Assembly (NCBI GenBank): GCA_026004795.1
Contig: BPJV01000003.1
Coordinates: 62,001 to 126,000 of the forward strand
Length of the DNA: 64,000 nt
Direction of reading: 5' to 3'
From: Pirellulaceae bacterium
Lineage (GTDB): Bacteria > Planctomycetota > Planctomycetia > Pirellulales > Pirellulaceae
Part shown: positions 1-64,000 of the stretch, one piece after another
Numbering within the stretch: position 1 is the first letter of the stretch
How the letters are laid out: the number at the start of each line of letters is the position of its first letter
Notes under the pieces: model-generated
Seen by the model: only the letters and a program-made list of their open reading frames with translations
The model's database searches: none
Told to the model about the DNA's origin: nothing
Program-made: the position numbers and the translations under genes

Positions 1-1353
1 GGCCTCGGCGGAATCGCCCTGGCGGATCTACTCCACCGCCAACAGGCTCAGGCAGCCACTTCGGGCATCCTCAAACGGTTGCATCATCCGCCTCGGGCGA
101 CGAGCGTCATTTTCCTTTACATGGACGGCGGCCCCGGGCAGATGGATACGTTCGATCCGAAGCCCGCACTGCAACGATGGCACGGTAAACCGTTTCCAAC
201 CAAACGTGAGCCGACTCAGTTCGACAACGTGGGCAACACGCTGGCGTCTCCATGGAATTTTCGCCAGTACGGCGAGAGTGGCCTGTGGATCAGCGATCTG
301 TTTCCCCATGTGGCCGAAGTGGCGGACGAACTGTGCGTCATCCGCTCGATGACCAGCAAGTTTTCCGAACACACCAGCGCCAACTATTTCCTCCATACCG
401 GCTTAGGAGTTGTTGGCCGTCCCAGCATGGGAGCGTGGGCCGTCTACGGGTTGGGAACCGAAGCGGAGGATCTCCCCGGTTTCGTCGTGCTCAACGGAGG
501 TCTCATTCCGCCTGGCGGACTAGACAATTTTGCCAGCGGCTTTCTCCCCGCAGCTTACCAAGGATCGATTTTCTCGCCGACCGGCGACCCGATTGCCAAT
601 CTGCGTAGTTCCTCCGAGGCGGCGCCACGGCGAATCGCGGCCCGTCGCCACCTGCTACGCCAACTGGACCGACAATACGCCGACCGGACCGGCCATGCCG
701 ACCCGGTCGAAAGTGCCATCCGCAATTACGAGCTAGCGTATCAGATGCAGCAGTCGGTACCGGAAGCGAGTGATCTGAGCAGCGAATCAGAAAGCACGTT
801 GGCCATGTACGGCGTCGGCAGCTCCTACCAACCGACCGACATTTTTGCCAGAGAGTGCCTGTTAGCGCGGCGGCTGGTCGAGCGCGGGGTGCGGTTCATC
901 GAACTTACCTGCCCCAGCGTGAGCGGTGACCGGTGGGACCAGCATAGCAACCTAAAAAATGGGCACGAAAACAATGCCCGGGCCGTCGACCAGCCCATCG
1001 CTGCCCTCATTGGCGACCTGCGACAACGTGGCCTGCTGGACCAAACGCTGATCGTTTGGGGCGGTGAATTCGGGAGAACGCCGTTTGCCCAGGGAACCAA
1101 TGGGCGCGATCATAACCCCTTCGCGTTCACCATGTGGATGGCCGGTGGCGGTGTCCGTGGAGGCACGGTGTATGGCCAGTCGGATGAATTCGGCTACAAA
1201 GTGGTCGACAAGCCGGTAGAGATCCACGACTTGCATGCCACCATATTGTATCTTTTAGGAGTCGATCACGAGCGCCTTACCTTCCGTTTTGGCGGCCGCG
1301 ACCATCGATTGACCGACGTTCACGGCCACGTCTTGCATGATATCATCGCCTGA
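1..1353 (+). CDS. DUF1501 family protein (5' end cut by window)
   Basis: The reading frame is already open at base 1, where it reads [11 protein letters not shown], so the start lies upstream and only the C-terminal part is present. DUF1501 proteins belong to the alkaline phosphatase/sulfatase-like superfamily and are abundant in planctomycetes, usually downstream of a DUF1549/DUF1553 (PSD1) partner; that partner would lie outside the window. Family marks seen are [15 protein letters not shown] near the N-terminus, the segment GGEFGRTPF, and a C-terminal [15 protein letters not shown]. These proteins are normally exported, often with a Tat signal, which here would be in the missing part. The substrate is unknown. 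The stop is followed closely by argH, but nothing suggests a shared function. Confidence 0.9.
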
Positions 1354-1495
1354 GCAGTGGCGCCGGTTATCGCCCTGCCCGCCGTCTGGCGGTACCATGC
1401 GTCCATCATCGCTCGTTCATCGCCGACCATCGGCCCCCATGGCTCCGTCCCCGGACGACGAAGCGACTGGCTCCGACTCGTACCAGAGAATCGCT

Positions 1496-2905
1496 ATGCA
1501 AGCTCACGGATCAACGCAACCAACCACCGATCAATCACCGTCGCGCAGCGGCGTCTTCTCCGCACAAACGGACAAACGTTTGGAGGCGTTCAGCGAAAGC
1601 ATCAGCTTCGATCACCGCCTCTACCAACATGACATTCGTGGGTCGATCGCTCATGCCCGCATGCTGGCCCACTGTGGGTTGCTGACGCAGGAGGAATTCG
1701 CCCAGATCGAATCCGCCCTGCGAGAGATCGAGTCGGAGATTGCTGCCGGGAAGATGGCTTGGCGTCCCGAACTAGAGGACATCCACATGCACATCGAAAG
1801 TGCGCTGATCGAACGCTTGGGGGATGTCGGGCGCAAGCTGCATACGGCGCGCAGTCGCAATGACCAGGTTAATACCGACCTCCGCATGTGGATCCGCGAC
1901 GCGTTGGACGAAGTCGATTCGCTGCTTCAACGACTGCAACGGGCTTTCGTCGATCGCTGCGAGCGTGATGCGGATGTCATCCTACCGGCCTATACCCACC
2001 TCCAACGCGCCCAACCCGTCACTGCCGCTCATTTTTGGTTGGCCTATGTAGAAAAATTCCAGCGAGATCGGGACCGCATCGCCGACTGCCGTCGCCGCGT
2101 CAACATCTGTGGTCTGGGAGCCGCCGCCTGTGCCGGGACGTCTCTTCCCATCGATCGGCAGATGACGGCCGAGGAGTTGGGGTTTGAAGGCGTGGCGGCC
2201 AACAGTATCGACGTCAGCAGCGATCGCGATTTCGTCGTCGAAACAGCCTTCGTGCTTGCGATGATCGCCGAACATCTCTCCGGCTGGGCTGAGGAGTGGA
2301 TACTTTGGTCGACCGTCGAATTCGGCTTCCTGAAACTGCCGCACCAGTTTTGTACCGGTTCTTCGATCATGCCCCAAAAAGTCAACCCAGATACGCTCGA
2401 GTTGACGCGAGGCAAGACGGCCCGCGTGATCGGCAACTTGCAAACCCTCCTGGTCCTCATCAAAGGCCTGCCTCTAGCCTACAACCGCGACCTCCAGGAG
2501 GACAAACCGCCCCTGTTCGATTCGTTCGATACGGTACGTGCCTGCCTGGAACTGGCAATTCCCATTGTGGAACAGGCACAACTTCAGCGAGAGGCCATCG
2601 CCCAACGCCTCGACGATGGTTTCTTGGATGCGACTACGCTGATGGAGCACCTCATCCTGCAGGGAATACCTCAGCGAACCGCTCATCACCTGGTCGGAAA
2701 ACTTGTCGGGATGGCGCAGGCCCGCCGATGCCGGTTAGCCGACCTCACGCCGGACGAACTTCGCTCGGCGTGCGCAGACCTCGATCCCAGCGCGCTCGAC
2801 GCACTAGGAGTGGAAAAAGCCGTAAAAGCGTACCGCAGTTACGGTTCGAGTAACCCCCAGCTGGTCGAAGAGCAAGTGCAACGCTGGCGTCAGCGATTAC
2901 AATAG
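1496..2905 (+). CDS. argH: Argininosuccinate lyase
   Basis: This enzyme splits argininosuccinate into arginine and fumarate in the last step of arginine synthesis, as a cytoplasmic homotetramer of the fumarase/aspartase superfamily. From the ATG at 1496 it is 469 aa, the usual size. The frame is open further upstream, to 1337, but the extra residues are low-complexity and unlike the family. Seen motifs are TARSRNDQV (about residues 117-125), YTHLQRAQP with the catalytic His (166-174), and the family signature [12 protein letters not shown] (288-299) carrying the catalytic Ser on its mobile loop. No other arg gene is adjacent. The identification is firm; only the start is uncertain. Confidence 0.96.
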
Positions 2906-2973
2906 ACGCATCGCCCAATCTACCCCCTCGTCCCAAATCACCTACTCGGAAGCTTTTCGCATCGAGAGGCATC

Positions 2974-5352
2974 ATGACCGTTCGCGTTTTTTTGCTCACG
3001 CTACTTGCATGCCTGCCGCTCGCGGCCCGCGCCCAAGATCCTTTTGCGGATCCCTTTGGTTCGGTCGGTCAGGACCCGTTTGGTAGTGAACCGTCGGCTG
3101 CCTCGACGACAAACGGGTTTGGTGATTTCGGTACCGCCTCATCGCCCATGGTAGCGTCGGCGGAAAGCAGGAATGCCTCGGCACCACTCGACGTCCTCCT
3201 TTCCCCACCCAACCCAATCGTGCGCATGATTCGAGAAACGCCACCACAGACTGCCGAGGAGTTCGGACAGGCAATCGCTTGGTTGGTGCGGCTCAAGGAA
3301 TGGACCGAGGCCAAACGCCTGCTCGATGCCATCGGCCAAGCCGATTGGACCTTGCAGCAACAAACAGCCGCCGCGCGTGCAGCCGGGCCGGCAATACTGG
3401 GTCGATTGCTCGAAGAAGAGGCCGAATTGACCGACCGTCAAAAACAGGTCGTGTGGCAATTGCAGCGGGCGCCGGGCAAGTACGCGCGTAGCCCCGAGAT
3501 TCTGGACCAGTGGATCGATCGTCTGGTCAGCACGTCGCCGGCGATCCGTCAGAAAGCTCGCTTGCGTCTGCAGGATGCAGGGGAAGTCGCCGTTCAACGA
3601 CTGCTCGATCGCCTGCTCGCTGGCGACCCGCGCATTGCGCCGGGCGTGTTGGTCCGAGCAACGATCGATATGGGACAGGACGGCGTCGATGCCTTGCGCG
3701 CCGCGCTACTGATCGAAGCCCCCGAACGGGTTGAACGAGTAGCGATTGGACTGGCCGAGCAGCCCGACCGAGCGTTGGCCATCGAGTTGGGCGCGCTGCT
3801 CGTTGGCGGACCAGTCCCCGAGCAAGTGACTTCCCAGGTGGCATCGCTGCTGCAACAGCGGTACCGCACTTTGCCTGATCGCGACCGGGTGCTTCAGTTT
3901 TTGGAGCGAGAAACTGCGCAACGTTTGGCAGAGTACCAGGACGTTCGTCTGGAACCCAACGTCGTACCGGAACGCGTATGGCGTGTGACAACCGATCGTC
4001 AGGCCGTGGAGGTGCAGCAAGGGGCTGCGGCCGATGCGGCCTTGGAACGCTTGGCGAACCTCGCCGCCCTGCGCTTTGACGTTTTGAACGCGCATGCTGG
4101 TGCATTGTCGGAACTTAGTGAATGCGGCGCCATTCTTTTGCAGCGAGCGTATCACCTCCACCCTCAGGTCGAGGATACGGCACTGAATAGCCACCTGCTG
4201 ACGGAGCTTACCGTTGACCAGGTACCATCAGACGACTTTCTCATCAGCGTCTTTCACGCTGCAACCGATAAGCAGTTTCACGGAGCAGCCCTGCGGGCGG
4301 TTCAGCAACTCGGTTCCCACGGGACCGCTACCTCTGCCACGGTAGGATTTCTCAGCGACTTGCTGAACGATCCGCGACCGGTGATCCGCTACAGCGCCCT
4401 TGAGGCCCTCGACCGCCTGGATCCCCAACGACCGTTTGCCGGTACCGACCAAGCCATGGCAACCGCTGTCGAGATGGCCCGATTGACGACCGGACCGCAC
4501 GTCCTCGTTGTGGGACTCAGCCCCGATCTTCGGCAGACGGCCATGCAGCAGTTGACGAGCGTGGCTGGAGCCGAGGTCACGACGGCCAACACCATGAAAT
4601 CAGCGCTACTAGCCTTGGATCAAGAACGCCCCGCAGAGCTGATCTTGGTGGTCGACCGAGTCCCGGACGATTCCGTCCTGCAATTGCTCCAGCGGCTACG
4701 TCGCGCGCAGCGCGGCCACGCCTTGCCGATCGGCGTTTTGACTGACAACTTGTATCCACACGAACGCGACTGGATCGACCACGCTTCTGGCATCGTAAGC
4801 GGCTTGCTCACCCGCCAACCGGAAAACATGCGGGTTCTATTGAACCGCCTGTGGAGCACGATGGACATCACACCGCTCAGCAGTGCCGATCGGTTGCGTT
4901 TCGCTGCGGTAGGGGAACGTTTTCTCGCTCGTATTGCTCATGATCGCGAGACCTACGCAATTTATCCGGTGGAGCAGTGGAGCGCGACGCTGGCTAGTCT
5001 TGCCGGACAGATCTCCGCCCCTTCTTTGGTGCAAATATTCGTTGGAGTGCCGACAGCTCAGGCCCAGGAGGAGTTGGTGGAATTGGCTGCCCGACGTTCG
5101 CTCGACGAATCAACTCGGCTTGCCGCCGCGCACGGTTTCTTACAATCGTTGCAACGCCATGGATTGCTGCTACCGCGGCACCAGGTCTTGCGGTGCTACG
5201 AGCTCTACAATCGCTTGGGACCCGATGATCCAGTGGCGGTTCGCGCCCTGGGCTTCATTTTGGACGTATTGGAGGCGCATGCGGCAGGCCGGGAGCTTCC
5301 CGCACCGCCTGCGGATGAGACACCGTCCTCACCCGCGTCTACCGTCGGATAG
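2974..5352 (+). CDS. Exported HEAT-like repeat protein with a degenerate receiver-like segment
   Basis: A 792-aa protein of unknown function. The N-terminus has a signal peptide (MTVRVFLLTLLACLPLAARA, then QDPF), so it is probably periplasmic. It continues into a D/P/F/G-rich low-complexity stretch and a long helical region with HEAT-like periodicity (for example DLLNDPRPVIRYSALEALDR around residues 465-485). Around residues 508-600 a segment starting HVLVVGLSPDLRQTAMQQL and ending in an IGVLTDN-like strand has the rhythm of a response-regulator receiver, but it lacks the acidic pocket and would sit outside the cytoplasm. A further helical domain closes the protein. The start is the ATG 68 bp after argH. 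Similar proteins are annotated as hypothetical in planctomycetes; no role is proposed. Confidence 0.8.
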   Translation: MTVRVFLLTLLACLPLAARAQDPFADPFGSVGQDPFGSEPSAASTTNGFGDFGTASSPMVASAESRNASAPLDVLLSPPNPIVRMIRETPPQTAEEFGQAIAWLVRLKEWTEAKRLLDAIGQADWTLQQQTAAARAAGPAILGRLLEEEAELTDRQKQVVWQLQRAPGKYARSPEILDQWIDRLVSTSPAIRQKARLRLQDAGEVAVQRLLDRLLAGDPRIAPGVLVRATIDMGQDGVDALRAALLIEAPERVERVAIGLAEQPDRALAIELGALLVGGPVPEQVTSQVASLLQQRYRTLPDRDRVLQFLERETAQRLAEYQDVRLEPNVVPERVWRVTTDRQAVEVQQGAAADAALERLANLAALRFDVLNAHAGALSELSECGAILLQRAYHLHPQVEDTALNSHLLTELTVDQVPSDDFLISVFHAATDKQFHGAALRAVQQLGSHGTATSATVGFLSDLLNDPRPVIRYSALEALDRLDPQRPFAGTDQAMATAVEMARLTTGPHVLVVGLSPDLRQTAMQQLTSVAGAEVTTANTMKSALLALDQERPAELILVVDRVPDDSVLQLLQRLRRAQRGHALPIGVLTDNLYPHERDWIDHASGIVSGLLTRQPENMRVLLNRLWSTMDITPLSSADRLRFAAVGERFLARIAHDRETYAIYPVEQWSATLASLAGQISAPSLVQIFVGVPTAQAQEELVELAARRSLDESTRLAAAHGFLQSLQRHGLLLPRHQVLRCYELYNRLGPDDPVAVRALGFILDVLEAHAAGRELPAPPADETPSSPASTVG

Positions 5353-5820
5353 GAGCGGGCCGTTGCCCACGCGTTCCAGCCGCACCGGGACGCAAGCAGT
5401 TGCCGAATAACCTGCCGGGCTACCAACCGACCGCTGGCGGCTCGGCTCATCACTGGGAGCCCCCAACTCTGCCATGACTTCTGGAAGGTAGGGGCATCAA
5501 CTCGTCCAACGTTTCCGTCTCCAGATCGCGGTTCCACAAGGCGGTATACTCGGTTAGCAATATCCGCTGGTCGTTAGCTACTTGCAGGGCGAGGGTGTTG
5601 CCAAGGAGGGCCACGTCCGTATGCTGCTAGACATCGGTATCGCTACCGGGACCCATCAGTCTCTACATGCGGTCTCTTTTCTGGCAGTCACGGCGACGTC
5701 CCCAGCCCCCGCTAACCGACCGCCAGCAGGAGCGCCGCAGCAACTGGGCATTGGCATGGGCGACCATGGGAGCCGAAGTAAGGCCACTGCAGGGAAACGA
5801 ACCATTGGTAGGAAGAGTGG
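5353..5820. other. Intergenic region with a possible gene remnant
   Basis: This stretch of about 470 bp lies between the HEAT-like gene and the sigma-54 activator. No convincing full gene is present. A short protein-like minus-strand reading (5450-5614) is listed separately. I recognise no terminator or promoter here. Confidence 0.5.
5450..5614 (-). CDS. Possible short protein or gene remnant
   Basis: Read from a GTG at 5614, this frame gives about 54 aa that look natural (ALLGNTLALQVANDQRILL, then TEYTALWNRDLE), unlike the Arg/Pro/Ser-rich shadow frames around it. Just upstream in the same frame is a TAG preceded by MGPGSDTDV, so it could be the 3' end of a decayed gene or a small protein starting at GTG. 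It runs divergently from the sigma-54 activator. I do not recognise a family and see no good ribosome-binding site. Confidence 0.3.
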   Translation of the reverse strand: MALLGNTLALQVANDQRILLTEYTALWNRDLETETLDELMPLPSRSHGRVGGSQ

Positions 5821-6906
5821 ATGAGCGGTTTTTCCTATGATCCGAGGGGAAGCTCTGCCGGACACCCGTTGGACGGGATCATCGGCAACAGCCCAGCCAT
5901 GCAACGCGTCTACGAATTGACGCGCAAAGTGGCCCGTAGCAACGCCTCAGTGCTGCTGCTCGGAGAGACAGGCACCGGCAAGGAATTGATTGCCGGTGCC
6001 ATTCATCGACTAAGTGACCGCGCGCAAGGGCCATTCGTTCGCGTCAACTGTGGAGCGCTGAGCGAAAGTTTGTTGGAGAGCGAGCTGTTCGGTCACGTCC
6101 GCGGAGCCTTCACCAGTGCTGTGGCTAACCGCACGGGACGTTTCGAAGCCGCCCATACCGGCACGATCTTTCTCGACGAGATCAACAGCACTTCGCTACT
6201 GCTGCAGGTTAAGCTACTTCGCGTGCTGCAAGAAAAGGAGTTTGAGCGAGTCGGCGATACGAACACTATTACCGTCGATACGCGCGTCATTGCGGCCAGC
6301 AACCGAGACCTGGCCGCCGAGGTGGAGGCAGGGCGGTTTCGCGAAGACCTCTATTGGCGATTGAATGTCGTCCCCATCCATATTCCACCGCTGCGCGAAC
6401 GCCTGGAAGACATCCCGCAATTGGTCGTTCACTTCTTACAACACTACTCGCAAGCCAATCGCCGATACGTCGTCCATGTACAACGAGAAGCGTTGGAGGC
6501 AATGATGCAGTACCACTGGCCTGGCAACGTTCGTGAACTGCAGAATTACGTCGAACGGGCCGTGGTCATGGCTGAAGGCGACGAATTGACCATCGACCTG
6601 CTGCCAGAAGTCGTGCGTCGCGGCAAATCCGTCGAGCCGGTTGCCGGAGAGCCATCGACGTCGTTGGCTGCTGCCGATTGGGAAACACTGATTCAATCGA
6701 TCATCCGCCGCGGCGTGGAACATGCCGACAAGGATCATCGCGCCGCGTACGATTTCGTGGTCAGCCAGATTGAGCGTGAACTGATCGCATTCATCATGAG
6801 TCAATGCAATAATGTGCAAACCAAGGCCGCCGCTCGATTGGGAATCAACCGCAACACACTGGCCAAAAAACTGAAGGACTATGGCCTGGACACCGATCCG
6901 TCGTAA
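5821..6906 (+). CDS. Sigma-54-dependent (NtrC-family) transcriptional activator without a sensory domain
   Basis: This is an AAA+ bacterial enhancer-binding protein that uses ATP to open sigma-54 promoter complexes. In 361 aa I see Walker A GETGTGKE (48-55), the sigma-54 contact loop GAFTSA (95-100), Walker B GTIFLDEI (114-121), the sensor II segment [15 protein letters not shown], and a C-terminal Fis-type helix-turn-helix ([19 protein letters not shown], then KKL). The AAA+ domain begins almost at the N-terminus, so no receiver, GAF or PAS domain is present. Activity must therefore be controlled in trans, by expression level or by a partner protein (inference). The start ATG has GGAAGAG just upstream. 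Its target genes cannot be read from the window. Confidence 0.93.
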
Positions 6907-7047
6907 GTCGTGATCTAGCCAGCATCGCCAAGACGCCGAACGCCTTATCCGCTCACTGCAAGCGTGGCGCCTGCGCATAGGAGAGCGCCCGCCCAGGCAG
7001 CATCCTTTACGGTACCACGCCGATTGATCGTCGCCGCATCGCCCCGC

Positions 7048-7368
7048 TCACCCTTCTTCGATGGCCTGGCGAATGGCTTCGACCAGCGCTGCTCGGGAAA
7101 AACTCACGGCAGCAAGCCTGTCCACATCCACCCCCCACAGCTCACCGATGCGCATCGCCAGGTCGACATCTCGCACACCGTGATATTGGTTGGTCGCCAT
7201 ATTACCGATGTAGATCGTTTGCTCGTCCTCGAAATAATTCGATTCAAAAGCATCGGCCAACGCCGCAATCCAAGCCTCCGGTACACCGCGTCGGCGACAA
7301 TATTCTACCGACCAGATATGATCTCCGGTGCATTCGGAGAGCAGATCCAAAGCGCGAAGTCGATCCAT
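7048..7368 (-). CDS. Small conserved-looking protein of unknown function
   Basis: A 106-aa acidic soluble protein starting MDRLRALDLLSECTGDHIW, with no signal peptide or membrane segment. It starts only 9 bp after the yceH-like stop on the same strand, so the two are very likely co-transcribed. Composition is balanced, with a helical C-terminus (AALVEAIRQAIEEG), as expected of a real gene. I do not recognise the family. Confidence 0.65.
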   Translation of the reverse strand: MDRLRALDLLSECTGDHIWSVEYCRRRGVPEAWIAALADAFESNYFEDEQTIYIGNMATNQYHGVRDVDLAMRIGELWGVDVDRLAAVSFSRAALVEAIRQAIEEG

Positions 7369-7377
7369 GGGCTGCGT

Positions 7378-8094
7378 CTAGGATTGCTTCTGACTCTGCT
7401 CGAGTGTCTCGATACGTTGGCGTAATTGATCGACCTCTTGACGCAATTCTGCCAACTCATGCTGCAGCGTTTCGATCACTTCGCTGCGTCCCGAGCGGGG
7501 CCCGCTGCTTTCGCCAACCGTCGCTCCAGAAACCGCATGGACACGAACCACTGCCAGCTCTTCTTCCGGATAGAGGTTGTGGGTGATCAGTTGCCCGCGT
7601 CCCGGAGGCGTCAGCTCGACAACAAGTTCTTTTTCTTTCAACTTACCCAAGATGGCTTGCAGGGCGTTCAAATCCGGGATGGGACTGTGGCACAAACGGC
7701 TGGCTCGGGCACGCAAATCACCTAAAGTTTGCGGGCCACGCAGAAGCAACTCCGTAATCACAGCCGCTTCTTCACCCTTCACCCCAAAATAGTCATAGCC
7801 CATGTGGCGGTACTTGGGAACGCGCCCCGCTCCATGGACTTCGGCAACGATACCGCGCTGCCGCAGTTCAACCAGCGCTTCGTCCACCTGATCCTCACTC
7901 AACTGCATCACCGGCTCACGAGCCGTCTTTTGATTGCATCCGGTTACCAAGGCATTCAACGTCAAAGGATAGGAATCGGGAGTCGTTCTCGCCTTCTCCA
8001 TCAATACGCCAAGGATACGCCGCTCGACGGCTGTCATCGGACTGGGACGCTGCGTCTGGCCCTCCTGGGCATCAGTGGGCTGCTGGGATTCCAT
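7378..8094 (-). CDS. YceH family protein (DUF480/UPF0502)
   Basis: A 238-aa cytoplasmic protein of the YceH family, built of two winged-helix domains followed by a C-terminal coiled coil. Seen: the N-terminal family segment ERRILGVLMEKARTTPDSYP, then LTLNALVTGCNQKTAREP, the second wing with LLLRGPQTLGDLRARASR, and an R/E/Q-rich coiled coil over the last 35 residues (ELAELRQEVDQLRQRIETLE). The biochemical role of the family is not settled; the fold suggests nucleic-acid binding. It is followed 9 bp later by a 106-aa protein on the same strand. Confidence 0.93.
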   Translation of the reverse strand: MESQQPTDAQEGQTQRPSPMTAVERRILGVLMEKARTTPDSYPLTLNALVTGCNQKTAREPVMQLSEDQVDEALVELRQRGIVAEVHGAGRVPKYRHMGYDYFGVKGEEAAVITELLLRGPQTLGDLRARASRLCHSPIPDLNALQAILGKLKEKELVVELTPPGRGQLITHNLYPEEELAVVRVHAVSGATVGESSGPRSGRSEVIETLQHELAELRQEVDQLRQRIETLEQSQKQS

Positions 8095-8189
8095 CGCCGA
8101 ATTCTCCTATCTCAACGGAATGCAATAAACGGATATCCCCATGCTCCGCAATTGGCTCACCTCTCCGCCGCTTTCCAATCGGCGACAAT

Positions 8190-8972
8190 CTATTGAGGCC
8201 GGTTCTTCACACGAAACATTTGATCATGAGGCAACAAGGCTCCACCATCGATCGACAGCGTCGCTCCATCGATGTACTCGCTCCTTGGATCGCAGAGAAA
8301 TAGGACGCCATGAGCAATGTCACTCGGCTTCGCCAATCGCCCCCAAGGCAATTGACTTCCTCGCTCACGCAATTCGTCTTCATGGAAAAACTTTCGTTCA
8401 CCAGGCGTATCGGTCCAACCGGGATGGACGATGTTCACGCGAATGCGATGCTCAGCCAGTTCACAGGCGGCCGTTCTCGCCATTTGGTCCATGGCTGCTT
8501 TGGCCATGTTATACGCCATGGCTCCAGGAATCGCTTTGTGAGCGTGGGGCGAGCTGATGCACACGATGCACCCTCCCTCTCCTTGCGCAATCATAGCCCG
8601 AGCAGCATAAAAGAGGAAGTTGAATGGTCCCCACATACAAACATCGATCGTCTTCTCGAATTCGGCTAAATCGGCTTCATAGAACAACCGACGATCGCTG
8701 TAGGCAGCATTGGTCACCAGAATATCCAGCCGCCCGTGCTCACGCACCGTCTGAGCAACAGCCTGTTCGGCAAACTGTCGATCGGATACATCCCCAATTG
8801 CTGGCGACGCCTTGCCGCCGGCCGCCACGATGCGCTCGATGACTTCGTCGGGTGGGTTGATGTCATTGATAACCACATGGGCTCCCGCACCGGCCAACGC
8901 TTCGGCACACGCCGCTCCAATGCCCCGTGCAGCGCCGGTCACCAGGGCAACTTTACCCTCAAGATTGGTCAT
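8190..8972 (-). CDS. SDR family NAD(P)-dependent oxidoreductase
   Basis: A classical short-chain dehydrogenase/reductase of 260 aa. The Rossmann motif TGAARGIG is at about residues 12-19, NAAY follows in the middle, and the catalytic Tyr-Lys pair is in YNMAKAAMD. The C-terminal DGGALLPHDQMF is typical of FabG-like members. The ATG at 8972 was chosen because AAAGGGA precedes it and the cofactor motif then falls at the usual distance; the open frame runs 38 codons further upstream without homology. The substrate cannot be read from the sequence. It lies between a receiver-domain gene upstream and yceH downstream, all leftward. Confidence 0.92.
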   Translation of the reverse strand: MTNLEGKVALVTGAARGIGAACAEALAGAGAHVVINDINPPDEVIERIVAAGGKASPAIGDVSDRQFAEQAVAQTVREHGRLDILVTNAAYSDRRLFYEADLAEFEKTIDVCMWGPFNFLFYAARAMIAQGEGGCIVCISSPHAHKAIPGAMAYNMAKAAMDQMARTAACELAEHRIRVNIVHPGWTDTPGERKFFHEDELRERGSQLPWGRLAKPSDIAHGVLFLCDPRSEYIDGATLSIDGGALLPHDQMFRVKNRPQ

Positions 8973-9082
8973 CGATTCCCTTTCATCACGAAACTCTTCC
9001 CCACGCACTACCAGACGAGGCCCCATCTTCGGTGAAGCGAATTGGGCAGTCGCCCGCTCCCGCACTCCAGATTCAACGAAGA

Positions 9083-9460
9083 TCAATCCCCCAAGACAGC
9101 GGCCAGGCGTTCGATCGTCTGCGGCTCGTTCAATGCCAGCTTACCGAATCCTTCCACCGCTCCCGCTCGCACCGCCTCCTGCTGATGTTCCGGATAGTTC
9201 GTCACGAGCATGACCGGTACTGCAGCCAACTCGGGATCCTCCTTGATCGCTCGCACAATGACCATCCCGTCGGAATAGTCGATATCCAATTTGCGATTGA
9301 TCAGCACCAGGTCGTAAGAAGCGCTCTGCAGTTTCTCCAACGTCTCCTCAGGAGTGTCTGCTTTGTCGACCTCGACGTCGAAGTGGGACACCAACATCTG
9401 CTTTATCGCTGCATGATCAGGAGCACAGTTTCCCACATCAAGAACGCGTTTCTTCGCCAA
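9083..9460 (-). CDS. Single-domain response-regulator receiver, phospho-acceptor Asp replaced by Asn
   Basis: A 125-aa protein with the length and alternating strand-helix pattern of a CheY-like receiver and no output domain. Aligned by eye, the third strand YDLVLIN places Asn55 where the phosphorylated Asp belongs, and the N-terminal acidic pair is also missing (VGNCAPDH). The conserved Thr (LVTN, residue 87) and Lys (GFGK, residue 107) remain. This is a pseudo-receiver by sequence, so phosphorylation-independent signalling or protein binding is more likely (inference). It stands first in the leftward run with the SDR and yceH genes and faces a long repeat-rich intergenic region. Confidence 0.82.
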   Translation of the reverse strand: MAKKRVLDVGNCAPDHAAIKQMLVSHFDVEVDKADTPEETLEKLQSASYDLVLINRKLDIDYSDGMVIVRAIKEDPELAAVPVMLVTNYPEHQQEAVRAGAVEGFGKLALNEPQTIERLAAVLGD

Positions 9461-9759
9461 TTGATCGTCCCCCTATCCTTTTTCCCAACATTCGTTGACG
9501 AGGCGATTCTCTTCGCCATTCGGTACTACAGAACTCGATGCGTTCCTAACCCTACTCGACGGTGGCCAAGATTTTATACCACCCCACCTGTTTTTCCGAG
9601 CCCACCCTACCGCCCCCGCTACACCATCCCAATCGACGTCCCCATAACCTCAACTGTTCCCAAACCCTGAACACAATGTTGAGCTGGCCCAAGAGAATTA
9701 GGCCACCGCACGGCGATTCATAAAAATCATTTTGATCACAGCCCGTCCGTCAGCGTCGC

Positions 9760-10080
9760 CTGCCCCTCACCCTCCCCCTCGGAGGGTCGCGAGTAGTGCA
9801 AGGAGCGAGCCCGCAGCAATCTCGCCCCACCCTCCCGATTCCGAGCGGGGCGCGAGCAATGCAAGGATTGGTTCTCCCAAATCCCCCACCCTCCCCCGGG
9901 GAGGGTCGCGAGTAATGCAAGGATTGGTTCTCCCAAATCCCCCACCCTCCCCCTGGGAGGGTCGCGAGTAATGCAAGGATTGGTTCTCCCAAATCCCCCA
10001 CCCTCCCCCTGGGAGGGTCGCGAGTAATGCGAGCGGGGAGGGCCCAAGCCGGGAGGGCCCAAGCCAGAGAGGGCTCGCCC
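9760..10080. repeat. Degenerate CCCTCCCC/GGGAGGG repeat block
   Basis: Full and partial units built around ACCCTCCCC-N2-GGGAGGGTCGCGAG, each containing a short self-complementary CCCTCCCC/GGGAGGG core. The block ends in GGGAGGGCCCAAGCC-type mini-repeats. A related copy lies at 16081-16178, and the inverted piece CTCGAGCCCTCCCCGCTCGAG is found at 10518-10537. Confidence 0.8.
9851..10018. repeat. Three tandem copies of a 56-bp unit
   Basis: Units at 9851-9906, 9907-9962 and 9963-10018, each beginning CGCGAGTAATGCAAGG (CGCGAGCAATGC in the first) and ending in GGGAGGGT. They differ at only a few positions. There are no variable spacers, so this is a tandem repeat and not a CRISPR array. Confidence 0.92.
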
Positions 10081-10550
10081 CGGATCGCCCACTCCAGGAG
10101 CGCTCGACCGGCAAAAGCCAGCATGACAACACCGCCGCTTCTAAACCAGGATTACCATCAACAACCACCGCCTGCCCCATCCCACCGCTCCCCAAAAAAC
10201 CACTTCCCAGACTTTCTTGAAAAAAATCCGACAAAAAGCTCGACTTGAGGGCGCCGATCTGCACAATAAATGGGTGACTTCGTTGGTGGGAACTGCCTCC
10301 TCTCTCGTCGAACCAGCCAACGACTCAGTGATCGCATTAGGAGGGCCGACCATGCCTCCCCCCGCTCGACTCGCTACTCTGGGATCGCCTACCACGAGTG
10401 GTCTCTTCCTTGCCCGTGGCGGTGAGACGAACGCCTTAGGGCTTTCTTTGCCCAGCGCTCAAGGGCACCACTCCCATTGCATGGCCGATGGCCACGATTC
10501 GTCAGTTGAATCCCGCTCGAGCCCTCCCCGCTCGAGCTGGAAGGGCCGTT

Positions 10551-10599
10551 CCGGCAGGGACTGCCGGGCCACTATAGTACCACGCCAGTCCCTGGCGTG
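10551..10599. repeat. Pair of hairpins with mutually complementary loops
   Basis: The first hairpin (10551-10567) has 7-bp arms CCGGCAG/CTGCCGG around GGA. The second (10581-10599) has 7-bp arms CACGCCA/TGGCGTG around GTCCC. The apices CAGGGACTG and CAGTCCCTG are exact reverse complements. The pair could form a kissing loop in RNA or be a mobile palindromic repeat; no T-run follows, so a terminator is unlikely. Confidence 0.6.
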
Positions 10600-10756
10600 A
10601 CCCCAAAACCCAATTTCACAAATCAAATTTCACAAAACACTTGAATGAACAAAAATCAAGCGCGACCCCAAACACCAAACCAGCGCCCACTAACACACTC
10701 GTGAACGGAATGGACCACCGACGCGACCGATTCCAACCAGCATGGCCTGAGTCACC

Positions 10757-11776
10757 ATGGTAACGCACATGAGCATGTCCACCCAACAAACGCAATCGCC
10801 CGCACCGCACCGCTCCACGTCCGATTCGATGGCGGACCGGTCGCACGTCGAGCCGGTGCGCGTCGATCTACCGCACGGTGCGGCCAACGTCGACGCACAC
10901 GTGACCAACCAGCTGGCCTCCGGAGACGGCACCGAGATCCGTGTACTGCTGACCGTCCTGATGCCCTGCTTGAACGAATCGCGCACCTTGGCTGCTTGTA
11001 TTGCTGAAGCCCACCAGGCCTGTCGCGCTGCCGGATTGCGCGATGTGCTTGCCGCCAACGCTCGAGAGTTGGGGGCTGACGCGAAAAAGGGAAGCGAACA
11101 CGAGGCCGAACCACGCTCGGCGGACGTCGATCCGCCCAGCGAGATGCCAGCGTACGAAATCCTAATCGCCGACAATGGCAGCACGGACGACTCGGTTGCG
11201 GTGGCCGAAGCGGCTGGAGCGCGGGTGGTGCACGTGGAAGAGAAGGGTTACGGTGCCGCGTTGCGAGGCGGCATCGCGGCGGCGCGGGGCAAGTACGTCG
11301 TGATGGCCGACAGCGATTGCAGTTACAACTTTGGCGACATTCCTCGATTCTTGGCCAAATTAGAGGACGGATTCGATTTGGTGGTCGGCAATCGGTTTGC
11401 CGGCGGGATCGAGCCGGGTGCGATGCCCTGGCATCATCGCTGGATCGGCAACCCGGTGCTATCCGGATTGGGGCGGCTGCTGTACCGCACGCCCATTCGC
11501 GACTGGCACTGTGGCCTGCGCGCCTTCGATCGCGCGAAGGTATTGGGGTTGGGCTTAGGATCCTCTGGCATGGAGTTCGCCAGCGAGATGATCCTGCGCG
11601 CCTCGCAGGCACGTTTAGCCATGGCCGAACTCCCCACCACTCTCCACCCCGACGGCCGCGATCGACGACCGCACCTCAGGTCGATTCGAGATGGACTACG
11701 ACATCTATATTTGATAACCGCAGGGCGCCTCCAACTCTACTCACTGGTGAAACCGCCATGGCAAAAACAAGCGTAA
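10757..11776 (+). CDS. Family 2 glycosyltransferase (polyprenyl-phosphate hexose synthase type)
   Basis: A 339-aa GT-A fold glycosyltransferase, probably adding a sugar from a nucleotide donor to a polyprenyl phosphate on the inner membrane face (inference from the subfamily). Seen: TVLMPCLNESRTL (N-terminal strand), IADNGSTDDS, the glycine-rich KGYGAALRGGIAAARG, the metal-binding DSDCSY, and DWHCGLRAF. About 45 hydrophilic residues separate the first strand from IADNGSTDDS, longer than usual. The C-terminus stops soon after RDGLRHLYLI, where relatives normally continue into membrane helices, and this coincides with a drop in GC content. Three ATGs near the start (10757, 10769, 10775) are possible; none has a strong ribosome-binding site. 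Confidence 0.88.
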   Translation: MVTHMSMSTQQTQSPAPHRSTSDSMADRSHVEPVRVDLPHGAANVDAHVTNQLASGDGTEIRVLLTVLMPCLNESRTLAACIAEAHQACRAAGLRDVLAANARELGADAKKGSEHEAEPRSADVDPPSEMPAYEILIADNGSTDDSVAVAEAAGARVVHVEEKGYGAALRGGIAAARGKYVVMADSDCSYNFGDIPRFLAKLEDGFDLVVGNRFAGGIEPGAMPWHHRWIGNPVLSGLGRLLYRTPIRDWHCGLRAFDRAKVLGLGLGSSGMEFASEMILRASQARLAMAELPTTLHPDGRDRRPHLRSIRDGLRHLYLITAGRLQLYSLVKPPWQKQA

Positions 11777-12201
11777 ACCCTCTGCCTTGTTCGCCTCACG
11801 ACAGACGATACTTCGCCATCGCGCGCAATATTGCACTCGCAGTTGGCATGGCTGTTTTAATTTGGCAACTAGAACAGCAAATTGACAGCAGGGGATTGGC
11901 TATCACCGTAAAAGGGGCCGATACTTCGGGAGTATTGAAAATCCCTATTGTCGACTCCACACGAATAATTGACGTACCTATTGAGAACAATTCTGATGTT
12001 CCGGCATCGATCGTCGGTGGTCGCTACTCCTGCTCATGCCTTCAGTCCGTGAACTATCCGATACCACTCCCCGCTAACTCGGTGACAAAGATACCTTTGA
12101 AGCTTTCACCAACAGAAGCTGATGTTTATTCTATCGAATGGTTCGTGGATATTGGAGAATTACATATCCTGCGATTTCGTTTAGTCGGGACGCGGAAATA
12201 A
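11758..12201 (+). CDS. DUF1573-like exported or membrane-anchored protein
   Basis: A 147-aa protein whose start overlaps the end of the glycosyltransferase gene by 19 bp. One N-terminal hydrophobic segment (IARNIALAVGMAVLIWQL) is a signal anchor or signal peptide. The rest resembles one DUF1573 immunoglobulin-like domain: a NNSDVPASIVGGRYSCSC segment matches the family pattern of a Cys-x-Cys after a strand, followed by IPLKLSPTEADVYSIEWFV. It is the first gene of an AT-richer block and precedes a cysteine-rich peptide gene by 56 bp, which suggests co-expression. The function of DUF1573 proteins is not established. The domain match is by eye. Confidence 0.7.
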   Translation: MAKTSVNPLPCSPHDRRYFAIARNIALAVGMAVLIWQLEQQIDSRGLAITVKGADTSGVLKIPIVDSTRIIDVPIENNSDVPASIVGGRYSCSCLQSVNYPIPLPANSVTKIPLKLSPTEADVYSIEWFVDIGELHILRFRLVGTRK

Positions 12202-12257
12202 TAACCGAACGCCTATCAGTAGTTCGTGTCTTGTTTACTTTTAGAGGAGATTTTTCA

Positions 12258-12455
12258 ATGAAAACTCTTGGTCTATGCCTCATCACCATCGGCATCGTGT
12301 TGTGCGCAAAAGTAGCAGTGCCTCAGTCGGGCAGTAACGAGTGGCGCGGTTGTCTCGACGACTACGACCTGAACATCTGTGAAAACATCTGCCCAGTTAA
12401 CCGACCAAATTGCAGCAAGGTCGTCCCTCCGGGGTGCGATCCTTGCAAAAAATAA
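12258..12455 (+). CDS. Small exported cysteine-rich peptide
   Basis: A 65-aa protein from the ATG at 12258, which has a good AGAGGAG ribosome-binding site; the open frame extends upstream but without such a site. MKTLGLCLITIGIVLCAKVAV is a signal peptide. The mature part (from about residue 24) is short, Pro/Asn/Asp-rich and contains six cysteines spaced C-x8-C-x3-C-x6-C-x7-C-x2-C, suggesting a disulfide-stapled or metal-binding peptide. I recognise no named family. It sits between a DUF1573-like gene and a lipoprotein-like gene in the AT-rich island, and a hairpin follows the stop at 12468-12491. Confidence 0.7.
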   Translation: MKTLGLCLITIGIVLCAKVAVPQSGSNEWRGCLDDYDLNICENICPVNRPNCSKVVPPGCDPCKK

Positions 12456-12467
12456 TATCTTAAGTCT

Positions 12468-12491
12468 CCCAAAACCAGATCAAGTTTTGGG
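12468..12491 (+). terminator. Possible terminator hairpin after the peptide gene
   Basis: A perfect 8-bp stem, CCCAAAAC/GTTTTGGG, with an 8-nt loop, 13 bases after the peptide stop codon. No clear T-run follows, so it may instead stabilise the 3' end of the peptide mRNA. Confidence 0.4.
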
Positions 12492-12624
12492 CGAATAATG
12501 TGCGCATCTTACAAACCAATATGCGCCGCCAGGCCCCCGATTCTGCATGGACTTGAACCAAGCGAGATACGGCGGCGTCCAATTAACTACGGTAACGCTT
12601 GTAGGTAATCCAATGATTAATCTG

Positions 12625-12677
12625 GGAGTCGCAACGCCCAGGCGCGCTAATAGGATGGCGCAGGGCGTTGTGACTCC
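12625..12677. repeat. Long imperfect inverted repeat
   Basis: Fifteen-base arms GGAGTCGCAACGCCC and GGGCGTTGTGACTCC pair with one mismatch around a 23-nt loop. It lies between the peptide gene and the lipoprotein-like gene. It could be an RNA hairpin, an operator or a small mobile palindrome. Confidence 0.6.
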
Positions 12678-12857
12678 TTCTCATTTCGCATCAACTATTT
12701 CATAACCCGTCTCCAATCTTCACGGACAACGTTCATGACTTGTGCGAGAAAGCCGGCTACGCTCGTTTTGATGGAGGTAAAGAGAGTCTTTCGAATTCTC
12801 TTTTACAGTAATCGATTGGCAAATTTCTCAGCTAGTATTTACTTGGCATTTGTAAGT

Positions 12858-13856
12858 ATGAAACAACTGCAAGCACAGGCAATGAACGCAATCGCAGCGT
12901 TGTGCTTTTCGTTTGTTATTGGTTGCACAATGAATGACCCACTGACGGAATACCAGGAATTCGTGAAAGCCGTGCAAGATTCTACGAGACTGCAATACGC
13001 GCGCTTTGCTTTTGTTGATGATTACACTCTTGAAAGAACTTCGAACCGCCCAGGTGTATCGGGTAAGTGGCAGTTCTTGCAAAAATGCTCGGTCAGTGGC
13101 TCTAAAGCCTTACGGTTTCGCTATGATGACATCAGCATTAAATTCGATCTAATGGCGCGAGACGAGACTGCTGGCAATTTAAAGACTTCCGAACTTATTC
13201 CAGATATTCACCTCACCAACGAGAGGTACTCAGCTCTCGCGAGAGATCAAGGTAATGGAGCCTTACAGCTTCTACGCATTATGCCCAATGATATAGCTAC
13301 GCAACGGATAGCGCTAGGTCTCGATCACTTTGACTTCTTGCCGCCAGTATTGCGTTGGATCAAAGAAAACAACGCAAAATTGCGTGTTTTTCGTAAGTTA
13401 CCGAGCACTAACGGTTTAAGCATTGTCGAAGTGGAATTGAAAGCTTTCACGCCTGACCAGCGGCCGATAGACATCGTTTATCAATTAGATTTCCAGTATG
13501 GTCTTTGCCGACGGGCAGAGTTCAGGTTTTATGACCAGACGGGGGCGCTTTCGGCCACTCATGTGCATCGAATTGAGTATGTTATTGCGAACGAGCCGGG
13601 TGCCGTTCCGATTCCAGAGAGTCGAATTCTTACTATTTCTGCGGATGGATTGGAATCGGTTGAGCGGCATCGATACGTTGATTTCGCGCTGAATACCCGA
13701 ATTGGCGATGGCGAGTTTTATCTGTCTCATTATGGGTTACCGGAGCCAGCCATCGAGCAAGAAGGTTCCTCAATTGTGTTAAGTATTGGTGCCGGATTGG
13801 TTGTAATTGGTTTCGCGATCCTTGTGTGGCGTGTCTTTTATTTAAAGGGTTCGTAA
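12858..13856 (+). CDS. Predicted lipoprotein with a C-terminal membrane helix, function unknown
   Basis: From the ATG at 12858 this is 332 aa; an in-frame ATG at 12882 is also possible. The N-terminus MNAIAALCFSFVIGC resembles a lipoprotein signal with a lipobox-like VIGC. The body is a mixed alpha/beta domain with no motif I recognise. The last 30 residues form a hydrophobic helix (IVLSIGAGLVVIGFAILVW) ending in a short basic tail, an unusual combination with a lipobox. Codon use is AT-richer than most of the window. It is followed 3 bp later by the membrane glycosyltransferase-like gene, so the two are probably co-translated. Confidence 0.65.
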   Translation: MKQLQAQAMNAIAALCFSFVIGCTMNDPLTEYQEFVKAVQDSTRLQYARFAFVDDYTLERTSNRPGVSGKWQFLQKCSVSGSKALRFRYDDISIKFDLMARDETAGNLKTSELIPDIHLTNERYSALARDQGNGALQLLRIMPNDIATQRIALGLDHFDFLPPVLRWIKENNAKLRVFRKLPSTNGLSIVEVELKAFTPDQRPIDIVYQLDFQYGLCRRAEFRFYDQTGALSATHVHRIEYVIANEPGAVPIPESRILTISADGLESVERHRYVDFALNTRIGDGEFYLSHYGLPEPAIEQEGSSIVLSIGAGLVVIGFAILVWRVFYLKGS

Positions 13857-13859
13857 TCC

Positions 13860-16007
13860 TTGATTTTGCTTCTGAGAAACGCATTGCGTTTTTGGTTCAT
13901 AGCAGTTTTGTTTGCATGTTCGATTCCAGCTTGCTTGTCTTTTCCCAATGTCGACGAAACGGCGCATCTCTGTGCTGGGGTTATGCAATGGTGCCGAGGA
14001 AGGTATGATTTTTATCAAGTTAATCCTCCTGTTTTACGGTTGGTCGCCACGTTTCCTTCGGCGGTTCTTGGTGAGAGCAATGCGTTTCCGCGAATTGTGC
14101 CTGCAAAACAATTCGGTACTAGTTTTCGGCCGGAATTTCTAGTGAGCAATATTCTGTTGAAAGGCGAGCGGATCGGTGTTGTGCGATTGTTCACCGTTCC
14201 GAGATTGATTTCGCTAGTGGTGTGCAGTTGTTTGTTAGTGGCGGTTTCTTTAATACTTTACAACGCTGTCAAGTCGGTAGTTGTTACGACATCAATGGCT
14301 TTTCTGTGTTTCTGTCCGCCGATGATTTCTTCCTGTGGCATACTAAATCCGGACGGAATGGCGGCAATAATGGCGATGTTGGTCTCTGCGTTAGCATGTC
14401 GGTTCCGGTCGAGTGGTCGGTTGCCTGATTGTATTCTGCTTGGTGTCGCGTGCGGAGTAGCACTTGCGGTGAAGTTTACGCTTATAGTCTTCATAGCAAT
14501 GGTCATGATATGCATCATGGTTCTGTCGCGTCGCGCTAGTACAGAGAAATACAAGGTAGTGTGTTGCGGTGTATCAGTAACTGCCGTTTTGGCGATTTCG
14601 GTTCTGAATGCGGTGTATTGTTACAAAGGTGTTGGCCGTCCTCTTGGATCTTTATTGTTTCAAAGTGCGTTGGTCGGCGATGGAACCGGCATTGGAAACC
14701 GGTTTCATGGGTCATGGGTCGGCCGGTTGCCAATCCCCGTACCAGAGGATTATCTTTTAGGCATTGATTACTTGCGAATGGAAGTCGAACGCAAATACTG
14801 GTCGTTTCTCAATGGCGAGTGGAAGAAGGGGGCGTGGCCGCATTACTACGTGATGACGACGCTGTATAAGACGCCTGAGCCGACGTTGATCGCGGCGGGG
14901 TTGGGGTTCGTCGTGTTTGTCATCGGTTGCTGGCGGAGGATGGTGTCACCGGAGTTGTTCTCGATGGTCATCCTGCTGGCTGTGCCCGCCGCCGCGTGCT
15001 TTGCCGCCGTCAGCCTGCAAGGGGGCTTCAATCATCACCACCGGTACGTGCTGATGATCTATCCGCCCATGTTCTTGTTCGCCGCGTTGGTGGCCCACCC
15101 GTTGACACGCGAGGTGTGGAGGAGGCGAGAAGCCGGAGGTCGCAGGCTGGAGGAGGGAGAGGAATGGAGTGAGCCGGCAGGGGCGAGCGTAGCAGGGGAC
15201 GGTGGGGAGCAGGAGGGAACAGAGGGAACGGAGCGGATGGGGAGGGAACCGCAGAGGACGCGGAGAGCACAGAGAAGAGAGAAGGGCGGCAATTGCGACG
15301 TGGTGAGCGGCCGAGGGCGGGAGGATGGAGAGGATAGCAGGGAGCTGGGAGCGGCGAGTGTAGCAGCGGGCGGTGGGGAGCAGGAGGGAATGGAGAGAAC
15401 GGAGGAGGAAGGGGTTGAAACGCAGAGGGCACGGAGGGCACAGAGAAGGCCGAGGGGAGGGATCGAGGAATTGAGCAAGGGCTGGCTGACTGGCGTCGGC
15501 GGCTGGGTGCGTGGCTTGCACTGGAATGAGTGGCTGGCGATCGTGCTGGTGACGCTGTCGGCCGCGTCGAGCTTGCGGGTGCATCCGCACTACACCAGCT
15601 ATTTCAATACGCTCTCCGGTGGCCCGGAAAACGGATGGCGGTTGCTGAACCATTCGAACATCGATTGGGGCCAAGACATGCTGGAGGTGGACGAATGGAT
15701 CAAGGAGCATCCGCAGTGCCGGCCGCTGAGGTTCGAACTCGATTATTGGGACTTTGGCGGCGAGCTGTTTGGGTTGGAGCCGCTGCGCCCGCCGCATTTG
15801 CCCACTGGTGCCTCGGTGGATCTAGCGCGGCGGATGGTGGATCATACCGAGTGGTGGATCATCAGCGTGAAGACGTTGTACAACAAGCCGGGACAGAGTG
15901 GACTGGAGTACCTGCAGCAGCTCGAGCCGGTCGATCGCATTGCCTATGCCTACCACGTCTACCGCATCGATCCGCTGCCCGAGGCGAGCGTGGAGGTATC
16001 GGAATAA
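13860..16007 (+). CDS. Large polytopic glycosyltransferase-like (GT39/ArnT-type) protein, chimeric, with a repeat insertion
   Basis: A 715-aa membrane protein starting at TTG 3 bp after the previous gene. The N-terminal half has many hydrophobic helices and the loop NVDETAHLCAGVMQW plus NPPVLRLVATFP, the layout of lipid-linked-sugar glycosyltransferases (PMT/ArnT superfamily). The C-terminal part, with GGPENGWRLLNHSNIDWGQD, is shared by planctomycete members. Two oddities are seen. The first ~315 codons are AT-richer and the rest GC-rich, with the switch near 14805. Residues ~420-543 are a charged, Glu/Arg/Gly-rich insertion made of two copies of a DNA repeat (15179-15290 and 15350-15455). 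The acceptor and donor are unknown. Confidence 0.75.
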   Translation: MILLLRNALRFWFIAVLFACSIPACLSFPNVDETAHLCAGVMQWCRGRYDFYQVNPPVLRLVATFPSAVLGESNAFPRIVPAKQFGTSFRPEFLVSNILLKGERIGVVRLFTVPRLISLVVCSCLLVAVSLILYNAVKSVVVTTSMAFLCFCPPMISSCGILNPDGMAAIMAMLVSALACRFRSSGRLPDCILLGVACGVALAVKFTLIVFIAMVMICIMVLSRRASTEKYKVVCCGVSVTAVLAISVLNAVYCYKGVGRPLGSLLFQSALVGDGTGIGNRFHGSWVGRLPIPVPEDYLLGIDYLRMEVERKYWSFLNGEWKKGAWPHYYVMTTLYKTPEPTLIAAGLGFVVFVIGCWRRMVSPELFSMVILLAVPAAACFAAVSLQGGFNHHHRYVLMIYPPMFLFAALVAHPLTREVWRRREAGGRRLEEGEEWSEPAGASVAGDGGEQEGTEGTERMGREPQRTRRAQRREKGGNCDVVSGRGREDGEDSRELGAASVAAGGGEQEGMERTEEEGVETQRARRAQRRPRGGIEELSKGWLTGVGGWVRGLHWNEWLAIVLVTLSAASSLRVHPHYTSYFNTLSGGPENGWRLLNHSNIDWGQDMLEVDEWIKEHPQCRPLRFELDYWDFGGELFGLEPLRPPHLPTGASVDLARRMVDHTEWWIISVKTLYNKPGQSGLEYLQQLEPVDRIAYAYHVYRIDPLPEASVEVSE
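15179..15455. repeat. Duplicated repeat lying in frame inside a coding region
   Basis: Two similar copies of about 110 bp (from about 15179 and about 15350) share GGTGGGGAGCAGGAGGGAA, then a GAGAACGGAG-type stretch, then a GCAGAGG-ACGCGGAG-GCACAGAGAA tail. Such purine-rich 'CGCAGAGGACGC' strings are common intergenic repeats in several bacterial phyla (established in general; not searched here). Both copies are in the same frame and contain no stop codon. Confidence 0.75.
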
Positions 16008-16060
16008 GCTTCGACATTCGGAATAAGCTTCGACATTGGTGAATAAGCGTCGAGGTACTG
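16003..16060. repeat. Three tandem copies of a 19-20 bp unit at the gene end
   Basis: GAATAAGCTTCGACATTCG, GAATAAGCTTCGACATTGGT and GAATAAGCGTCGAGGTACTG follow each other directly. The stop codon of the upstream gene (TAA) lies inside the first unit. Confidence 0.8.
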
Positions 16061-16613
16061 ACGTGGGCATATCAAGAAACCCCACCCTCCCCTTGGGAGG
16101 GTCGTGAGTAATGCGAGCGGGGAGGGTCCAAGCGGGGAGGGTCCAAGCGGGGAGGGCTCGAGCCGAGAGGGCACGGGCGGTCGATGCGCGGGGGAGGTAG
16201 GTACAAAGACGCACAGCGGTAAGGGACACGTTGGCGAGTCGCTGGTGTGTAGGCCCCTTCCGGCTGCTGGGTTGAGCGACGTTTGGGCTGGTAGGGAGGA
16301 AATGATCGTCATGCCACGAGTCCAGTCGACTCGACCTGCAGACGACCTCCCCCGCGAAATAGGGTGTTTAGTAACGCAAGCGGTCCATGCGCGGGGGAGG
16401 TGGGGTCACGGATGTTTCAAGCCATCTATACGTCCGCGGGGCAATGGGGCTAGAATAGTCGCCGGTTGGGAAAATCGGCCGATTTTCGTGCGCGAGTACC
16501 AACGGCATGATGTACAGGACTGGCATTCCAGCTTGCCGAGCTCTCTCAGACGGTTCCCTCGGATCGTCTTGCCCGGCATGATCTGTGGGTAGCGATATTG
16601 ATGAAAGAAGGCT
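16008..16613. other. Repeat-rich intergenic region
   Basis: About 600 bp. It holds the end of the 19-bp tandem repeat, a second copy of the CCCTCCCC repeat family (16081-16178), and two copies of ATGCGCGGGGGAGGT (16186-16200 and 16387-16401). The open frames here are repeat translations and I see no gene. Confidence 0.65.
16081..16178. repeat. Dispersed copy of the CCCTCCCC/GGGAGGG repeat
   Basis: Begins ACCCTCCCCTTGGGAGGGTC and continues GTGAGTAATGCGAGCGGGGA, like the end of the block at 9760-10080 (CGAGTAATGCGAGCGGGGAG there). It then has three 15-bp steps of GGGAGGGTCCAAGCG. This shows the element is dispersed at both sides of the AT-rich island. Confidence 0.8.
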
Positions 16614-17588
16614 ATGAAAAGCGAACGACGCCATCAACTTGAACAGAACACGTTGGCCGACTACCTCGGAAAACTTCTTCTCGGCCTACGACCGCTTGTG
16701 CCCTATGCCGCGGCGGCAGTAGCCATCTTCGTCGTCGGCTCGGTAATCTATGCCATCTATTCATCGAGCCAATTACGGAGTTCGTCAACGGCCTGGTCCG
16801 ACTTTTATTTTCGTCTGGCGGATAACGAAGCGGCTAGTTTTGAGGACATGGCGGACATGTTTCCCAACACGCCAGCCGGTCGGTGGGCACGTCTGCGCGC
16901 CGCCGACCGTAAGCTCCAGCGCGGCATCCAGTTGCTCTATTCCGACCGACAGGAAGGGGCTGAACGGATCGACCAGGCCATCACCAATTACGAGCGCGTG
17001 GTCGAATCGGCTCGCGAACCCCTCCTACGAGCTTTTGCCCAGTTCGGGCTGGCCAAGGCGCACGAAGCCTTGGGAGAGCTCGAAGAGGCGACGACTTATT
17101 ACCAACTGGTCGTGGAATCTCCGCTGCCACCGTCATTAAAGCGTTATGCAGCCGAACGATTGGAATTTCTCAACAGCCCTGAGGGGCGAGAGTTTTACGC
17201 ATGGTTTGAAGAACATGCTCCTCAGCAGCAATCTCCTCTCTCGGTGCCCGGCGTCTCAACCCCCACCAGTGACGAACCAACCCTTCAGTTTTCCTCGCCC
17301 GATGAATCAACGTCTAGTGTGCCGTTGGATCCCTCGGTGCTTCCTGAGCTTCCCAACCGGGAGGTTTCGCCGGCTTCGGCCCCCGCCGACGACTCTGCCG
17401 AGTCACCTTCAGCGAACGACTCCATGTCATCAATTCCCTTGCCCAGTGAGGAGCAACCGCCGGCGACAACGGAGTTGCCAGTATTGGAGCCAGGCGAGAA
17501 TGCGGATGCCCCTCAGCCTGCCGCTGCGGCAGAGGGAAGCGACGTGTCAGAGCCCGCTTCCGTCGACGCACCAGCCAATGGTTCCTGA
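16614..17588 (+). CDS. TPR protein with one N-terminal membrane anchor
   Basis: A 324-aa protein. A cytoplasmic N-terminus (about 30 residues) is followed by a single helix (PYAAAAVAIFVVGSVIYAIY), then a helical TPR-like domain (about residues 60-190, with LRAFAQFGLAKAHEALGELE and EATTYYQLVVESPLP) resembling YfgM/Tol-Pal-type periplasmic TPR proteins. The last 130 residues are a disordered Pro/Ser/Glu/Ala-rich tail. It lies 3 bp before the pseudouridine synthase gene and is probably co-transcribed with it. A role in envelope protein handling is inference from topology only. Confidence 0.8.
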   Translation: MKSERRHQLEQNTLADYLGKLLLGLRPLVPYAAAAVAIFVVGSVIYAIYSSSQLRSSSTAWSDFYFRLADNEAASFEDMADMFPNTPAGRWARLRAADRKLQRGIQLLYSDRQEGAERIDQAITNYERVVESAREPLLRAFAQFGLAKAHEALGELEEATTYYQLVVESPLPPSLKRYAAERLEFLNSPEGREFYAWFEEHAPQQQSPLSVPGVSTPTSDEPTLQFSSPDESTSSVPLDPSVLPELPNREVSPASAPADDSAESPSANDSMSSIPLPSEEQPPATTELPVLEPGENADAPQPAAAAEGSDVSEPASVDAPANGS

Positions 17589-17591
17589 TTC

Positions 17592-18626
17592 ATGCCCGAG
17601 CCAGTCCAGCCGACTAGCGATCCCAGGCCTCCTACTCGGCACCTGCAGTTCGAGGCAACCGAAGCGGAGCAGGGCCAGCGGATCGATGCCGCCTTAGCGT
17701 TGTGGATCGACGGTTACAGTCGAGTTTTTTTGCGCAAGGTCGTGCAAGAGGGGGGAGCCACGGTGGATGGAGTGCGGGTGAAACCCAGCTTTCGCCTGCA
17801 GTCGGGTCAGCGCGTGGCCATTGATCTCCCCCCACGTCCTGACGAGGGCCCTCGACCGGAAGCGATTCCCCTGCGCTTTCTTTACGAAGATGAGCACTTG
17901 ATTGCCGTCGATAAACCTCCGGGGATGGTCGTGCATCCGGCCAAGGGGAATTGGAGCGGCACGCTGGCCAGCGCACTAGCCTATCACTTTCAGACGCTCA
18001 GCGACATCGGCGGTCCCACCCGCCCCGGCATCATCCACCGCTTGGACCGGGACACCAGCGGAGTGATCGTGGTGGCCAAGACGAATCGTGTGCACTTGGC
18101 CATGGGAGAAATGTTCGAGCAGCGTACGATCGAGAAAGAGTACCTGGCCATTACCATCGGCCGCCTGGAACTGGATCGCGATGTGATTCGGATGCCCATC
18201 GGCCCTCACCCGTACCAGCGCGATAAGATGGCCATTCGCCGTGACCATCCGCAAAGTCGAGATGCGGAGACGTGGTACGAAGTTGTCGAGCGATTCGAGG
18301 GGCTTTCGCTAGTTCGCGTAACCCCTAAAACCGGACGAACTCATCAAATCCGCGTTCATCTCGAGCACGTAGGATCCCCCGTACTGTGCGACCGACTGTA
18401 CGCTGGACACGCCCGCGTGACTCGAGGCGAATTGATGCGCCGCATGGCCCGGCGTACCCCGCCACAGGCTGGGGATGAAGAAGTCCTGCTGGAACGACAT
18501 GCTTTGCATGCTCACCGCCTTCGTTTTCCGCACCCCATCACGGGTGAAGTGCTGGAAATCGTCAGTCCGCTACCGGATGACATGCAGCGAGTGCTCGCTT
18601 GTCTCCGTGAATCCCACGGCGGCTGA
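17592..18626 (+). CDS. RluA-family RNA pseudouridine synthase
   Basis: This enzyme isomerises specific uridines in rRNA or tRNA to pseudouridine. In 344 aa I see an N-terminal S4 RNA-binding domain (about residues 27-80, VFLRKVVQEGGATVDGVRVK) and the catalytic domain with the signature HRLDRDTSG (149-157; Asp152 is the expected nucleophile), then PKTGRTHQIRVHLEHVGSPV. The S4 domain points to the RluC/RluD subgroup; the exact target cannot be told. The start is directly after the TPR gene stop. Confidence 0.94.
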   Translation: MPEPVQPTSDPRPPTRHLQFEATEAEQGQRIDAALALWIDGYSRVFLRKVVQEGGATVDGVRVKPSFRLQSGQRVAIDLPPRPDEGPRPEAIPLRFLYEDEHLIAVDKPPGMVVHPAKGNWSGTLASALAYHFQTLSDIGGPTRPGIIHRLDRDTSGVIVVAKTNRVHLAMGEMFEQRTIEKEYLAITIGRLELDRDVIRMPIGPHPYQRDKMAIRRDHPQSRDAETWYEVVERFEGLSLVRVTPKTGRTHQIRVHLEHVGSPVLCDRLYAGHARVTRGELMRRMARRTPPQAGDEEVLLERHALHAHRLRFPHPITGEVLEIVSPLPDDMQRVLACLRESHGG

Positions 18627-19065
18627 GGACGGCAACCTCTGCCAATCGATCTCCATTTTTGGGAACTGCGTTCCCGACGTTCAGCGTCTATCCATTCCAG
18701 AGCGGTGTAGGCCACTGCGCGCCGCGGCTGTTCGGCTCGTCCGTCCCTTGTCTGGTGGATCACTTTCGCCCCCACGGTGATTTTCCCGTCTCGGTGTGGA
18801 CGGAAATGCATCTTGCCCGACAAGCGAGTTTCCCCGACCTGTTTTGCCACCGTCCTTTTCGGTCCCGACCAGGAGAATAGGCAGCGCGGGGAGGTGGTTA
18901 GAAGATTGGCCTTTGTACCGGTCGAGTCGCCCGTTCCATGCCGTCAGGCCGAGCTACACTTCAGTATTCATCCAAGGGCCACGAATCCGTGCCGGCCCCT
19001 ATGCCAAAGATATACTTCGAATTTCCCGACCTATTTCGAAATTCCGCTGCCGAGGAGATGCGCCG
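18627..19065. other. Intergenic region, nothing recognised
   Basis: About 440 bp before the giant exported protein. Frames running through it show no natural protein. It presumably holds the promoter of the next gene. A good ribosome-binding site, GAGGAG, lies at 19052-19057. Confidence 0.5.
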
Positions 19066-22000
19066 ATGATTCCGCGAGCGCCATTCGTTCTATTGCTTAG
19101 TGTTGGTTGGTGGTGCATCGATGGTCTGGCCGTCTGTGCCCAGGTCGCACCGATTGCACCCGCACCGCCCACGAGCAGCTCCGCGACATCGCCTGACGCT
19201 CCCGGCTTACAGGTCGGAACCGACGTCGTCGGCCGAGTTTCTTCTACGCCTGCGCACGCCTTCCAACGCGCTAACCCTGGTGGAGATTTCAGAGAACGCT
19301 ATGCCTTGGCCAAGGATCGGCGCGCGGTCTTGGACGAGCTGATTCCCGGCACTGACGACTACTATTATTACCATTGCTTGTACTTCCAGACGACGGGCCA
19401 ATTGGACCAAGCAGCGGCAGTTCTCGCTCAGTGGCGTACGGCTCGTGGCGATATTCCGGCGGTCCGCAACATGCTGACCCGCCAACTGCTCCTCTCCTAT
19501 CCCCAGAACCCGCGCCAGGCCCTCGATTTCATTCGCAACGAGCTACATCTGAAACTCGACCACGCTCCGCCGTCGAATGACGAAAACGTAGAACTTCCTA
19601 GTCAGCTCGATCTAGCTGCGGTTACCCCAGCGCGTGAGATCCTCCAGCAGTTGGCCCATGATCCGACACTAGCGACCTTCGAAGATCGCACATTGCCCAA
19701 GCTGTTGCGTCACCAGTTGACACCACGACAGTTGCGGGCACTGCTGTCTCGCCTTACGCGAGCCGATGTGCCGGGGGTGGTCGAGCGGATCGCCGAGGAA
19801 CTCGAGCTGCGGGACAGCCGCGGATTCGGCTGGGCGCGCGTCCATGATCTGCTGACGGCCGAGCAACTCGATCAACTTCAGCGTCTGCGTCCCAGCCTGC
19901 TGGAGAACGAGCGGTTCCTGCGAGCCCGAGCGGCTAGGTTGGTACCGCCTGAGGGAGTCGCCTGGGACGATCCAACGGTCCGTGGCCCCTACCTCGAGCG
20001 ATTGGTTGCCTGGACACGCACGCTCCCTCCATCGCAGAACAGCCTGAAAGCATTGACCCTCGGGCGGCTCCTCGAGTTTCAAGTCTCGCAAGGAAAATAC
20101 GATCGCCAATTGTTCCTCGATTACTTAGCGCTACCGCGTCCACAGGTCTACTACCGCAACGAGCGAATTCGCCAGCAATCACGAGAGGTCGCCGACCTGA
20201 ACTTCAGCATGCAACCTGAAATCCCCTTGCCGCCGATCGGCGACGACATCGGCCTGGTACGACGTCTCTTGGAACACTTCTTGCGTACTGCGGATACGGT
20301 CGATGTGTTTGCCCCTTATGTGGATCGCGACTACCTCGAACGTGTGTGGGCAGAAACCAAATTACTGTATGGAGTCGGTGATCCGGCAACGTGGTATCCC
20401 AAACTCGGCCCTGCCGAGCAACAGGCGCTGCGCAACCGTATCGAGCTTCGGTTCGCTCCTGACAATCCGCTTCGGTTCGCCATCGACGAACCAGTCGCTT
20501 TGAAGGTTGAACTGAAAAACATTCCCGAACTTACCGTACGTGTCTACCACATCGACGCGCTCGCCTATCTCCGTCAACACCATCAACCTGTCCCTATCGA
20601 TGTCGATCTCGACGGTCTAGCCCCCAATGCAACATGGCGACAGCAGTTTGACATTCCGGCGCATCGCCGCCATGAATTCCGCATCGACCTCAGCGACCAT
20701 GCGGTGGGAGCCGGAGTGTGGATTGTCGACGTCTTCGGCTCGGACCAGCGTGCGCGCGCATTGATTCGCAAAGGCACTTTAACCGCCGTCGATCGACTCG
20801 GTGACGCCGGTCATGTATTCCGCGTCTTCGACGAGTCGGGGGCTCCAGTTGCCGATGCCACTATTGAGCTGGCAGGGAACCTCTACCGTGCACAAGGTGG
20901 CGAAATCCTCATCCCTTACGCCGCCGAGGAACAAACGCGATCCATTATTGTTCGTCATGGTGAAGTGGCGACCATCCAGTCCTTCCACCATCGAGCGGAG
21001 AAATATTCATTGGCCCTTCGCCTGCTCGCCGATCGCCAGGGGATTGTCAGCGGACAACAAGCAACACTGCTCATTCGCCCTCGCGTGCTGTGCCATGAAC
21101 AGCCGATCGATATTCGTTTATTGGAAGAGCCTCAATTATCGATCCGTGTTTCGCAAGCCGATGGGATGGTGAGCACGCTGCAACCGACAGCAGTCCAGTT
21201 ATCCGACACGGGAGAAATCACCCATCGATTGCTCATTCCCGCGCGGGCTCGTCAGATCACCGTGCTGCTCAGAGGACGCGTGTACAACCGCAGCGCGGAT
21301 CGCCACGATCCGGTAGAGGGCGAAGCGACGATTCTTTGTAACCAGCGAGAAGACTCGTTGCACATCGCCAGTTTTTACTGGCAATATACCCCCCATGGTA
21401 TTCGCGTCTTGGCCTTGGGGCGCAACGGGGAGCCGGCCGTCAACCTGCCGGTTCAAGTCAATGTTAAATGGGAAGATTGGAAAACGGTGCAGCCCTTTTC
21501 CTTAGCCACCGACGCGGCCGGCAGCATCCAGCTCTCCCACGTCCGGAACATCGAGTACCTGGAGGTTTCTGCGCAGCGAGTGGGCACGACCCGCATCGTT
21601 CCGAACATGGTGCACCGTCCTTGGCCGTCGCGCATTCACGCCACATCGGACATGCCCATCGAGCTGCCCCTGGGCAACGCTGACCTGACGCTAGCGGACC
21701 TCAGCCTGCACGAACTACGTGCCGGGAAACCGTATCGCGATGCCATCAATCATCTCACCATCGAAGATTTCGCCGTCCGCATTGCACCGCTTGCGGCGGG
21801 AGCTTACCGGCTTATCGACCATCGCACCGGGCTGGGATCGACGATCCACGTTGTGGAAGGCCCCCGGCACGGAAGTGTGCTATTAGGCAGTTCGCAGATC
21901 GTCGAGTCATCCGGCTTGCCAGGTGCCATCATTGCCGCGGCTCAGACGGACGAGGAGAGTTTGATCATTCGTATGCACCAATGGGATGCCGCCACTCGGA

Positions 22001-23376
22001 TCCACATTGTCGGCACTCCGTTGGCCCCCACCGTCGATGCCTCAGCCATCGAATTCCCGCCAGTTTCTCCTGGAGAACAAGCACGAAACCGCTCCCGCAA
22101 CGCGTGGGTCGATTCTTTGCGCGTGGACGAAGAGTATGGTTACATCCTGGAGCGTCACCGAGCAAGCAAATTCCCCGGCAATCTGCTTCCTCAACCCTCG
22201 CTGCTTTTGTATCCGTGGGAAGTGGCCACGACGGAGAACCTTCGCCGGGATGCGCGGGTTGGGGACGCCATCCCATCGACGGCCGAAGCAGAAGCTCGCC
22301 GCCGAGGCCGCAGCTCACAGCTTCGCGGGGAAGCCCAATCAGCCCCCACCGATGCCCCTACCTACGATTTCCTGGCGCACAACGCCATCGTGCTGGAAAA
22401 CCTGCGCCCTGATGCCGATGGCGCGTTGACTCTTGATCGCCAGCCTTTCCGCACTTGCAGCTCCATTACCATATTTGCGGTCCACCCGTGGGGAGTCGAT
22501 AGTCGACGCATCGACCAAACCATTGCCTCGCTACCGACGCGTGACCGCCGGCTGACGCAAGGATTTGATCGCGGCATGCCCATGCTACACGTCCAGCAAG
22601 TGGAAGTATTACCCGGCGGCGAAACGGTGAAGCTGAATGAGGTGCAATCGATGCGTCGCCAAGTTTACAGTTCGCTGGCGGACATCATGCAGTACTTCGA
22701 TGCATTGGGCGATGATGGCCAGTGGTCGCAATTCTCTTTCCTGCAACGATGGCATCTGCTCGAGGACGAAGCACGACGCCAGCTATACGAAGCTCACGCC
22801 TGCCATGAACTCAACTTGTTCCTTTACTTCCACGACCGCGACTTCTTCGCGGCCGTCATTCGACCAGTACTCGAGAACAAGTTGGAGAAGCAACTTGTCG
22901 ACCGTTGGCTTCTTGGCCAATCGCTCGAAGACTATCGTGAACTCTGGCGTTTGCGTCGACTGAATGCCCTGGAACGAGTTCTGGTGGCCTCGCGAGTCGC
23001 CGATTTGAAGGAAGGCACGGAACGTTACTTCGCCGATTGGCTTGCCGCCAATCCGATGCCCGTCAGCGAAGCGGATCGACGATTCGAAATTGCTTTGCAA
23101 CGGTCGCAGTTGGTTGCAGGTGCCACGGCAGGCTATGCGGGTGCTGTCGGGACAAGAGGCGCTTTCGGCGGGGGCGAGCATTTCGGCGCTGTGCCCCCCG
23201 ACTCCCCCGGCCCCTGGCGACCCGTTGGCAGAAAACGCAGTCGCCCAGGAACTGGACATGGAGTTGGCAACGCCCGATGCAGCTTTAGCGGCCCAGGCCA
23301 GGGGGCTATTCTTCAAGTCGGATCGTCAATCCTTGGGTCGATTGGCCACTCCACGTCTGTTCGAGGGTTTGGATAA
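19066..23376 (+). CDS. Alpha-2-macroglobulin-like giant exported protein, N-terminal part (frame broken near 23200)
   Basis: The ATG at 19066 follows GAGGAG and starts a signal peptide (MIPRAPFVLLLSVGWWCIDG, then LAVCAQ). About 1,380 residues follow: a helical repeat-like N-terminal third, then several beta-rich macroglobulin-like domains (LRFAIDEPVALKVELKNIPE, VFRVFDESGAPVADATIELA, RVLALGRNGEPAVNLPVQV), then a helical region (FLQRWHLLEDEARRQLYEAH). The natural sequence ends in a Gly/Ala-rich linker at about 23190; the remaining codons to 23376 are a shifted-frame tail. The continuation is in the +1 frame (next entry). The whole would be about 2,130 aa. I see no thioester CGEQ motif. A role in envelope defence or protease trapping is a guess. 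Confidence 0.75.
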   Translation: MIPRAPFVLLLSVGWWCIDGLAVCAQVAPIAPAPPTSSSATSPDAPGLQVGTDVVGRVSSTPAHAFQRANPGGDFRERYALAKDRRAVLDELIPGTDDYYYYHCLYFQTTGQLDQAAAVLAQWRTARGDIPAVRNMLTRQLLLSYPQNPRQALDFIRNELHLKLDHAPPSNDENVELPSQLDLAAVTPAREILQQLAHDPTLATFEDRTLPKLLRHQLTPRQLRALLSRLTRADVPGVVERIAEELELRDSRGFGWARVHDLLTAEQLDQLQRLRPSLLENERFLRARAARLVPPEGVAWDDPTVRGPYLERLVAWTRTLPPSQNSLKALTLGRLLEFQVSQGKYDRQLFLDYLALPRPQVYYRNERIRQQSREVADLNFSMQPEIPLPPIGDDIGLVRRLLEHFLRTADTVDVFAPYVDRDYLERVWAETKLLYGVGDPATWYPKLGPAEQQALRNRIELRFAPDNPLRFAIDEPVALKVELKNIPELTVRVYHIDALAYLRQHHQPVPIDVDLDGLAPNATWRQQFDIPAHRRHEFRIDLSDHAVGAGVWIVDVFGSDQRARALIRKGTLTAVDRLGDAGHVFRVFDESGAPVADATIELAGNLYRAQGGEILIPYAAEEQTRSIIVRHGEVATIQSFHHRAEKYSLALRLLADRQGIVSGQQATLLIRPRVLCHEQPIDIRLLEEPQLSIRVSQADGMVSTLQPTAVQLSDTGEITHRLLIPARARQITVLLRGRVYNRSADRHDPVEGEATILCNQREDSLHIASFYWQYTPHGIRVLALGRNGEPAVNLPVQVNVKWEDWKTVQPFSLATDAAGSIQLSHVRNIEYLEVSAQRVGTTRIVPNMVHRPWPSRIHATSDMPIELPLGNADLTLADLSLHELRAGKPYRDAINHLTIEDFAVRIAPLAAGAYRLIDHRTGLGSTIHVVEGPRHGSVLLGSSQIVESSGLPGAIIAAAQTDEESLIIRMHQWDAATRIHIVGTPLAPTVDASAIEFPPVSPGEQARNRSRNAWVDSLRVDEEYGYILERHRASKFPGNLLPQPSLLLYPWEVATTENLRRDARVGDAIPSTAEAEARRRGRSSQLRGEAQSAPTDAPTYDFLAHNAIVLENLRPDADGALTLDRQPFRTCSSITIFAVHPWGVDSRRIDQTIASLPTRDRRLTQGFDRGMPMLHVQQVEVLPGGETVKLNEVQSMRRQVYSSLADIMQYFDALGDDGQWSQFSFLQRWHLLEDEARRQLYEAHACHELNLFLYFHDRDFFAAVIRPVLENKLEKQLVDRWLLGQSLEDYRELWRLRRLNALERVLVASRVADLKEGTERYFADWLAANPMPVSEADRRFEIALQRSQLVAGATAGYAGAVGTRGAFGGGEHFGAVPPDSPGPWRPVGRKRSRPGTGHGVGNARCSFSGPGQGAILQVGSSILGSIGHSTSVRGFG

Positions 23377-25468
23377 GACGCGCGAATGGGGTGAATCCCA
23401 ATACTATCGCGTACCTCTAGCCGAACAAACGGCGGATTTGATCCCGCCGGGAGCGTTCTGGCTGGAAGTTTTACAGAACGATGCCCAACCGCTCTTGCCC
23501 CAATCGTTCTATCTGGTCCACGATGACGTCCATTCGCGATTAGCCGCTCTGGCATTCATCGATCTGCCATTAAGCGCTGCGCCGCCGAAAAATGAGGCTC
23601 AAGAGGGCGTGTTGTCCATCACGTCCCCCACCCCCGCGCTACTGCTTAGCGAACGATATGTTTCGGCAACCGTCGATGCTGCCGGCGAGAACGCGCCCTC
23701 GCTGTTAATCGGACAAGAGCTGTACATGGGCGGCAATGACACACCGGATCAAGAGCCGCTCGACCCGCGCCAACTTGTGCAGGGCGTTCCCTACGTGGAT
23801 CGTATCATCGTATCCAATCCTTCCGCCCGCCTCGTTCGCGCTGAGGTGCTCGTGCAGATCCCCTCAGGGGCGATTCCCTTGGAGGGAGGCCGCAGCACCC
23901 GCACCGTTCCGGTGGAGCTTGCCCCTTATCACACGCAACAGCTGGAGATTAGCTTTTATTTTCCCGCGGCGGGCTCTTTTGAGCAGTACGGAGCGCAGGT
24001 AAGCATCGCCCGACGGCATGTGGTCGGCACGCCAGGCCGCCAACTAGAGGTTCATCGCCAACCGCCACTGGGGGACGAACGCTCATGGGAATACCTGGCG
24101 GACTGGGGACAACCAGACGCCATCCTTCGATACCTGGAACGCGGTAACCTGTTGAGAATCGACTTGGACCGCATCGCCTTCCGCATGAAAGATCACGCTT
24201 TTTACAACGATGTGCTTAGCCTGTTAGAATCGCGAGGCGTGTTCGTTCCCTCTCTGTGGGCATATGCTGTCCACCACAATGATCCGCAGCGAATCGAGCA
24301 GCTATTGCAGCACCGTCCCGATCTAGTGGCTCGCTTGGGCCCCGTTTTCGACAGCCCGCTGATCCAAGTGTTTCCCGAGGAGCAACTCAGCTTCGCCCAC
24401 TTGGAGTACCGACCGTTGGTGTTGGCCCGCACCCATCCCCTCGGAGGAGAACGCACGATTCTAAATCCGAGTCTGGCGGCGCAGTATCAGCGGTTCATGG
24501 AGGTATTAGCCCATCAACAGCAGCTGACTCCACCGCAGAGGCTGCAAGTAGTCTATTACCTGCTATTGCAGAATCGGATCGAAGAGGCGTTGAACTGGCT
24601 GGATCAAGTCGACGGAACGAAACTCGTACCTCGGGTGCAGTACGATTACCTCGTAGCCTATACCGACCTTTTTCGCCGCGAGTATGCTCACGCCGCGCAG
24701 GTAGCGAGAGGTTATACAGACTACCCCAGCCCACGATGGCGTGAGTTGTTTGCGCAACTACGCGCTCAGCTTGCCCAGCGGCAAGCAATGCTTGAAGGTC
24801 GGCAGCTGACGATCGAGGAGCGCACCGGGCTCGACCCTGCTGCCCGTGAGTTCCTCGACCAAAGAAATGTACAACAGGAAGCCCAGGCCCATCGGGCTCC
24901 CTGGATTGAACTACGCGAAGAACAAGGAAGTCTCGTCGTGCATCATCGCAACGTGGACGCGGTCGACATGCGTTTCTACCAGATGGACGTGGAAGTGTTA
25001 TTCAGCCGTCGTCCCTTCGCCAGTGCAGGCGATTCTCCTCGTCCGATCATCCATGCCAACTACGAACAAACGATTGAGCTGGATGGAGACGAAGCTGTTC
25101 CAATCGACATTCCCTCCTCCTTGCGGAATCAGAATTTGATCGTCGAAGCACAAGCCGGTGGCGTTTCACGGCGTCTATTGCTTACGAACAGCCAACTTGC
25201 CGTCACGTTGGTGGAACCGTATGGACGCTTGATCGTCACCTCGCGACAGGGCAGGGCACCGGTAGCGGCAGCTTATGTCAAGGTGTACGCGCGCCATCGT
25301 GATGGTTCAGTCAAATTCTACAAGGACGGATACACCGACCTGCGGGGACATTTCGACTATGCCACATTGAGCACTAATGACATGGATACCGTCGAGCAAT
25401 TTGCCATCCTTGTTCTCCATCCGGAATTGGGATCGATGATTCGCCAGGCCGCTCCGCCGGCCCGCTGA
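23042..25468 (+). CDS. Alpha-2-macroglobulin-like giant exported protein, C-terminal part (continuation after frameshift)
   Basis: Natural protein begins at about 23200 with PPTPPAPGDPLAENAVAQEL, continues through LDKTREWGESQYYRVPLAEQ, a beta domain, a helical TPR-like region (about 24470-24790) and a final beta domain ending at the stop. It has no signal peptide or plausible independent start; the frame merely stays open back to 23042, and an ATG at 23258 is inside the domain. Removing one C from the run of six at 23194-23199 joins it exactly to the upstream frame through the linker. Relatives carry the same Gly-rich linker followed by an LDKTKEW-like motif on one polypeptide (recalled, not searched). 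It is either a sequencing error, a recent mutation or a slippage site. Confidence 0.75.
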   Translation: MPPIRCPSAKRIDDSKLLCNGRSWLQVPRQAMRVLSGQEALSAGASISALCPPTPPAPGDPLAENAVAQELDMELATPDAALAAQARGLFFKSDRQSLGRLATPRLFEGLDKTREWGESQYYRVPLAEQTADLIPPGAFWLEVLQNDAQPLLPQSFYLVHDDVHSRLAALAFIDLPLSAAPPKNEAQEGVLSITSPTPALLLSERYVSATVDAAGENAPSLLIGQELYMGGNDTPDQEPLDPRQLVQGVPYVDRIIVSNPSARLVRAEVLVQIPSGAIPLEGGRSTRTVPVELAPYHTQQLEISFYFPAAGSFEQYGAQVSIARRHVVGTPGRQLEVHRQPPLGDERSWEYLADWGQPDAILRYLERGNLLRIDLDRIAFRMKDHAFYNDVLSLLESRGVFVPSLWAYAVHHNDPQRIEQLLQHRPDLVARLGPVFDSPLIQVFPEEQLSFAHLEYRPLVLARTHPLGGERTILNPSLAAQYQRFMEVLAHQQQLTPPQRLQVVYYLLLQNRIEEALNWLDQVDGTKLVPRVQYDYLVAYTDLFRREYAHAAQVARGYTDYPSPRWRELFAQLRAQLAQRQAMLEGRQLTIEERTGLDPAAREFLDQRNVQQEAQAHRAPWIELREEQGSLVVHHRNVDAVDMRFYQMDVEVLFSRRPFASAGDSPRPIIHANYEQTIELDGDEAVPIDIPSSLRNQNLIVEAQAGGVSRRLLLTNSQLAVTLVEPYGRLIVTSRQGRAPVAAAYVKVYARHRDGSVKFYKDGYTDLRGHFDYATLSTNDMDTVEQFAILVLHPELGSMIRQAAPPAR
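23194..23199 (+). other. Probable frameshift site in a run of six C
   Basis: GTG-CCCCCC-GAC is the only long homopolymer at the point where the two natural frames meet. Reading it with five C gives an uninterrupted AVPPTPPAPGDPLAE. Confidence 0.6.
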
Positions 25469-25612
25469 TCATCACCACGGGTCTTCGAGTGCCGCTCTCG
25501 GTCTTCGATTGGCAGTTGATCGGCGCCTGCCCACCAGGGTAGACTGGTTACCAGGCACATGGTGGCTCCTAGGTGGACACGTAGCGTAGGCCAGGACCGG
25601 CGGAGGGCTGGG

Positions 25613-26026
25613 ATGAGCAGGCCAATGACCGATGAGTGGGAATTCGTCGACGGGAGTATCGAACTTCCGCGTCGCAGTCAATCAATTGCACAACCTACTT
25701 TGAAGCAGTTCACGCTGGTAGAATTATTCTTCACCACGACGTTGACCGCGGTACTGTTGTTTGTCTATTTGCGACTGTCACCTATCGCCGCTCTATTGGG
25801 CGGCGGGGCCCTGATGGTCGTGGCCGTAGTTCGCTGGACCGGTTGCCGTAATATCCTTCTGGGGGGCCTGATAGGCTTTCTCGCCTCGACCTTGCTCGCT
25901 TATGCCGTGATCGTTCTACGACACACGTCGGACTCGGTGAGCATTGCATTGTTGTTGCTCTGCCCGGCCACGGGATACATCGCTGGCGCCTTTTTGGCGG
26001 AATTGCGGTCGATTTCCGACGGTTGA
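25613..26026 (+). CDS. Small membrane protein of unknown function
   Basis: From the ATG at 25613 (preceded by GGAGGG) it is 137 aa. A polar N-terminus of about 45 residues is followed by three or four hydrophobic helices (FFTTTLTAVLLFVYLRL, AALLGGGALMVVAVV, ILLGGLIGFLASTLLAYAVI, SIALLLLCPATGYIAGAFLA). I recognise no family. The open frame upstream to 25559 has no ribosome-binding site. Confidence 0.65.
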   Translation: MSRPMTDEWEFVDGSIELPRRSQSIAQPTLKQFTLVELFFTTTLTAVLLFVYLRLSPIAALLGGGALMVVAVVRWTGCRNILLGGLIGFLASTLLAYAVIVLRHTSDSVSIALLLLCPATGYIAGAFLAELRSISDG

Positions 26027-26100
26027 CTTCGTTTCGGTAGCCAACAGCAATGCAATCTTCGCGTCAAGACTTCTTGGCCCCGAAACCATCGCCCTTGGGT

Positions 26101-26421
26101 CTACCCCTCAACCGTCTCGGGAACCTCGATCCACAGCCTCCCGGCACGGTTTTCCACCCGGTAGACGGTCAACATGGGTCGACCGGTAAGCAAATGTTTC
26201 CCCGAGCGAACATCGTACTGCCACCCATGCCAGGGACACGTCACGCAATGACCGTCTAGTTTTCCTTGGGCCAACGGACCGCCTTGATGGGCACACATGC
26301 CGTCGACCGCCCAGAATCCATCCTCGGCATGAAATACGGCAACGATTTGACCACCGACCACAATTTCTCGGCCGCTTCCCAAGGGAAACTCTTCGGCCGC
26401 ACCAACTTCCATCCACCCCAT
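26101..26421 (-). CDS. Stand-alone Rieske [2Fe-2S] protein
   Basis: A 106-aa soluble ferredoxin-type Rieske protein. Both ligand pairs are visible: Cys43-x-His45 in CAHQGGPL and Cys62-x2-His65 in CPWHGWQYD. There is no membrane anchor and no catalytic domain, as in the small NirD-like or dioxygenase-ferredoxin proteins. The redox partner is not encoded next to it, so the pathway is unknown. It lies convergent with the small membrane protein gene. Confidence 0.92.
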   Translation of the reverse strand: MGWMEVGAAEEFPLGSGREIVVGGQIVAVFHAEDGFWAVDGMCAHQGGPLAQGKLDGHCVTCPWHGWQYDVRSGKHLLTGRPMLTVYRVENRAGRLWIEVPETVEG

Positions 26422-26508
26422 ACGTACCGTTCTTTCGCTTCACGAGTGACTGGCTCCCCGACGATCAAGGCCATGCGGAGATACCATAAGCGCTGCGCAG
26501 CAAAAGAT

Positions 26509-27582
26509 CTAGAATACCGCGCGGGGGGAGGACTTAGTCATCAAGCCAAGGTTCGCCGTAGACACTTGACCGGTGAAGGCCAAGTCGATCATCGCCCGGC
26601 GTGCGTCCCAGAACTCAAGTATGGCGACTCGCAAATCGACAGGAAGACGGTGGGCTCCTCCTTCCAGATACTGCGTGTGCGGGCCGAAAAGCGCTTGAAC
26701 CAAAAAGTCTTCTGGCAGGCGAGGTTCAACGATATCCAAGGCGGCGCCGAGGCGATGAAACACGGTGGGAAGCGTGCGTTGATGAAGCTGCTGTGCACAT
26801 TCCGCGATGCGGCGCAAGCTCCGCTCCGACTCAACGAAATGTTCGGCAGCCTGCGCTGCCTCATCGTCACCTCGCTGGTAGATGGCCAACCAGCTATGAG
26901 AAGCCCCTAACGGCTGCGATTCCGTCCCGGAACGGCTGCGCGAGCCGGTGGCGTGCATCCGCACTTCCAGAATGTCAGCCCGCCACTGGCGCGGAACCTC
27001 CACCAACAACGCCACATCGCGCATACCGTCGGCCAATCCGATCGGTCCGGCCCGGAACTTGAAGAATGCACCGCAACCACGATTCGTCGTGCCGCTGGCA
27101 GTAAGCAGATGCAGCGGGGGTTTCTGCTCATAGCGTTGCGAGATCGTCTGCTTTTCTCCCACCGACGCATTGACGCCCCCCGGAACCGGCGGCTTGCTCG
27201 CACTGAGTAGGTTCACCCCGACGGCATGATCGCTCTGTCGACTCGTCTCCACCGCTACATTACCCTCGATGGTGCGAACCAACTCATTGCGCGGCCAAAG
27301 ATCAAGTACCTGCATCGATCGGTGAGGCGACACCAGCTCAATGTGGTACTCGAAGACGCGTCCTTGGAACTGAGAATCAAGAACCGTGGAGATCGGCACA
27401 CGGACGCGTAACAACTTACCGCCACGACGGGGAACCACTGCCCCCGGCTGGTCAACGGGATCGGCGGACAAGATCGCTGGTACGTCGAACAGCACTGGCT
27501 CCGCCGCTCCAATGCCGTCCCAGGCGGATAGCCACAACGTGATGCCGATCGCCACAACCACCGCGCCGTTTGCTGACTTCAT
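26509..27582 (-). CDS. Exported protein of unknown function
   Basis: The ATG at 27582 follows a near-perfect AAGGAGGGA and starts a signal peptide (MKSANGAVVVAIGITLWLSA, then WDGIGAAEP). The mature part is about 330 residues: an N-terminal beta-rich domain with RVRVPISTVLDSQFQGRVFE, a middle segment, and a helical C-terminus (EHFVESERSLRRIAECAQQL). I recognise no family. It stands alone on the minus strand upstream of the Rieske gene, with an 87-bp gap. Confidence 0.75.
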   Translation of the reverse strand: MKSANGAVVVAIGITLWLSAWDGIGAAEPVLFDVPAILSADPVDQPGAVVPRRGGKLLRVRVPISTVLDSQFQGRVFEYHIELVSPHRSMQVLDLWPRNELVRTIEGNVAVETSRQSDHAVGVNLLSASKPPVPGGVNASVGEKQTISQRYEQKPPLHLLTASGTTNRGCGAFFKFRAGPIGLADGMRDVALLVEVPRQWRADILEVRMHATGSRSRSGTESQPLGASHSWLAIYQRGDDEAAQAAEHFVESERSLRRIAECAQQLHQRTLPTVFHRLGAALDIVEPRLPEDFLVQALFGPHTQYLEGGAHRLPVDLRVAILEFWDARRAMIDLAFTGQVSTANLGLMTKSSPRAVF

Positions 27583-28051
27583 CGCTTCCCTCCTTGACCT
27601 ATTGCAGGCCTGAAGACTCCTACCAAGCAACCTACCCCGCAAGGAGAATGCCAATTCTCTGCGTGGGGCGCTCAACGGCCTTCCCTGCTTGCCCTCATCG
27701 CGGTCTCAGCCCTCAAGTTGCAGAGCGAGGCTGAGAGCTTCTCACCGGCGCGCATCCCGCGAAGAGATGCGGAGGGCTATTTCTTCCTGAAGTCGCGAAG
27801 CGAATCTGCGTCTGAGCACTTTCATCCTAGCGCGACACCCAGGCGTAATCAAGTCTTCGCGGATCGGCATCGACCTCACGCCCTAATCGTGGCCGTCTCG
27901 TCGATCGATTATTCCTTGATACTTCTGACGTGGCCTGGGAACGCCGCTCTGCCCACGCTTGTTCCGCGCGATGGGGCATCGAAGCGGACACTTGGACCAC
28001 AGCCAAGTGCGCTAGGATTGCGCGGCATCACGCGTCGTCGCTGTCGCCCCA
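27583..28051. other. Intergenic region, nothing recognised
   Basis: About 470 bp between two minus-strand genes. Frames here are Arg/Ser/Pro-rich shadows. It should contain the promoter of the exported protein gene. Confidence 0.45.
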
Positions 28052-28606
28052 TCAAGGCCATAGGATCGCCATAGCAGTGGCCACGGCGATAGCCGTGCCG
28101 CAGACCACCTTGCCTACCGTCCCCAGCAACCGTCCCCAAAAAGCAGCCGAGCCGACTTGAATGCTGGCGTTCCAGTCTTTGCCCGCCCAACGTTCCCCCA
28201 GCAACGCTCCCGCGAAGGCTCCCGCACCGCCCATTAAAACGGCACCAAGGAGACTACCGACGATCGGGACGGGCACCGCTCCCCCGAGCAACAGACCGAT
28301 GACTCCGCCGGCCATCGAACCGATCACAGCCAGCACGGTACTACGGCGACTCCCCCCGGCCCGTTTGGCGCCGATAGCCCCGGCGAGGAACTCAATGAGC
28401 TCTCCGAGGGCGGCCCACCCTACACACCATAGGACAACCCAAAGATCGACATGAAGTCGCCAATCTGGAGGCACCACCAGATAACAAGCCGCGGAGACCC
28501 CGGCAATCAACCAGTTGCCAGGAACACCAATGAGGTTGGCAATCCAGCCAGCCAACACCAGGACCAGCGTCACCGCGACCAGGCTCCACTGCAGCAACAT
28601 GTCCAT
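28052..28606 (-). CDS. DUF456 family membrane protein
   Basis: A 184-aa protein with several hydrophobic segments. It shows the DUF456 pattern: an N-terminal helix with LIGVPGNWLIAG, the central ALGELIEFLAGAIGAKRAGG, and glycine-rich helices (IGSMAGGVIGLLLGGAVPVP, LLGAVLMGGAGAFAGALLGE). The family function is unknown. It follows the TPR-glycosyltransferase gene by 78 bp on the same strand. Confidence 0.88.
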   Translation of the reverse strand: MDMLLQWSLVAVTLVLVLAGWIANLIGVPGNWLIAGVSAACYLVVPPDWRLHVDLWVVLWCVGWAALGELIEFLAGAIGAKRAGGSRRSTVLAVIGSMAGGVIGLLLGGAVPVPIVGSLLGAVLMGGAGAFAGALLGERWAGKDWNASIQVGSAAFWGRLLGTVGKVVCGTAIAVATAMAILWP

Positions 28607-28684
28607 GGCCTACGCTCCTGTATGGAAACACGCTCCCGCGGGGACCGGGCAGGCGATCTGATGACGCAGCAACATTTCCATCCA

Positions 28685-30082
28685 CTAGGCCTCCGTGTCG
28701 ATGCGCCGCTCATCACTCCGGTTCACCCAACGTGCCAACTGCGTGGCCACCTCGATAAACACGCTATCCCAGTCCCCCAGACGCGGTTGCCGAAACAAGC
28801 GTACGGTCGGGTACCATGGCGAGTCCGAACGGCCGAGCATCCATCGCCAGTCGGGAATATGCCCCAGCACGATCCAGGTCGGTACTCCCAACGCGCCGGC
28901 CAGATGGGCAATCGACGTATCGGTCGTGATTACCAGGTCCAGGTTCTTCATCACGGCCGCAGTATCCATGAACGCACCACTGGATTGATCCACATCAGGA
29001 GGCAACCGGCGAATCGGCTGCGGACCTTGCCACGCATCCAGCTGTTCACTCCCAAATCCATGTTGCAAACTGATCAGTTCCACCCCCGGAACTTCCGCAA
29101 GGGGCGCGAAGGCACGCAGCGGGACGCTCCGAAACGCATCCGCCTGATGATCGGGGTTCCCTTGCCAGGCGATGCCCACGCGCACCGTTCTTTCCTTGGG
29201 CCCCAGCCGGTGTCGCCAATAATCGATCAAGTGAGGTGCCGCCTGCAAGTAAGGAATGTCCGACGGAATGCGGTCGAGGTTTACCTGGAGAACATCAGCA
29301 ACATCGATCAATGAACACTGAAAGTCGAACCCTCCATCCAACGGAAGCGTATTGGGAACGATACGTCCCAGTTCGACCGCCTGTTGCAGAATCCCCAGCA
29401 AAGCTGGTTGGCAGTAAACCGTAACGCGCGCTCCTGCAGCACGCAGCAACCTCGCAAAGCGCACGAAATGCAGAGTATCACCGAGTCCTTGTTCGACGGT
29501 CAGCAAGATCGAACGTCCCGCTAGAGCCTCCCCCTGCCACACTGGGATCCGATCGGTGGGGCGTCGCAAATCTCCCACGCGCCACCGCCACCGGTACTCC
29601 TCCCAACCACGCTGGAAATCTCCCTGAAGCAAGTAAATGACACCGAGATTTCGATGCAGCTCCGCCTCCTGGGGATTGATTTGCAAAGCGGCCTGATAGT
29701 ACTTCATTCCCAAATCGAGTCGCCCGGTCCACACGTGGAGAGTTCCACGGTTCTTGTAGGCGTTAAGATAATCGGGCTTGAGGTCGATGGCACGCTGGAA
29801 GCAAGCATCCGCTTCTGCCACTTCGTCCAGGTAACGCAAGGAATTGCCCAGATTGTTCCAGGCGACGGGAAAATCCGGCTGCAATGCCAACGCGTGGCGA
29901 TAGGCTTCGGTCGCTTGCTGGTACTGCCGTTGATCGTGCAATGCCATCCCCAGGTATACCCAGGCAGCCGCGTTGTTGGGCGCTCCCGTCAGAGCGTGAC
30001 GATAGCATTTCTCTGCTTCGGCATAGCGTTTTTGCTGGTGAACCTGCCAACCATATTGCAAGAGTTGCTGAGGCGTTGCCAC
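28685..30082 (-). CDS. TPR protein fused to a GT9/GT41-like glycosyltransferase domain
   Basis: A 465-aa cytoplasmic protein. Residues ~1-170 hold four to five tetratricopeptide repeats (AAAWVYLGMALHDQRQYQQA, FPVAWNNLGNSLRYLDEVAE, LNAYKNRGTLHVWTGRLDLG). Residues ~190-450 form a GT-B-like domain with a nucleotide-sugar-site segment DLVITTDTSIAHLAGALGVP, as in ADP-heptose transferase-like proteins. This fusion is common in planctomycetes and proteobacteria; the acceptor (protein or polysaccharide) is not known. It is the last upstream member before DUF456 and lies 162 bp after the phospholipid methyltransferase genes. Confidence 0.9.
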   Translation of the reverse strand: MATPQQLLQYGWQVHQQKRYAEAEKCYRHALTGAPNNAAAWVYLGMALHDQRQYQQATEAYRHALALQPDFPVAWNNLGNSLRYLDEVAEADACFQRAIDLKPDYLNAYKNRGTLHVWTGRLDLGMKYYQAALQINPQEAELHRNLGVIYLLQGDFQRGWEEYRWRWRVGDLRRPTDRIPVWQGEALAGRSILLTVEQGLGDTLHFVRFARLLRAAGARVTVYCQPALLGILQQAVELGRIVPNTLPLDGGFDFQCSLIDVADVLQVNLDRIPSDIPYLQAAPHLIDYWRHRLGPKERTVRVGIAWQGNPDHQADAFRSVPLRAFAPLAEVPGVELISLQHGFGSEQLDAWQGPQPIRRLPPDVDQSSGAFMDTAAVMKNLDLVITTDTSIAHLAGALGVPTWIVLGHIPDWRWMLGRSDSPWYPTVRLFRQPRLGDWDSVFIEVATQLARWVNRSDERRIDTEA

Positions 30083-30244
30083 CCTACCGCTCCCTTGATT
30101 TCAATCGATACTTCCTATACCGCTGCACTGATTTGCTTTACGACTCCATTGCCGGAAAAACTGTGATCGGTGGAGCAGGGCAGGGGACGTACCAGGCCAC
30201 CGGCCAACTGTTCCCCTACCGTGTCCCTCGCGTTATCGTTCCCT

Positions 30245-30856
30245 TCATGGCGTGGCAACCCTGGTGTCACCAGCCAGCCGACAGCGATAAACGATCGCGG
30301 GCGGAAGATTCCGCCAAACTATTGGGCTGGTTTCCACCATTGGGAAACGACTTTCCAACAGGCGTCGGAATTTCCGTGCCGCCGGAAGAAGCAAACCTTG
30401 CAGATAGGCGAACGTGCAAAACTGCCCATCGGTGCGCATGACGCGGACGATGGCATCGAGCATTTCCTGCTGCTCTTGCTGTGAGAAGACCGCCCAGGGA
30501 AGTCCCGAAAGGACTGCATCGACGCCATCCACCCCGACACGCTGGCAAATCTGCGGAGCTTCTGCAACGCTGGCCGTATGCACCTGCACGGTCTCAAAAC
30601 GCTGGCGCAGGGCCTGTGCCATCATCGCATTGATCTCCAAGGCAATGCACCGCGTATCTGGGCCCGCGCTGTGCAGAATCGCTTCGGTAAAAACGCCAGT
30701 TCCAGGCCCGACTTCCATCACCGCGGAAACCCGCTCCCACTCGATCCACTCCACCATGCAGCGGGCCAAGTGCCTAGAACTAGGCCAGATCGCACCCACC
30801 TGCCGCGGATTGGCCAAAAACTGTTTGCAGAAAAGAATGCCATCGGAAAAAGCCAT
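30245..30856 (-). CDS. Phospholipid N-methyltransferase, rhizobial PmtA-like type
   Basis: A 203-aa class I SAM-dependent methyltransferase. The N-terminal FLANPRQVGAIWPSSRHLAR is the hallmark of the rhizobial (Sinorhizobium-type) phospholipid N-methyltransferases, followed by the SAM-binding EVGPGTGVFTEAI (48-60). A conserved DAVLSGLPWAVFS occupies the motif IV position. The expected reaction is stepwise methylation of phosphatidylethanolamine. It starts 8 bp after the next methyltransferase of different type, in a run with pssA and psd. Some relatives are annotated as rRNA adenine dimethylase-like, but the N-terminus argues against that. Confidence 0.8.
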   Translation of the reverse strand: MAFSDGILFCKQFLANPRQVGAIWPSSRHLARCMVEWIEWERVSAVMEVGPGTGVFTEAILHSAGPDTRCIALEINAMMAQALRQRFETVQVHTASVAEAPQICQRVGVDGVDAVLSGLPWAVFSQQEQQEMLDAIVRVMRTDGQFCTFAYLQGLLLPAARKFRRLLESRFPMVETSPIVWRNLPPAIVYRCRLAGDTRVATP

Positions 30857-30864
30857 GGCGCTCG

Positions 30865-31590
30865 TTAACCTCCCGGCGTTTTCGTAGCAATTACCGTGGT
30901 GAACAAGGAGGTGGGAGACAGCTTATAACGCCGCTCCACTTCCACCGGAATTCCCTCTAACCAGTGGTCCAACGCCAGGTCGGTACGCCAACCCAAGTAC
31001 TGCGTTACCGGATTGAGCATGTCGATGAAGGGGGCGATCCATGGCCGTGGACTACGAAAGTGATTGACCACGACAAGCTTTCCTCCCGGCTTGCACACTC
31101 GCCACATTTCGGCGGCCAGCCGCTTTGGATCCGGAACCACCGTCACCACATGAAAAGCACCTACAAAATCGAAATGGTCGTCCGCAAATTCCAACGCCAG
31201 AGCATCCATGCACCGAAAATCGACCTGCTCCAATCCCAACTGCTCCGCACGCCGCTGGGCTTGTTGGAGCATCTGCGGCGAGAGATCGATCGCCGTGAGG
31301 GATATTCCGGCCGGGTAGTAGGGCAAGGAAAGCCCAGTACCGACTCCCACCTCCAACACACGCTGTCCAGGAGATACCCCAAGCTGGCCGATGGCATCCT
31401 CGATCCCCTTGGCGAAGAAGCGCTGGAAGGCCAGGTCATAGGCATGGGCGAACTGCCGGTACAGCACACTCTCGCTGGGGCGTCGTCGGCGCGAGGGGCG
31501 TCGCCCGCGCGGATCGCCTTGTTCCCCGCGACGGGACGACATGCGTCGATTTCGTCGGCCTCCTTTGAGCAACGGCATGGGTCGTTTCAT
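30865..31590 (-). CDS. SAM-dependent methyltransferase, Rhodobacter PmtA/UbiE-like type
   Basis: A 241-aa class I methyltransferase. After a basic N-terminal tail (about 40 residues) come YRQFAHAYDLAFQRFFAKG and the SAM-binding EVGVGTGLSLPYY (80-92), the wording typical of Rhodobacter-type phosphatidylethanolamine N-methyltransferase. It lies between pssA and a rhizobial-type methyltransferase, which supports a phospholipid substrate, although UbiE-like enzymes acting on other lipids cannot be excluded. The ATG is preceded by AGGAAGGGA at ideal spacing. Confidence 0.8.
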   Translation of the reverse strand: MKRPMPLLKGGRRNRRMSSRRGEQGDPRGRRPSRRRRPSESVLYRQFAHAYDLAFQRFFAKGIEDAIGQLGVSPGQRVLEVGVGTGLSLPYYPAGISLTAIDLSPQMLQQAQRRAEQLGLEQVDFRCMDALALEFADDHFDFVGAFHVVTVVPDPKRLAAEMWRVCKPGGKLVVVNHFRSPRPWIAPFIDMLNPVTQYLGWRTDLALDHWLEGIPVEVERRYKLSPTSLFTTVIATKTPGG

Positions 31591-31696
31591 CTTCCCTTCC
31601 TGAAGGTGTTACGCGGATCCGATAGGACAAGGGGGGCGACGTTCCCCGGACGTGCGACGACCATCCTGTCGTCTGGGAAGCGATCTGGCAGATCCG

Positions 31697-32662
31697 CTAC
31701 CCAGCGCTCTCCGCGTCGGAACCATTTTCTACCGCGACACCACGAGCATCTCGATCACCGCCTAGCCGTTTGGACAGACCCCGCAACAGCGGAGAGACGA
31801 CGAAACCACAGAAGACCAACGGCAACGCCAATTCGTGGATCGTCACGGCAGCGATGGCCACGATGATTCCTTGAGCTAAGTCATTGAAATTGTAGCCTCT
31901 TTGCACCCAACGATTGACGACGTGCGGATACGGAATTCGCGAGACGAGCAGGAAAGAGAGCGCCAGCATCAAGACGGGAAGTCCCAGCATGGTAAGCGTC
32001 AGCATCCATGTGCCCACGTTCTGCAGGACGACTGGCAAATCCGGCGCGGAAAGATGGTGAATGGCGGGCATGGCGATCGCGAACGAAGCAATCGTACCCG
32101 CTGCCGCCGGGGAGGGAAGGCCGTCGAACGACTCGTGACGATCACCAGCCGACGCATTGACATTGAACCGGGCCAGCCGCAGTAAGACGCACGCCACGTA
32201 AATCACCCCGATACCGAAGATAACACGTGCCGGGAAAATATCCCCAAACAGCAAGAGGATGAAGACAGGGGCCACACCGAAGGTTATCACGTCACACAAA
32301 CTATCCAATTCGGCCCCGAACTCACTGGTCTGCCGCAACCACCGAGCAGCTTGACCATCAAGCATGTCGAAAAACATACCACCAAACACCAAGGCGCCGG
32401 CAAAGAACGCCAACTGTTCCCGTGGTACCTCCATCAGCACTCCAGTCGCCATGGCGATACTGGCCAAACCGCAAAGGCCATTGCCCAAGGACAACATGGT
32501 AGGAATCGGGCCCAACAACACATGCCGTCGAATCGGTTTCCGCGAACGCAGTAGCGGCCGCAATCGTGGCCGCGGAGGGCTTTTCACCCGATCACTGTTC
32601 CGTGACCGATCCTGGGTCGCGCTCCGTTTGGAGGTACCGAGCCAAAATGGTTTGTCCCGCAC
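31697..32662 (-). CDS. pssA: CDP-diacylglycerol-serine O-phosphatidyltransferase
   Basis: This membrane enzyme makes phosphatidylserine from CDP-diacylglycerol and serine. The full CDP-alcohol phosphatidyltransferase signature is present: Asp102-Gly, Ala-Arg, Gly, Asp120 and Asp124 within MLDGQAARWLRQTSEFG and AELDSLCD. Several hydrophobic helices follow (VFILLLFGDIFPARVIFGIG, MLGLPVLMLALSFLLVS). The first 45 residues are basic and precede the first helix. From the ATG at 32662 it overlaps psd by 71 bp; a GTG at 32587 just after the psd stop is an alternative. It works directly before Psd in phosphatidylethanolamine synthesis. Confidence 0.93.
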   Translation of the reverse strand: MRDKPFWLGTSKRSATQDRSRNSDRVKSPPRPRLRPLLRSRKPIRRHVLLGPIPTMLSLGNGLCGLASIAMATGVLMEVPREQLAFFAGALVFGGMFFDMLDGQAARWLRQTSEFGAELDSLCDVITFGVAPVFILLLFGDIFPARVIFGIGVIYVACVLLRLARFNVNASAGDRHESFDGLPSPAAAGTIASFAIAMPAIHHLSAPDLPVVLQNVGTWMLTLTMLGLPVLMLALSFLLVSRIPYPHVVNRWVQRGYNFNDLAQGIIVAIAAVTIHELALPLVFCGFVVSPLLRGLSKRLGGDRDARGVAVENGSDAESAG

Positions 32663-33575
32663 GTACTTTATCTCCTAGATTCACTAATATCTCTAATCCA
32701 TCCTGGCGAGGTAACACTAATTCAGTACGCGAACCGATCTTGATCATCCCGAATCGCTCCCCCCGCGCCAATTCCCGTCCGGGTGCCGTCCATGTTACGA
32801 TCCTCCGGGCGATGGCCCCGGCAATCTGCCTGACACGATATCTCCGCTCTGGGGCCTGACGATCCCACAACCGCGTCTCCAGCCGCTCATTCTCCCGCGC
32901 CGATGCGGGGCGTAGGGCATTGAGGAATTTACCCGGGTGATAGGACTGTCCCACGACGGTCACATCAGCCGGCGCTCGGTTCATGTGTACGTTGAACACC
33001 GACAAGAAAATACCGATCGTCACTGCCGGCCCGCCTACGAACTCATCTTCCCCCTCTTCAATGAGGACGATTTTTCCATCGGCAGGAGCTACGATGAGGC
33101 CCTCTCCTTGAGGAATCTGGCGTTCGGGATCTCGAAAAAACCACCAGATCTCGGCTCCCAGCGCCGCCGGTACCACCGCCGCTGGCCACCACAACCAGGC
33201 GAACACGACGGTAGCCGAACCGAATACGATCGTTCCCAGCAACAACTCGCATAGCCCCACACGGGCAAACGGCAGACGGTCACGCCAAGCAAATGGGTCG
33301 TCCTCCGGAGCCCACGACGCATCGCACACGTTGCGAAAATACTTCAAATCGCGCGGGTCCAGGACCTCGTGAGGACACCCGATTGCTTCGCCGCGGCGAA
33401 GTCCAGCCATGCGCTGGATGTACCGCCTGCGAAAATGGCGCAGCCAAAAACGCCTCAAGCATCCCCAGGCCAGCTCCAACCGCATGCAGAAGCCCCCTCC
33501 TGGTTGTTCGGAGTCAATCTGGGGATCCAGTTTCTCGATCGTTGGCGGGGGAAGAGACTCCATGCTATCCATCAC
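32592..33575 (-). CDS. psd: Phosphatidylserine decarboxylase proenzyme
   Basis: This enzyme decarboxylates phosphatidylserine to phosphatidylethanolamine and uses a pyruvoyl group made by self-cleavage at a Gly-Ser bond. The cleavage region FGMIKIGSRTELVLP places Ser282 as the pyruvoyl precursor, as in the short (archaetidylserine-like) PSD type. Also seen are FFRDPERQIPQGEGLIVAPA, DGKIV and SVFNVHMNRAP. An extra N-terminal region of about 100 residues precedes the catalytic core, and two membrane helices (VGLCELLLGTIVFGSATVVF and the following) anchor it. It is the first gene of the leftward phospholipid set. Confidence 0.93.
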   Translation of the reverse strand: MMDSMESLPPPTIEKLDPQIDSEQPGGGFCMRLELAWGCLRRFWLRHFRRRYIQRMAGLRRGEAIGCPHEVLDPRDLKYFRNVCDASWAPEDDPFAWRDRLPFARVGLCELLLGTIVFGSATVVFAWLWWPAAVVPAALGAEIWWFFRDPERQIPQGEGLIVAPADGKIVLIEEGEDEFVGGPAVTIGIFLSVFNVHMNRAPADVTVVGQSYHPGKFLNALRPASARENERLETRLWDRQAPERRYRVRQIAGAIARRIVTWTAPGRELARGERFGMIKIGSRTELVLPRQDGLEILVNLGDKVRAGQTILARYLQTERDPGSVTEQ

Positions 33576-33885
33576 GTTTAAATCATTTAAAAACCCGGTC
33601 AGGCAGCCCCGGCGACTTTACGCAGGGCCGAATTGATGGTCGGTTACGGGCATCCGTCGCCATGTAGGGTGCCGGCTATCGACCAATGGGCCCTCGGAGG
33701 AGGTCTCTTCCGGACAGAACAAACCGGTGCCCTTTAGGAAGCCTTCCCCCGTCGCCTCTGCTGTGGAAGGACAACGCACGTCCTCCCTTGAAGCACCAAG
33801 CTCCTAGCGCACGACACGCGCCCATCCCCAATATCCTACCTGGCCAGAAAGAAATCGAAATCACCAATCCCGGGCTAAAAAGTTA
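33576..33885. other. Intergenic region, nothing recognised
   Basis: About 310 bp between the psd start and the rpoD terminator. No gene is seen. It presumably contains the promoter of the phospholipid genes. Confidence 0.45.
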
Positions 33886-33917
33886 GGGCGTCCCCGAAAC
33901 GGACTTCGAGGACGCCC
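33876..33917 (-). terminator. Rho-independent terminator of rpoD
   Basis: On the minus strand a 12-bp stem (GGGCGTCCTCGA pairing with TCGGGGACGCCC, one G-U wobble) with a short loop is followed by TAACTTTTTAGC. It lies about 45 bases beyond the rpoD stop codon. Confidence 0.85.
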
Positions 33918-33963
33918 CACACGGTGTGTCTATCACATTATTCCCTGCATCAACCGAGGAAGC

Positions 33964-35544
33964 TCAGTCGAGGAAGCCGACGAGATCCTGACTACGGCTC
34001 GGCTGTTGCAACTTCCGCACCGCCTTGGCTTCGATCTGACGAATTCGCTCTCGCGTCACCTTGAAAATATGCCCAACTTCCTCCAGCGTATAACTGTAAC
34101 CATCACCCAAGCCGTAACGCAATTTGATGATCTCCCGCTCGCGGTAGCTAAGCGTTTTCAGGACGCGGTTGATGCGTTCGCGCAACATCTCCTGCCCAGC
34201 CCCTTCCGAAGGATTCTCTGCCGTTCCATCGGGAAGGAGATCTCCAAACTGGCTGTCTTCACTATTGCCGACAGGGCGATCCAGGCTGATCGGATAGCGG
34301 CTCATCGCCAACACCCGCCGCGCTTCCTCGATCGTGGTGTTGGCACGACGAGCGGTTTCCTCCAACGTCGGCTCACGACCAAGTTCCTGGAGTAACTGCC
34401 GGGCTACATTCCGCACGCGAGTCATGGTTTCCACCATGTGTACCGGAATACGGATGGTACGGCTCTGATCGGCGACGGCTCGCGTAATCGCTTGCCGAAT
34501 CCACCATGTCGCGTAGGTACAAAACTTGAACCCGCGCCGGTATTCGAACTTATCGACCGCCCGCATCAAGCCGGCATTCCCTTCCTGAATCAAATCCAAG
34601 AAGCTCAGCCCGCGATTGCGGTACTTCTTGGCAATGGAGACCACCAAGCGGAGGTTTCCCTCGGACAATTGCTTCTTCGCCTGCTGATACTCGGCGAACA
34701 CCTCGTTGACCATCTGCACCCGATTGCGGAGGCTGGTCGGCGTTTCCTGAGTGGCGATCAACAGTTCCCGATACTCTCGCAACAATTCGTCACGCTGCGC
34801 TGCCGAGGCACGGTCTCCCTCCAATCGAGCGATCTCCACACGCAATTCATCGATCCGACGACTGAACTTCATCAAATCGCCGATCCGCTGCTCCAACTTC
34901 TGCGTTCGCAACCCGAGTTCTTCGATCAGCCGCACGCACTTGCGTCGCCGCCGCGAGAGCGCCGACCACGCCTCTCGACGCTTTTCCATCGGCTGCGACC
35001 TACTCAACGCGATCCGGTAATCCCGGGCATTCCGCTTAAGCAAAACCTCCAACGTACGGAGGTTATGCGGCATGCGTCCCAGAATCTGCTCTTTTTCCAA
35101 ACGATCGGTCACGGACACCTGGATCGTGCGATCGAAGGGCAACTCGCCGTTGTGCACGCGCTTGAGCACCTTGAACGCATACTGCATCACGTACTCGCAC
35201 TCAAGCAACTTCGTACGAAATCGCCGCCGCGTCACTTCGATGGCTTTCGCCAGCCGAATCTCTTCATCGCGCGTGAGCAACGGAATCTCACCCATCTGCG
35301 TCAGATACATCCGCACGGGATCGTCCGACCAAGTCTCCGCCTCTTCTTCGGCGGCGGCCAACAGCGCTTCGTCGCTCTCCAATTGCACTTCCCCATCGGC
35401 CACGAAACCATCGTCGTCGACCGGGAGTGAAGGGGCATCAGAATCATCATCCTCGTCGATGGGAAGCTTGTCGAATGAAACGATCTCATCTTCTGGAGTG
35501 CGGGGACTATCGTCCTCAAATTCTTCCAACAGTGCGTCGAACAA
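33964..35544 (-). CDS. rpoD: Primary RNA polymerase sigma factor (sigma-70 family)
   Basis: A 526-aa sigma-70 group 1 factor. An acidic N-terminus precedes region 1.2 ([20 protein letters not shown]) and an Arg-rich nonconserved spacer. Region 2 is [40 protein letters not shown], and [20 protein letters not shown]. Region 3 is [16 protein letters not shown]. Region 4 has [20 protein letters not shown] and the -35-recognising helix [16 protein letters not shown]. The completeness of regions 1.2 to 4 marks it as the housekeeping factor. It is transcribed alone, with a long leader region upstream and a strong terminator downstream. Confidence 0.95.
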
Positions 35545-36477
35545 GGCGAAACTCCTGACTGTGCCAAAAAACCACGTTGACTACTCGTGAATGCTCACCG
35601 TGCGTCGGTTCGTCCTCTTTCCCCCCGACACGCCAAGGCGTCGGAGCCGACGGCGGGCTGATCACCAGCATTAGGACCACTTGCTACGTGAAAGCCATCC
35701 ACCACCGCATGGGAGGACTAGAAATTCTACCACTCACTAGCCGATGATTCGCGCAGGACCGACCAATTAGTAAAACGTTCTACCTAGGCAAACCATGCGG
35801 GAAGGGAAGTTGCCATCACGACACGAAGACCCCACAGCAAGCAAGGCAACGACCAACCCGTGTCCCACGAAAACCTGCGACCAATGTCACGTTCAGGATA
35901 CCTGAAACCTACTGCAATTGGCGCGATCCACGGAAGCCAACAAACCGTATAAACTCACAAAATGCACTTCTGTTGATGGAACACATTTTTCCCGCCGCAA
36001 TCCACATGGGTGTAGCTCAAAAATCCCGAGGCAACAGACTGCCGCCCCATGGCTTTGTCCCAGCTATGGTTGGATTGCAGAAGGTGATGTCGAACGATCG
36101 GGCAACATGTCTACCGACTCACTGGCGGTGGCAGAGAAAGAAACTGGAGCTGAGAGCCGTGTTGTGAGATATCACTTCGCCGTCAACAGATTCTGACTGG
36201 TCGTCGCCTTTGGCTCTGCTCGACTTCTCCTCACTTGCCACACTAGGAAAGAAATGGATAAATGCGGAACCGCTGCAGACCGACCGCCTACACCTCATTT
36301 TCCTCACGTTTCCACCAACAGTCTCCGCGTGTATCCTACGACGCGGAGGGTTGAACCCCGACGCCAGGCCGACTTTCAACCCAAGCTCTTCTTCATTTTA
36401 ACTACACAATCCCTAAGGTCCAGTCGCAGCCGTGCAATTGACACGATTCGCGGCTTCGTCAACATGGAAACAACCTG
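35545..36477. other. Long intergenic region upstream of rpoD
   Basis: About 930 bp between divergent genes, less GC-rich than the coding parts. One plus-strand frame (35918-36196) stays open, but its protein looks unnatural. No RNA gene could be recognised. It should hold the rpoD promoter and that of the gene at 36478. Confidence 0.5.
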
Positions 36478-37053
36478 ATGAATAAGATCCTCCGTTGCCC
36501 GTGCGGTCAGCCGCACTATGTATCCTCCAGCCAAGCAGGCCAACAGCTCACCTGTACCTCCTGCGGCAAGCCGCTGACCGTTCCCACCCTGCGCGAGCTA
36601 AGGGACTTGCCCGACGCGGCTGCCACGGTCAGCCAACCGGCGACCTCAACCTCGGTTTGGAAGACCTGGCGGGGCCCCACGATGGCCACGTTCGTTGCCC
36701 TGTTCCTCATCACCGGGGGCATGAGCCTGCGATTTACCCTGCAGCGGTTGAATATCGACACGTCCTACGACGAGGAAACCGAAATCGAGCTGGGTGAACA
36801 ACTGTTCGACCAATATGGCCCGGATGCCCTGAGCATGACGTGGGAGCAATATCAGACGGTGGGAATCGGCCCCAAACAGCGTTTACCCTTCATGGTGTGG
36901 CGGACGATCGCATGGCATACCACTATTTTGGCCTCGGTCACCGGGACCATCGCCGCCATCTGCTTGCTGGCAGCACTCGCCGTCTGGTACTCCGCCCGTC
37001 GCGCAGCCCGGCGACTGCAAGACGATCCCCGCCGCCCTGCGGTGGACACTTAG
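36478..37053 (+). CDS. Zinc-ribbon membrane protein of unknown function
   Basis: A 191-aa protein. The N-terminus has a CPCG...CTSCGKPL pattern (Cys8, Cys10, Cys26, Cys29), a small zinc ribbon similar to those found at the start of many planctomycete membrane proteins and kinases. Two hydrophobic helices follow (MATFVALFLITGGMSLRF and ILASVTGTIAAICLLAALAV) with a polar loop of about 60 residues between them. I recognise no family. It is convergent with a methyltransferase gene. Confidence 0.7.
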   Translation: MNKILRCPCGQPHYVSSSQAGQQLTCTSCGKPLTVPTLRELRDLPDAAATVSQPATSTSVWKTWRGPTMATFVALFLITGGMSLRFTLQRLNIDTSYDEETEIELGEQLFDQYGPDALSMTWEQYQTVGIGPKQRLPFMVWRTIAWHTTILASVTGTIAAICLLAALAVWYSARRAARRLQDDPRRPAVDT

Positions 37054-37090
37054 TTTCACCACCAACCTCTTTCCGTCGGCACAGCGAACG

Positions 37091-37876
37091 CTAGCTTCGC
37101 CGCCGCAAGATGGCAACGATGTCTTCGCTCTCCGGCCCCAACTCAATCGGCCGGCGGATGTCATAGCGGAAATCGAAAGTCTCCACCCACTGCCATTGCG
37201 GCACGGCGGCGATGAGCTGATGGAACTGGGAGAGGGTGTAGGAGCGCAGCACGAGCACGTCTTCAATGCGAAAACTATCGGTCGGCTTATAGATGTCGAA
37301 CGCTATCCCAAAGCGTTCGACGCGGCGAACAGGGTCTTTATCGATAGGCCACATGTGCGTCTTAATCGCCAACTGGCCACGCCGCGCGGACCAACTTTCT
37401 TCATCCGTGGCCTCTCCCGCAGTGGGCGTCAGATGCAACCCCAAAGCATAAATGCCTCCTGGTCGCACTGCCTCGGCAACACACTGCAAATGCTTAATTG
37501 CTGAGCCCTCATCGGGAAGATGCCGGAAGCTATTGATGGTATTAAAAGCAGCATCGTAGGGTTGGGAGACGTCGAAATTGGCCATATCTCCCACCAGCGC
37601 CCGCCCGTGGATACCGTACCGCTCCAACCGACGGTTACAGAAATCAACCGCTTTGGGGTTCAAGTCGACACCGCCAACCTCCAAACCATCTTGCCGCCCC
37701 AACTTGTACAGCAGGCGGCCAGTACCACATGCCGGCTCGAATACGCGTCGCACCTCCCCCTGAACGAATCGAGAAAAGCTATGCCGCAAGAATCGCAACT
37801 CGGCTGCTGTATCGCTCCCGAATACCAGATCGTAGTAGTGGGGGAAGTCGTAGATGTTCGCCTGAAGCTTCTTCAT
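37091..37876 (-). CDS. Class I SAM-dependent methyltransferase
   Basis: A 261-aa soluble protein starting MKKLQANIYDFPHYYDLVFG. The SAM-binding motif is FEPACGTGRLLYKLG at about residues 46-60, followed by VGGVDLNPKAVDFC and an INSFRHLPDEG segment in the position of motif IV. The YDxVFG beginning is typical of small-molecule methyltransferases of the methyltransf_25/11 type. The substrate is unknown and the neighbours give no clue. Confidence 0.88.
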   Translation of the reverse strand: MKKLQANIYDFPHYYDLVFGSDTAAELRFLRHSFSRFVQGEVRRVFEPACGTGRLLYKLGRQDGLEVGGVDLNPKAVDFCNRRLERYGIHGRALVGDMANFDVSQPYDAAFNTINSFRHLPDEGSAIKHLQCVAEAVRPGGIYALGLHLTPTAGEATDEESWSARRGQLAIKTHMWPIDKDPVRRVERFGIAFDIYKPTDSFRIEDVLVLRSYTLSQFHQLIAAVPQWQWVETFDFRYDIRRPIELGPESEDIVAILRRRS

Positions 37877-38059
37877 CGGCCACGCTCTATGGGATATCCG
37901 CTCGTTTGTATCGTCGAGAACCTATCCGAAAACAGCATCATTGACCAGCCGCGTACTTCCCAGGAAACTGCTCGTCGGAATAAAAAACCTCTGCTATGAT
38001 CACTTCCTGTAACTTGTGTCGATTCCGCCAAGCGATTCTCCTTTCACTTCCAATCCACC

Positions 38060-38608
38060 ATGGCGCATGCCCCCATCGATATCCATCAGGTTTCTGATGA
38101 ACATATACTTGCCCAACGAGACATGGCCATCGCCCAGATGGATTGGATGCGCCACTACACGCTGGAACTGATGGACACCATTCCCTTTTCGCGGTGGTTC
38201 GAGATTCCCCCGGGCAGCTCTAGTAATGTGGCATGGCAGGTGGGCCATCTAGCCGTCTCCGAATACGGGCTGTTCCTCTTCCGCCAACGTGGGCGGCTCG
38301 CCGAAGACCGGGAGTTGATGCCGTCATGGCTGCGCAAGCGTTTCGGCCGTGGCAGCGACCCCACTTGCGTCGCAAGCGACACAACTTCCCCTCAAGAACT
38401 GCTCGATCACTTGGATGCCATTCACCAGCGATCCCTCACCCATGCGAAACAACTATCTGCCGCAACCCTCCGCGAACCGATCGACATGCCGTACGCGGTT
38501 TATGCCACCAAGCTGGGGGCCTTGCTGTTCGGAGCGCCCCACGAGTCCATTCATGCTGGACAGATCGGCATGATACGACGTCAATTGGGACTTGCCCCTA
38601 TCCGCTAA
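38060..38608 (+). CDS. DinB-like (four-helix, metal-binding) protein
   Basis: A 182-aa protein of the DinB/YfiT-like superfamily: a four-helix bundle with three histidines that bind a metal. Seen: the first helix with MDWMRHYTLELMDTIP, SSSNVAWQVGHLAVSEYGL containing the first His, and PHESIHAGQIGMIRRQLGL containing the last pair. Members include thiol transferases and many of unknown activity. It stands alone. Confidence 0.85.
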   Translation: MAHAPIDIHQVSDEHILAQRDMAIAQMDWMRHYTLELMDTIPFSRWFEIPPGSSSNVAWQVGHLAVSEYGLFLFRQRGRLAEDRELMPSWLRKRFGRGSDPTCVASDTTSPQELLDHLDAIHQRSLTHAKQLSAATLREPIDMPYAVYATKLGALLFGAPHESIHAGQIGMIRRQLGLAPIR

Positions 38609-38683
38609 CCTGTTGACTAGTAAAGTGAATCGACACGGCATCTGTGGCCGATGAGCACCTAGCCTTCCCCGGAGCCTCCTTTC

Positions 38684-38911
38684 ATGCAGTTCCTGAGAAA
38701 CGCGAAACGAATCGCCTATGCCTTGATCTCGGTGCTGACTCTGGTCGTCATCTTTCAGAACTTGGAGCAAACGGAAGTCGAGCTGCTGTTTGCGCTGGTG
38801 AACATGCCCTTGGCCCTGTTGCTAGCGATCACCTTGGCCTTAGGATTCCTGTTGGGCTTCAGCGCCAATGCTATCTGGCATTTCCGGCACCGCCCCAAGA
38901 AGCCGAATTGA
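38684..38911 (+). CDS. LapA-like (DUF1049) membrane protein
   Basis: A 75-aa protein with two hydrophobic helices (IAYALISVLTLVVIFQN and MPLALLLAITLALGFLLGFS) joined by LEQTEVELLFALVN, the pattern of lipopolysaccharide assembly protein A domain proteins. In proteobacteria LapA works with LapB; here no LapB-like gene is adjacent. The next gene begins 33 bp downstream. Confidence 0.82.
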   Translation: MQFLRNAKRIAYALISVLTLVVIFQNLEQTEVELLFALVNMPLALLLAITLALGFLLGFSANAIWHFRHRPKKPN

Positions 38912-38944
38912 TGAAACCCCTTCGCTGCCCGACCTAGGTTGCTA

Positions 38945-40027
38945 ATGACCGCGCCGTATTCCCCCCAAGCCAATTCCGCTCTCCCATCCGGGTCACCGAA
39001 AACCTCGCCCGGTGGCCTGCAATTTGTCGCCATCGATTTCGAGACGGCCTGCAGTAATCCGAACAGTGCTTGCCAAGTGGCCGTCGTGGTGGTCGAAGAG
39101 GGGAACATCATCGACCGTCACTCGTGGCTCGTCCGACCGCCTCGATTGTACTTCGCCTCGCGCAACGTAGCCATTCACGGAATCACTGCCGATCAAGTGC
39201 GTGGAGCACCGCAATTCGTGGATGTGTGGAAGGAACTAAGCCCCATCCTGGAGGGACGGGTCGTGGTCGCCCATTTCGCCGCCTTTGACCTCAAGGTGCT
39301 GGTACACAGCCTGGCGGCTTATGATATTGCTTGCCCGAACCTCGAATTCTCGTGCAGCCGCCTCTTGGCACGTGCCGTTTGGCCCGGTAAGCGCCGCTAC
39401 GGCTTGAAGCCTCTCGGACAGTGGCTGGGGATCGATTTTCGGCACCACGATGCGTTGGAAGATGCGCAATGCTGTGCTCAAATCGTCTTGGCCATCGCTG
39501 CACAAGTCAGCCCTACCGATTTCGAAGACCTCGAACGCCGCCTCCATCTAGAAAGGGGGCTGGTAGCCGGTGGGTCGATACGCCAGCCACGCCCCAAAAA
39601 ACACCGCCATGGCCGGTCCATCGCTCAAGTCCCCGGAGGCTCCCCACCACCCAAGCATTCTCAACCATCGGGCCGACGTCCCGCGGCGGCGTGGCACCCC
39701 GCCGACATCCTGGCTGCCGCCGGAGAGCATCGCCCCTTAGCCGATCGCCGCATTCTTCTGCTCGCTCCATTGACTGGATTGACGATGGAACAATCGGTCG
39801 CCTTGATCCGCCAACTGGGAGGAGAATTTGTCGCACATCTAACCGACTCCCCCGACCTGATGATCCTCCCCTGTTCCTCAGGAGGCATTACCGAGAGTTG
39901 CTCCAGCGCTCAATACGACCGACAGCCAAACGGCCCCATCACCACCTCCGCGGCGGCTGGCGTCCGCATATTGTCCGAGCGTCAGTTCCGCTCGCTGTTG
40001 CCCGGTGGCAGATCGGTTCACCCCTAG
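38945..40027 (+). CDS. DnaQ-like 3'-5' exonuclease with a C-terminal BRCT-like domain
   Basis: From the ATG at 38945 (a TTG at 38939 is also possible) it is 360 aa. The DEDDh exonuclease core is clear: FVAIDFETA (Asp31, Glu33), HFAAFDLKVL, and HHDALEDAQ carrying the final His-Asp pair. A Pro/Arg-rich linker (about residues 205-250) leads to a C-terminal domain with ALIRQLGGEFVAHLTDSPDL and a closing GVRILSERQFRSLL, which matches a BRCT fold by eye. Such DnaQ-BRCT proteins are usually linked to repair or to epsilon-like proofreading (family knowledge). It follows the LapA-like gene closely. Confidence 0.87.
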   Translation: MTAPYSPQANSALPSGSPKTSPGGLQFVAIDFETACSNPNSACQVAVVVVEEGNIIDRHSWLVRPPRLYFASRNVAIHGITADQVRGAPQFVDVWKELSPILEGRVVVAHFAAFDLKVLVHSLAAYDIACPNLEFSCSRLLARAVWPGKRRYGLKPLGQWLGIDFRHHDALEDAQCCAQIVLAIAAQVSPTDFEDLERRLHLERGLVAGGSIRQPRPKKHRHGRSIAQVPGGSPPPKHSQPSGRRPAAAWHPADILAAAGEHRPLADRRILLLAPLTGLTMEQSVALIRQLGGEFVAHLTDSPDLMILPCSSGGITESCSSAQYDRQPNGPITTSAAAGVRILSERQFRSLLPGGRSVHP

Positions 40028-40768
40028 TCCTCCCATCTGCTCATGGCGCGCCATCGGACTGGGGCACGGCAAAGTGCTCCCTACCGACGCAGTCCTTCCT
40101 CATCGTGCAGTCGCATCCACCACGCGGGCGGACGTTCACCGTCTATTGTGATAAGCCCCCGTTCCGTACTTCAATTCGTGCTGAGGAATACCAATCTCCA
40201 AACCCGATCTCCGGTGCCAAGTCTACCCATTCCATGTCAATAAAGGGGCCGTCGACGCGGGCACCACGTGTTGGCTTGGAAATCCACCCCAATCCGCATA
40301 GAGGTACTGGCGAACCGGCTCCGGAATGCGAAATAACACCCAGCAACGGCTTCCCTCCCTTTCCTGCCGTCAACAAGGCCGCCCCCCTCGTGCAATTCGT
40401 CGTTCCAACTCGGCGGCTGCCCTGCTTTCGTTCCCGCGGGCAAGGCGTTGCCGTGCGCCGGGCGACGATTTTTTTGGCGGTGCCATCTCATGCTCCACCA
40501 TATTCCCCATCGGGACGATGACGTCCGTGGAGATCACTTCTATGTCCTTGAAGTCAATGCACTTATGTTTGCCAGCAAGCGGGGCTCCCATCCCACAGAG
40601 TGGTTAGGCCCTCAACAGGTCTGCGGAGTCTCTACACCATCCGGGACGATCAGGGGCAATTGACCTTATGGGAATCGATTGCGGTATGAACAGTCCTGCT
40701 GGATTCGATGCCGTCAGCCACTTTCCCCGTCCGTTGCGGTAACGCTCGTTGCGGTGACGGTGGTGGTG
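40028..40768. other. Intergenic region with possible degenerate coding fragments
   Basis: About 740 bp. Two minus-strand frames (40143-40376 and 40370-40591) look somewhat protein-like and are listed as one low-confidence item. No other feature is recognised. Confidence 0.4.
40143..40591 (-). other. Possible pair of overlapping short genes or a broken gene
   Basis: The first frame (40591 to 40370, 73 aa) contains FKDIEVISTDVIVPMGNMVE; the second (40376 to 40143, 77 aa) contains DGPFIDMEWVDLAPEIGFGD. Start and stop overlap by 7 bases in different frames, as in translationally coupled genes or in a gene with a frameshift. Neither is a family I recognise, and ribosome-binding sites are weak. 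Confidence 0.3.
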
Positions 40769-41311
40769 TCAAGCGGCCTGGGGTCGTGGCACCTGACCGT
40801 AACCGGCAGGAATCGCAAGTGGCTGCAGCGTTGCCCCAGGCTGCTTGCTGGCCAAGATAACCGACCCCTCATGAGCAATATGAGGCAGCCATCGGCCGGC
40901 AATGCAATCGTGGGGATGTTCCGGATCCCACCCACCGTTGATGATCACCAGATCGGAGGGGCCGAACTTGTGCGCCACCCGCATCATGGTAGATTCCATG
41001 GGGCCTGGAACCAGGGCGACTCGGAACCCAAGTTGTCCAGCCAGACGGTGGGCATCTTTAAGCCTCATGTGACCTTGCCTGTCCTCAGCAGACTCGAATT
41101 CATCGGTACCGATATAGCGAATCCTGTCCACGTCGGGCGGAATCTGAATCAAACGCGCCAAGCGACGCAGCCGCTGCCCATCCCCCATCCCCACTTCAAG
41201 CACCGAACGATAGGGTCGCTCGAGTAGATAGCCGAACAGGGCGCGATCCTCGACAGGTTTTGCCAAACGGGTCCAATAAAATCGCTGCCACCATCCTGGT
41301 AGGCTCATCAT
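40769..41311 (-). CDS. Class I methyltransferase-like protein
   Basis: From the ATG at 41311 it is 180 aa (an open frame to 41446 adds a dissimilar 45 residues). The core has a SAM-site-like strand SVLEVGMGDGQRLRRLARL, IGTDEFES after the second strand, and DLVIINGGWDPEHPHD in the motif IV position. A Rossmann methyltransferase fold is likely, but the protein is short and the catalytic activity is not certain. It runs divergently from the subtilase gene. Confidence 0.7.
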   Translation of the reverse strand: MMSLPGWWQRFYWTRLAKPVEDRALFGYLLERPYRSVLEVGMGDGQRLRRLARLIQIPPDVDRIRYIGTDEFESAEDRQGHMRLKDAHRLAGQLGFRVALVPGPMESTMMRVAHKFGPSDLVIINGGWDPEHPHDCIAGRWLPHIAHEGSVILASKQPGATLQPLAIPAGYGQVPRPQAA

Positions 41312-41519
41312 TCTACCGTCCTGAGTTGCGGTCACTAAAATTCGAACCACTCCCGAGTGCTGGCCTTGGTAGCGATCGATCGTTCTGATCAGGACGCGGT
41401 CCCTTGAACCATCCGCCGACTTGCCACTGCAGCACTGCCGCCCCAAGAATCGAGCGAGCGGAACTGGGTGCCATGCTACCTCGGCCTGAACTCCCGACTA
41501 CGCTCAATACGTCGACCAC

Positions 41520-44500
41520 GTGGACGCCACAGGGACGAAACGTCGTCGGTCGCCCCATCAGCGATTCTGCAGGGAGTCCCACCCTTATGCATCGACTGGT
41601 AGCGGCCAGAAATTCGAACCGGACGAACGGTTTCGGAGAGAACGGAGTAATCGGCACATTCCCCCCACACGCTCCATTTCCCACCCGGCTCCCACCTTGC
41701 CTTCGCCAACGCGTCCTGCTCGACGCTCTCTAGGATGGATCTGCGTCCTAGATTTTCGTATAGCGGCCCCTGGGCTTGGTGGCTCAACCGGGGCATGCTT
41801 ACCACGTTTGCTGACCACTGGAGACCGCAGTTCCGTTCCACCATCACCACCACAAGTGCACTCCTTGATCCCTGATCGATTTCACAACCGAACGGCCGAC
41901 GCTAGCGGCGCGCCATCGACAAGGGGCTCCGGCTCAGCGGCGCGGAGGCGAGCGCGGGGCACTGACCGAAGCCTACGTGAGCTACCGACGGAGGAACGTC
42001 CCTGGTTCGAGATGTGCGAGCCGCGGTTGGTACTCTCTGCCCAACTGCTTTTCGATGTATTGGGTGACATAGCGATCGACCATGCGATCGTGCCGGATGA
42101 TGCGTCAGGCCAACCACCGATTCAATGGCATTTGACCGAAGCCCACCAAGCGACGGGCTGGAATGCGGTTGCATCCCGCTTTGGCTTGGACGGCCGTGGC
42201 CAAACCGTTGCCGTAATCGATAGCGGTATTGCCTACGATCATCAGGCTTTAGGTGGCGGCTTTGGTCCCCACCATCGTGTCGTCGGTGGCTGGGACTTTG
42301 CCGAGAACGATGCCGATCCTTACGACGATGCCCCGGCAGGATTTCACGGCACGCATGTTGCCGGAATCATCGGCAGCACGGATCCGACGCACCACGGTGT
42401 CGCCCCGGGTACGGACCTGGTTGCTCTGCGAGTGTTCAACGACATGGGGCAAGGACAACTGTCTTGGGTAGAAAGCGCTTTGCGATGGGTACACGAAAAC
42501 CGCAATGCGTTCGTTCATCCCATAACTACGGTCAACCTGAGTCTGGGTACGAATTGGAATAGCGACACGATACCGGCATGGGCCAATCTGGAAGATGAGT
42601 TCCAACTGCTGGCCGCCGACGGCATTCTCGTCACCGCCTCGGCGGGCAATTCGTTTTCACAATATCAAACTGCAGGGGTCAGCTACCCGGCTGCCAGTCC
42701 TTACGTACTGCCGGTGGCCAGTCTCGACGAAGACGGCTCGCTTAGCGACTTCAGCCAACGGAGTCCCCGCGTCCTGGCCGCTCCGGGCACGAGCATTGTA
42801 AGTACGGTACCGGATGGTTTCTTCGGCCGCGATGGTGTCGCCAATGATTTTGCAGCCGCTAGCGGTACCAGCATGGCCGCCCCCTATGTGGCCGGCGCCT
42901 CGGTCCTCCTGCGGCAGGCGATGGAGATGGTGGGTTGGGAGTCGATCAGTCCACAGTCTATTATCAGCCACTTGCATCAAACGGCCGGTTCCATCTACGA
43001 TCCCGTGACGGCAACCTCCTACGACACACTGGACCTGCAAGCTGCCATCAACGCCATCCTGCCCGACGACACGGTTGCCGACACCCTGGCCCAAGCAACC
43101 ACGATCGGTGACTTTCCCACCTCGCTCGATACCTGGATCAACCATCTAGGTGACCGAGACGCTTACCGTTTCACTCCATCGGTTAGTGGCCAGCTTATGA
43201 TCGACGCCGATTCGGAATGGGCGGAGGGGTTGAACTGGACACTCTATTCCAACGACCATGGCCTTATCGGTAGCAGTGATAACTCCCAGCCGATCGCCTT
43301 AACTGCTGGCCAATCCTACACGTTGGTAGTTACGGCCAATACCATCGGACCGGCGACCATTGACCTGGAATACGCCCCCGCAGAAAGCTCTTCTGCTACC
43401 GAGATGCCATCGGTCCCGGCGATCGACCTGGGCGCAATCGATTTCCAGGATCTCTCCTTGCAGGCTGGGCAAGTGTACGCCGTGACCGCCACACGTTCGG
43501 GAATGATGACGATCCAGTGGCAGGACGCCGATCCCGCCGGCGGCAGCCTTATGGTTCGATCTGGCGATCAGCAACTTCACACCATTGGGACATGGTCGGC
43601 CGACGGTTTGCGGTGGGATGGAGTGGTGACAGCCGGGGAGCGAGTCGAGTTCTTTCTCCCCCCTTCGGCCGACTCGCGCGGTCAACTGGTCGTGGCCAAC
43701 TTGCTGGAATTGTCCAGCAACTCCGCGACGCTTCACGGCACCTCTGCCGGCGACGCCTTCCGACTCGACCTCCAGAATTCGCAGGCCACGGTGCAGGGGA
43801 TCACCTACCGCTTGGAGGATCTTGGTATCTCCTCCCTGACATTGGCGGGGGGGATGAGCAATGACCGCCTCGAGGTAGTCGGTTCCTCGCAAGCGGATGT
43901 CGTAAACCTCCGCCCCACAGAATCTGACATCGCCAGTGCCACGCTGCAGATTTCGACGCGCGAGGTCGAGCAGGTGCGTTTTGTCGGCGGTGGTGGACCG
44001 GATCGCGTCTATCTTTACGATTCGGATACCAATGACACCCTGCGGATTGCACCTCGACAAGCCGAACTGATTGGCGTGGGCTATCGCTTCGACGTCTTGG
44101 ATGTCGACCGGATTTTCGTCCATGCAACTGGAGCAGGCGAGGATCATGCGTTTTTCACCGACTCGCCGGGCAACGACCGCTTCAGCGCTCGCCCCCAGTT
44201 CAGCAGCATGCAGGGTGACGGCTATTTCAACTACGTGCGCGGCTTCGAACGGGTCTATGCCTACGCCACCGCTGGCGGACACGATACGGTTCAATTCTGG
44301 GATTCGCCGGGCGATGATCGGTTCTTGACCAGTGGCACCACCGCCTCGATGGTCGGACCAGGCTTTTCCAGCTTCTCTCGCGGTTTCGACGTCGTCGCAG
44401 CTCAAGCAGGAAGTGGCGGACACGACACAGCCGCACTTTACGGTAGCGGCGACCGTACGCAATGGCAGGAAGGCAGCGACTTTGTCAGCTTTCGCGAAGA

Positions 44501-45155
44501 AGGTTTCTTGCGCGAAGCCCGCCGCTTCGCCGAGATTTCTTTATTCGTCGATGGACAGCTTCAACGCCTCACCTCCGCCGCTGGCACGTCCATCGACACC
44601 GCGGCGTTGATACGCAGCATCTCCAGCGAGCCCATGGCTGGTGGTCAATCCTCGAGTCTGGCCGGGACGCCCACGGTAGACGCTTCCCTTGTTCCTTCCC
44701 ATGAGGAACCAGGGGGAGAGGACGCCGCGGCGGTCCCGTGGGACCGTGTTTCCCACCTACCGACTACCGATCTCAGGCCACACCCTTTCATGGAGACCGC
44801 CGCCTGGCCGACGCCATCGGCCTGGGAATCCTCGTCGGTAGCTGACGGCCTGCCTGTACCTTCTTTACTGGCCGAGAGCAGCATGTCGCCTGGAATGGAG
44901 CCGGGTCACCACCTGCCACCATCCTCCCCATGGCTCTCCACGACCACGGCCGATGGGATCGCCGATGAGTGGACCGTACTCGGCGAGGTCGAGGAGATGC
45001 GACGATGGCTCGAGGAACGGTTCTCGCTGCCGGAAGCCCCCATGATGGAAGACTCCCGGCTCGAGCGCAACGTCCTTCACGAAGCGTTTGAGCAATTAGC
45101 CCACGAACTAACCGAGCACGACAATCCGCTTGACCAGGTAGGCGGGATACCTTAG
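41520..45155 (+). CDS. Secreted subtilisin-like serine protease (S8) with PPC and repeat domains
   Basis: Up to 1,211 aa. The catalytic triad is visible: Asp234 in VAVIDSG, His279 in HGTHVAG and Ser451 in SGTSMAAPYVAG, with the oxyanion Asn in ASAGNS. Upstream, FEMCEPRLVLSA is the LEPR-type N-terminal motif of large planctomycete extracellular proteins. A PPC-type beta domain (about residues 525-625) is followed by about 300 residues of aspartate-rich repeats (DSPGNDRFSA, DSPGDDRFLT, GGGGPDRVYL) and a low-complexity tail. The true start is unclear: the first 150 residues after the ATG at 41520 are Arg/Ser/Pro-rich with no signal peptide, so translation may begin later (ATG at 42012 or an alternative codon). 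It overlaps the convergent oxidoreductase gene by 4 bp. Confidence 0.85.
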   Translation: MDATGTKRRRSPHQRFCRESHPYASTGSGQKFEPDERFRRERSNRHIPPTRSISHPAPTLPSPTRPARRSLGWICVLDFRIAAPGLGGSTGACLPRLLTTGDRSSVPPSPPQVHSLIPDRFHNRTADASGAPSTRGSGSAARRRARGTDRSLRELPTEERPWFEMCEPRLVLSAQLLFDVLGDIAIDHAIVPDDASGQPPIQWHLTEAHQATGWNAVASRFGLDGRGQTVAVIDSGIAYDHQALGGGFGPHHRVVGGWDFAENDADPYDDAPAGFHGTHVAGIIGSTDPTHHGVAPGTDLVALRVFNDMGQGQLSWVESALRWVHENRNAFVHPITTVNLSLGTNWNSDTIPAWANLEDEFQLLAADGILVTASAGNSFSQYQTAGVSYPAASPYVLPVASLDEDGSLSDFSQRSPRVLAAPGTSIVSTVPDGFFGRDGVANDFAAASGTSMAAPYVAGASVLLRQAMEMVGWESISPQSIISHLHQTAGSIYDPVTATSYDTLDLQAAINAILPDDTVADTLAQATTIGDFPTSLDTWINHLGDRDAYRFTPSVSGQLMIDADSEWAEGLNWTLYSNDHGLIGSSDNSQPIALTAGQSYTLVVTANTIGPATIDLEYAPAESSSATEMPSVPAIDLGAIDFQDLSLQAGQVYAVTATRSGMMTIQWQDADPAGGSLMVRSGDQQLHTIGTWSADGLRWDGVVTAGERVEFFLPPSADSRGQLVVANLLELSSNSATLHGTSAGDAFRLDLQNSQATVQGITYRLEDLGISSLTLAGGMSNDRLEVVGSSQADVVNLRPTESDIASATLQISTREVEQVRFVGGGGPDRVYLYDSDTNDTLRIAPRQAELIGVGYRFDVLDVDRIFVHATGAGEDHAFFTDSPGNDRFSARPQFSSMQGDGYFNYVRGFERVYAYATAGGHDTVQFWDSPGDDRFLTSGTTASMVGPGFSSFSRGFDVVAAQAGSGGHDTAALYGSGDRTQWQEGSDFVSFREEGFLREARRFAEISLFVDGQLQRLTSAAGTSIDTAALIRSISSEPMAGGQSSSLAGTPTVDASLVPSHEEPGGEDAAAVPWDRVSHLPTTDLRPHPFMETAAWPTPSAWESSSVADGLPVPSLLAESSMSPGMEPGHHLPPSSPWLSTTTADGIADEWTVLGEVEEMRRWLEERFSLPEAPMMEDSRLERNVLHEAFEQLAHELTEHDNPLDQVGGIP

Positions 45156-46273
45156 CTCGGGATGGTGAATTCAGGCAAGCGCACGATTTCACCACCCTTG
45201 AGGGCGGACTGATGGGCACAGAGCCCCACACAGGTCCAGTTAGCTGCCGTTACGGCGTCGGGCCACGGATTGCGATCCTCGACCAGTGCGCTGACAAACT
45301 CATGCACCAAATGAGGATGGGACCCGCCATGTCCGCCCCCTTGAATGAAGGATAGATGCTCGGCGTTATGGATCTCCTGCGGCAGAGTGAACCGCTGGAT
45401 CTCCTTGGGGAGCAGATGCGCGTAGTCAGGGACCTCGATCCGTTCGGGAATCTCCGGTTCCGGCTTCTTGGCCGTATGCAATACGTGAGGCTCCCCTTCG
45501 ATCAATGCCCACTCGAAACTCTTCTTCGTTCCGTACACATCGAAACTCTCTCGATACTGCCGCGCCACATCGTACAGGAACCGCCAAATGTGGGCGCAGA
45601 CATCCGAATCCTTGACCTTGATGTGGCAAGACTCGACGGCGAATTTGTTGCCCGACAATTGGGCGATCTCGTCGCGCACGGTACCAGATCCGAAACAGCT
45701 GACGTATTCGCCGTATCCCTTTAGCAGACCCAAGCAGGGACTGACCACGTGCGTGGCATAGTGCATGGGAATCATCCGTTTCCAATACTCCGGCCAACCG
45801 TCCATGTCCTGCGGGTGCGAAGCAGCGAGATACTGGATCTTGCCGAGCTCTCCTTTCTCGTACATTTCTTTGATAAAGAGAAACTCACGGCTATAGACGA
45901 CCGTCTCCGCCATCATGTACTTCAGCCCGGTCTGGCGGACCTTTTCCACGATTTGTCGACACTCTTCGATCGTAGTGGCCATGGGGACGGTGCACATCAC
46001 GTGCTTGCCGGCATCCAACGCCTTCAGGGTCATCCACGCGTGATCGTTGATGGGACTGTTGATGTGTACGAAGTCCACGTCCTTATCGGCCAGTACTTGC
46101 TCGTACGTGGTATAACGACGCTCGATGCCGAACTCATCTCCGCACTTGTTCAGTTCCTCTTCATTGCGACGACAGATGGCCAGCACGTTTGCATTCGGGT
46201 GCGCCTGATAAATGGGAATGAATTCGGCACCGAATCCCAATCCGACCATAGCAACATTTACGACTTTGGACAT
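45152..46273 (-). CDS. Gfo/Idh/MocA family oxidoreductase
   Basis: A 373-aa NAD(P)-dependent sugar-type oxidoreductase. The N-terminal Rossmann domain has VAMVGLGFGAEFIP (8-21), then the family hallmark GKHVMCTVPMA, which corresponds to the usual EKP motif with the Lys replaced. A C-terminal alpha/beta domain with a GGGHGGSHPHLVHEFVSALV segment follows. The ATG at 46273 is chosen because it puts the dinucleotide motif at the normal position. Planctomycetes carry dozens of these; the substrate is not readable. It is downstream of the S9 peptidase gene, both leftward. Confidence 0.9.
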   Translation of the reverse strand: MSKVVNVAMVGLGFGAEFIPIYQAHPNANVLAICRRNEEELNKCGDEFGIERRYTTYEQVLADKDVDFVHINSPINDHAWMTLKALDAGKHVMCTVPMATTIEECRQIVEKVRQTGLKYMMAETVVYSREFLFIKEMYEKGELGKIQYLAASHPQDMDGWPEYWKRMIPMHYATHVVSPCLGLLKGYGEYVSCFGSGTVRDEIAQLSGNKFAVESCHIKVKDSDVCAHIWRFLYDVARQYRESFDVYGTKKSFEWALIEGEPHVLHTAKKPEPEIPERIEVPDYAHLLPKEIQRFTLPQEIHNAEHLSFIQGGGHGGSHPHLVHEFVSALVEDRNPWPDAVTAANWTCVGLCAHQSALKGGEIVRLPEFTIPS

Positions 46274-46349
46274 GCAACGAACTCCAGTAGAAAAACGGGT
46301 CAATCAGTAACAACCGTGGGTAATTCCAGTCCGCTCAGGAGCCACCGAC

Positions 46350-48521
46350 TCAGGGTTGCTCCCCTGGGGGTTGGCAGTAGCGATCCAACCACTCAAAAAA
46401 CACGCGTCCCCACAACACGCTGTTCTGAGGCGAGAGAACCCAGTGTCCCTCGTTGGGAAAGTACAAGAACCGACTGGGAACACCTTGCACCTGAGCGGCC
46501 GTGAATGCCTCCATCGCTTGGGTCACGGGGACGCGAAAGTCTTTTTCACCGTGGATGACCAGCAACGGCGTCTCCCAATTTCCCACAAAGCGGTGCGGAG
46601 AAAAGCGTTGGTAATCCCGCAAGACGCTGTCGTCTTTCCAATAAGGCCCTCCCAAATCCCAGTTGACGAAGAACAATTCCTCGGTCGAGCCGTACATGGA
46701 TTCCAGATTGAACACACCGCAGTGGGCAACCATAGCACAGAATCGTTTGTCGGCGTTGCCCATCAGCCAGTAGACGGTGTAGCCTCCGAAACTGGCCCCG
46801 ATCGCCGCGACGCGCGACCGATCGATGTGTGGGTCCGCCATCATGCCGTCGGTGGCTGCCAAGATATCTTGCATGGCCTTGCCGCCCCAATCACGACTGA
46901 TGGCATCGTTCCACTGGCGGCCGAATCCGGGAAGGCCGCGCCGATTGACCGCCAACACCACATAGCCATGAGCGGCCATCATGTGGAAGTTCCACCGATA
47001 GGAAAACCATTGCCCAATCTGAGCTTGAGGTCCTCCCTGACAGTAGGTGAGCATGGGCCACTGTCGACCAGAACCTTCTTCGTAATCGGGAGGCAGGATT
47101 ACCCAACAGTGAATCCGTTTTCCGTCGACTGCCGTAAAATACCGTTGCTCGATCTGCGGCAACTCCAGCTCCGCTACCAACTCGCCATTAACGTCCGTCA
47201 ACGTCCACGGCTCCAATGGCTTTTCTGCCGCCGCATCGATCAGTGCCAACTCTACCGGACGTAGCATATTCTGCTGTCGCACCAATAACCACTTGGTACC
47301 AGGGATCGCGGCCAGCAACGACAAATCGAAGCGACCGGTCGATAGCTGCCGCAGCTCATTGGTCTCTACATCAATGGCATACACCTGGACCGTTCCCCGC
47401 GTCTCGCTGTCGAAATAGACCGTGCGACTATCGGGGCTCCATGTCGCGTGATGCGTGGTTTGATCAAGTCCCCGGGTGATTTCTCGGAGAGTTTCGTTCG
47501 CCCGATCGTACAACATGATTCGGTTGCGATCCGACTCGAATCCTCCCCGGGCCATGGAATGGAACGCGATGAACCGCCCATCGGGAGAGTAGGTAGGCTC
47601 CATATCGTACCCGGGCATTCCAGGCGTAATATGCTTCAGCGGACCTCCATCTACGGACACCAAGTAAACACCGGTGTCGGTGCTCTCGGCCGGATTGTTC
47701 ACCAGTTTGAGCGTCATCGCCAACTCACGCCCGTCGGGCGAAAACGCGAACTGCTCCCGACCTCCGAACGGCGGCAAGGGGCAATCGGCACGCATGTTGG
47801 GCATCAAATCGATTGGATCGGACACTTCCCCTTGCGCATCGATCAACGCCACATGAACGTGTGTATAGGCATAGTCGTGCCACTGGTCCCAATGCCGATA
47901 CAGCAGGCCATCAATGAGCCGCGCATCGGCCTTCGGCAAATCGGGATAGATCTCGTTGACTGTCTTGTCGAGTTTGATATCAATGGTAAATGCAATCGCA
48001 TTGCCAGCCGGCGAGGCCTTTAGATTTGCAATACCTTGCTCTACCTGAGTCAACTGCTGTGGCGAACTGCCACCGTCGGGATCGAGCATCCATGCTTGCG
48101 GCTGGCCATCCTCTCCCTCGGTGGGAGCGATGTAGAGCAGCTTGGGCCCAGTGACGTGGTTGAGCCAACAGATGGAGTGCAGCCCTTGCACCTCGGTTAG
48201 GAGCACGCGGCTACTGGTCGACCACAAGGGAGTGCGGAACCCCACGGCGTACGTCGACGCGTCATGCCCGTCTGCGGTGCGCGGAATCTCCTGCAGAACC
48301 AACGCACTACGTCCCGAGTTTTCTTGGAGATCATACCGCGTTACGACGTAAGCGACTTGAGTTCCGTCGGGCGAGACGGCTGCCTCGCCGATTCGCGCGA
48401 AATCCCACAGCCGTTCGGGGGTAAGCCGCTCCCCCGCCATCGACCATCGAGTTACCACCACCCCCCAGCAGAACGCCAGGCCGAGAAGTCGCGTCATAAC
48501 CTTACTGCATTTCACCACCAT
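46350..48521 (-). CDS. Exported S9 family peptidase (prolyl oligopeptidase-like)
   Basis: About 720 aa. The N-terminus is a signal peptide (MTRLLGLAFCWGVVVTRWSM) followed by a WD40-like beta-propeller (DGTQVAYVVTRYDLQ, YSPDGRFIAFHSMARGG, WSPDSRTVYFDSETRG). The C-terminal alpha/beta hydrolase carries Ser in GASFGGYTVYW, Asp in VIHGEKDFRVP and His in NEGHWVL. It should cleave peptides in the periplasm, as dipeptidyl- or acylaminoacyl-peptidases do. Start choice: AAGGAG lies immediately before the ATG at 48521; a GTG at 48515 or the ATG at 48497 fit the spacing better. Confidence 0.92.
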   Translation of the reverse strand: MVVKCSKVMTRLLGLAFCWGVVVTRWSMAGERLTPERLWDFARIGEAAVSPDGTQVAYVVTRYDLQENSGRSALVLQEIPRTADGHDASTYAVGFRTPLWSTSSRVLLTEVQGLHSICWLNHVTGPKLLYIAPTEGEDGQPQAWMLDPDGGSSPQQLTQVEQGIANLKASPAGNAIAFTIDIKLDKTVNEIYPDLPKADARLIDGLLYRHWDQWHDYAYTHVHVALIDAQGEVSDPIDLMPNMRADCPLPPFGGREQFAFSPDGRELAMTLKLVNNPAESTDTGVYLVSVDGGPLKHITPGMPGYDMEPTYSPDGRFIAFHSMARGGFESDRNRIMLYDRANETLREITRGLDQTTHHATWSPDSRTVYFDSETRGTVQVYAIDVETNELRQLSTGRFDLSLLAAIPGTKWLLVRQQNMLRPVELALIDAAAEKPLEPWTLTDVNGELVAELELPQIEQRYFTAVDGKRIHCWVILPPDYEEGSGRQWPMLTYCQGGPQAQIGQWFSYRWNFHMMAAHGYVVLAVNRRGLPGFGRQWNDAISRDWGGKAMQDILAATDGMMADPHIDRSRVAAIGASFGGYTVYWLMGNADKRFCAMVAHCGVFNLESMYGSTEELFFVNWDLGGPYWKDDSVLRDYQRFSPHRFVGNWETPLLVIHGEKDFRVPVTQAMEAFTAAQVQGVPSRFLYFPNEGHWVLSPQNSVLWGRVFFEWLDRYCQPPGEQP

Positions 48522-48822
48522 CTCCTTGCCGCTGAATCGTACGATGAACAACCCTCGCGGTGCGCGTGACGATCGTAGCGGAATCCAACCTATGCCACAA
48601 TCAGCCCCTGGCACCTGTCGCTCGACGCGGACCATCGATGGCAACCCGAACCCCTTCGGGGAAAAGTCTAGCGTCCCCCCTCGCTGGCACAACCCTAACC
48701 AAAAGTGGTAAACTTACGTTTTCCTCGCCACGATCGACCAGATACGCGCGAAGGCTGGGCTGGACAAACGTGCTCTTGTCAACCGATCTGGACCAATCAT
48801 TCGAACAGTGAAAGAAGAATCC
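48522..48822. other. Divergent promoter region, nothing specific recognised
   Basis: About 300 bp between the leftward S9 peptidase and the rightward aldolase gene. It must contain promoters for both; no operator or hairpin stands out. Confidence 0.45.
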
Positions 48823-49584
48823 ATGGTTACCTGGATCGACAAGAAACGATTGCGTCAGCAGGTGTTGGCAGGAACCTTTCTGAACTTAGGCTCGCCGACC
48901 GCCGTGGAAATCGCGGCTGGACTTGGTTTCGATTGGTTGTTGATCGACCTGGAGCACGGTTCTGGATCGTGGGGAGACTTGCGTTCGTTGCTGCTGGCCT
49001 GTCATGGCGCCTCCTGTTCCCCCATTGTCCGCATCCGGTCGATTGATCCTGATGTAGTGAAGTTCGTGCTCGATAGCGGTGCAGCCGGCATCATGTTCCC
49101 TTTCGTCAGTACGGCGGAAGCGGCCCAAGCGGCGGTGCAGGCCTGCAAGTACCCTCCCTGGGGCAATCGCGGCGTGGCGCATGTGATTCGTGCGACCGAT
49201 TATGGGGGGAACTGGCGATCGTACTTCGAAACCGCCAATGAAAACGGGCTGGTGGTGGTGCAGATCGAAACCCCCGAGGGGGTGAACAATGCCGAAGAGA
49301 TCGCTGCGATCGACGGGGTCGATGTGCTGTTTGTCGGACCGCTGGACCTCTCGGTGAACCTGGGATGTCCCGGCGATTTTTCCTCCTCACCGTTCACTCA
49401 GTCCCTGCGGCAGGTGATCGACGCCGCCGAAAAACACCAGAAAGCAGCGGGGATTCTTTCCCGCCCCGAGGGTATCGACCACCACCGCGAAATGGGCTTT
49501 CGGTTCCTCGCCTTGGGATCGGATGCCGGTGCGGTTCGAGCGGGCCTAGCCGAGGCGCTCCACCGCATCCGTGGCCCGAGGTGA
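48823..49584 (+). CDS. HpcH/HpaI aldolase family protein
   Basis: A 253-aa TIM-barrel class II (metal-dependent) aldolase of the HpcH/HpaI family, which cleaves 2-keto-3-deoxy acids to pyruvate and an aldehyde. Seen: the opening GTFLNLGSPTAVEIAAGLGF, DWLLIDLEHG, the metal-ligand region QIETPEGVNNAEEI, and VGPLDLSVNLG. The ATG at 48823 follows AAAGAAGAA; a GTG at 48808 is possible. It lies 61 bp upstream of the selenoprotein gene. Confidence 0.92.
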   Translation: MVTWIDKKRLRQQVLAGTFLNLGSPTAVEIAAGLGFDWLLIDLEHGSGSWGDLRSLLLACHGASCSPIVRIRSIDPDVVKFVLDSGAAGIMFPFVSTAEAAQAAVQACKYPPWGNRGVAHVIRATDYGGNWRSYFETANENGLVVVQIETPEGVNNAEEIAAIDGVDVLFVGPLDLSVNLGCPGDFSSSPFTQSLRQVIDAAEKHQKAAGILSRPEGIDHHREMGFRFLALGSDAGAVRAGLAEALHRIRGPR

Positions 49585-49645
49585 ATCGATGCGGCACGCT
49601 TGGGAAACTCGCCTACACCCCGATAGAAAACTCGGAGCTATCCCC

Positions 49646-50209
49646 ATGACCCTCAATTTAACCGGAAAACCCGCCCCGCGAGTCGATTTAGTTGATCTCC
49701 ACGGAACCGTGCACTCCATTCCAGGCACAGACCAGACGTGGAAGCTATTGGTATTCCATCGCCATCTCGGGTGACCGACTTGCCGCTATCACGTGACGCA
49801 GTTGCGTCGCGCCGAAAACGAACTCAACCGGGTCGGCTTGAAAGTCTTCGTCATCACGTTCGACGATAGCGTCTTGGCGCGGAATTACGTCGCTTCGACG
49901 GGATTGCCCTGGCCCCTGTTGATCGATCGGCAACGGCAGGCCTACCGGGCGTACGGGATGGAACGGGCCAGTTGGTGGCAACTTTACCATCCAGGTTCTC
50001 TACTCCGTTACCTAAAACTGCTCGCCCTAGGACAACGACCAGGCAGGCCAGGAGAGGATTGGCATCAACTGGGAGGCGACGTGCTCATTGATCCCCAAGG
50101 AATCGTGCGTTTGCATCACGTCAGCCAGGATCCACACGACCGACCTTCGGTAGACCAGATTCTCGCGGCCCTGAAGAAGACTGAACAAGCCTCCTCCCAG
50201 GGGAATTGA
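49646..50209 (+). CDS. Probable selenoprotein: peroxiredoxin-like AhpC-TSA_2 / SelU-like protein (TGA at codon 43 read as Sec)
   Basis: Read through the in-frame TGA at 49772-49774, this is a 187-aa thioredoxin-fold protein from the ATG at 49646 (GGAG 8 bases upstream). Before the TGA is LLVFHRHLG; after it PTCRYHVTQLRRAENEL, the same reading frame. In the AhpC-TSA_2 (PRXL2/FAM213, selenoprotein U-related) family this point is the first Cys of CxxC (pattern RHFGCPFCR), so the product has Sec43-Pro-Thr-Cys46. Downstream family marks are YGMERASWWQLYHPGSLLRY, QLGGDVLIDPQG and DPHDRPSVDQIL. A SECIS-like hairpin follows. A gene finder would report two fragments. The alternative is a nonsense mutation or sequencing error. 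A thiol redox or peroxide role is expected from the family. Confidence 0.82.
49772..49774 (+). other. In-frame TGA, probable selenocysteine codon
   Basis: Codon 43 of the peroxiredoxin-like gene, between GGG (Gly) and CCG (Pro). It aligns with the conserved first cysteine of the family's CxxC motif. Confidence 0.8.
49792..49811 (+). promoter_or_regulatory. Putative bacterial SECIS element
   Basis: An 8-bp stem CGTGACGC/GCGTCGCG (one U-G pair) closes the 4-nt loop AGTT, which has a G followed by U near its top. The loop lies about 26 nt after the TGA, within the 16-37 nt spacing described for bacterial SECIS hairpins, which bind SelB. The stem is part of the coding sequence. Confidence 0.65.
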
Positions 50210-50312
50210 AGATTTGAGCTCCGATCAGCGCCAAGGTTTGGCGGACACCAAGGACCGACGGTATATTGTCAGGCGAACGTCTCCCGCACTGTAGGCAGCT
50301 GAAGAGTCGACC

Positions 50313-51911
50313 ATGGTCTCCCATAGCCCCTTCTCATCCGCCGATCCCCCCGTGACGGACGATCACCGGCTGGTGGCCTATCGCTGTGCCTGCGGTACGG
50401 ATGTCCTGGTACATATCGGCGGTCGTGGCATCTGCCATCATTGCGGGCAACCAATTTACTTGGCCGGTTTCGACAAAGCACAAACCGTATCGTTTGGTGC
50501 CGATCCCCACAGCGGCTCGGGCATTCAACTGGCCGACGGTCCGGACCGCAGTGGCGAGAGGCTGGGGCACTTTCGCTTGATGTCGCGAATCGGTTCCGGT
50601 GGCATGGGGGCCGTGTACCGCGCGCTGGACGAATCGCTGCAGCGCTTCGTCGCTGTGAAACTTATCCGCTCCGCCGAGCGCCAGGAGGGCGTCACGGCGA
50701 AAGAGATAGGACGGCTGCTTCACGAAGCCATCGCCCAAGCGCGCTTGAATCACCCCAACGTGGTTACCATTTACTATGTCGGACGTCAGGAAGAAGAACC
50801 GTTCTTCGCCATGGAACTTCTGCCGGGACCGACGTTGCACGACGTATTGCGAGAAGGTGCCCTCCCATTCGCCGAGGTGATCCATTATGCGCGGCAGATC
50901 ACCTCCGCCCTCTCCCATGCGGCCCGCCTAGGCTTGATCCATGGCGACATCAAGCCGAGCAATTTAATCCTTGCTGGCGGCAACCAGGTGAAGCTGAGCG
51001 ATTTCGGACTTGCCACTACGGAAACGACCGACTTAACCGGTGGGCTCAGCGGCACGATCACCCACATGGCCCCGGAGTTGCTCACCCGCGGTGCCACTCC
51101 CACTATCTTCAGCGACATGTATTCCCTGGGGGTCACACTCTTCGAATTAACCTTTGGGACACGCCCTTATCAACTGACCGGCGGCAACTTGATGGAACAG
51201 TTGGCCAGCCGACGGACCGCCACGGTGAGCTTTCCCACGCGGTGGCCCGACAGTGTGCCGCGCGGATGGCGCGACGTACTTTCCACGCTGATGGCACCAC
51301 AACCGACGGACCGCTTCCCGAATTACGAGGAGTTGAGCCGCGCCATCGAGCAGTATGCTCCAGTCGGCGCAACCCCGGCGAGCCTCTTCTCGCGGGGATT
51401 TGCTCTGGCCATCGACTACTCGATCTTGTTCGCCTGCTTGCTTCCTTTCCTCATTCCCGCGGCGCTGGTTTCTGAACCCCGCATTGCCGCGGAACTGCCA
51501 TCTAACGCCCAAGCCATCGTGGAACGATTTCGTTTCCTCGCCTTGCTCGGCCCCCTCGTACCACTGGCCGCGACTTGGGCCGAATGGCATGGCTGGCGGA
51601 CCGTGGGACGCTACCTATTCCAGTTGCGTGTCGTCGATCCCCACGGATTGAAACTCTCCCGAGGGCGTCGCACGTTGCGCGCCCTCTTCCGCTACATCCC
51701 GCTATGGGTGGTCAGTTTCTCCGCCGTAGCTTACGCCAGTGGCTTCGACCTGATAGCCCTCATGCTCGCGCCGGTGGATGAAATCGTGTTGATGCTGGAC
51801 ACGATTCCCGTTCTGTTTCCCGGTCGTCGTGCGTTGCACGACCGCTTGGTGGGCAGTCGCGTGGTGCTCGACACGCGCCACGAACGCTTGAGTAATACCG
51901 CTCCACCATAA
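50313..51911 (+). CDS. Ser/Thr protein kinase with N-terminal zinc ribbon and C-terminal RDD membrane domain
   Basis: A 532-aa Hanks-type kinase. The N-terminus has CAC...CHHC (Cys25, Cys27, Cys41, Cys44). The kinase domain (about residues 87-352) has the glycine loop GSGGMG (94-99), Lys116, Glu138, the catalytic loop HGDIKPSN (Asp212) and DFG (230-232). The catalytic loop is HGD, not HRD, a non-RD kinase probably not controlled by activation-loop phosphorylation. From about 365 an RDD domain with hydrophobic helices (LAIDYSILFACLLPFLIPAA) anchors it. The substrate is unknown. Confidence 0.92.
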   Translation: MVSHSPFSSADPPVTDDHRLVAYRCACGTDVLVHIGGRGICHHCGQPIYLAGFDKAQTVSFGADPHSGSGIQLADGPDRSGERLGHFRLMSRIGSGGMGAVYRALDESLQRFVAVKLIRSAERQEGVTAKEIGRLLHEAIAQARLNHPNVVTIYYVGRQEEEPFFAMELLPGPTLHDVLREGALPFAEVIHYARQITSALSHAARLGLIHGDIKPSNLILAGGNQVKLSDFGLATTETTDLTGGLSGTITHMAPELLTRGATPTIFSDMYSLGVTLFELTFGTRPYQLTGGNLMEQLASRRTATVSFPTRWPDSVPRGWRDVLSTLMAPQPTDRFPNYEELSRAIEQYAPVGATPASLFSRGFALAIDYSILFACLLPFLIPAALVSEPRIAAELPSNAQAIVERFRFLALLGPLVPLAATWAEWHGWRTVGRYLFQLRVVDPHGLKLSRGRRTLRALFRYIPLWVVSFSAVAYASGFDLIALMLAPVDEIVLMLDTIPVLFPGRRALHDRLVGSRVVLDTRHERLSNTAPP

Positions 51912-52065
51912 CATGGCCGGCTGCTGTCCCTCGCCCGCTCAGTCGTTTCTCCAGTCGGCCTGAGCGAGTTCACGCAGATCGACAGGATTTCCCGCGTGGT
52001 GTCGGAGGGGAGGTTTCTACCAACTAGAATACTATCTGGTCGACATTCTCTCGCGCGAGGCACTT

Positions 52066-53016
52066 ATGAACGAAAGCTCTCCCCTGTGGCGCTGCGAAGT
52101 GCTGCCCCTGCCACATCAACAATTACAATTTCGTATCGACGGCCGAGAGTGCACCCGATGGCATTGGTCTGCAGATGCACCACGGCCGTATTTTTGGCCC
52201 CTGAATGGTCCCAGTGGAATATCATTGACGCGGATGGGGCACCCGGGGGCCGCGAACCATGACCATCACCGGTCACTCTGGTTCGCGCACCAAGATGTTC
52301 TGGGAATCGATTGCTGGACCGACCATACGCCGGCCATGATTCGCCAAACGCAGCGGTTGGTGTTGGACGACGGCGCTGATGCCGCTCGGGCCGCGTGGCG
52401 ACTGCATTGGCTCGATGGCCACGACCCCGCCCCCTTGTTGCAACAAGATGTCGTAGCAACCATACGTCCCTTGGATACGCTCGGTGCCTGGACGCTGGAG
52501 CTTCAGTGTGATTTCCTTACCTCTGCCCAAGGGGTGGCTTTTCGCCAAAGCAACTTCGGGATCCTTGGCCTCCGCGTCGCCAAATCGCTGTCGCGCGCCT
52601 TCGGGGCGGGAATCATCACCGGCGCTGACGGCGGCGTGAACGAACAGGAACTCTTTGGCCGTCCCAACCGGTGGATCGACTATTCAGGCCCCATCGCTGT
52701 GAAGGATAACGAACCGGTCCTGGAGGGCATCGCCATCATCGACCACCGTCAGAATCCGGGACACCGTGAACACCAATGGGCCTGCTGGCATGTCCGTGAC
52801 GACGGATGGTTTGGCCCCTCGCTTTCGCGTCACCAGGATGTGGAATTGGTCGCCGATGAGGTCTTGCGCTGCCGGTACTTGATTGTGGTCCATGCTGGTC
52901 CATGCCCCGTCGAGTTATTGCACCGCTTGGCTGAAGGCTTTGACCAGCAGCCAGCCTATCGTGTCATCCGTTCCCGCCAACCCCACCGTCAGTATGAACT
53001 AACCAGGGACGGATGA
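52066..53016 (+). CDS. DUF6807 (PmoA-like) family protein
   Basis: A 316-aa beta-rich protein with the family pattern: RPYFWPLNGPSGISLTRMGH, HHRSLWFAHQDVLGIDCWTD, and later FGRPNRWIDYSGPI. DUF6807, sometimes labelled methane oxygenase PmoA, is frequent in planctomycetes and in polysaccharide-use genes; it is unrelated to the catalytic PmoA of methanotrophs. There is no signal peptide from this start. Function is unknown. Confidence 0.85.
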   Translation: MNESSPLWRCEVLPLPHQQLQFRIDGRECTRWHWSADAPRPYFWPLNGPSGISLTRMGHPGAANHDHHRSLWFAHQDVLGIDCWTDHTPAMIRQTQRLVLDDGADAARAAWRLHWLDGHDPAPLLQQDVVATIRPLDTLGAWTLELQCDFLTSAQGVAFRQSNFGILGLRVAKSLSRAFGAGIITGADGGVNEQELFGRPNRWIDYSGPIAVKDNEPVLEGIAIIDHRQNPGHREHQWACWHVRDDGWFGPSLSRHQDVELVADEVLRCRYLIVVHAGPCPVELLHRLAEGFDQQPAYRVIRSRQPHRQYELTRDG

Positions 53017-53026
53017 CCCAGCGTCC

Positions 53027-55012
53027 TCAAGCTCCGCTGCCCCAACCGCGTCGGAGACGACGTGGGGCAAGAAAAGGATCGTCTACCAACGGAGATACAG
53101 CGAACTCCCCCACCGGCGGCACGCTTTCTTTGCGGCGGTCCGTATCGGCGCCCCCCGCCGCCCCCATCGGTTGCCGCTCCCCCTCACCACCAGCTCGACT
53201 CCGATTCAGATGATTGATCACGATCAACGCATCAACTGGAGCGACATAATTATCGCCATTGGTATCCAAGAACCCGAATGCTTCGTCTACTCGCTCCGGC
53301 GTGAGAGGAAGCTGCCGTCCGCCATGGCGATTCAATTCATTGATCACCAACAGCGCATCGATGGGCGCCACGATGCCATCGCCATCCACATCGGCGGGTT
53401 GCGCTTCATTGCGCCAGGGATGAGAGTCCTGCAGATCGATGACAAAAAAGGTAGCCACCGCCTCGTCGTACAACCCTTGGTCATCCACCACTCGGTAGGT
53501 GGTGCGCACCGGCCCTCGCTGCGCGGCCGCAGGGACGATCTGCAGTTGCTGCTGCCCGGTGAGCGTAACGTTGTCGGGCACGGGCGCCACCAACTCGACG
53601 GTTCCATGCGCCAAATCGCCGTCAGGATCGCGGTCGTTACTCAGGAGGTCGAGCACAGCAAGACCGCCGGATGCAATCACCGTGCGCCGGTCCGCAACGG
53701 CATCAGGAGGCTGCGGCAGAGGGGAGTCGACCAAGAGCGTGAAAGCCGGATTCGTCTGGCCTCCCTTTCCACGCACTTCCAGGTAATATCGCTGGTCACG
53801 GTTGACGGCCCACGCAAGTTTTTCGTGGTTGCTGGTCCCAGTAGAACTTGCCAGCACGGAACCGGTGGCACTGCGCAAATAAAGATCGACGTCACCCTCG
53901 GTGGGGTCAAACTCGGCCTGGACGACAAGATCTCCGGAGCTCACCGTGTCGATACGAAAAACATCGACGTCGGTAGGCGAATGCAAGCTTCCCGTTCTAC
54001 TTTGCAAACCTTCCGGAACCGGAGTTGCCAATGCCAGCGTATCGTTTGGCTCGTGGCTATCCGGGGCAATGGCATGCGGATCGTAGATCCAGTTCAGCCA
54101 GACATTCTCTTCCCCCACCACCACGACTGGCTGATGGAGCGAGTAGGCCAGGGGACCACCCTGCGCGGTAACGGCATAGGTACCTGGAGGAAGCGCCAGC
54201 TGGTACGCCCCCGCTGCATTGGTGATGGTCGTAAACGTATCCGTGCCATTGAAGAACTCGAGGAGCACTCCCGCTAGCCCTTCTCCCGCCTCGTACCACA
54301 GCGAAGCATTCCCATCCTCGAAGACCGATCCTACTACATAGGCAGGGGGAGATTCGATATTCACCAGGACTTGCGTGTTGACCCATGGGCCGAAGTTCGT
54401 AGCTGTGATGCGCGTCAGGTCATGCCCGATCTGATCGTAGACCGCTTGCATGATCGAACGGCGGTGGGGCCGATCCGGTTGCATGCCCCCCGGTTGTCCC
54501 GCCTGCCAATCGACCACGTAGGCGGCGTACGTATGGAACACCGAGCGTCCGTAACCGTACACGTTCTCCGAACTGATCAACTCTCCATTGGCGAACCGCA
54601 GATTGACGCCAGCATCGAGCAAGGCCTGCCGTCGCGCCATACTTGCCGAATGAAATTGCGCACCGGCGGCGATCATCTGTTGGTTATGAGCTTGGGCGAC
54701 CGAGGCGGTTTCCGGACTCCAGGCCAGCGGTGGTACCGGCGTCAACGCCGCCAACTCACTGCGCAGAAGATTCCCATCGACCCCCGCGAAATCGATGTCT
54801 GGCTGTATCGATGCATCACGTGCTACCAAAGGTGATGCTGAGGTGAAAAGCCGATCGAACTCTCCGGCAGGATCGGTCCGCAAGCGATTGACCAGTTGGA
54901 ATAATTCCCATTGCTCCGCGGTGGGATTGAAGGCGAGCAGACGGCGTGCTTCCAGCGCTTCCAACGTAAGATGACGCACTACGTCCCTCGATGGACAATG
55001 GATACCAACCAT
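53027..55012 (-). CDS. Secreted CAP-domain protein with PPC-like, cadherin-like and dockerin parts
   Basis: From the ATG at 55012 (AGGA upstream) it is 661 aa; one further ATG lies at 55072. LTLEALEARRLLAFNP is the planctomycete LEPR/LEAR-type N-terminal motif. A CAP (SCP-like) domain follows (about residues 30-205, LFQLVNRLRTDPAGEFDRLF, AQAHNQQMIAAGAQFHS). Next come a prealbumin-like SdrD-B repeat (VFEDGNASLWYEAGEGLAGV), a PPC-type domain (about residues 325-425), a cadherin-like segment (VLDLLSNDRDPDGDLAHG) and two dockerin repeats (DVDGDGIVAPIDALLVINEL and DTNGDNYVAPVDALIVINHL). Dockerins suggest assembly with a cohesin partner or calcium binding. Confidence 0.88.
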   Translation of the reverse strand: MVGIHCPSRDVVRHLTLEALEARRLLAFNPTAEQWELFQLVNRLRTDPAGEFDRLFTSASPLVARDASIQPDIDFAGVDGNLLRSELAALTPVPPLAWSPETASVAQAHNQQMIAAGAQFHSASMARRQALLDAGVNLRFANGELISSENVYGYGRSVFHTYAAYVVDWQAGQPGGMQPDRPHRRSIMQAVYDQIGHDLTRITATNFGPWVNTQVLVNIESPPAYVVGSVFEDGNASLWYEAGEGLAGVLLEFFNGTDTFTTITNAAGAYQLALPPGTYAVTAQGGPLAYSLHQPVVVVGEENVWLNWIYDPHAIAPDSHEPNDTLALATPVPEGLQSRTGSLHSPTDVDVFRIDTVSSGDLVVQAEFDPTEGDVDLYLRSATGSVLASSTGTSNHEKLAWAVNRDQRYYLEVRGKGGQTNPAFTLLVDSPLPQPPDAVADRRTVIASGGLAVLDLLSNDRDPDGDLAHGTVELVAPVPDNVTLTGQQQLQIVPAAAQRGPVRTTYRVVDDQGLYDEAVATFFVIDLQDSHPWRNEAQPADVDGDGIVAPIDALLVINELNRHGGRQLPLTPERVDEAFGFLDTNGDNYVAPVDALIVINHLNRSRAGGEGERQPMGAAGGADTDRRKESVPPVGEFAVSPLVDDPFLAPRRLRRGWGSGA

Positions 55013-55286
55013 AGTGTACGTTCCTGAACGGTCCGAGTTTCGGGGCACTGCGTGCCCCTGTTCCGCCGGCACGCGTTTCCAATTGTAACCCTAGCGCCAG
55101 GAAAAGTATCCAGACTCGTTTCCGACGCCGGGCCCTCGGCATGCGCGTATTCTTCATGTCGCCACGAACACGGCTATCCACACGCGTGCCTCGTGAAACT
55201 CTACAATAAGTCATCCGCTCGATGAAAGCGGAACGCGACGGTTACGGAAGCGATTTCGGTACGACGAAGCAAGTGGCAAGCACCTC

Positions 55287-56102
55287 ATGGCGAGGTCCGA
55301 CGAAATGGCGTGGCACCCAGGTTGGTTACGCGAAATGCTGCGTATCGATTGGTTGATCGCTCCTCCCGAGTGTTTGATCTGCCGCGCCTCTTTGGCGGAC
55401 ACCGCTAGCTGGTGTCCGCAATGCCGGGAGGAACTGTTGGCCGACTATTACCATTGTCAGCGGTGTGCCATGCCACTGAACGAGGTGTTGCCCAACCTGG
55501 ATTGTGTGCGGTGCCGTGGCCAGAGGTGGAAGTTTGAGCGGGTTATCGCTCTGGGACCGTACGCAGACCGCTTGAGGAACGTAGTCATTGCCTCGAAGCG
55601 CCCCCACCAGGAACTGCTGCGCCGTGCCTTAGCGAAGGAGTTGGCCCAGCGAGTCGCCGACCGATGCCCTGGTGCCCGGTTCGATGGGGTAATTGCCGTC
55701 CCGAACCATTGGACGCACCGTTTGACCGGCGGTGGCGATGTGGCGGGGGATCTCGCCCGATGGTTGGCCCGAGAGTTAGGCCTGCCGTTGTGGAGAGGCA
55801 CGGTGCACCGCACAAGGAACACCGCCAAACAAGGAATGCTGACCTGGGGAGAACGGCGGGATAACGTGCGCGGCGCTTTTCAAGCCACTCGTGTCAGTGT
55901 TCTTTCTGAGAAGAATGTTATCCTGGTAGACGATGTAATGACCAGCGGTGCCACTTTAGCGGAGGTTGCTGGAGTGTTGGTGCGCGCCGGCTGCCGACGC
56001 GTGATCGCTGCCGTAATTGCTCGTGGAACGGGAACCAGAAGTACTCCCAGCCAGCGAGTCGACACGATCGTTCGCACATCTGAAAACCGACATGGAACCT
56101 GA
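55287..56102 (+). CDS. comF: ComF-family phosphoribosyltransferase-like protein
   Basis: A 271-aa protein. The N-terminal part has four CxxC pairs (Cys29/32, 43/46, 57/60, 73/76), which form a zinc-binding region. The C-terminal part is a type I phosphoribosyltransferase fold with the PRPP loop VILVDDVMTSGATL (211-224). ComF proteins act in DNA uptake or DNA metabolism in naturally competent bacteria, with no proven enzymatic activity in most species. The stop overlaps the start of the DUF502 gene by 11 bp. Confidence 0.93.
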   Translation: MARSDEMAWHPGWLREMLRIDWLIAPPECLICRASLADTASWCPQCREELLADYYHCQRCAMPLNEVLPNLDCVRCRGQRWKFERVIALGPYADRLRNVVIASKRPHQELLRRALAKELAQRVADRCPGARFDGVIAVPNHWTHRLTGGGDVAGDLARWLARELGLPLWRGTVHRTRNTAKQGMLTWGERRDNVRGAFQATRVSVLSEKNVILVDDVMTSGATLAEVAGVLVRAGCRRVIAAVIARGTGTRSTPSQRVDTIVRTSENRHGT

Positions 56103-57039
56103 AACGACAACGTCACCACCACCGCCGAAATCTCCGTTACGTCATGCCATCTTGCGCGGTTGTAGTATCATCGCGCCACCGCTGGTCACTTTGCTACTGC
56201 TAATCTGGCTCATCAGCGGGATCGAACAATACGTGCTGTTGCCGTTGGAGACCGCCGCGCGCAGCGTTCTGGTATGGGTAACTGCCGACATCATGGATCG
56301 ACCACCGCCAGACGCCGCTCCCTTGAACCCCGGCATCCCCCTTACCGAGGGCTTTATCTATCAAGGAGTCGAATACGTCCGCTCTCCCATCGGGCGTCGC
56401 TACCTGCCCGAGGACATCGTGGGATGGGTGGACGCCAACGCCGACAAACTCCCGAAAGACCTGCAGGAGCCGAGGTCCGCCAAGGATTACTACCATGCGT
56501 ATATCAAATTGCGATACATGCCGCGCTGGTTTACCGTACCTTTGCTGATGCTGTTCTTTTTCAGCGTCCTGTACATCGTGGGCAGGTTCCTAGCGGCAGG
56601 CGTGGGACGCTTCTTCGTCATGGGATTTGAACGGTTGATCCATCAATTGCCATTGGTCAGCAATCTTTACGGCTCGGTCAAGCAGGTCACCGATTTCATA
56701 CTCAGCGAACGAGAAATCGAATTCACCCGGGTGGTGGCCGTGGAGTATCCTCGCATCGGCGTCTGGTCACTGGGCTTCGTCACCAGCGACAGCTTGCCCC
56801 CGTTGAAATCGGCCCTGCAAGAAGAGCTGGTGAGCATCTTCGTGCCTACCTCGCCCATGCCAATGACCGGCTTCACGATCAATGTTCGTAAACGGGATGT
56901 CATCGACCTTAATTTGACTGTGGATCAGGCGATCCAGTTCATCGTCAGTTGCGGCGTGGTTGCCCCCGCGCAACTCGGCCAAGTCATCGCCACGCCCCCC
57001 AAGCTCGTCGACGACTCGCAGGATACCTCCCAAGAATAG
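56092..57039 (+). CDS. DUF502 family membrane protein
   Basis: From the ATG at 56092, inside the end of comF, it is 315 aa. Two helices (IIAPPLVTLLLLIWLIS and FTVPLLMLFFFSVLYIVGRF) and family blocks (YGSVKQVTDFI, FTRVVAVEYPRIGVWSLGFV, VFVPTSPMPMTGFTINV-like) identify DUF502. Function is unknown in bacteria; the plant relatives are COV proteins linked to trafficking. An open frame extends upstream inside comF without homology. Confidence 0.88.
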   Translation: MEPETTTSPPPPKSPLRHAILRGCSIIAPPLVTLLLLIWLISGIEQYVLLPLETAARSVLVWVTADIMDRPPPDAAPLNPGIPLTEGFIYQGVEYVRSPIGRRYLPEDIVGWVDANADKLPKDLQEPRSAKDYYHAYIKLRYMPRWFTVPLLMLFFFSVLYIVGRFLAAGVGRFFVMGFERLIHQLPLVSNLYGSVKQVTDFILSEREIEFTRVVAVEYPRIGVWSLGFVTSDSLPPLKSALQEELVSIFVPTSPMPMTGFTINVRKRDVIDLNLTVDQAIQFIVSCGVVAPAQLGQVIATPPKLVDDSQDTSQE

Positions 57040-57220
57040 CCACTTATTCCTATCGATACGGCAGCCCGCCTGAGGTCGCCCAGAAGCGTGGCCGAGTGCC
57101 AAGCGCCCCTCCAGGCACAACCACCAACGGTCGACCAGGCGCCCTGAGGCCACCTTGGCTAGGCGGTCGTAGGGGAAAAGGTGTTCGGCGGTGAAGAATC
57201 TCTAACCTCCCAGCTCGTTC

Positions 57221-59191
57221 TCACGTCACCGTCGACGGATTTCGTCCCCGCTCGCTTCCGTTCTGCCTGAACTTGCGACGCAACTCTTCCCAATCGACCA
57301 CGATCGACCCTCCAGTCGTTTCATGTTGCTTGGCCCAGTTCTGCAACAAGTCGAGGCAGGCGTGATCGATAAAATTGAGTCGATCGATGTCCAGTTCCAA
57401 GGTGGCGCCGGCCGGAACCTGTTCCAACGCCCGAGCAAGGCGTGGCAAACGTACGAATGTCGCCGCTCCATCAAGCACCACCCGCACTCGCCCGTCAGCT
57501 AGCGGTTCCACGGTCACGAACAACTGCGAGAACGAGTTCAACAGCTTGATTGCCGCCAACACGATCCCCACGATGACGCCCGTCAACAGATCGGTAACGA
57601 CGATGGTGACGACGGTGGCGAAGTAGATGAGCACCTCTCCTATGCCGTATTCGTAGAGCTGCTTGACCGACTTCGGATTAACCAATTTATAACCGGTATA
57701 GACCAGGATGGCCGCTAATGCCGACGTGGGGATTTGCCGTAGCACGAAGGTTAAAACGGAGACGAATACCAGCAGCCATACGCCGTGAAGAATGGCGGAC
57801 AATCGCGTGCGCGCACCGGCCAGCACATTGGCGGAACTTCGCACGATCACTCCGGTCATCGGCAGAGCGCCCAGATAGCCACACACCATATTACCAACAC
57901 CTTGTGCCATCAATTCCTGGTCATAGCGGGTACGAGGTCCCTGATGCATTTGATCGACGGCTGTGGCACACAACAAGGTTTCGGCACTGGCGACCACCGC
58001 GATCAACAAGGCGGCTTGCAATATCTCGTACCAGGCTACATTGGATATAACGGCCATACTCGGATAGTGCAAATCGCTGAGCAGGTTATCCGGTACTTCG
58101 ACGTAGATTACCGGCACCGCTAGCAGCGCGGCGAAGATGGTGGCCACGATTGCCCCCACCAACGGTGCCGGGATGATCTTCAACTTACCCCGCGCAACTA
58201 CTTGCCACAGGAGCAAGGAGACGATGGTGAGCACGCCGATGAAGGCAGCCAGATGGTGATTCTTCTGACTATTCAAGAATTCCTGCAAGGCTGTCTCGGC
58301 TGCCTTCTGGGTAGGGAGAATATCGGCATACCGCGCCTCTTGCAGCGCCGCCAAAGCCGCCTGGGATGCTTGCACAGCCGTTTGTGCTGCCGCATGGATG
58401 CGCCCCGCCCGTTGGCTGTCGCGATCGGTCAGTTCGAATTCGTCGAGCGACCGAGCCAATCGTTCCAGATCATCACGAATGTCCACCTGCTCCGCGATCA
58501 ACGGCTGCAACACATCTGGTGTTACTGCCTCCACCGCGGCTGGCTCCGCTTCTGGGCCATGGGCGATGCGATGTGGTATCAGCTCTGCCAGTTTTTCATG
58601 CAGGGCGATTTGGCGCCGATGCAACTCTCCGGTTGCCTGCAGCATGTCGCGGCGAAATCGCCGTGACTTGGCATCATTGAATTCAGGAATCGCCAATCCC
58701 TTCCATACGGCTTGGGGAATCGTCAGTAGATTTCGAATACCGCTCCCCTTCGGACTATCGTCGACCATCACATGGAACTGACTGGAAAAAATCAGCACTC
58801 CGATTCCGGCCAGCATGCCACGAATCACTGCTGGCGAAACGGCACGGAACCATTGCCCTAATCGACACGCACCAGCGACCAACTGAATCGCGCCAGCCAC
58901 CAAGACGATAATCCCCAGCGTCTCCAAGCCGAACTCTTGCACGATGTCATAGACGATCACCGTCAATCCGGCAGCCGGACCGCTTACTTGCAAAGGACAA
59001 CCGCTCAACGCCCCCACCACGATGCCGCCGACGATCCCGGTGATCAATCCCGCAGCCACAGGGACACCGGAGGCAATGGCAATGCCCATGCACAGTGGCA
59101 AAGCAACGAGGAACACCACCACGGAAGCGGGAAGGTCATGTGCCAACGCTTCTTTCCAGCTCAGATTCGTGTAATCCGACGAACTCGTCAT
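57221..59191 (-). CDS. SulP-family anion transporter with a cytoplasmic helical insertion and STAS domain
   Basis: A 656-aa inner-membrane transporter. The N-terminal helices carry the SLC26/SulP pattern (LPASVVVFLVALPLCMGIAI, SGPAAGLTVIVYDIV), and the C-terminal helices include SAETLLCATAVDQMHQG. The last 110 residues form a STAS domain (ATLELDIDRLNFIDHACLDL). About residues 170-310 lie between membrane helices and form a charged, helical, Ala/Glu/Gln-rich insertion (AAETALQEFLNSQKN). The neighbouring beta-carbonic anhydrase suggests bicarbonate as substrate, as in BicA-type pairs; sulfate cannot be excluded. It follows the carbonic anhydrase gene by 120 bp, probably in one operon. Confidence 0.93.
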   Translation of the reverse strand: MTSSSDYTNLSWKEALAHDLPASVVVFLVALPLCMGIAIASGVPVAAGLITGIVGGIVVGALSGCPLQVSGPAAGLTVIVYDIVQEFGLETLGIIVLVAGAIQLVAGACRLGQWFRAVSPAVIRGMLAGIGVLIFSSQFHVMVDDSPKGSGIRNLLTIPQAVWKGLAIPEFNDAKSRRFRRDMLQATGELHRRQIALHEKLAELIPHRIAHGPEAEPAAVEAVTPDVLQPLIAEQVDIRDDLERLARSLDEFELTDRDSQRAGRIHAAAQTAVQASQAALAALQEARYADILPTQKAAETALQEFLNSQKNHHLAAFIGVLTIVSLLLWQVVARGKLKIIPAPLVGAIVATIFAALLAVPVIYVEVPDNLLSDLHYPSMAVISNVAWYEILQAALLIAVVASAETLLCATAVDQMHQGPRTRYDQELMAQGVGNMVCGYLGALPMTGVIVRSSANVLAGARTRLSAILHGVWLLVFVSVLTFVLRQIPTSALAAILVYTGYKLVNPKSVKQLYEYGIGEVLIYFATVVTIVVTDLLTGVIVGIVLAAIKLLNSFSQLFVTVEPLADGRVRVVLDGAATFVRLPRLARALEQVPAGATLELDIDRLNFIDHACLDLLQNWAKQHETTGGSIVVDWEELRRKFRQNGSERGRNPSTVT

Positions 59192-59311
59192 TGCTGATGT
59201 ACCTCATGGGTAGAGTAGTGTTCCGAGGCACAGGAAAATGCGGGCCTCACCAAGGACTCGAAACGGGTTAAGAACCATGAACGGGGGAGGCAAACTGCGC
59301 CATTGCTACTG

Positions 59312-59977
59312 TTAAATGGCCGGCAATTGAGGCGTCACCCGTCCAGGAATCGCTTGCGCTCGCTCGACCGGCACAAACTGATTCTCCTGGGCATCGAAAC
59401 CGAATACTTGCCCCGTTTCGAACTTATACACCCAGCCATGCAATTTAAGCTCCCCTCGCGCCAAGGCGGCGGCTACCGAGGGATGAGTGCGCAGGTTTTC
59501 CAACTGCACCAGGACGTTCTCTTCGACGGTGGCTGTGAGCAGCGGCGTTTCTTCCTTGATATGCTGGTAGTTCTCCCGAATAATGCGGGCCGTACTCTCC
59601 GCGTGCGTCAACCACTGCTTGACAGCCGGCAGGGAGTCCAGCGTCTCCGGATGCAACAAGCCCTTCATGGCACCACAGTGAGAGTGCCCGCATAGGATGA
59701 TGTCCTTCACTTTTAGTACGCTCACCGCAAACTCGATGGTTGCCGCTTCGCCACCGAAAATCGCACCATAGGGAGGCACGATATTGCCCGCGTTCCGCAT
59801 GATGAATAGCTCGCCCGGCTCGGTCTGCGTCAACAGACTCGGGTCGATGCGGGAGTCCGAACAAGTGATGAACAGAGCCAAGGGTTCTTGCCCTCGCTCT
59901 AATCGTTCGAACAGTTCTCGCTGGCTGGAGAAAATCGTCTCTTGGAACTTATGAATTCCTTCCACCAGTTTTTGCAT
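59312..59977 (-). CDS. Beta-carbonic anhydrase
   Basis: This zinc enzyme interconverts CO2 and bicarbonate. From the ATG at 59977, which follows AAGGGGAA, it is 221 aa. The zinc ligands and active-site dyad are Cys39, Asp41 and Arg43 in CSDSR, and His98 and Cys101 in GHSHCGA. It contains [14 protein letters not shown] as in bacterial class-I beta enzymes. The open frame upstream to 60103 is unlike the family. It is the upstream partner of the SulP transporter gene, which suggests bicarbonate handling at the membrane. Confidence 0.95.
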
Positions 59978-61014
59978 GGCTTCATTCCCCTTGAAGAGTC
60001 GTTCACTGAAAACAATTCGTAGCGTGGGCGCAAGAAGGCCTTGACGCGAATCGACGCCTTCCCTCCTGCTCAGCCTGTGGTTTCCGTCTGATGAAAACGA
60101 CACGCGTTAGTTGGCCGACACGCCGTTGGTACCGTTGCCTTTCCCGCGCCGATCATCTCACACGCTCCTCGAGACATTCAATCGACGCTCTCGCCCCAGA
60201 TCGGGAGCAACAACCGAAGCCCCCTTGCCTACCGGGAACTCACGGACCGGCTCCCCGCCCCGGCTAACAGCGCAAAGGCACTCGCACAGCAGGATTGGAC
60301 GGCAAGTGCAGAGAACGATGAGCGTGCACCATACCACGTGGCCACGCTTGCCCCCTGATGGCGATCAATGCCTCTGGGGACAGTTCCTGAGAACCAGGTG
60401 CCGTGCGGCGCCTGGAAATCTCCCGCCGCTGCGCCCGATATCCCAGGGGTTGCTCTAAAGATTCCCATTGGCAGCCTTCAACAAGATCTTCGCAAGGCGG
60501 GCTGCCAATCAGACCAAGACTTCCCATCCCCCCGAACCAACACAGGAGCGTCGAACAAAACGCACCGAGTACAATTCCTGGGGTTCGCGAATTCATGCGC
60601 ATGTGGAAAAAACCAACAACCATAAGAGTGGGATGGCTCAAGCGATGCCAATGCGGCTCCATTCCTACCAAGCTCAACCTGGGAGCGTATGACCATGCAT
60701 CGAGTCGCCTGCCCCCATGTTCCTTCGCAGAACCCGGCTCCGATCCGATTCGGAAACGGAGATAGCGTCCCGCCTCAGCGACCTGCCGGCCAGCGGCTTG
60801 TCACATTCACCTCTCCATCCAGTTCAGGGGAAATCCTCGTCTACAACCGCCCCGGATGTGCCCGTAAACTCCTGCTAGGATGCGGAATGGCCACGAGATC
60901 CTAGCCAACCACGTAGCGATCTGCCAAACTAGCCTTTGTCTTACCGTGTCCCTACTACGTTGGCAAGAACCGTCCTGCCGTGTTCTCGCGAATTCTCCTC
61001 GTGGAGGAAGACCA
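59978..61014. other. Long intergenic region, no gene recognised
   Basis: About 1.04 kb between divergent genes. Several frames are open but low-complexity. One perfect inverted repeat is listed below. The promoters of the carbonic anhydrase and of the inositol oxygenase genes should be here. Confidence 0.5.
60467..60509. repeat. Perfect 10-bp inverted repeat
   Basis: ATTGGCAGCC at 60467-60476 and GGCTGCCAAT at 60500-60509, with CCTT/AAGG pairing possible inside. The spacer is 23 nt. It may be an operator or an RNA hairpin; nothing else identifies it. Confidence 0.5.
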
Positions 61015-61896
61015 ATGCAGCAACCCCCTCTCCCCTCCGGTGCCGGCGCACAACACCGTGCAGGTCCGCTCGATAACTTGGACCAATGGGATGACGAACT
61101 GCGCTCCCGATACCTCGCGCGTCGCACGTCACCTAGATTCCGCGATTACGAACAGACAGCCAAGCCTCAAGTCCGTGAGTTTTATCGCCTCAACCATCGC
61201 TACCAGACCTACGATTTCGTTCAAGCAAAACATCGTCAGTTTCTTTCCTTGGACCGCGCAACGATGGGTATCTGGGAAGCCATCGAGTTGCTCAATACCT
61301 TGGTCGACGACAGCGATCCTGATATCGACCTACCGCAAATCGAACACCTGCTGCAAACCGCCGAAGCGATCCGCGCCGATGGAAAACCCGATTGGTTCAT
61401 CTTGACGGGTTTGATTCACGATTTGGGAAAAATCCTCTGTCTCTGGGGTGAACCTCAATGGGCGGTTGTAGGAGACACCTTTCCTGTCGGTTGTGCGTTT
61501 TCCGATCGAATCGTTTTTCACGAATTCTTCGAGGAAAACCCGGATCGCCATGACGTACGATACAACTCGCCTTGTGGCATGTACGCTCCTCACTGCGGAC
61601 TCGAGCGGCTCACCATGTCGTGGGGACATGACGAGTACCTTTACCACGTCGTGCGCGACCACCTGCCCCCACCGGCTTTGGCCATGATTCGCTACCATTC
61701 TTGTTATCCGATCCATCATGAAGGGGCCTACGCACATCTACTTGCGCCAGAAGACGCCAGCACTTTGCAATGGGTGAAGGAGTTCAACCGCTACGACTTG
61801 TATACCAAACGGGAAGAGCGGATGGACGTGGAGCAGCTTCAGCCCTTCTATCGCGAACTGATCGCCAAGTATTTTCCCCACCGAATCCGTTGGTGA
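61015..61896 (+). CDS. Myo-inositol oxygenase (MIOX) homologue
   Basis: This non-heme di-iron enzyme cleaves the myo-inositol ring with O2 to give glucuronate. From the ATG at 61015, preceded by GGAGGAA at 5 bases, it is 293 aa, close to the animal enzyme's 285. All six iron ligands of the animal protein have counterparts: His111 (EHLLQTAE), His135 and Asp136 (LIHDLGK), His205 (SWGHDEY), His228 (MIRYHSCYP) and Asp261 ([10 protein letters not shown]). MIOX is mainly eukaryotic, with scattered bacterial members. No inositol-uptake or glucuronate genes are adjacent. The substrate assignment rests on the ligands and length. Confidence 0.92.
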
Positions 61897-62104
61897 TTTG
61901 GAGCACCGAAGCTTGCGGAGCACGGGCCGTCTCCACAGGAGTGTGAGTGACGGCACCAAGGTCGCCACGCCATGCCGAAGAGCGGGAAGGGGCTTATAAT
62001 AGGGAATAATGATCGGGCATCAGGGCAGGGGAGGGCGGGGGACTTTGACAATCTCCGCGAAAAGGGGACATGGTTCGGTGGAGATCAGAAACAGACAAAG
62101 ATCG

Positions 62105-63157
62105 ATGCATAGGACTCGCTCGGCCATATCGCGGCGGCGAATGCTACAATTGGCAGTGGCGAGCACGGCCGCTTGCGCGTGGCGCCCCGCGCAAGGGCGA
62201 CCGTCGCGGAGCGATCCACGCTGGGAACAGTCGATTCGCGCTGGATTGGACTACCTCGCGCGGACTCAGAACACGCGTGGGCAATGGAATACCCCTCCCT
62301 ATCACACCGCCCTGGCCGCCCTGGCCGGTACGGCACTAATCTGTTCCGGTTCTACCACGACTCAGGGGCCGTACGCCAAGCAGATCGCCCGCTGTACCGA
62401 TTTTCTGATCTCCAAAAGTCGCCCCAACGGATTGATCGGTGACCCGGCGACGGACACTCGTTACACCTACGGTCATGGCTTCTCCATGCTCATGCTCAGC
62501 CAGGTGTTGGGGGAAGAAGGGTACGCCGATCGACGGCGAGAATTGATCGACGTCCTGAATCGGGCCGTCACCTTCTGCAGCAACGCTCAAACCGATGCCG
62601 GCGGTTGGGGATACGTCAGTGCCAAGGACGGCGCTAACTACGACGAAGGTTCGACTACCGTCACGCAAGTACAGGGGTTGCGAGGTTGCCGCAATGCAGG
62701 TATTCCTGTCCCCGCCGAAGTGATCGAACGCGCCAAGAATTACATCTATCGATGCAAGAACGATGACGGCGGCATTAGCTACTCGAGCAAGCAGATGGGG
62801 ACTTCTCGCCCGGCAATCACTGCGGCAGCGCTTGCCGCCCTGTACAATGCGGGCGATTACGACAGTCAACACGTGCCAGAGATGTTGCGTTACGTGCGTG
62901 AGAAACTGCACAGCCTCACCGATGAGGCATCCGCCTTCGGCCATTGGCATTACACGTACCTGTACTACGCGCAGGTCGTCTATCGCCAGGGCGACGAGGA
63001 GTGGCTTCCTTTCCGCGACCAACTCTACAACCGTATCGTCAGCGAGCAAAACAGTGATGGCTCATGGGATGGCCAAATCCATCCCGTCTACATCACTGCC
63101 TGCAACCTGATCATGTTGCAATTGGATCGCGGTTTGCTTCCCATCTACCAACGCTGA
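62105..63157 (+). CDS. Tat-exported prenyltransferase/squalene-oxidase-repeat protein
   Basis: From the ATG at 62105 it is 350 aa. The N-terminus has the twin-arginine motif SRRRMLQLAVAST. The body is an alpha/alpha toroid with QW-like repeats: LDYLARTQNTRGQWNTP, CSNAQTDAGGWGYVSAKDG, YRCKNDDGGISYS and IVSEQNSDGSWDGQ. It is an exported relative of the terpenoid cyclase/prenyltransferase repeat proteins, a common class in planctomycetes, and lacks the DxDD catalytic motif of squalene cyclases. It is probably a binding or structural protein. Confidence 0.85.
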   Translation: MHRTRSAISRRRMLQLAVASTAACAWRPAQGRPSRSDPRWEQSIRAGLDYLARTQNTRGQWNTPPYHTALAALAGTALICSGSTTTQGPYAKQIARCTDFLISKSRPNGLIGDPATDTRYTYGHGFSMLMLSQVLGEEGYADRRRELIDVLNRAVTFCSNAQTDAGGWGYVSAKDGANYDEGSTTVTQVQGLRGCRNAGIPVPAEVIERAKNYIYRCKNDDGGISYSSKQMGTSRPAITAAALAALYNAGDYDSQHVPEMLRYVREKLHSLTDEASAFGHWHYTYLYYAQVVYRQGDEEWLPFRDQLYNRIVSEQNSDGSWDGQIHPVYITACNLIMLQLDRGLLPIYQR

Positions 63158-63179
63158 TCGCCCGATCGCTGACGCACCA

Positions 63180-63932
63180 CTAAGGCTCATCGGGAAACTT
63201 CACCGACACGACATGCCAGATCGCCACCGGAGCTTCATTCGGCTGACGCACCACCTGCCCTTCACTCCGCTGCAACTCGACCCAAACTCGATCGCGCTTT
63301 CCTCGGGCCCGCTCGTTGCGCACCTCCACCGTTACCGTTGCCCGCGAACCGTACTCGCGGACGCTGATGCCACGCACGAATTTCCATTGTGCGTCAGGAC
63401 CTTGAGCCATCACGAACTTGGTGACCTCATCCCGCAAAAAGCTCTCCGCAACCTCACGCGTCTCTGGCTCCGCCTCCTGGTAGTAGCGCGCGAGATCCGT
63501 GCCGGTCACCTTTCGATCATGCTCCGGTCGCATCAATTCCAGCGCCACGTACTTCTGTCCGGAAGCCAAGGTAGTAAGAAAATCCTCCGCATGCTGCGCC
63601 GCCACCTGATATAAATAGCGGTGGTGTCCATTGAGAGAGGTAAGCGACCAAGTGGCGCTGAGCACGCTGAGAGCCAAACCGGTCTGGGCCAGGGCGCGTC
63701 CACGTACTGCTTGATTCCGATCGATATACCACAGGGTGACGGCGGAGAACACCGCTGCGATCACGCACAACGGCACGAGAAGACTGGAGAAGATGGAAAA
63801 AGATGCCAAAACACCCACCAAAAGGGAGAAAACCGCCATGCGGCTCAAAGGTGGTATATCTTCACCGACATTCAACTCACCGTGCAGTACAGGCCGATCC
63901 GTTGCCACGTCGTTCATCGCCATTTCTGCCAC
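63180..63932 (-). CDS. Membrane protein with DUF4190-like N-terminal part
   Basis: A 250-aa protein; the second ATG at 63920 is also possible. After a polar N-terminus come two close hydrophobic segments (MAVFSLLVGVLASFSIFSSL and LCVIAAVFSAVTLWYID), then RGRALAQTGLALSVLSATWS, the DUF4190 arrangement. The last 140 residues form an alpha/beta domain, probably outside the membrane (QHAEDFLTTLASGQKYVALE), with no recognised catalytic motif. It is convergent with the prenyltransferase-repeat gene. Confidence 0.72.
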   Translation of the reverse strand: MAEMAMNDVATDRPVLHGELNVGEDIPPLSRMAVFSLLVGVLASFSIFSSLLVPLCVIAAVFSAVTLWYIDRNQAVRGRALAQTGLALSVLSATWSLTSLNGHHRYLYQVAAQHAEDFLTTLASGQKYVALELMRPEHDRKVTGTDLARYYQEAEPETREVAESFLRDEVTKFVMAQGPDAQWKFVRGISVREYGSRATVTVEVRNERARGKRDRVWVELQRSEGQVVRQPNEAPVAIWHVVSVKFPDEP

Positions 63933-64000
63933 CGGTTCTATTCTCCTTCTCGTGCACTACTTGGCCCCGTGGTGATCGTCTCCCGGTCGGCACTAGGCCT

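Follow-up and report, generated by a model that had tools for sequence, protein, structure and literature searches.

The locus raises the question whether an in-frame TGA in a short gene of a Pirellulaceae bacterium terminates translation or is read as selenocysteine (Sec). The gene is located in the window, i.e. the complete 64,000-nucleotide stretch of DNA analysed here, and its features are compiled in Table 1. With the TGA read as a residue, a single frame is obtained (MTLNLTGKPAPR...HRHLGUPTCRYH...QASSQGN, 187 aa and a terminal TGA), of which codon 43, in the context HRHLG-U-PTC, is the sole internal stop. The preliminary description had proposed one protein split by a single in-frame TGA and equipped with a good start, and both points were borne out, the ATG being preceded by GGAG at 8 nt. 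The third-position GC content is alike on both sides of the TGA (0.60 before, 0.65 after). We assign a probability of roughly 0.96 to the reading that the gene encodes a selenoprotein in which the TGA at the active site is translated as Sec; the insertion is deduced from the position of this codon, the Sec pathway encoded in the genome and a hairpin kept by compensatory changes.

Table 1. Coordinates of the predicted selenoprotein gene and its elements within the window.
Feature	Position	Strand	Details
Predicted selenoprotein gene, SelL-related/PRXL2-like redox protein	49646..50209	+	187 aa, Sec at residue 43; stop TGA 50207-50209
Shine-Dalgarno-like GGAG	49634..49637	+	8 nt upstream of ATG, read directly
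Putative Sec-UGA codon	49772..49774	+	First position of UxxC (GUPTC) redox motif
Cys46 codon TGC	49781..49783	+	Second (resolving) Cys of UxxC
Bacterial SECIS-type stem-loop	49792..49811	+	8 bp, loop AGUU, loop from 25 nt after UGA, -12.6 kcal/mol

A crude scan for an in-frame TGA beside a Cys/Thr motif yielded 39 such places in the 64 kb of the window; by itself, the motif is therefore no evidence for a selenoprotein. The genomic surroundings, an HpcH/HpaI aldolase gene upstream and a protein kinase/RDD gene downstream, are uninformative on the function of the gene. No recurrent informative neighbour genes were detected among ORFs of at least 90 aa around the window gene and 77 related loci; the biggest neighbour cluster, with 23 loci, consisted of a spurious antisense frame and was dropped, and the only other one reaching at least five loci encodes a flavoprotein, judged by eye (5 loci). 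No tRNA or Rfam family match at gathering score was obtained within positions 1-64000.

The joined protein matches three family models above their cut-offs, which supports the earlier view that the two parts are halves of one AhpC-TSA_2-like protein. Pfam AhpC-TSA_2 (PF13911; 55.6 bits, cut-off 27) covers residues 52-160 and thus only the part past the TGA, while Pfam AhpC-TSA (54.6 bits, cut-off 26; residues 7-155) and the NCBIfam model NF040769 for a SelL-related redox protein (170.1 bits, cut-off 120; residues 9-175) both span the codon. The amino acid sequence identity to the three first-aligned relatives is 53, 50 and 36%. The TxxU motif of typical Sec peroxiredoxins (Prx/Bcp) is absent, as the protein carries GUPTC with Sec in first position, and the UxxU diselenide motif of animal SelL is likewise missing. 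Among 19 AhpC-TSA matches in the organism's own genome, the gene studied here is the only one with an internal TGA.

The position of the TGA is shared widely among relatives. When 392 genomes of the phylum were searched with NF040769, 42 TGA-bearing places, the window included, reached the 77 bits to which the count is confined, and in every one of them the codon occupies the same position of the motif. A second scan, of the genome_contigs collection of named genomes, was run with a four-row alignment (A2), the single protein as query having yielded no relative in it. Here the best 80 of 81 relatives were kept, and codon 43 corresponds to U in 77 and to Cys in three of them. Of the two scan patterns of A2, one demands Cys where the window protein has Sec, and FHRH, the other, precedes this position; since FHRH was derived from Sec forms, the share of Sec among the 80 applies to the FHRH clade rather than to the family at large. 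Two of the 77 U loci, L151 and L185, apparently represent the genes L012 and L014 again. According to their record titles, the 77 U loci belong to Planctomycetota (28), Acidobacteriota (16), Thermodesulfobacteriota (13), Actinomycetota (7), Pseudomonadota (4), Myxococcota (4), Verrucomicrobiota (1) and Hydrogenedentota (1), with three unranked. The recurrence at one motif position in 42/42 phylum places and in 77 of the best 80 of 81 loci argues against chance, in agreement with the initial judgement that a random nonsense mutation would rarely hit this codon. Homologues thus place Cys or Sec at the TGA codon in both sets, as is expected of a bacterial selenoprotein, and the former claim that the TGA replaces the first Cys of CxxC while the second is kept proved correct, residue 46 being encoded by TGC.

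A quick tree of 138 rows was calculated with the catalytic column masked, leaving out L012, L014, genome_contigs rows shorter than 130 aa and, out of 28 Cys loci, five that were near-copies or, in two cases, divergent. The Sec/Cys states require 8 changes on this tree, compared to 24 in shuffles. The window protein was grouped with Planctomycetota Sec forms on branches with less than 95% support, and the smallest starred clade holding it contains 65 U and one C among 66 rows. Seven genomes of the window's own family harbor the Cys form on other branches of the tree (six on one, L030 elsewhere), which was counted against the selenoprotein reading. Variation was also seen within the motif of Sec forms. 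A Planctomycetaceae relative (L171:4085-4096) has ULPU, i.e. UxxU, the diselenide-type motif tied by name to animal SelL, and the second Cys is missing in L097, L100, L076, L078 and L087 (UxxF, UxxA, UxxS), which shows that some members of the family do without the resolving residue. In another genome of the phylum (L038:1501-1824), an in-frame TGA was observed in a Bcp-like peroxiredoxin with the sequence TPGUT (TxxU motif), which is likely a second kind of selenoprotein in that genome.

Besides a UGA where homologues have Cys or Sec, tRNA-Sec, SelA, SelB and SelD in the same genome mark a bacterial selenoprotein. All four, named in the preliminary description as the check to be made, were found in the assembly to which the window belongs (5.59 Mb in 17 contigs, 96.8% complete). 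SelA was matched with 402.7 bits (2.3e-120; the same search matched 2/14 control genomes) and the C-terminal wing of SelB with 66.6 bits (9.5e-18; 1/14 controls), the frame of the latter being uninterrupted (652 aa) with GHIDHGKT near its start. SelD reached 238.9 bits (cut-off 125) and is a Cys form by eye. The tRNA-Sec scored 77.9 bits against an Rfam gathering score of 47 and was also called by ARAGORN, with anticodon TCA; the cut-off alone is not strict, since the family search exceeded it in 5/14 control genomes. SelD forms the C-terminal part of a 772-aa frame (L101:3154-5472, contig C8 of the same genome), which adjoins selA with a 22-nt frame overlap; both genes apparently constitute an operon. 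The N-terminal part of this frame resembles NADH dehydrogenase by eye (Ndh-SelD-like); such Ndh-SelD fusions are described in PMC2398784.

Across the phylum, a strong SelA match (1e-80 or better, a threshold fixed after the values had been seen) was found in 38/40 genomes with a TGA form compared to 8/38 with stop-free forms only (Fisher 6e-12, a value that is only indicative because the genomes are related). With a threshold of 1e-60 instead, the stop-free genomes G121 and G339 would count as having SelA. The figure of 38 stop-free genomes was taken from the NF040769 match table, the Cys being read in part of them. The SelA match was missing in two genomes with a TGA form, G214 (67% complete, L021) and G264 (91%, L083), and this was counted against the reading; both cases would be accounted for by gaps in the assembly or by a contig of foreign origin.

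Downstream of the TGA, a hairpin is predicted that resembles a bacterial SECIS element. The limits given for such elements in a figure legend of PMC13188914 are a loop of 3-9 nt with a G in the first two bases, a stem of 4-16 bp, a distance of 16-37 nt after the UGA and at most -7.5 kcal/mol, and the hairpin of the window, with its 4-nt loop and the values in Table 1, lies within all of them. The loop of the best hairpin is found at 25 nt likewise in 64/74 Sec loci from named genomes, these being the 77 without L199, L201 and L203, whose matches break or end just past the motif. With a simple hairpin finder, the energy limit was passed by 59/74 genome_contigs Sec loci, 26/42 phylum Sec loci and 3/28 Cys loci (those fetched, a subset of the Cys forms); the 15/74 and 16/42 Sec loci that missed it were counted against the reading. 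Compared to synonymous recodings, hairpins were more stable in the 42 Sec genes (-9.0 vs -5.7 kcal/mol, p 3e-7) and not in the 28 Cys homologues (-2.5 vs -2.7 kcal/mol, p 0.80), the p-values being too strong because the sequences counted are related. Folded alone, the window stretch was not clearly better than shuffles (MFE z-scores of -0.63, -1.78 and -1.05).

Covariation was evaluated for nine pairs in an alignment of 75 rows with 74 distinct Sec-type sequences. The score was 0.418 compared to 0.144 in shuffled alignments, none of 500 shuffles being as high, and the best slid version reached 0.218; alignment columns 24-37 and 25-36 are among the covarying pairs. In the same alignment, 72.8% of the cells were paired and 108 cells were changed on both sides (41 in shuffles); the number of pairs changed on both sides was reached by 31/500 shuffles and that of pair types by 2/500. 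In a set of 13 phylum sequences the score was 0.313 compared to 0.186 shuffled, and two of five measures were within the shuffles (pairs changed on both sides, 106/500; pair types, 352/500). The outermost of the nine pairs is unpaired in 70/74 sequences and probably lies outside the SECIS element. A bias is also visible in the codons: Gln-Leu at U+9/U+10 is written CAG TTG in 13/13 phylum Sec genes (counted without the Gln-Val Sec loci L014, L082 and L088) compared to 2/14 Cys genes, which points to a constraint on the RNA beyond the protein, and CAGTTG (CAGUUG in the RNA) occupies the SECIS core in 66/74 Sec loci of named genomes.

Three other explanations for the TGA have to be weighed. The gene could encode an ordinary Cys-type protein whose catalytic codon was hit by a nonsense mutation, leaving a pseudogene, or was wrongly sequenced. 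This would fit the Cys forms of a related protein in the seven genomes of the same family, but it is hardly credible given that the same codon recurs in 77 of 80 loci from other assemblies and in 41 further phylum places, that the open frame shows conservation, with 36-54% identity to 29 relatives, and that a SECIS element with covariation is located 3' of the TGA. Comparably improbable is a regulated stop, with the UGA mainly terminating and the downstream part being made from an internal start (GTG 49793). A downstream ORF of 138 aa is indeed present, yet neither the motif nor strands one to three of the structural model would be included in its product, and conservation shows the region 5' of the TGA to belong to the same domain.

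The UGA might also be read through without selenium, by another residue or general suppression. We regard this as very unlikely too, if marginally less so than the two preceding explanations, because the ordinary aldolase gene immediately upstream ends at TGA (49582-49584), the Sec machinery is present in the genome, the TGA forms track SelA across the phylum, and the hairpin accompanies them. Translation of the codon as Sec is therefore the preferred reading.

A search of the organism's own genome, conducted family by family, revealed no second selenoprotein among the families covered. The five matches to PF00384 have no stop within the matched part, the single match to PF10262 (SelW-like) is a Cys form with CTQC, and PF02627 gave no match. 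With a covariance model derived from 43 of the other 74 Sec sequences and not from the window, the window ranked first in the genome (45.7 bits), a rank that is not evidence for a SECIS element by itself because such a model captures conservation of the coding sequence as well. The next hit (22.1 bits) was rejected, as its frame is open without TGA over the 120 codons read, and three further weak hits read out of 30 others listed gave no candidate. A molybdopterin gene (NapA-like by eye) with an apparent frame change was noticed on contig C8 (L105, near 1500), with the Fe-S part in one frame and the remainder in another; it appears to be a frameshift error or a broken gene.

A structure was predicted with AlphaFold2 from 30 aligned members with the TGA read as Cys. 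The model has a mean pLDDT of 91.7, and residue 43 is located directly before a helix (44-55). Its top PDB match is 9usa, human prostamide/PGF synthase (TM 0.74/0.84), an entry whose title names a C44S/C47S mutant and whose protein we take to be PRXL2B/FAM213B. A weak sequence alignment to 9us9_A (E 0.019; residues 38-177 to 39-181) places Sec43 about at C44. With the 30-member profile, a Bcp-type peroxiredoxin and ResA scored above PGF synthase. The fold match and the profile scores together suggest a selenolate-based oxidoreductase of the thioredoxin fold with Cys46 as putative resolving residue. The product is likely a selenol/thiol oxidoreductase of this fold, acting as peroxidase or disulfide reductase. 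In the proposed mechanism, SelB loaded with Sec-tRNA would bind the hairpin and decode the UGA as Sec. By analogy to the chemistry of the family, Sec43, just before the helix, might then serve as attacking selenolate and reduce an oxidised substrate, either a peroxide or a disulfide/sulfenate; Sec43 and Cys46 would form a selenenylsulfide, which a thioredoxin-like donor may recycle. The overall role would be that of a PRXL2/SelL-type selenol-thiol oxidoreductase.

Membership in AhpC-TSA_2/PRXL2 (SelU) is indicated by PF13911 and by 9usa as top structural match. The initial assignment as SelU/PRXL2-like holds for the fold, while the name under which the family is curated is SelL-related redox protein and not SelU; the human enzyme, with the C44/C47 pair named in the title of 9usa, is alike in fold and differs by using Cys, by an identity of only 19% and by being outscored in the profile comparison. 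In eukaryotic SelU, the SECIS element is located in the 3'-UTR. Animal SelL is linked to the window protein by family name and to the clade by the motif of L171; the window protein has UxxC. Shchedrina reportedly described the UxxU diselenide of animal SelL in 2007.

Similar bacterial proteins have been reported before. Prx-like selenoproteins with UxxC are among the known families in the 2005 Sargasso Sea paper (PMC1088965) and are listed for Geobacter, Syntrophus and Desulfotalea in a 2006 study (PMC1794560). Reviews mention UxxC/UxxU for a Prx-like thiol:disulfide oxidoreductase and UxxS for an AhpC-TSA_2 protein (PMC9312934, PMC13188914). The gene had been presented as a new selenoprotein; it is new as an instance and not as a kind, since Prx-like selenoproteins with UxxC had been published by 2005 and the named model NF040769, which other TGA forms of the phylum match too, covers it. 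The likeness to the printed Prx-like UxxC proteins (PMC1088965, PMC1794560, PMC9312934) consists in distant Prx homology and the UxxC motif. Geobacter and Desulfotalea are listed there, and the window's clade has members from Geobacter and Desulfobulbaceae; likened by description, its family is likely the Prx-like thiol:disulfide oxidoreductase (reference Geobacter WP_010940744.1). The AhpC-TSA_2/cd02970 selenoprotein tabulated in the reviews (PMC9312934, PMC13188914) shares PF13911 and has UxxS, in contrast to UxxC in the window. Planctomycete selenoproteins were reported in 2016 (PMC4807772). Among the titles and opening parts of abstracts listed, none described this gene in a planctomycete as SelL-related, SelU or PRXL2.

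If every UGA is annotated as a stop, the gene is truncated to a fragment, and the redox enzyme readily escapes notice in this genome as well as in relatives among Planctomycetota, Acidobacteriota and Thermodesulfobacteriota. As a tentative proposal, to which we give rather low odds, the cross-phylum FHRHLGUxPCR clade might use Sec almost obligately, with a nearly invariant SECIS core CAGUUG, and the gene of the window might be the main or only reason why this organism keeps its Sec apparatus. The clade represents a compact test system with a SECIS element rich in compensatory changes, and in it a single fold, which is related to SelL and human prostaglandin F synthase, occurs naturally with Sec, Cys or UxxU.
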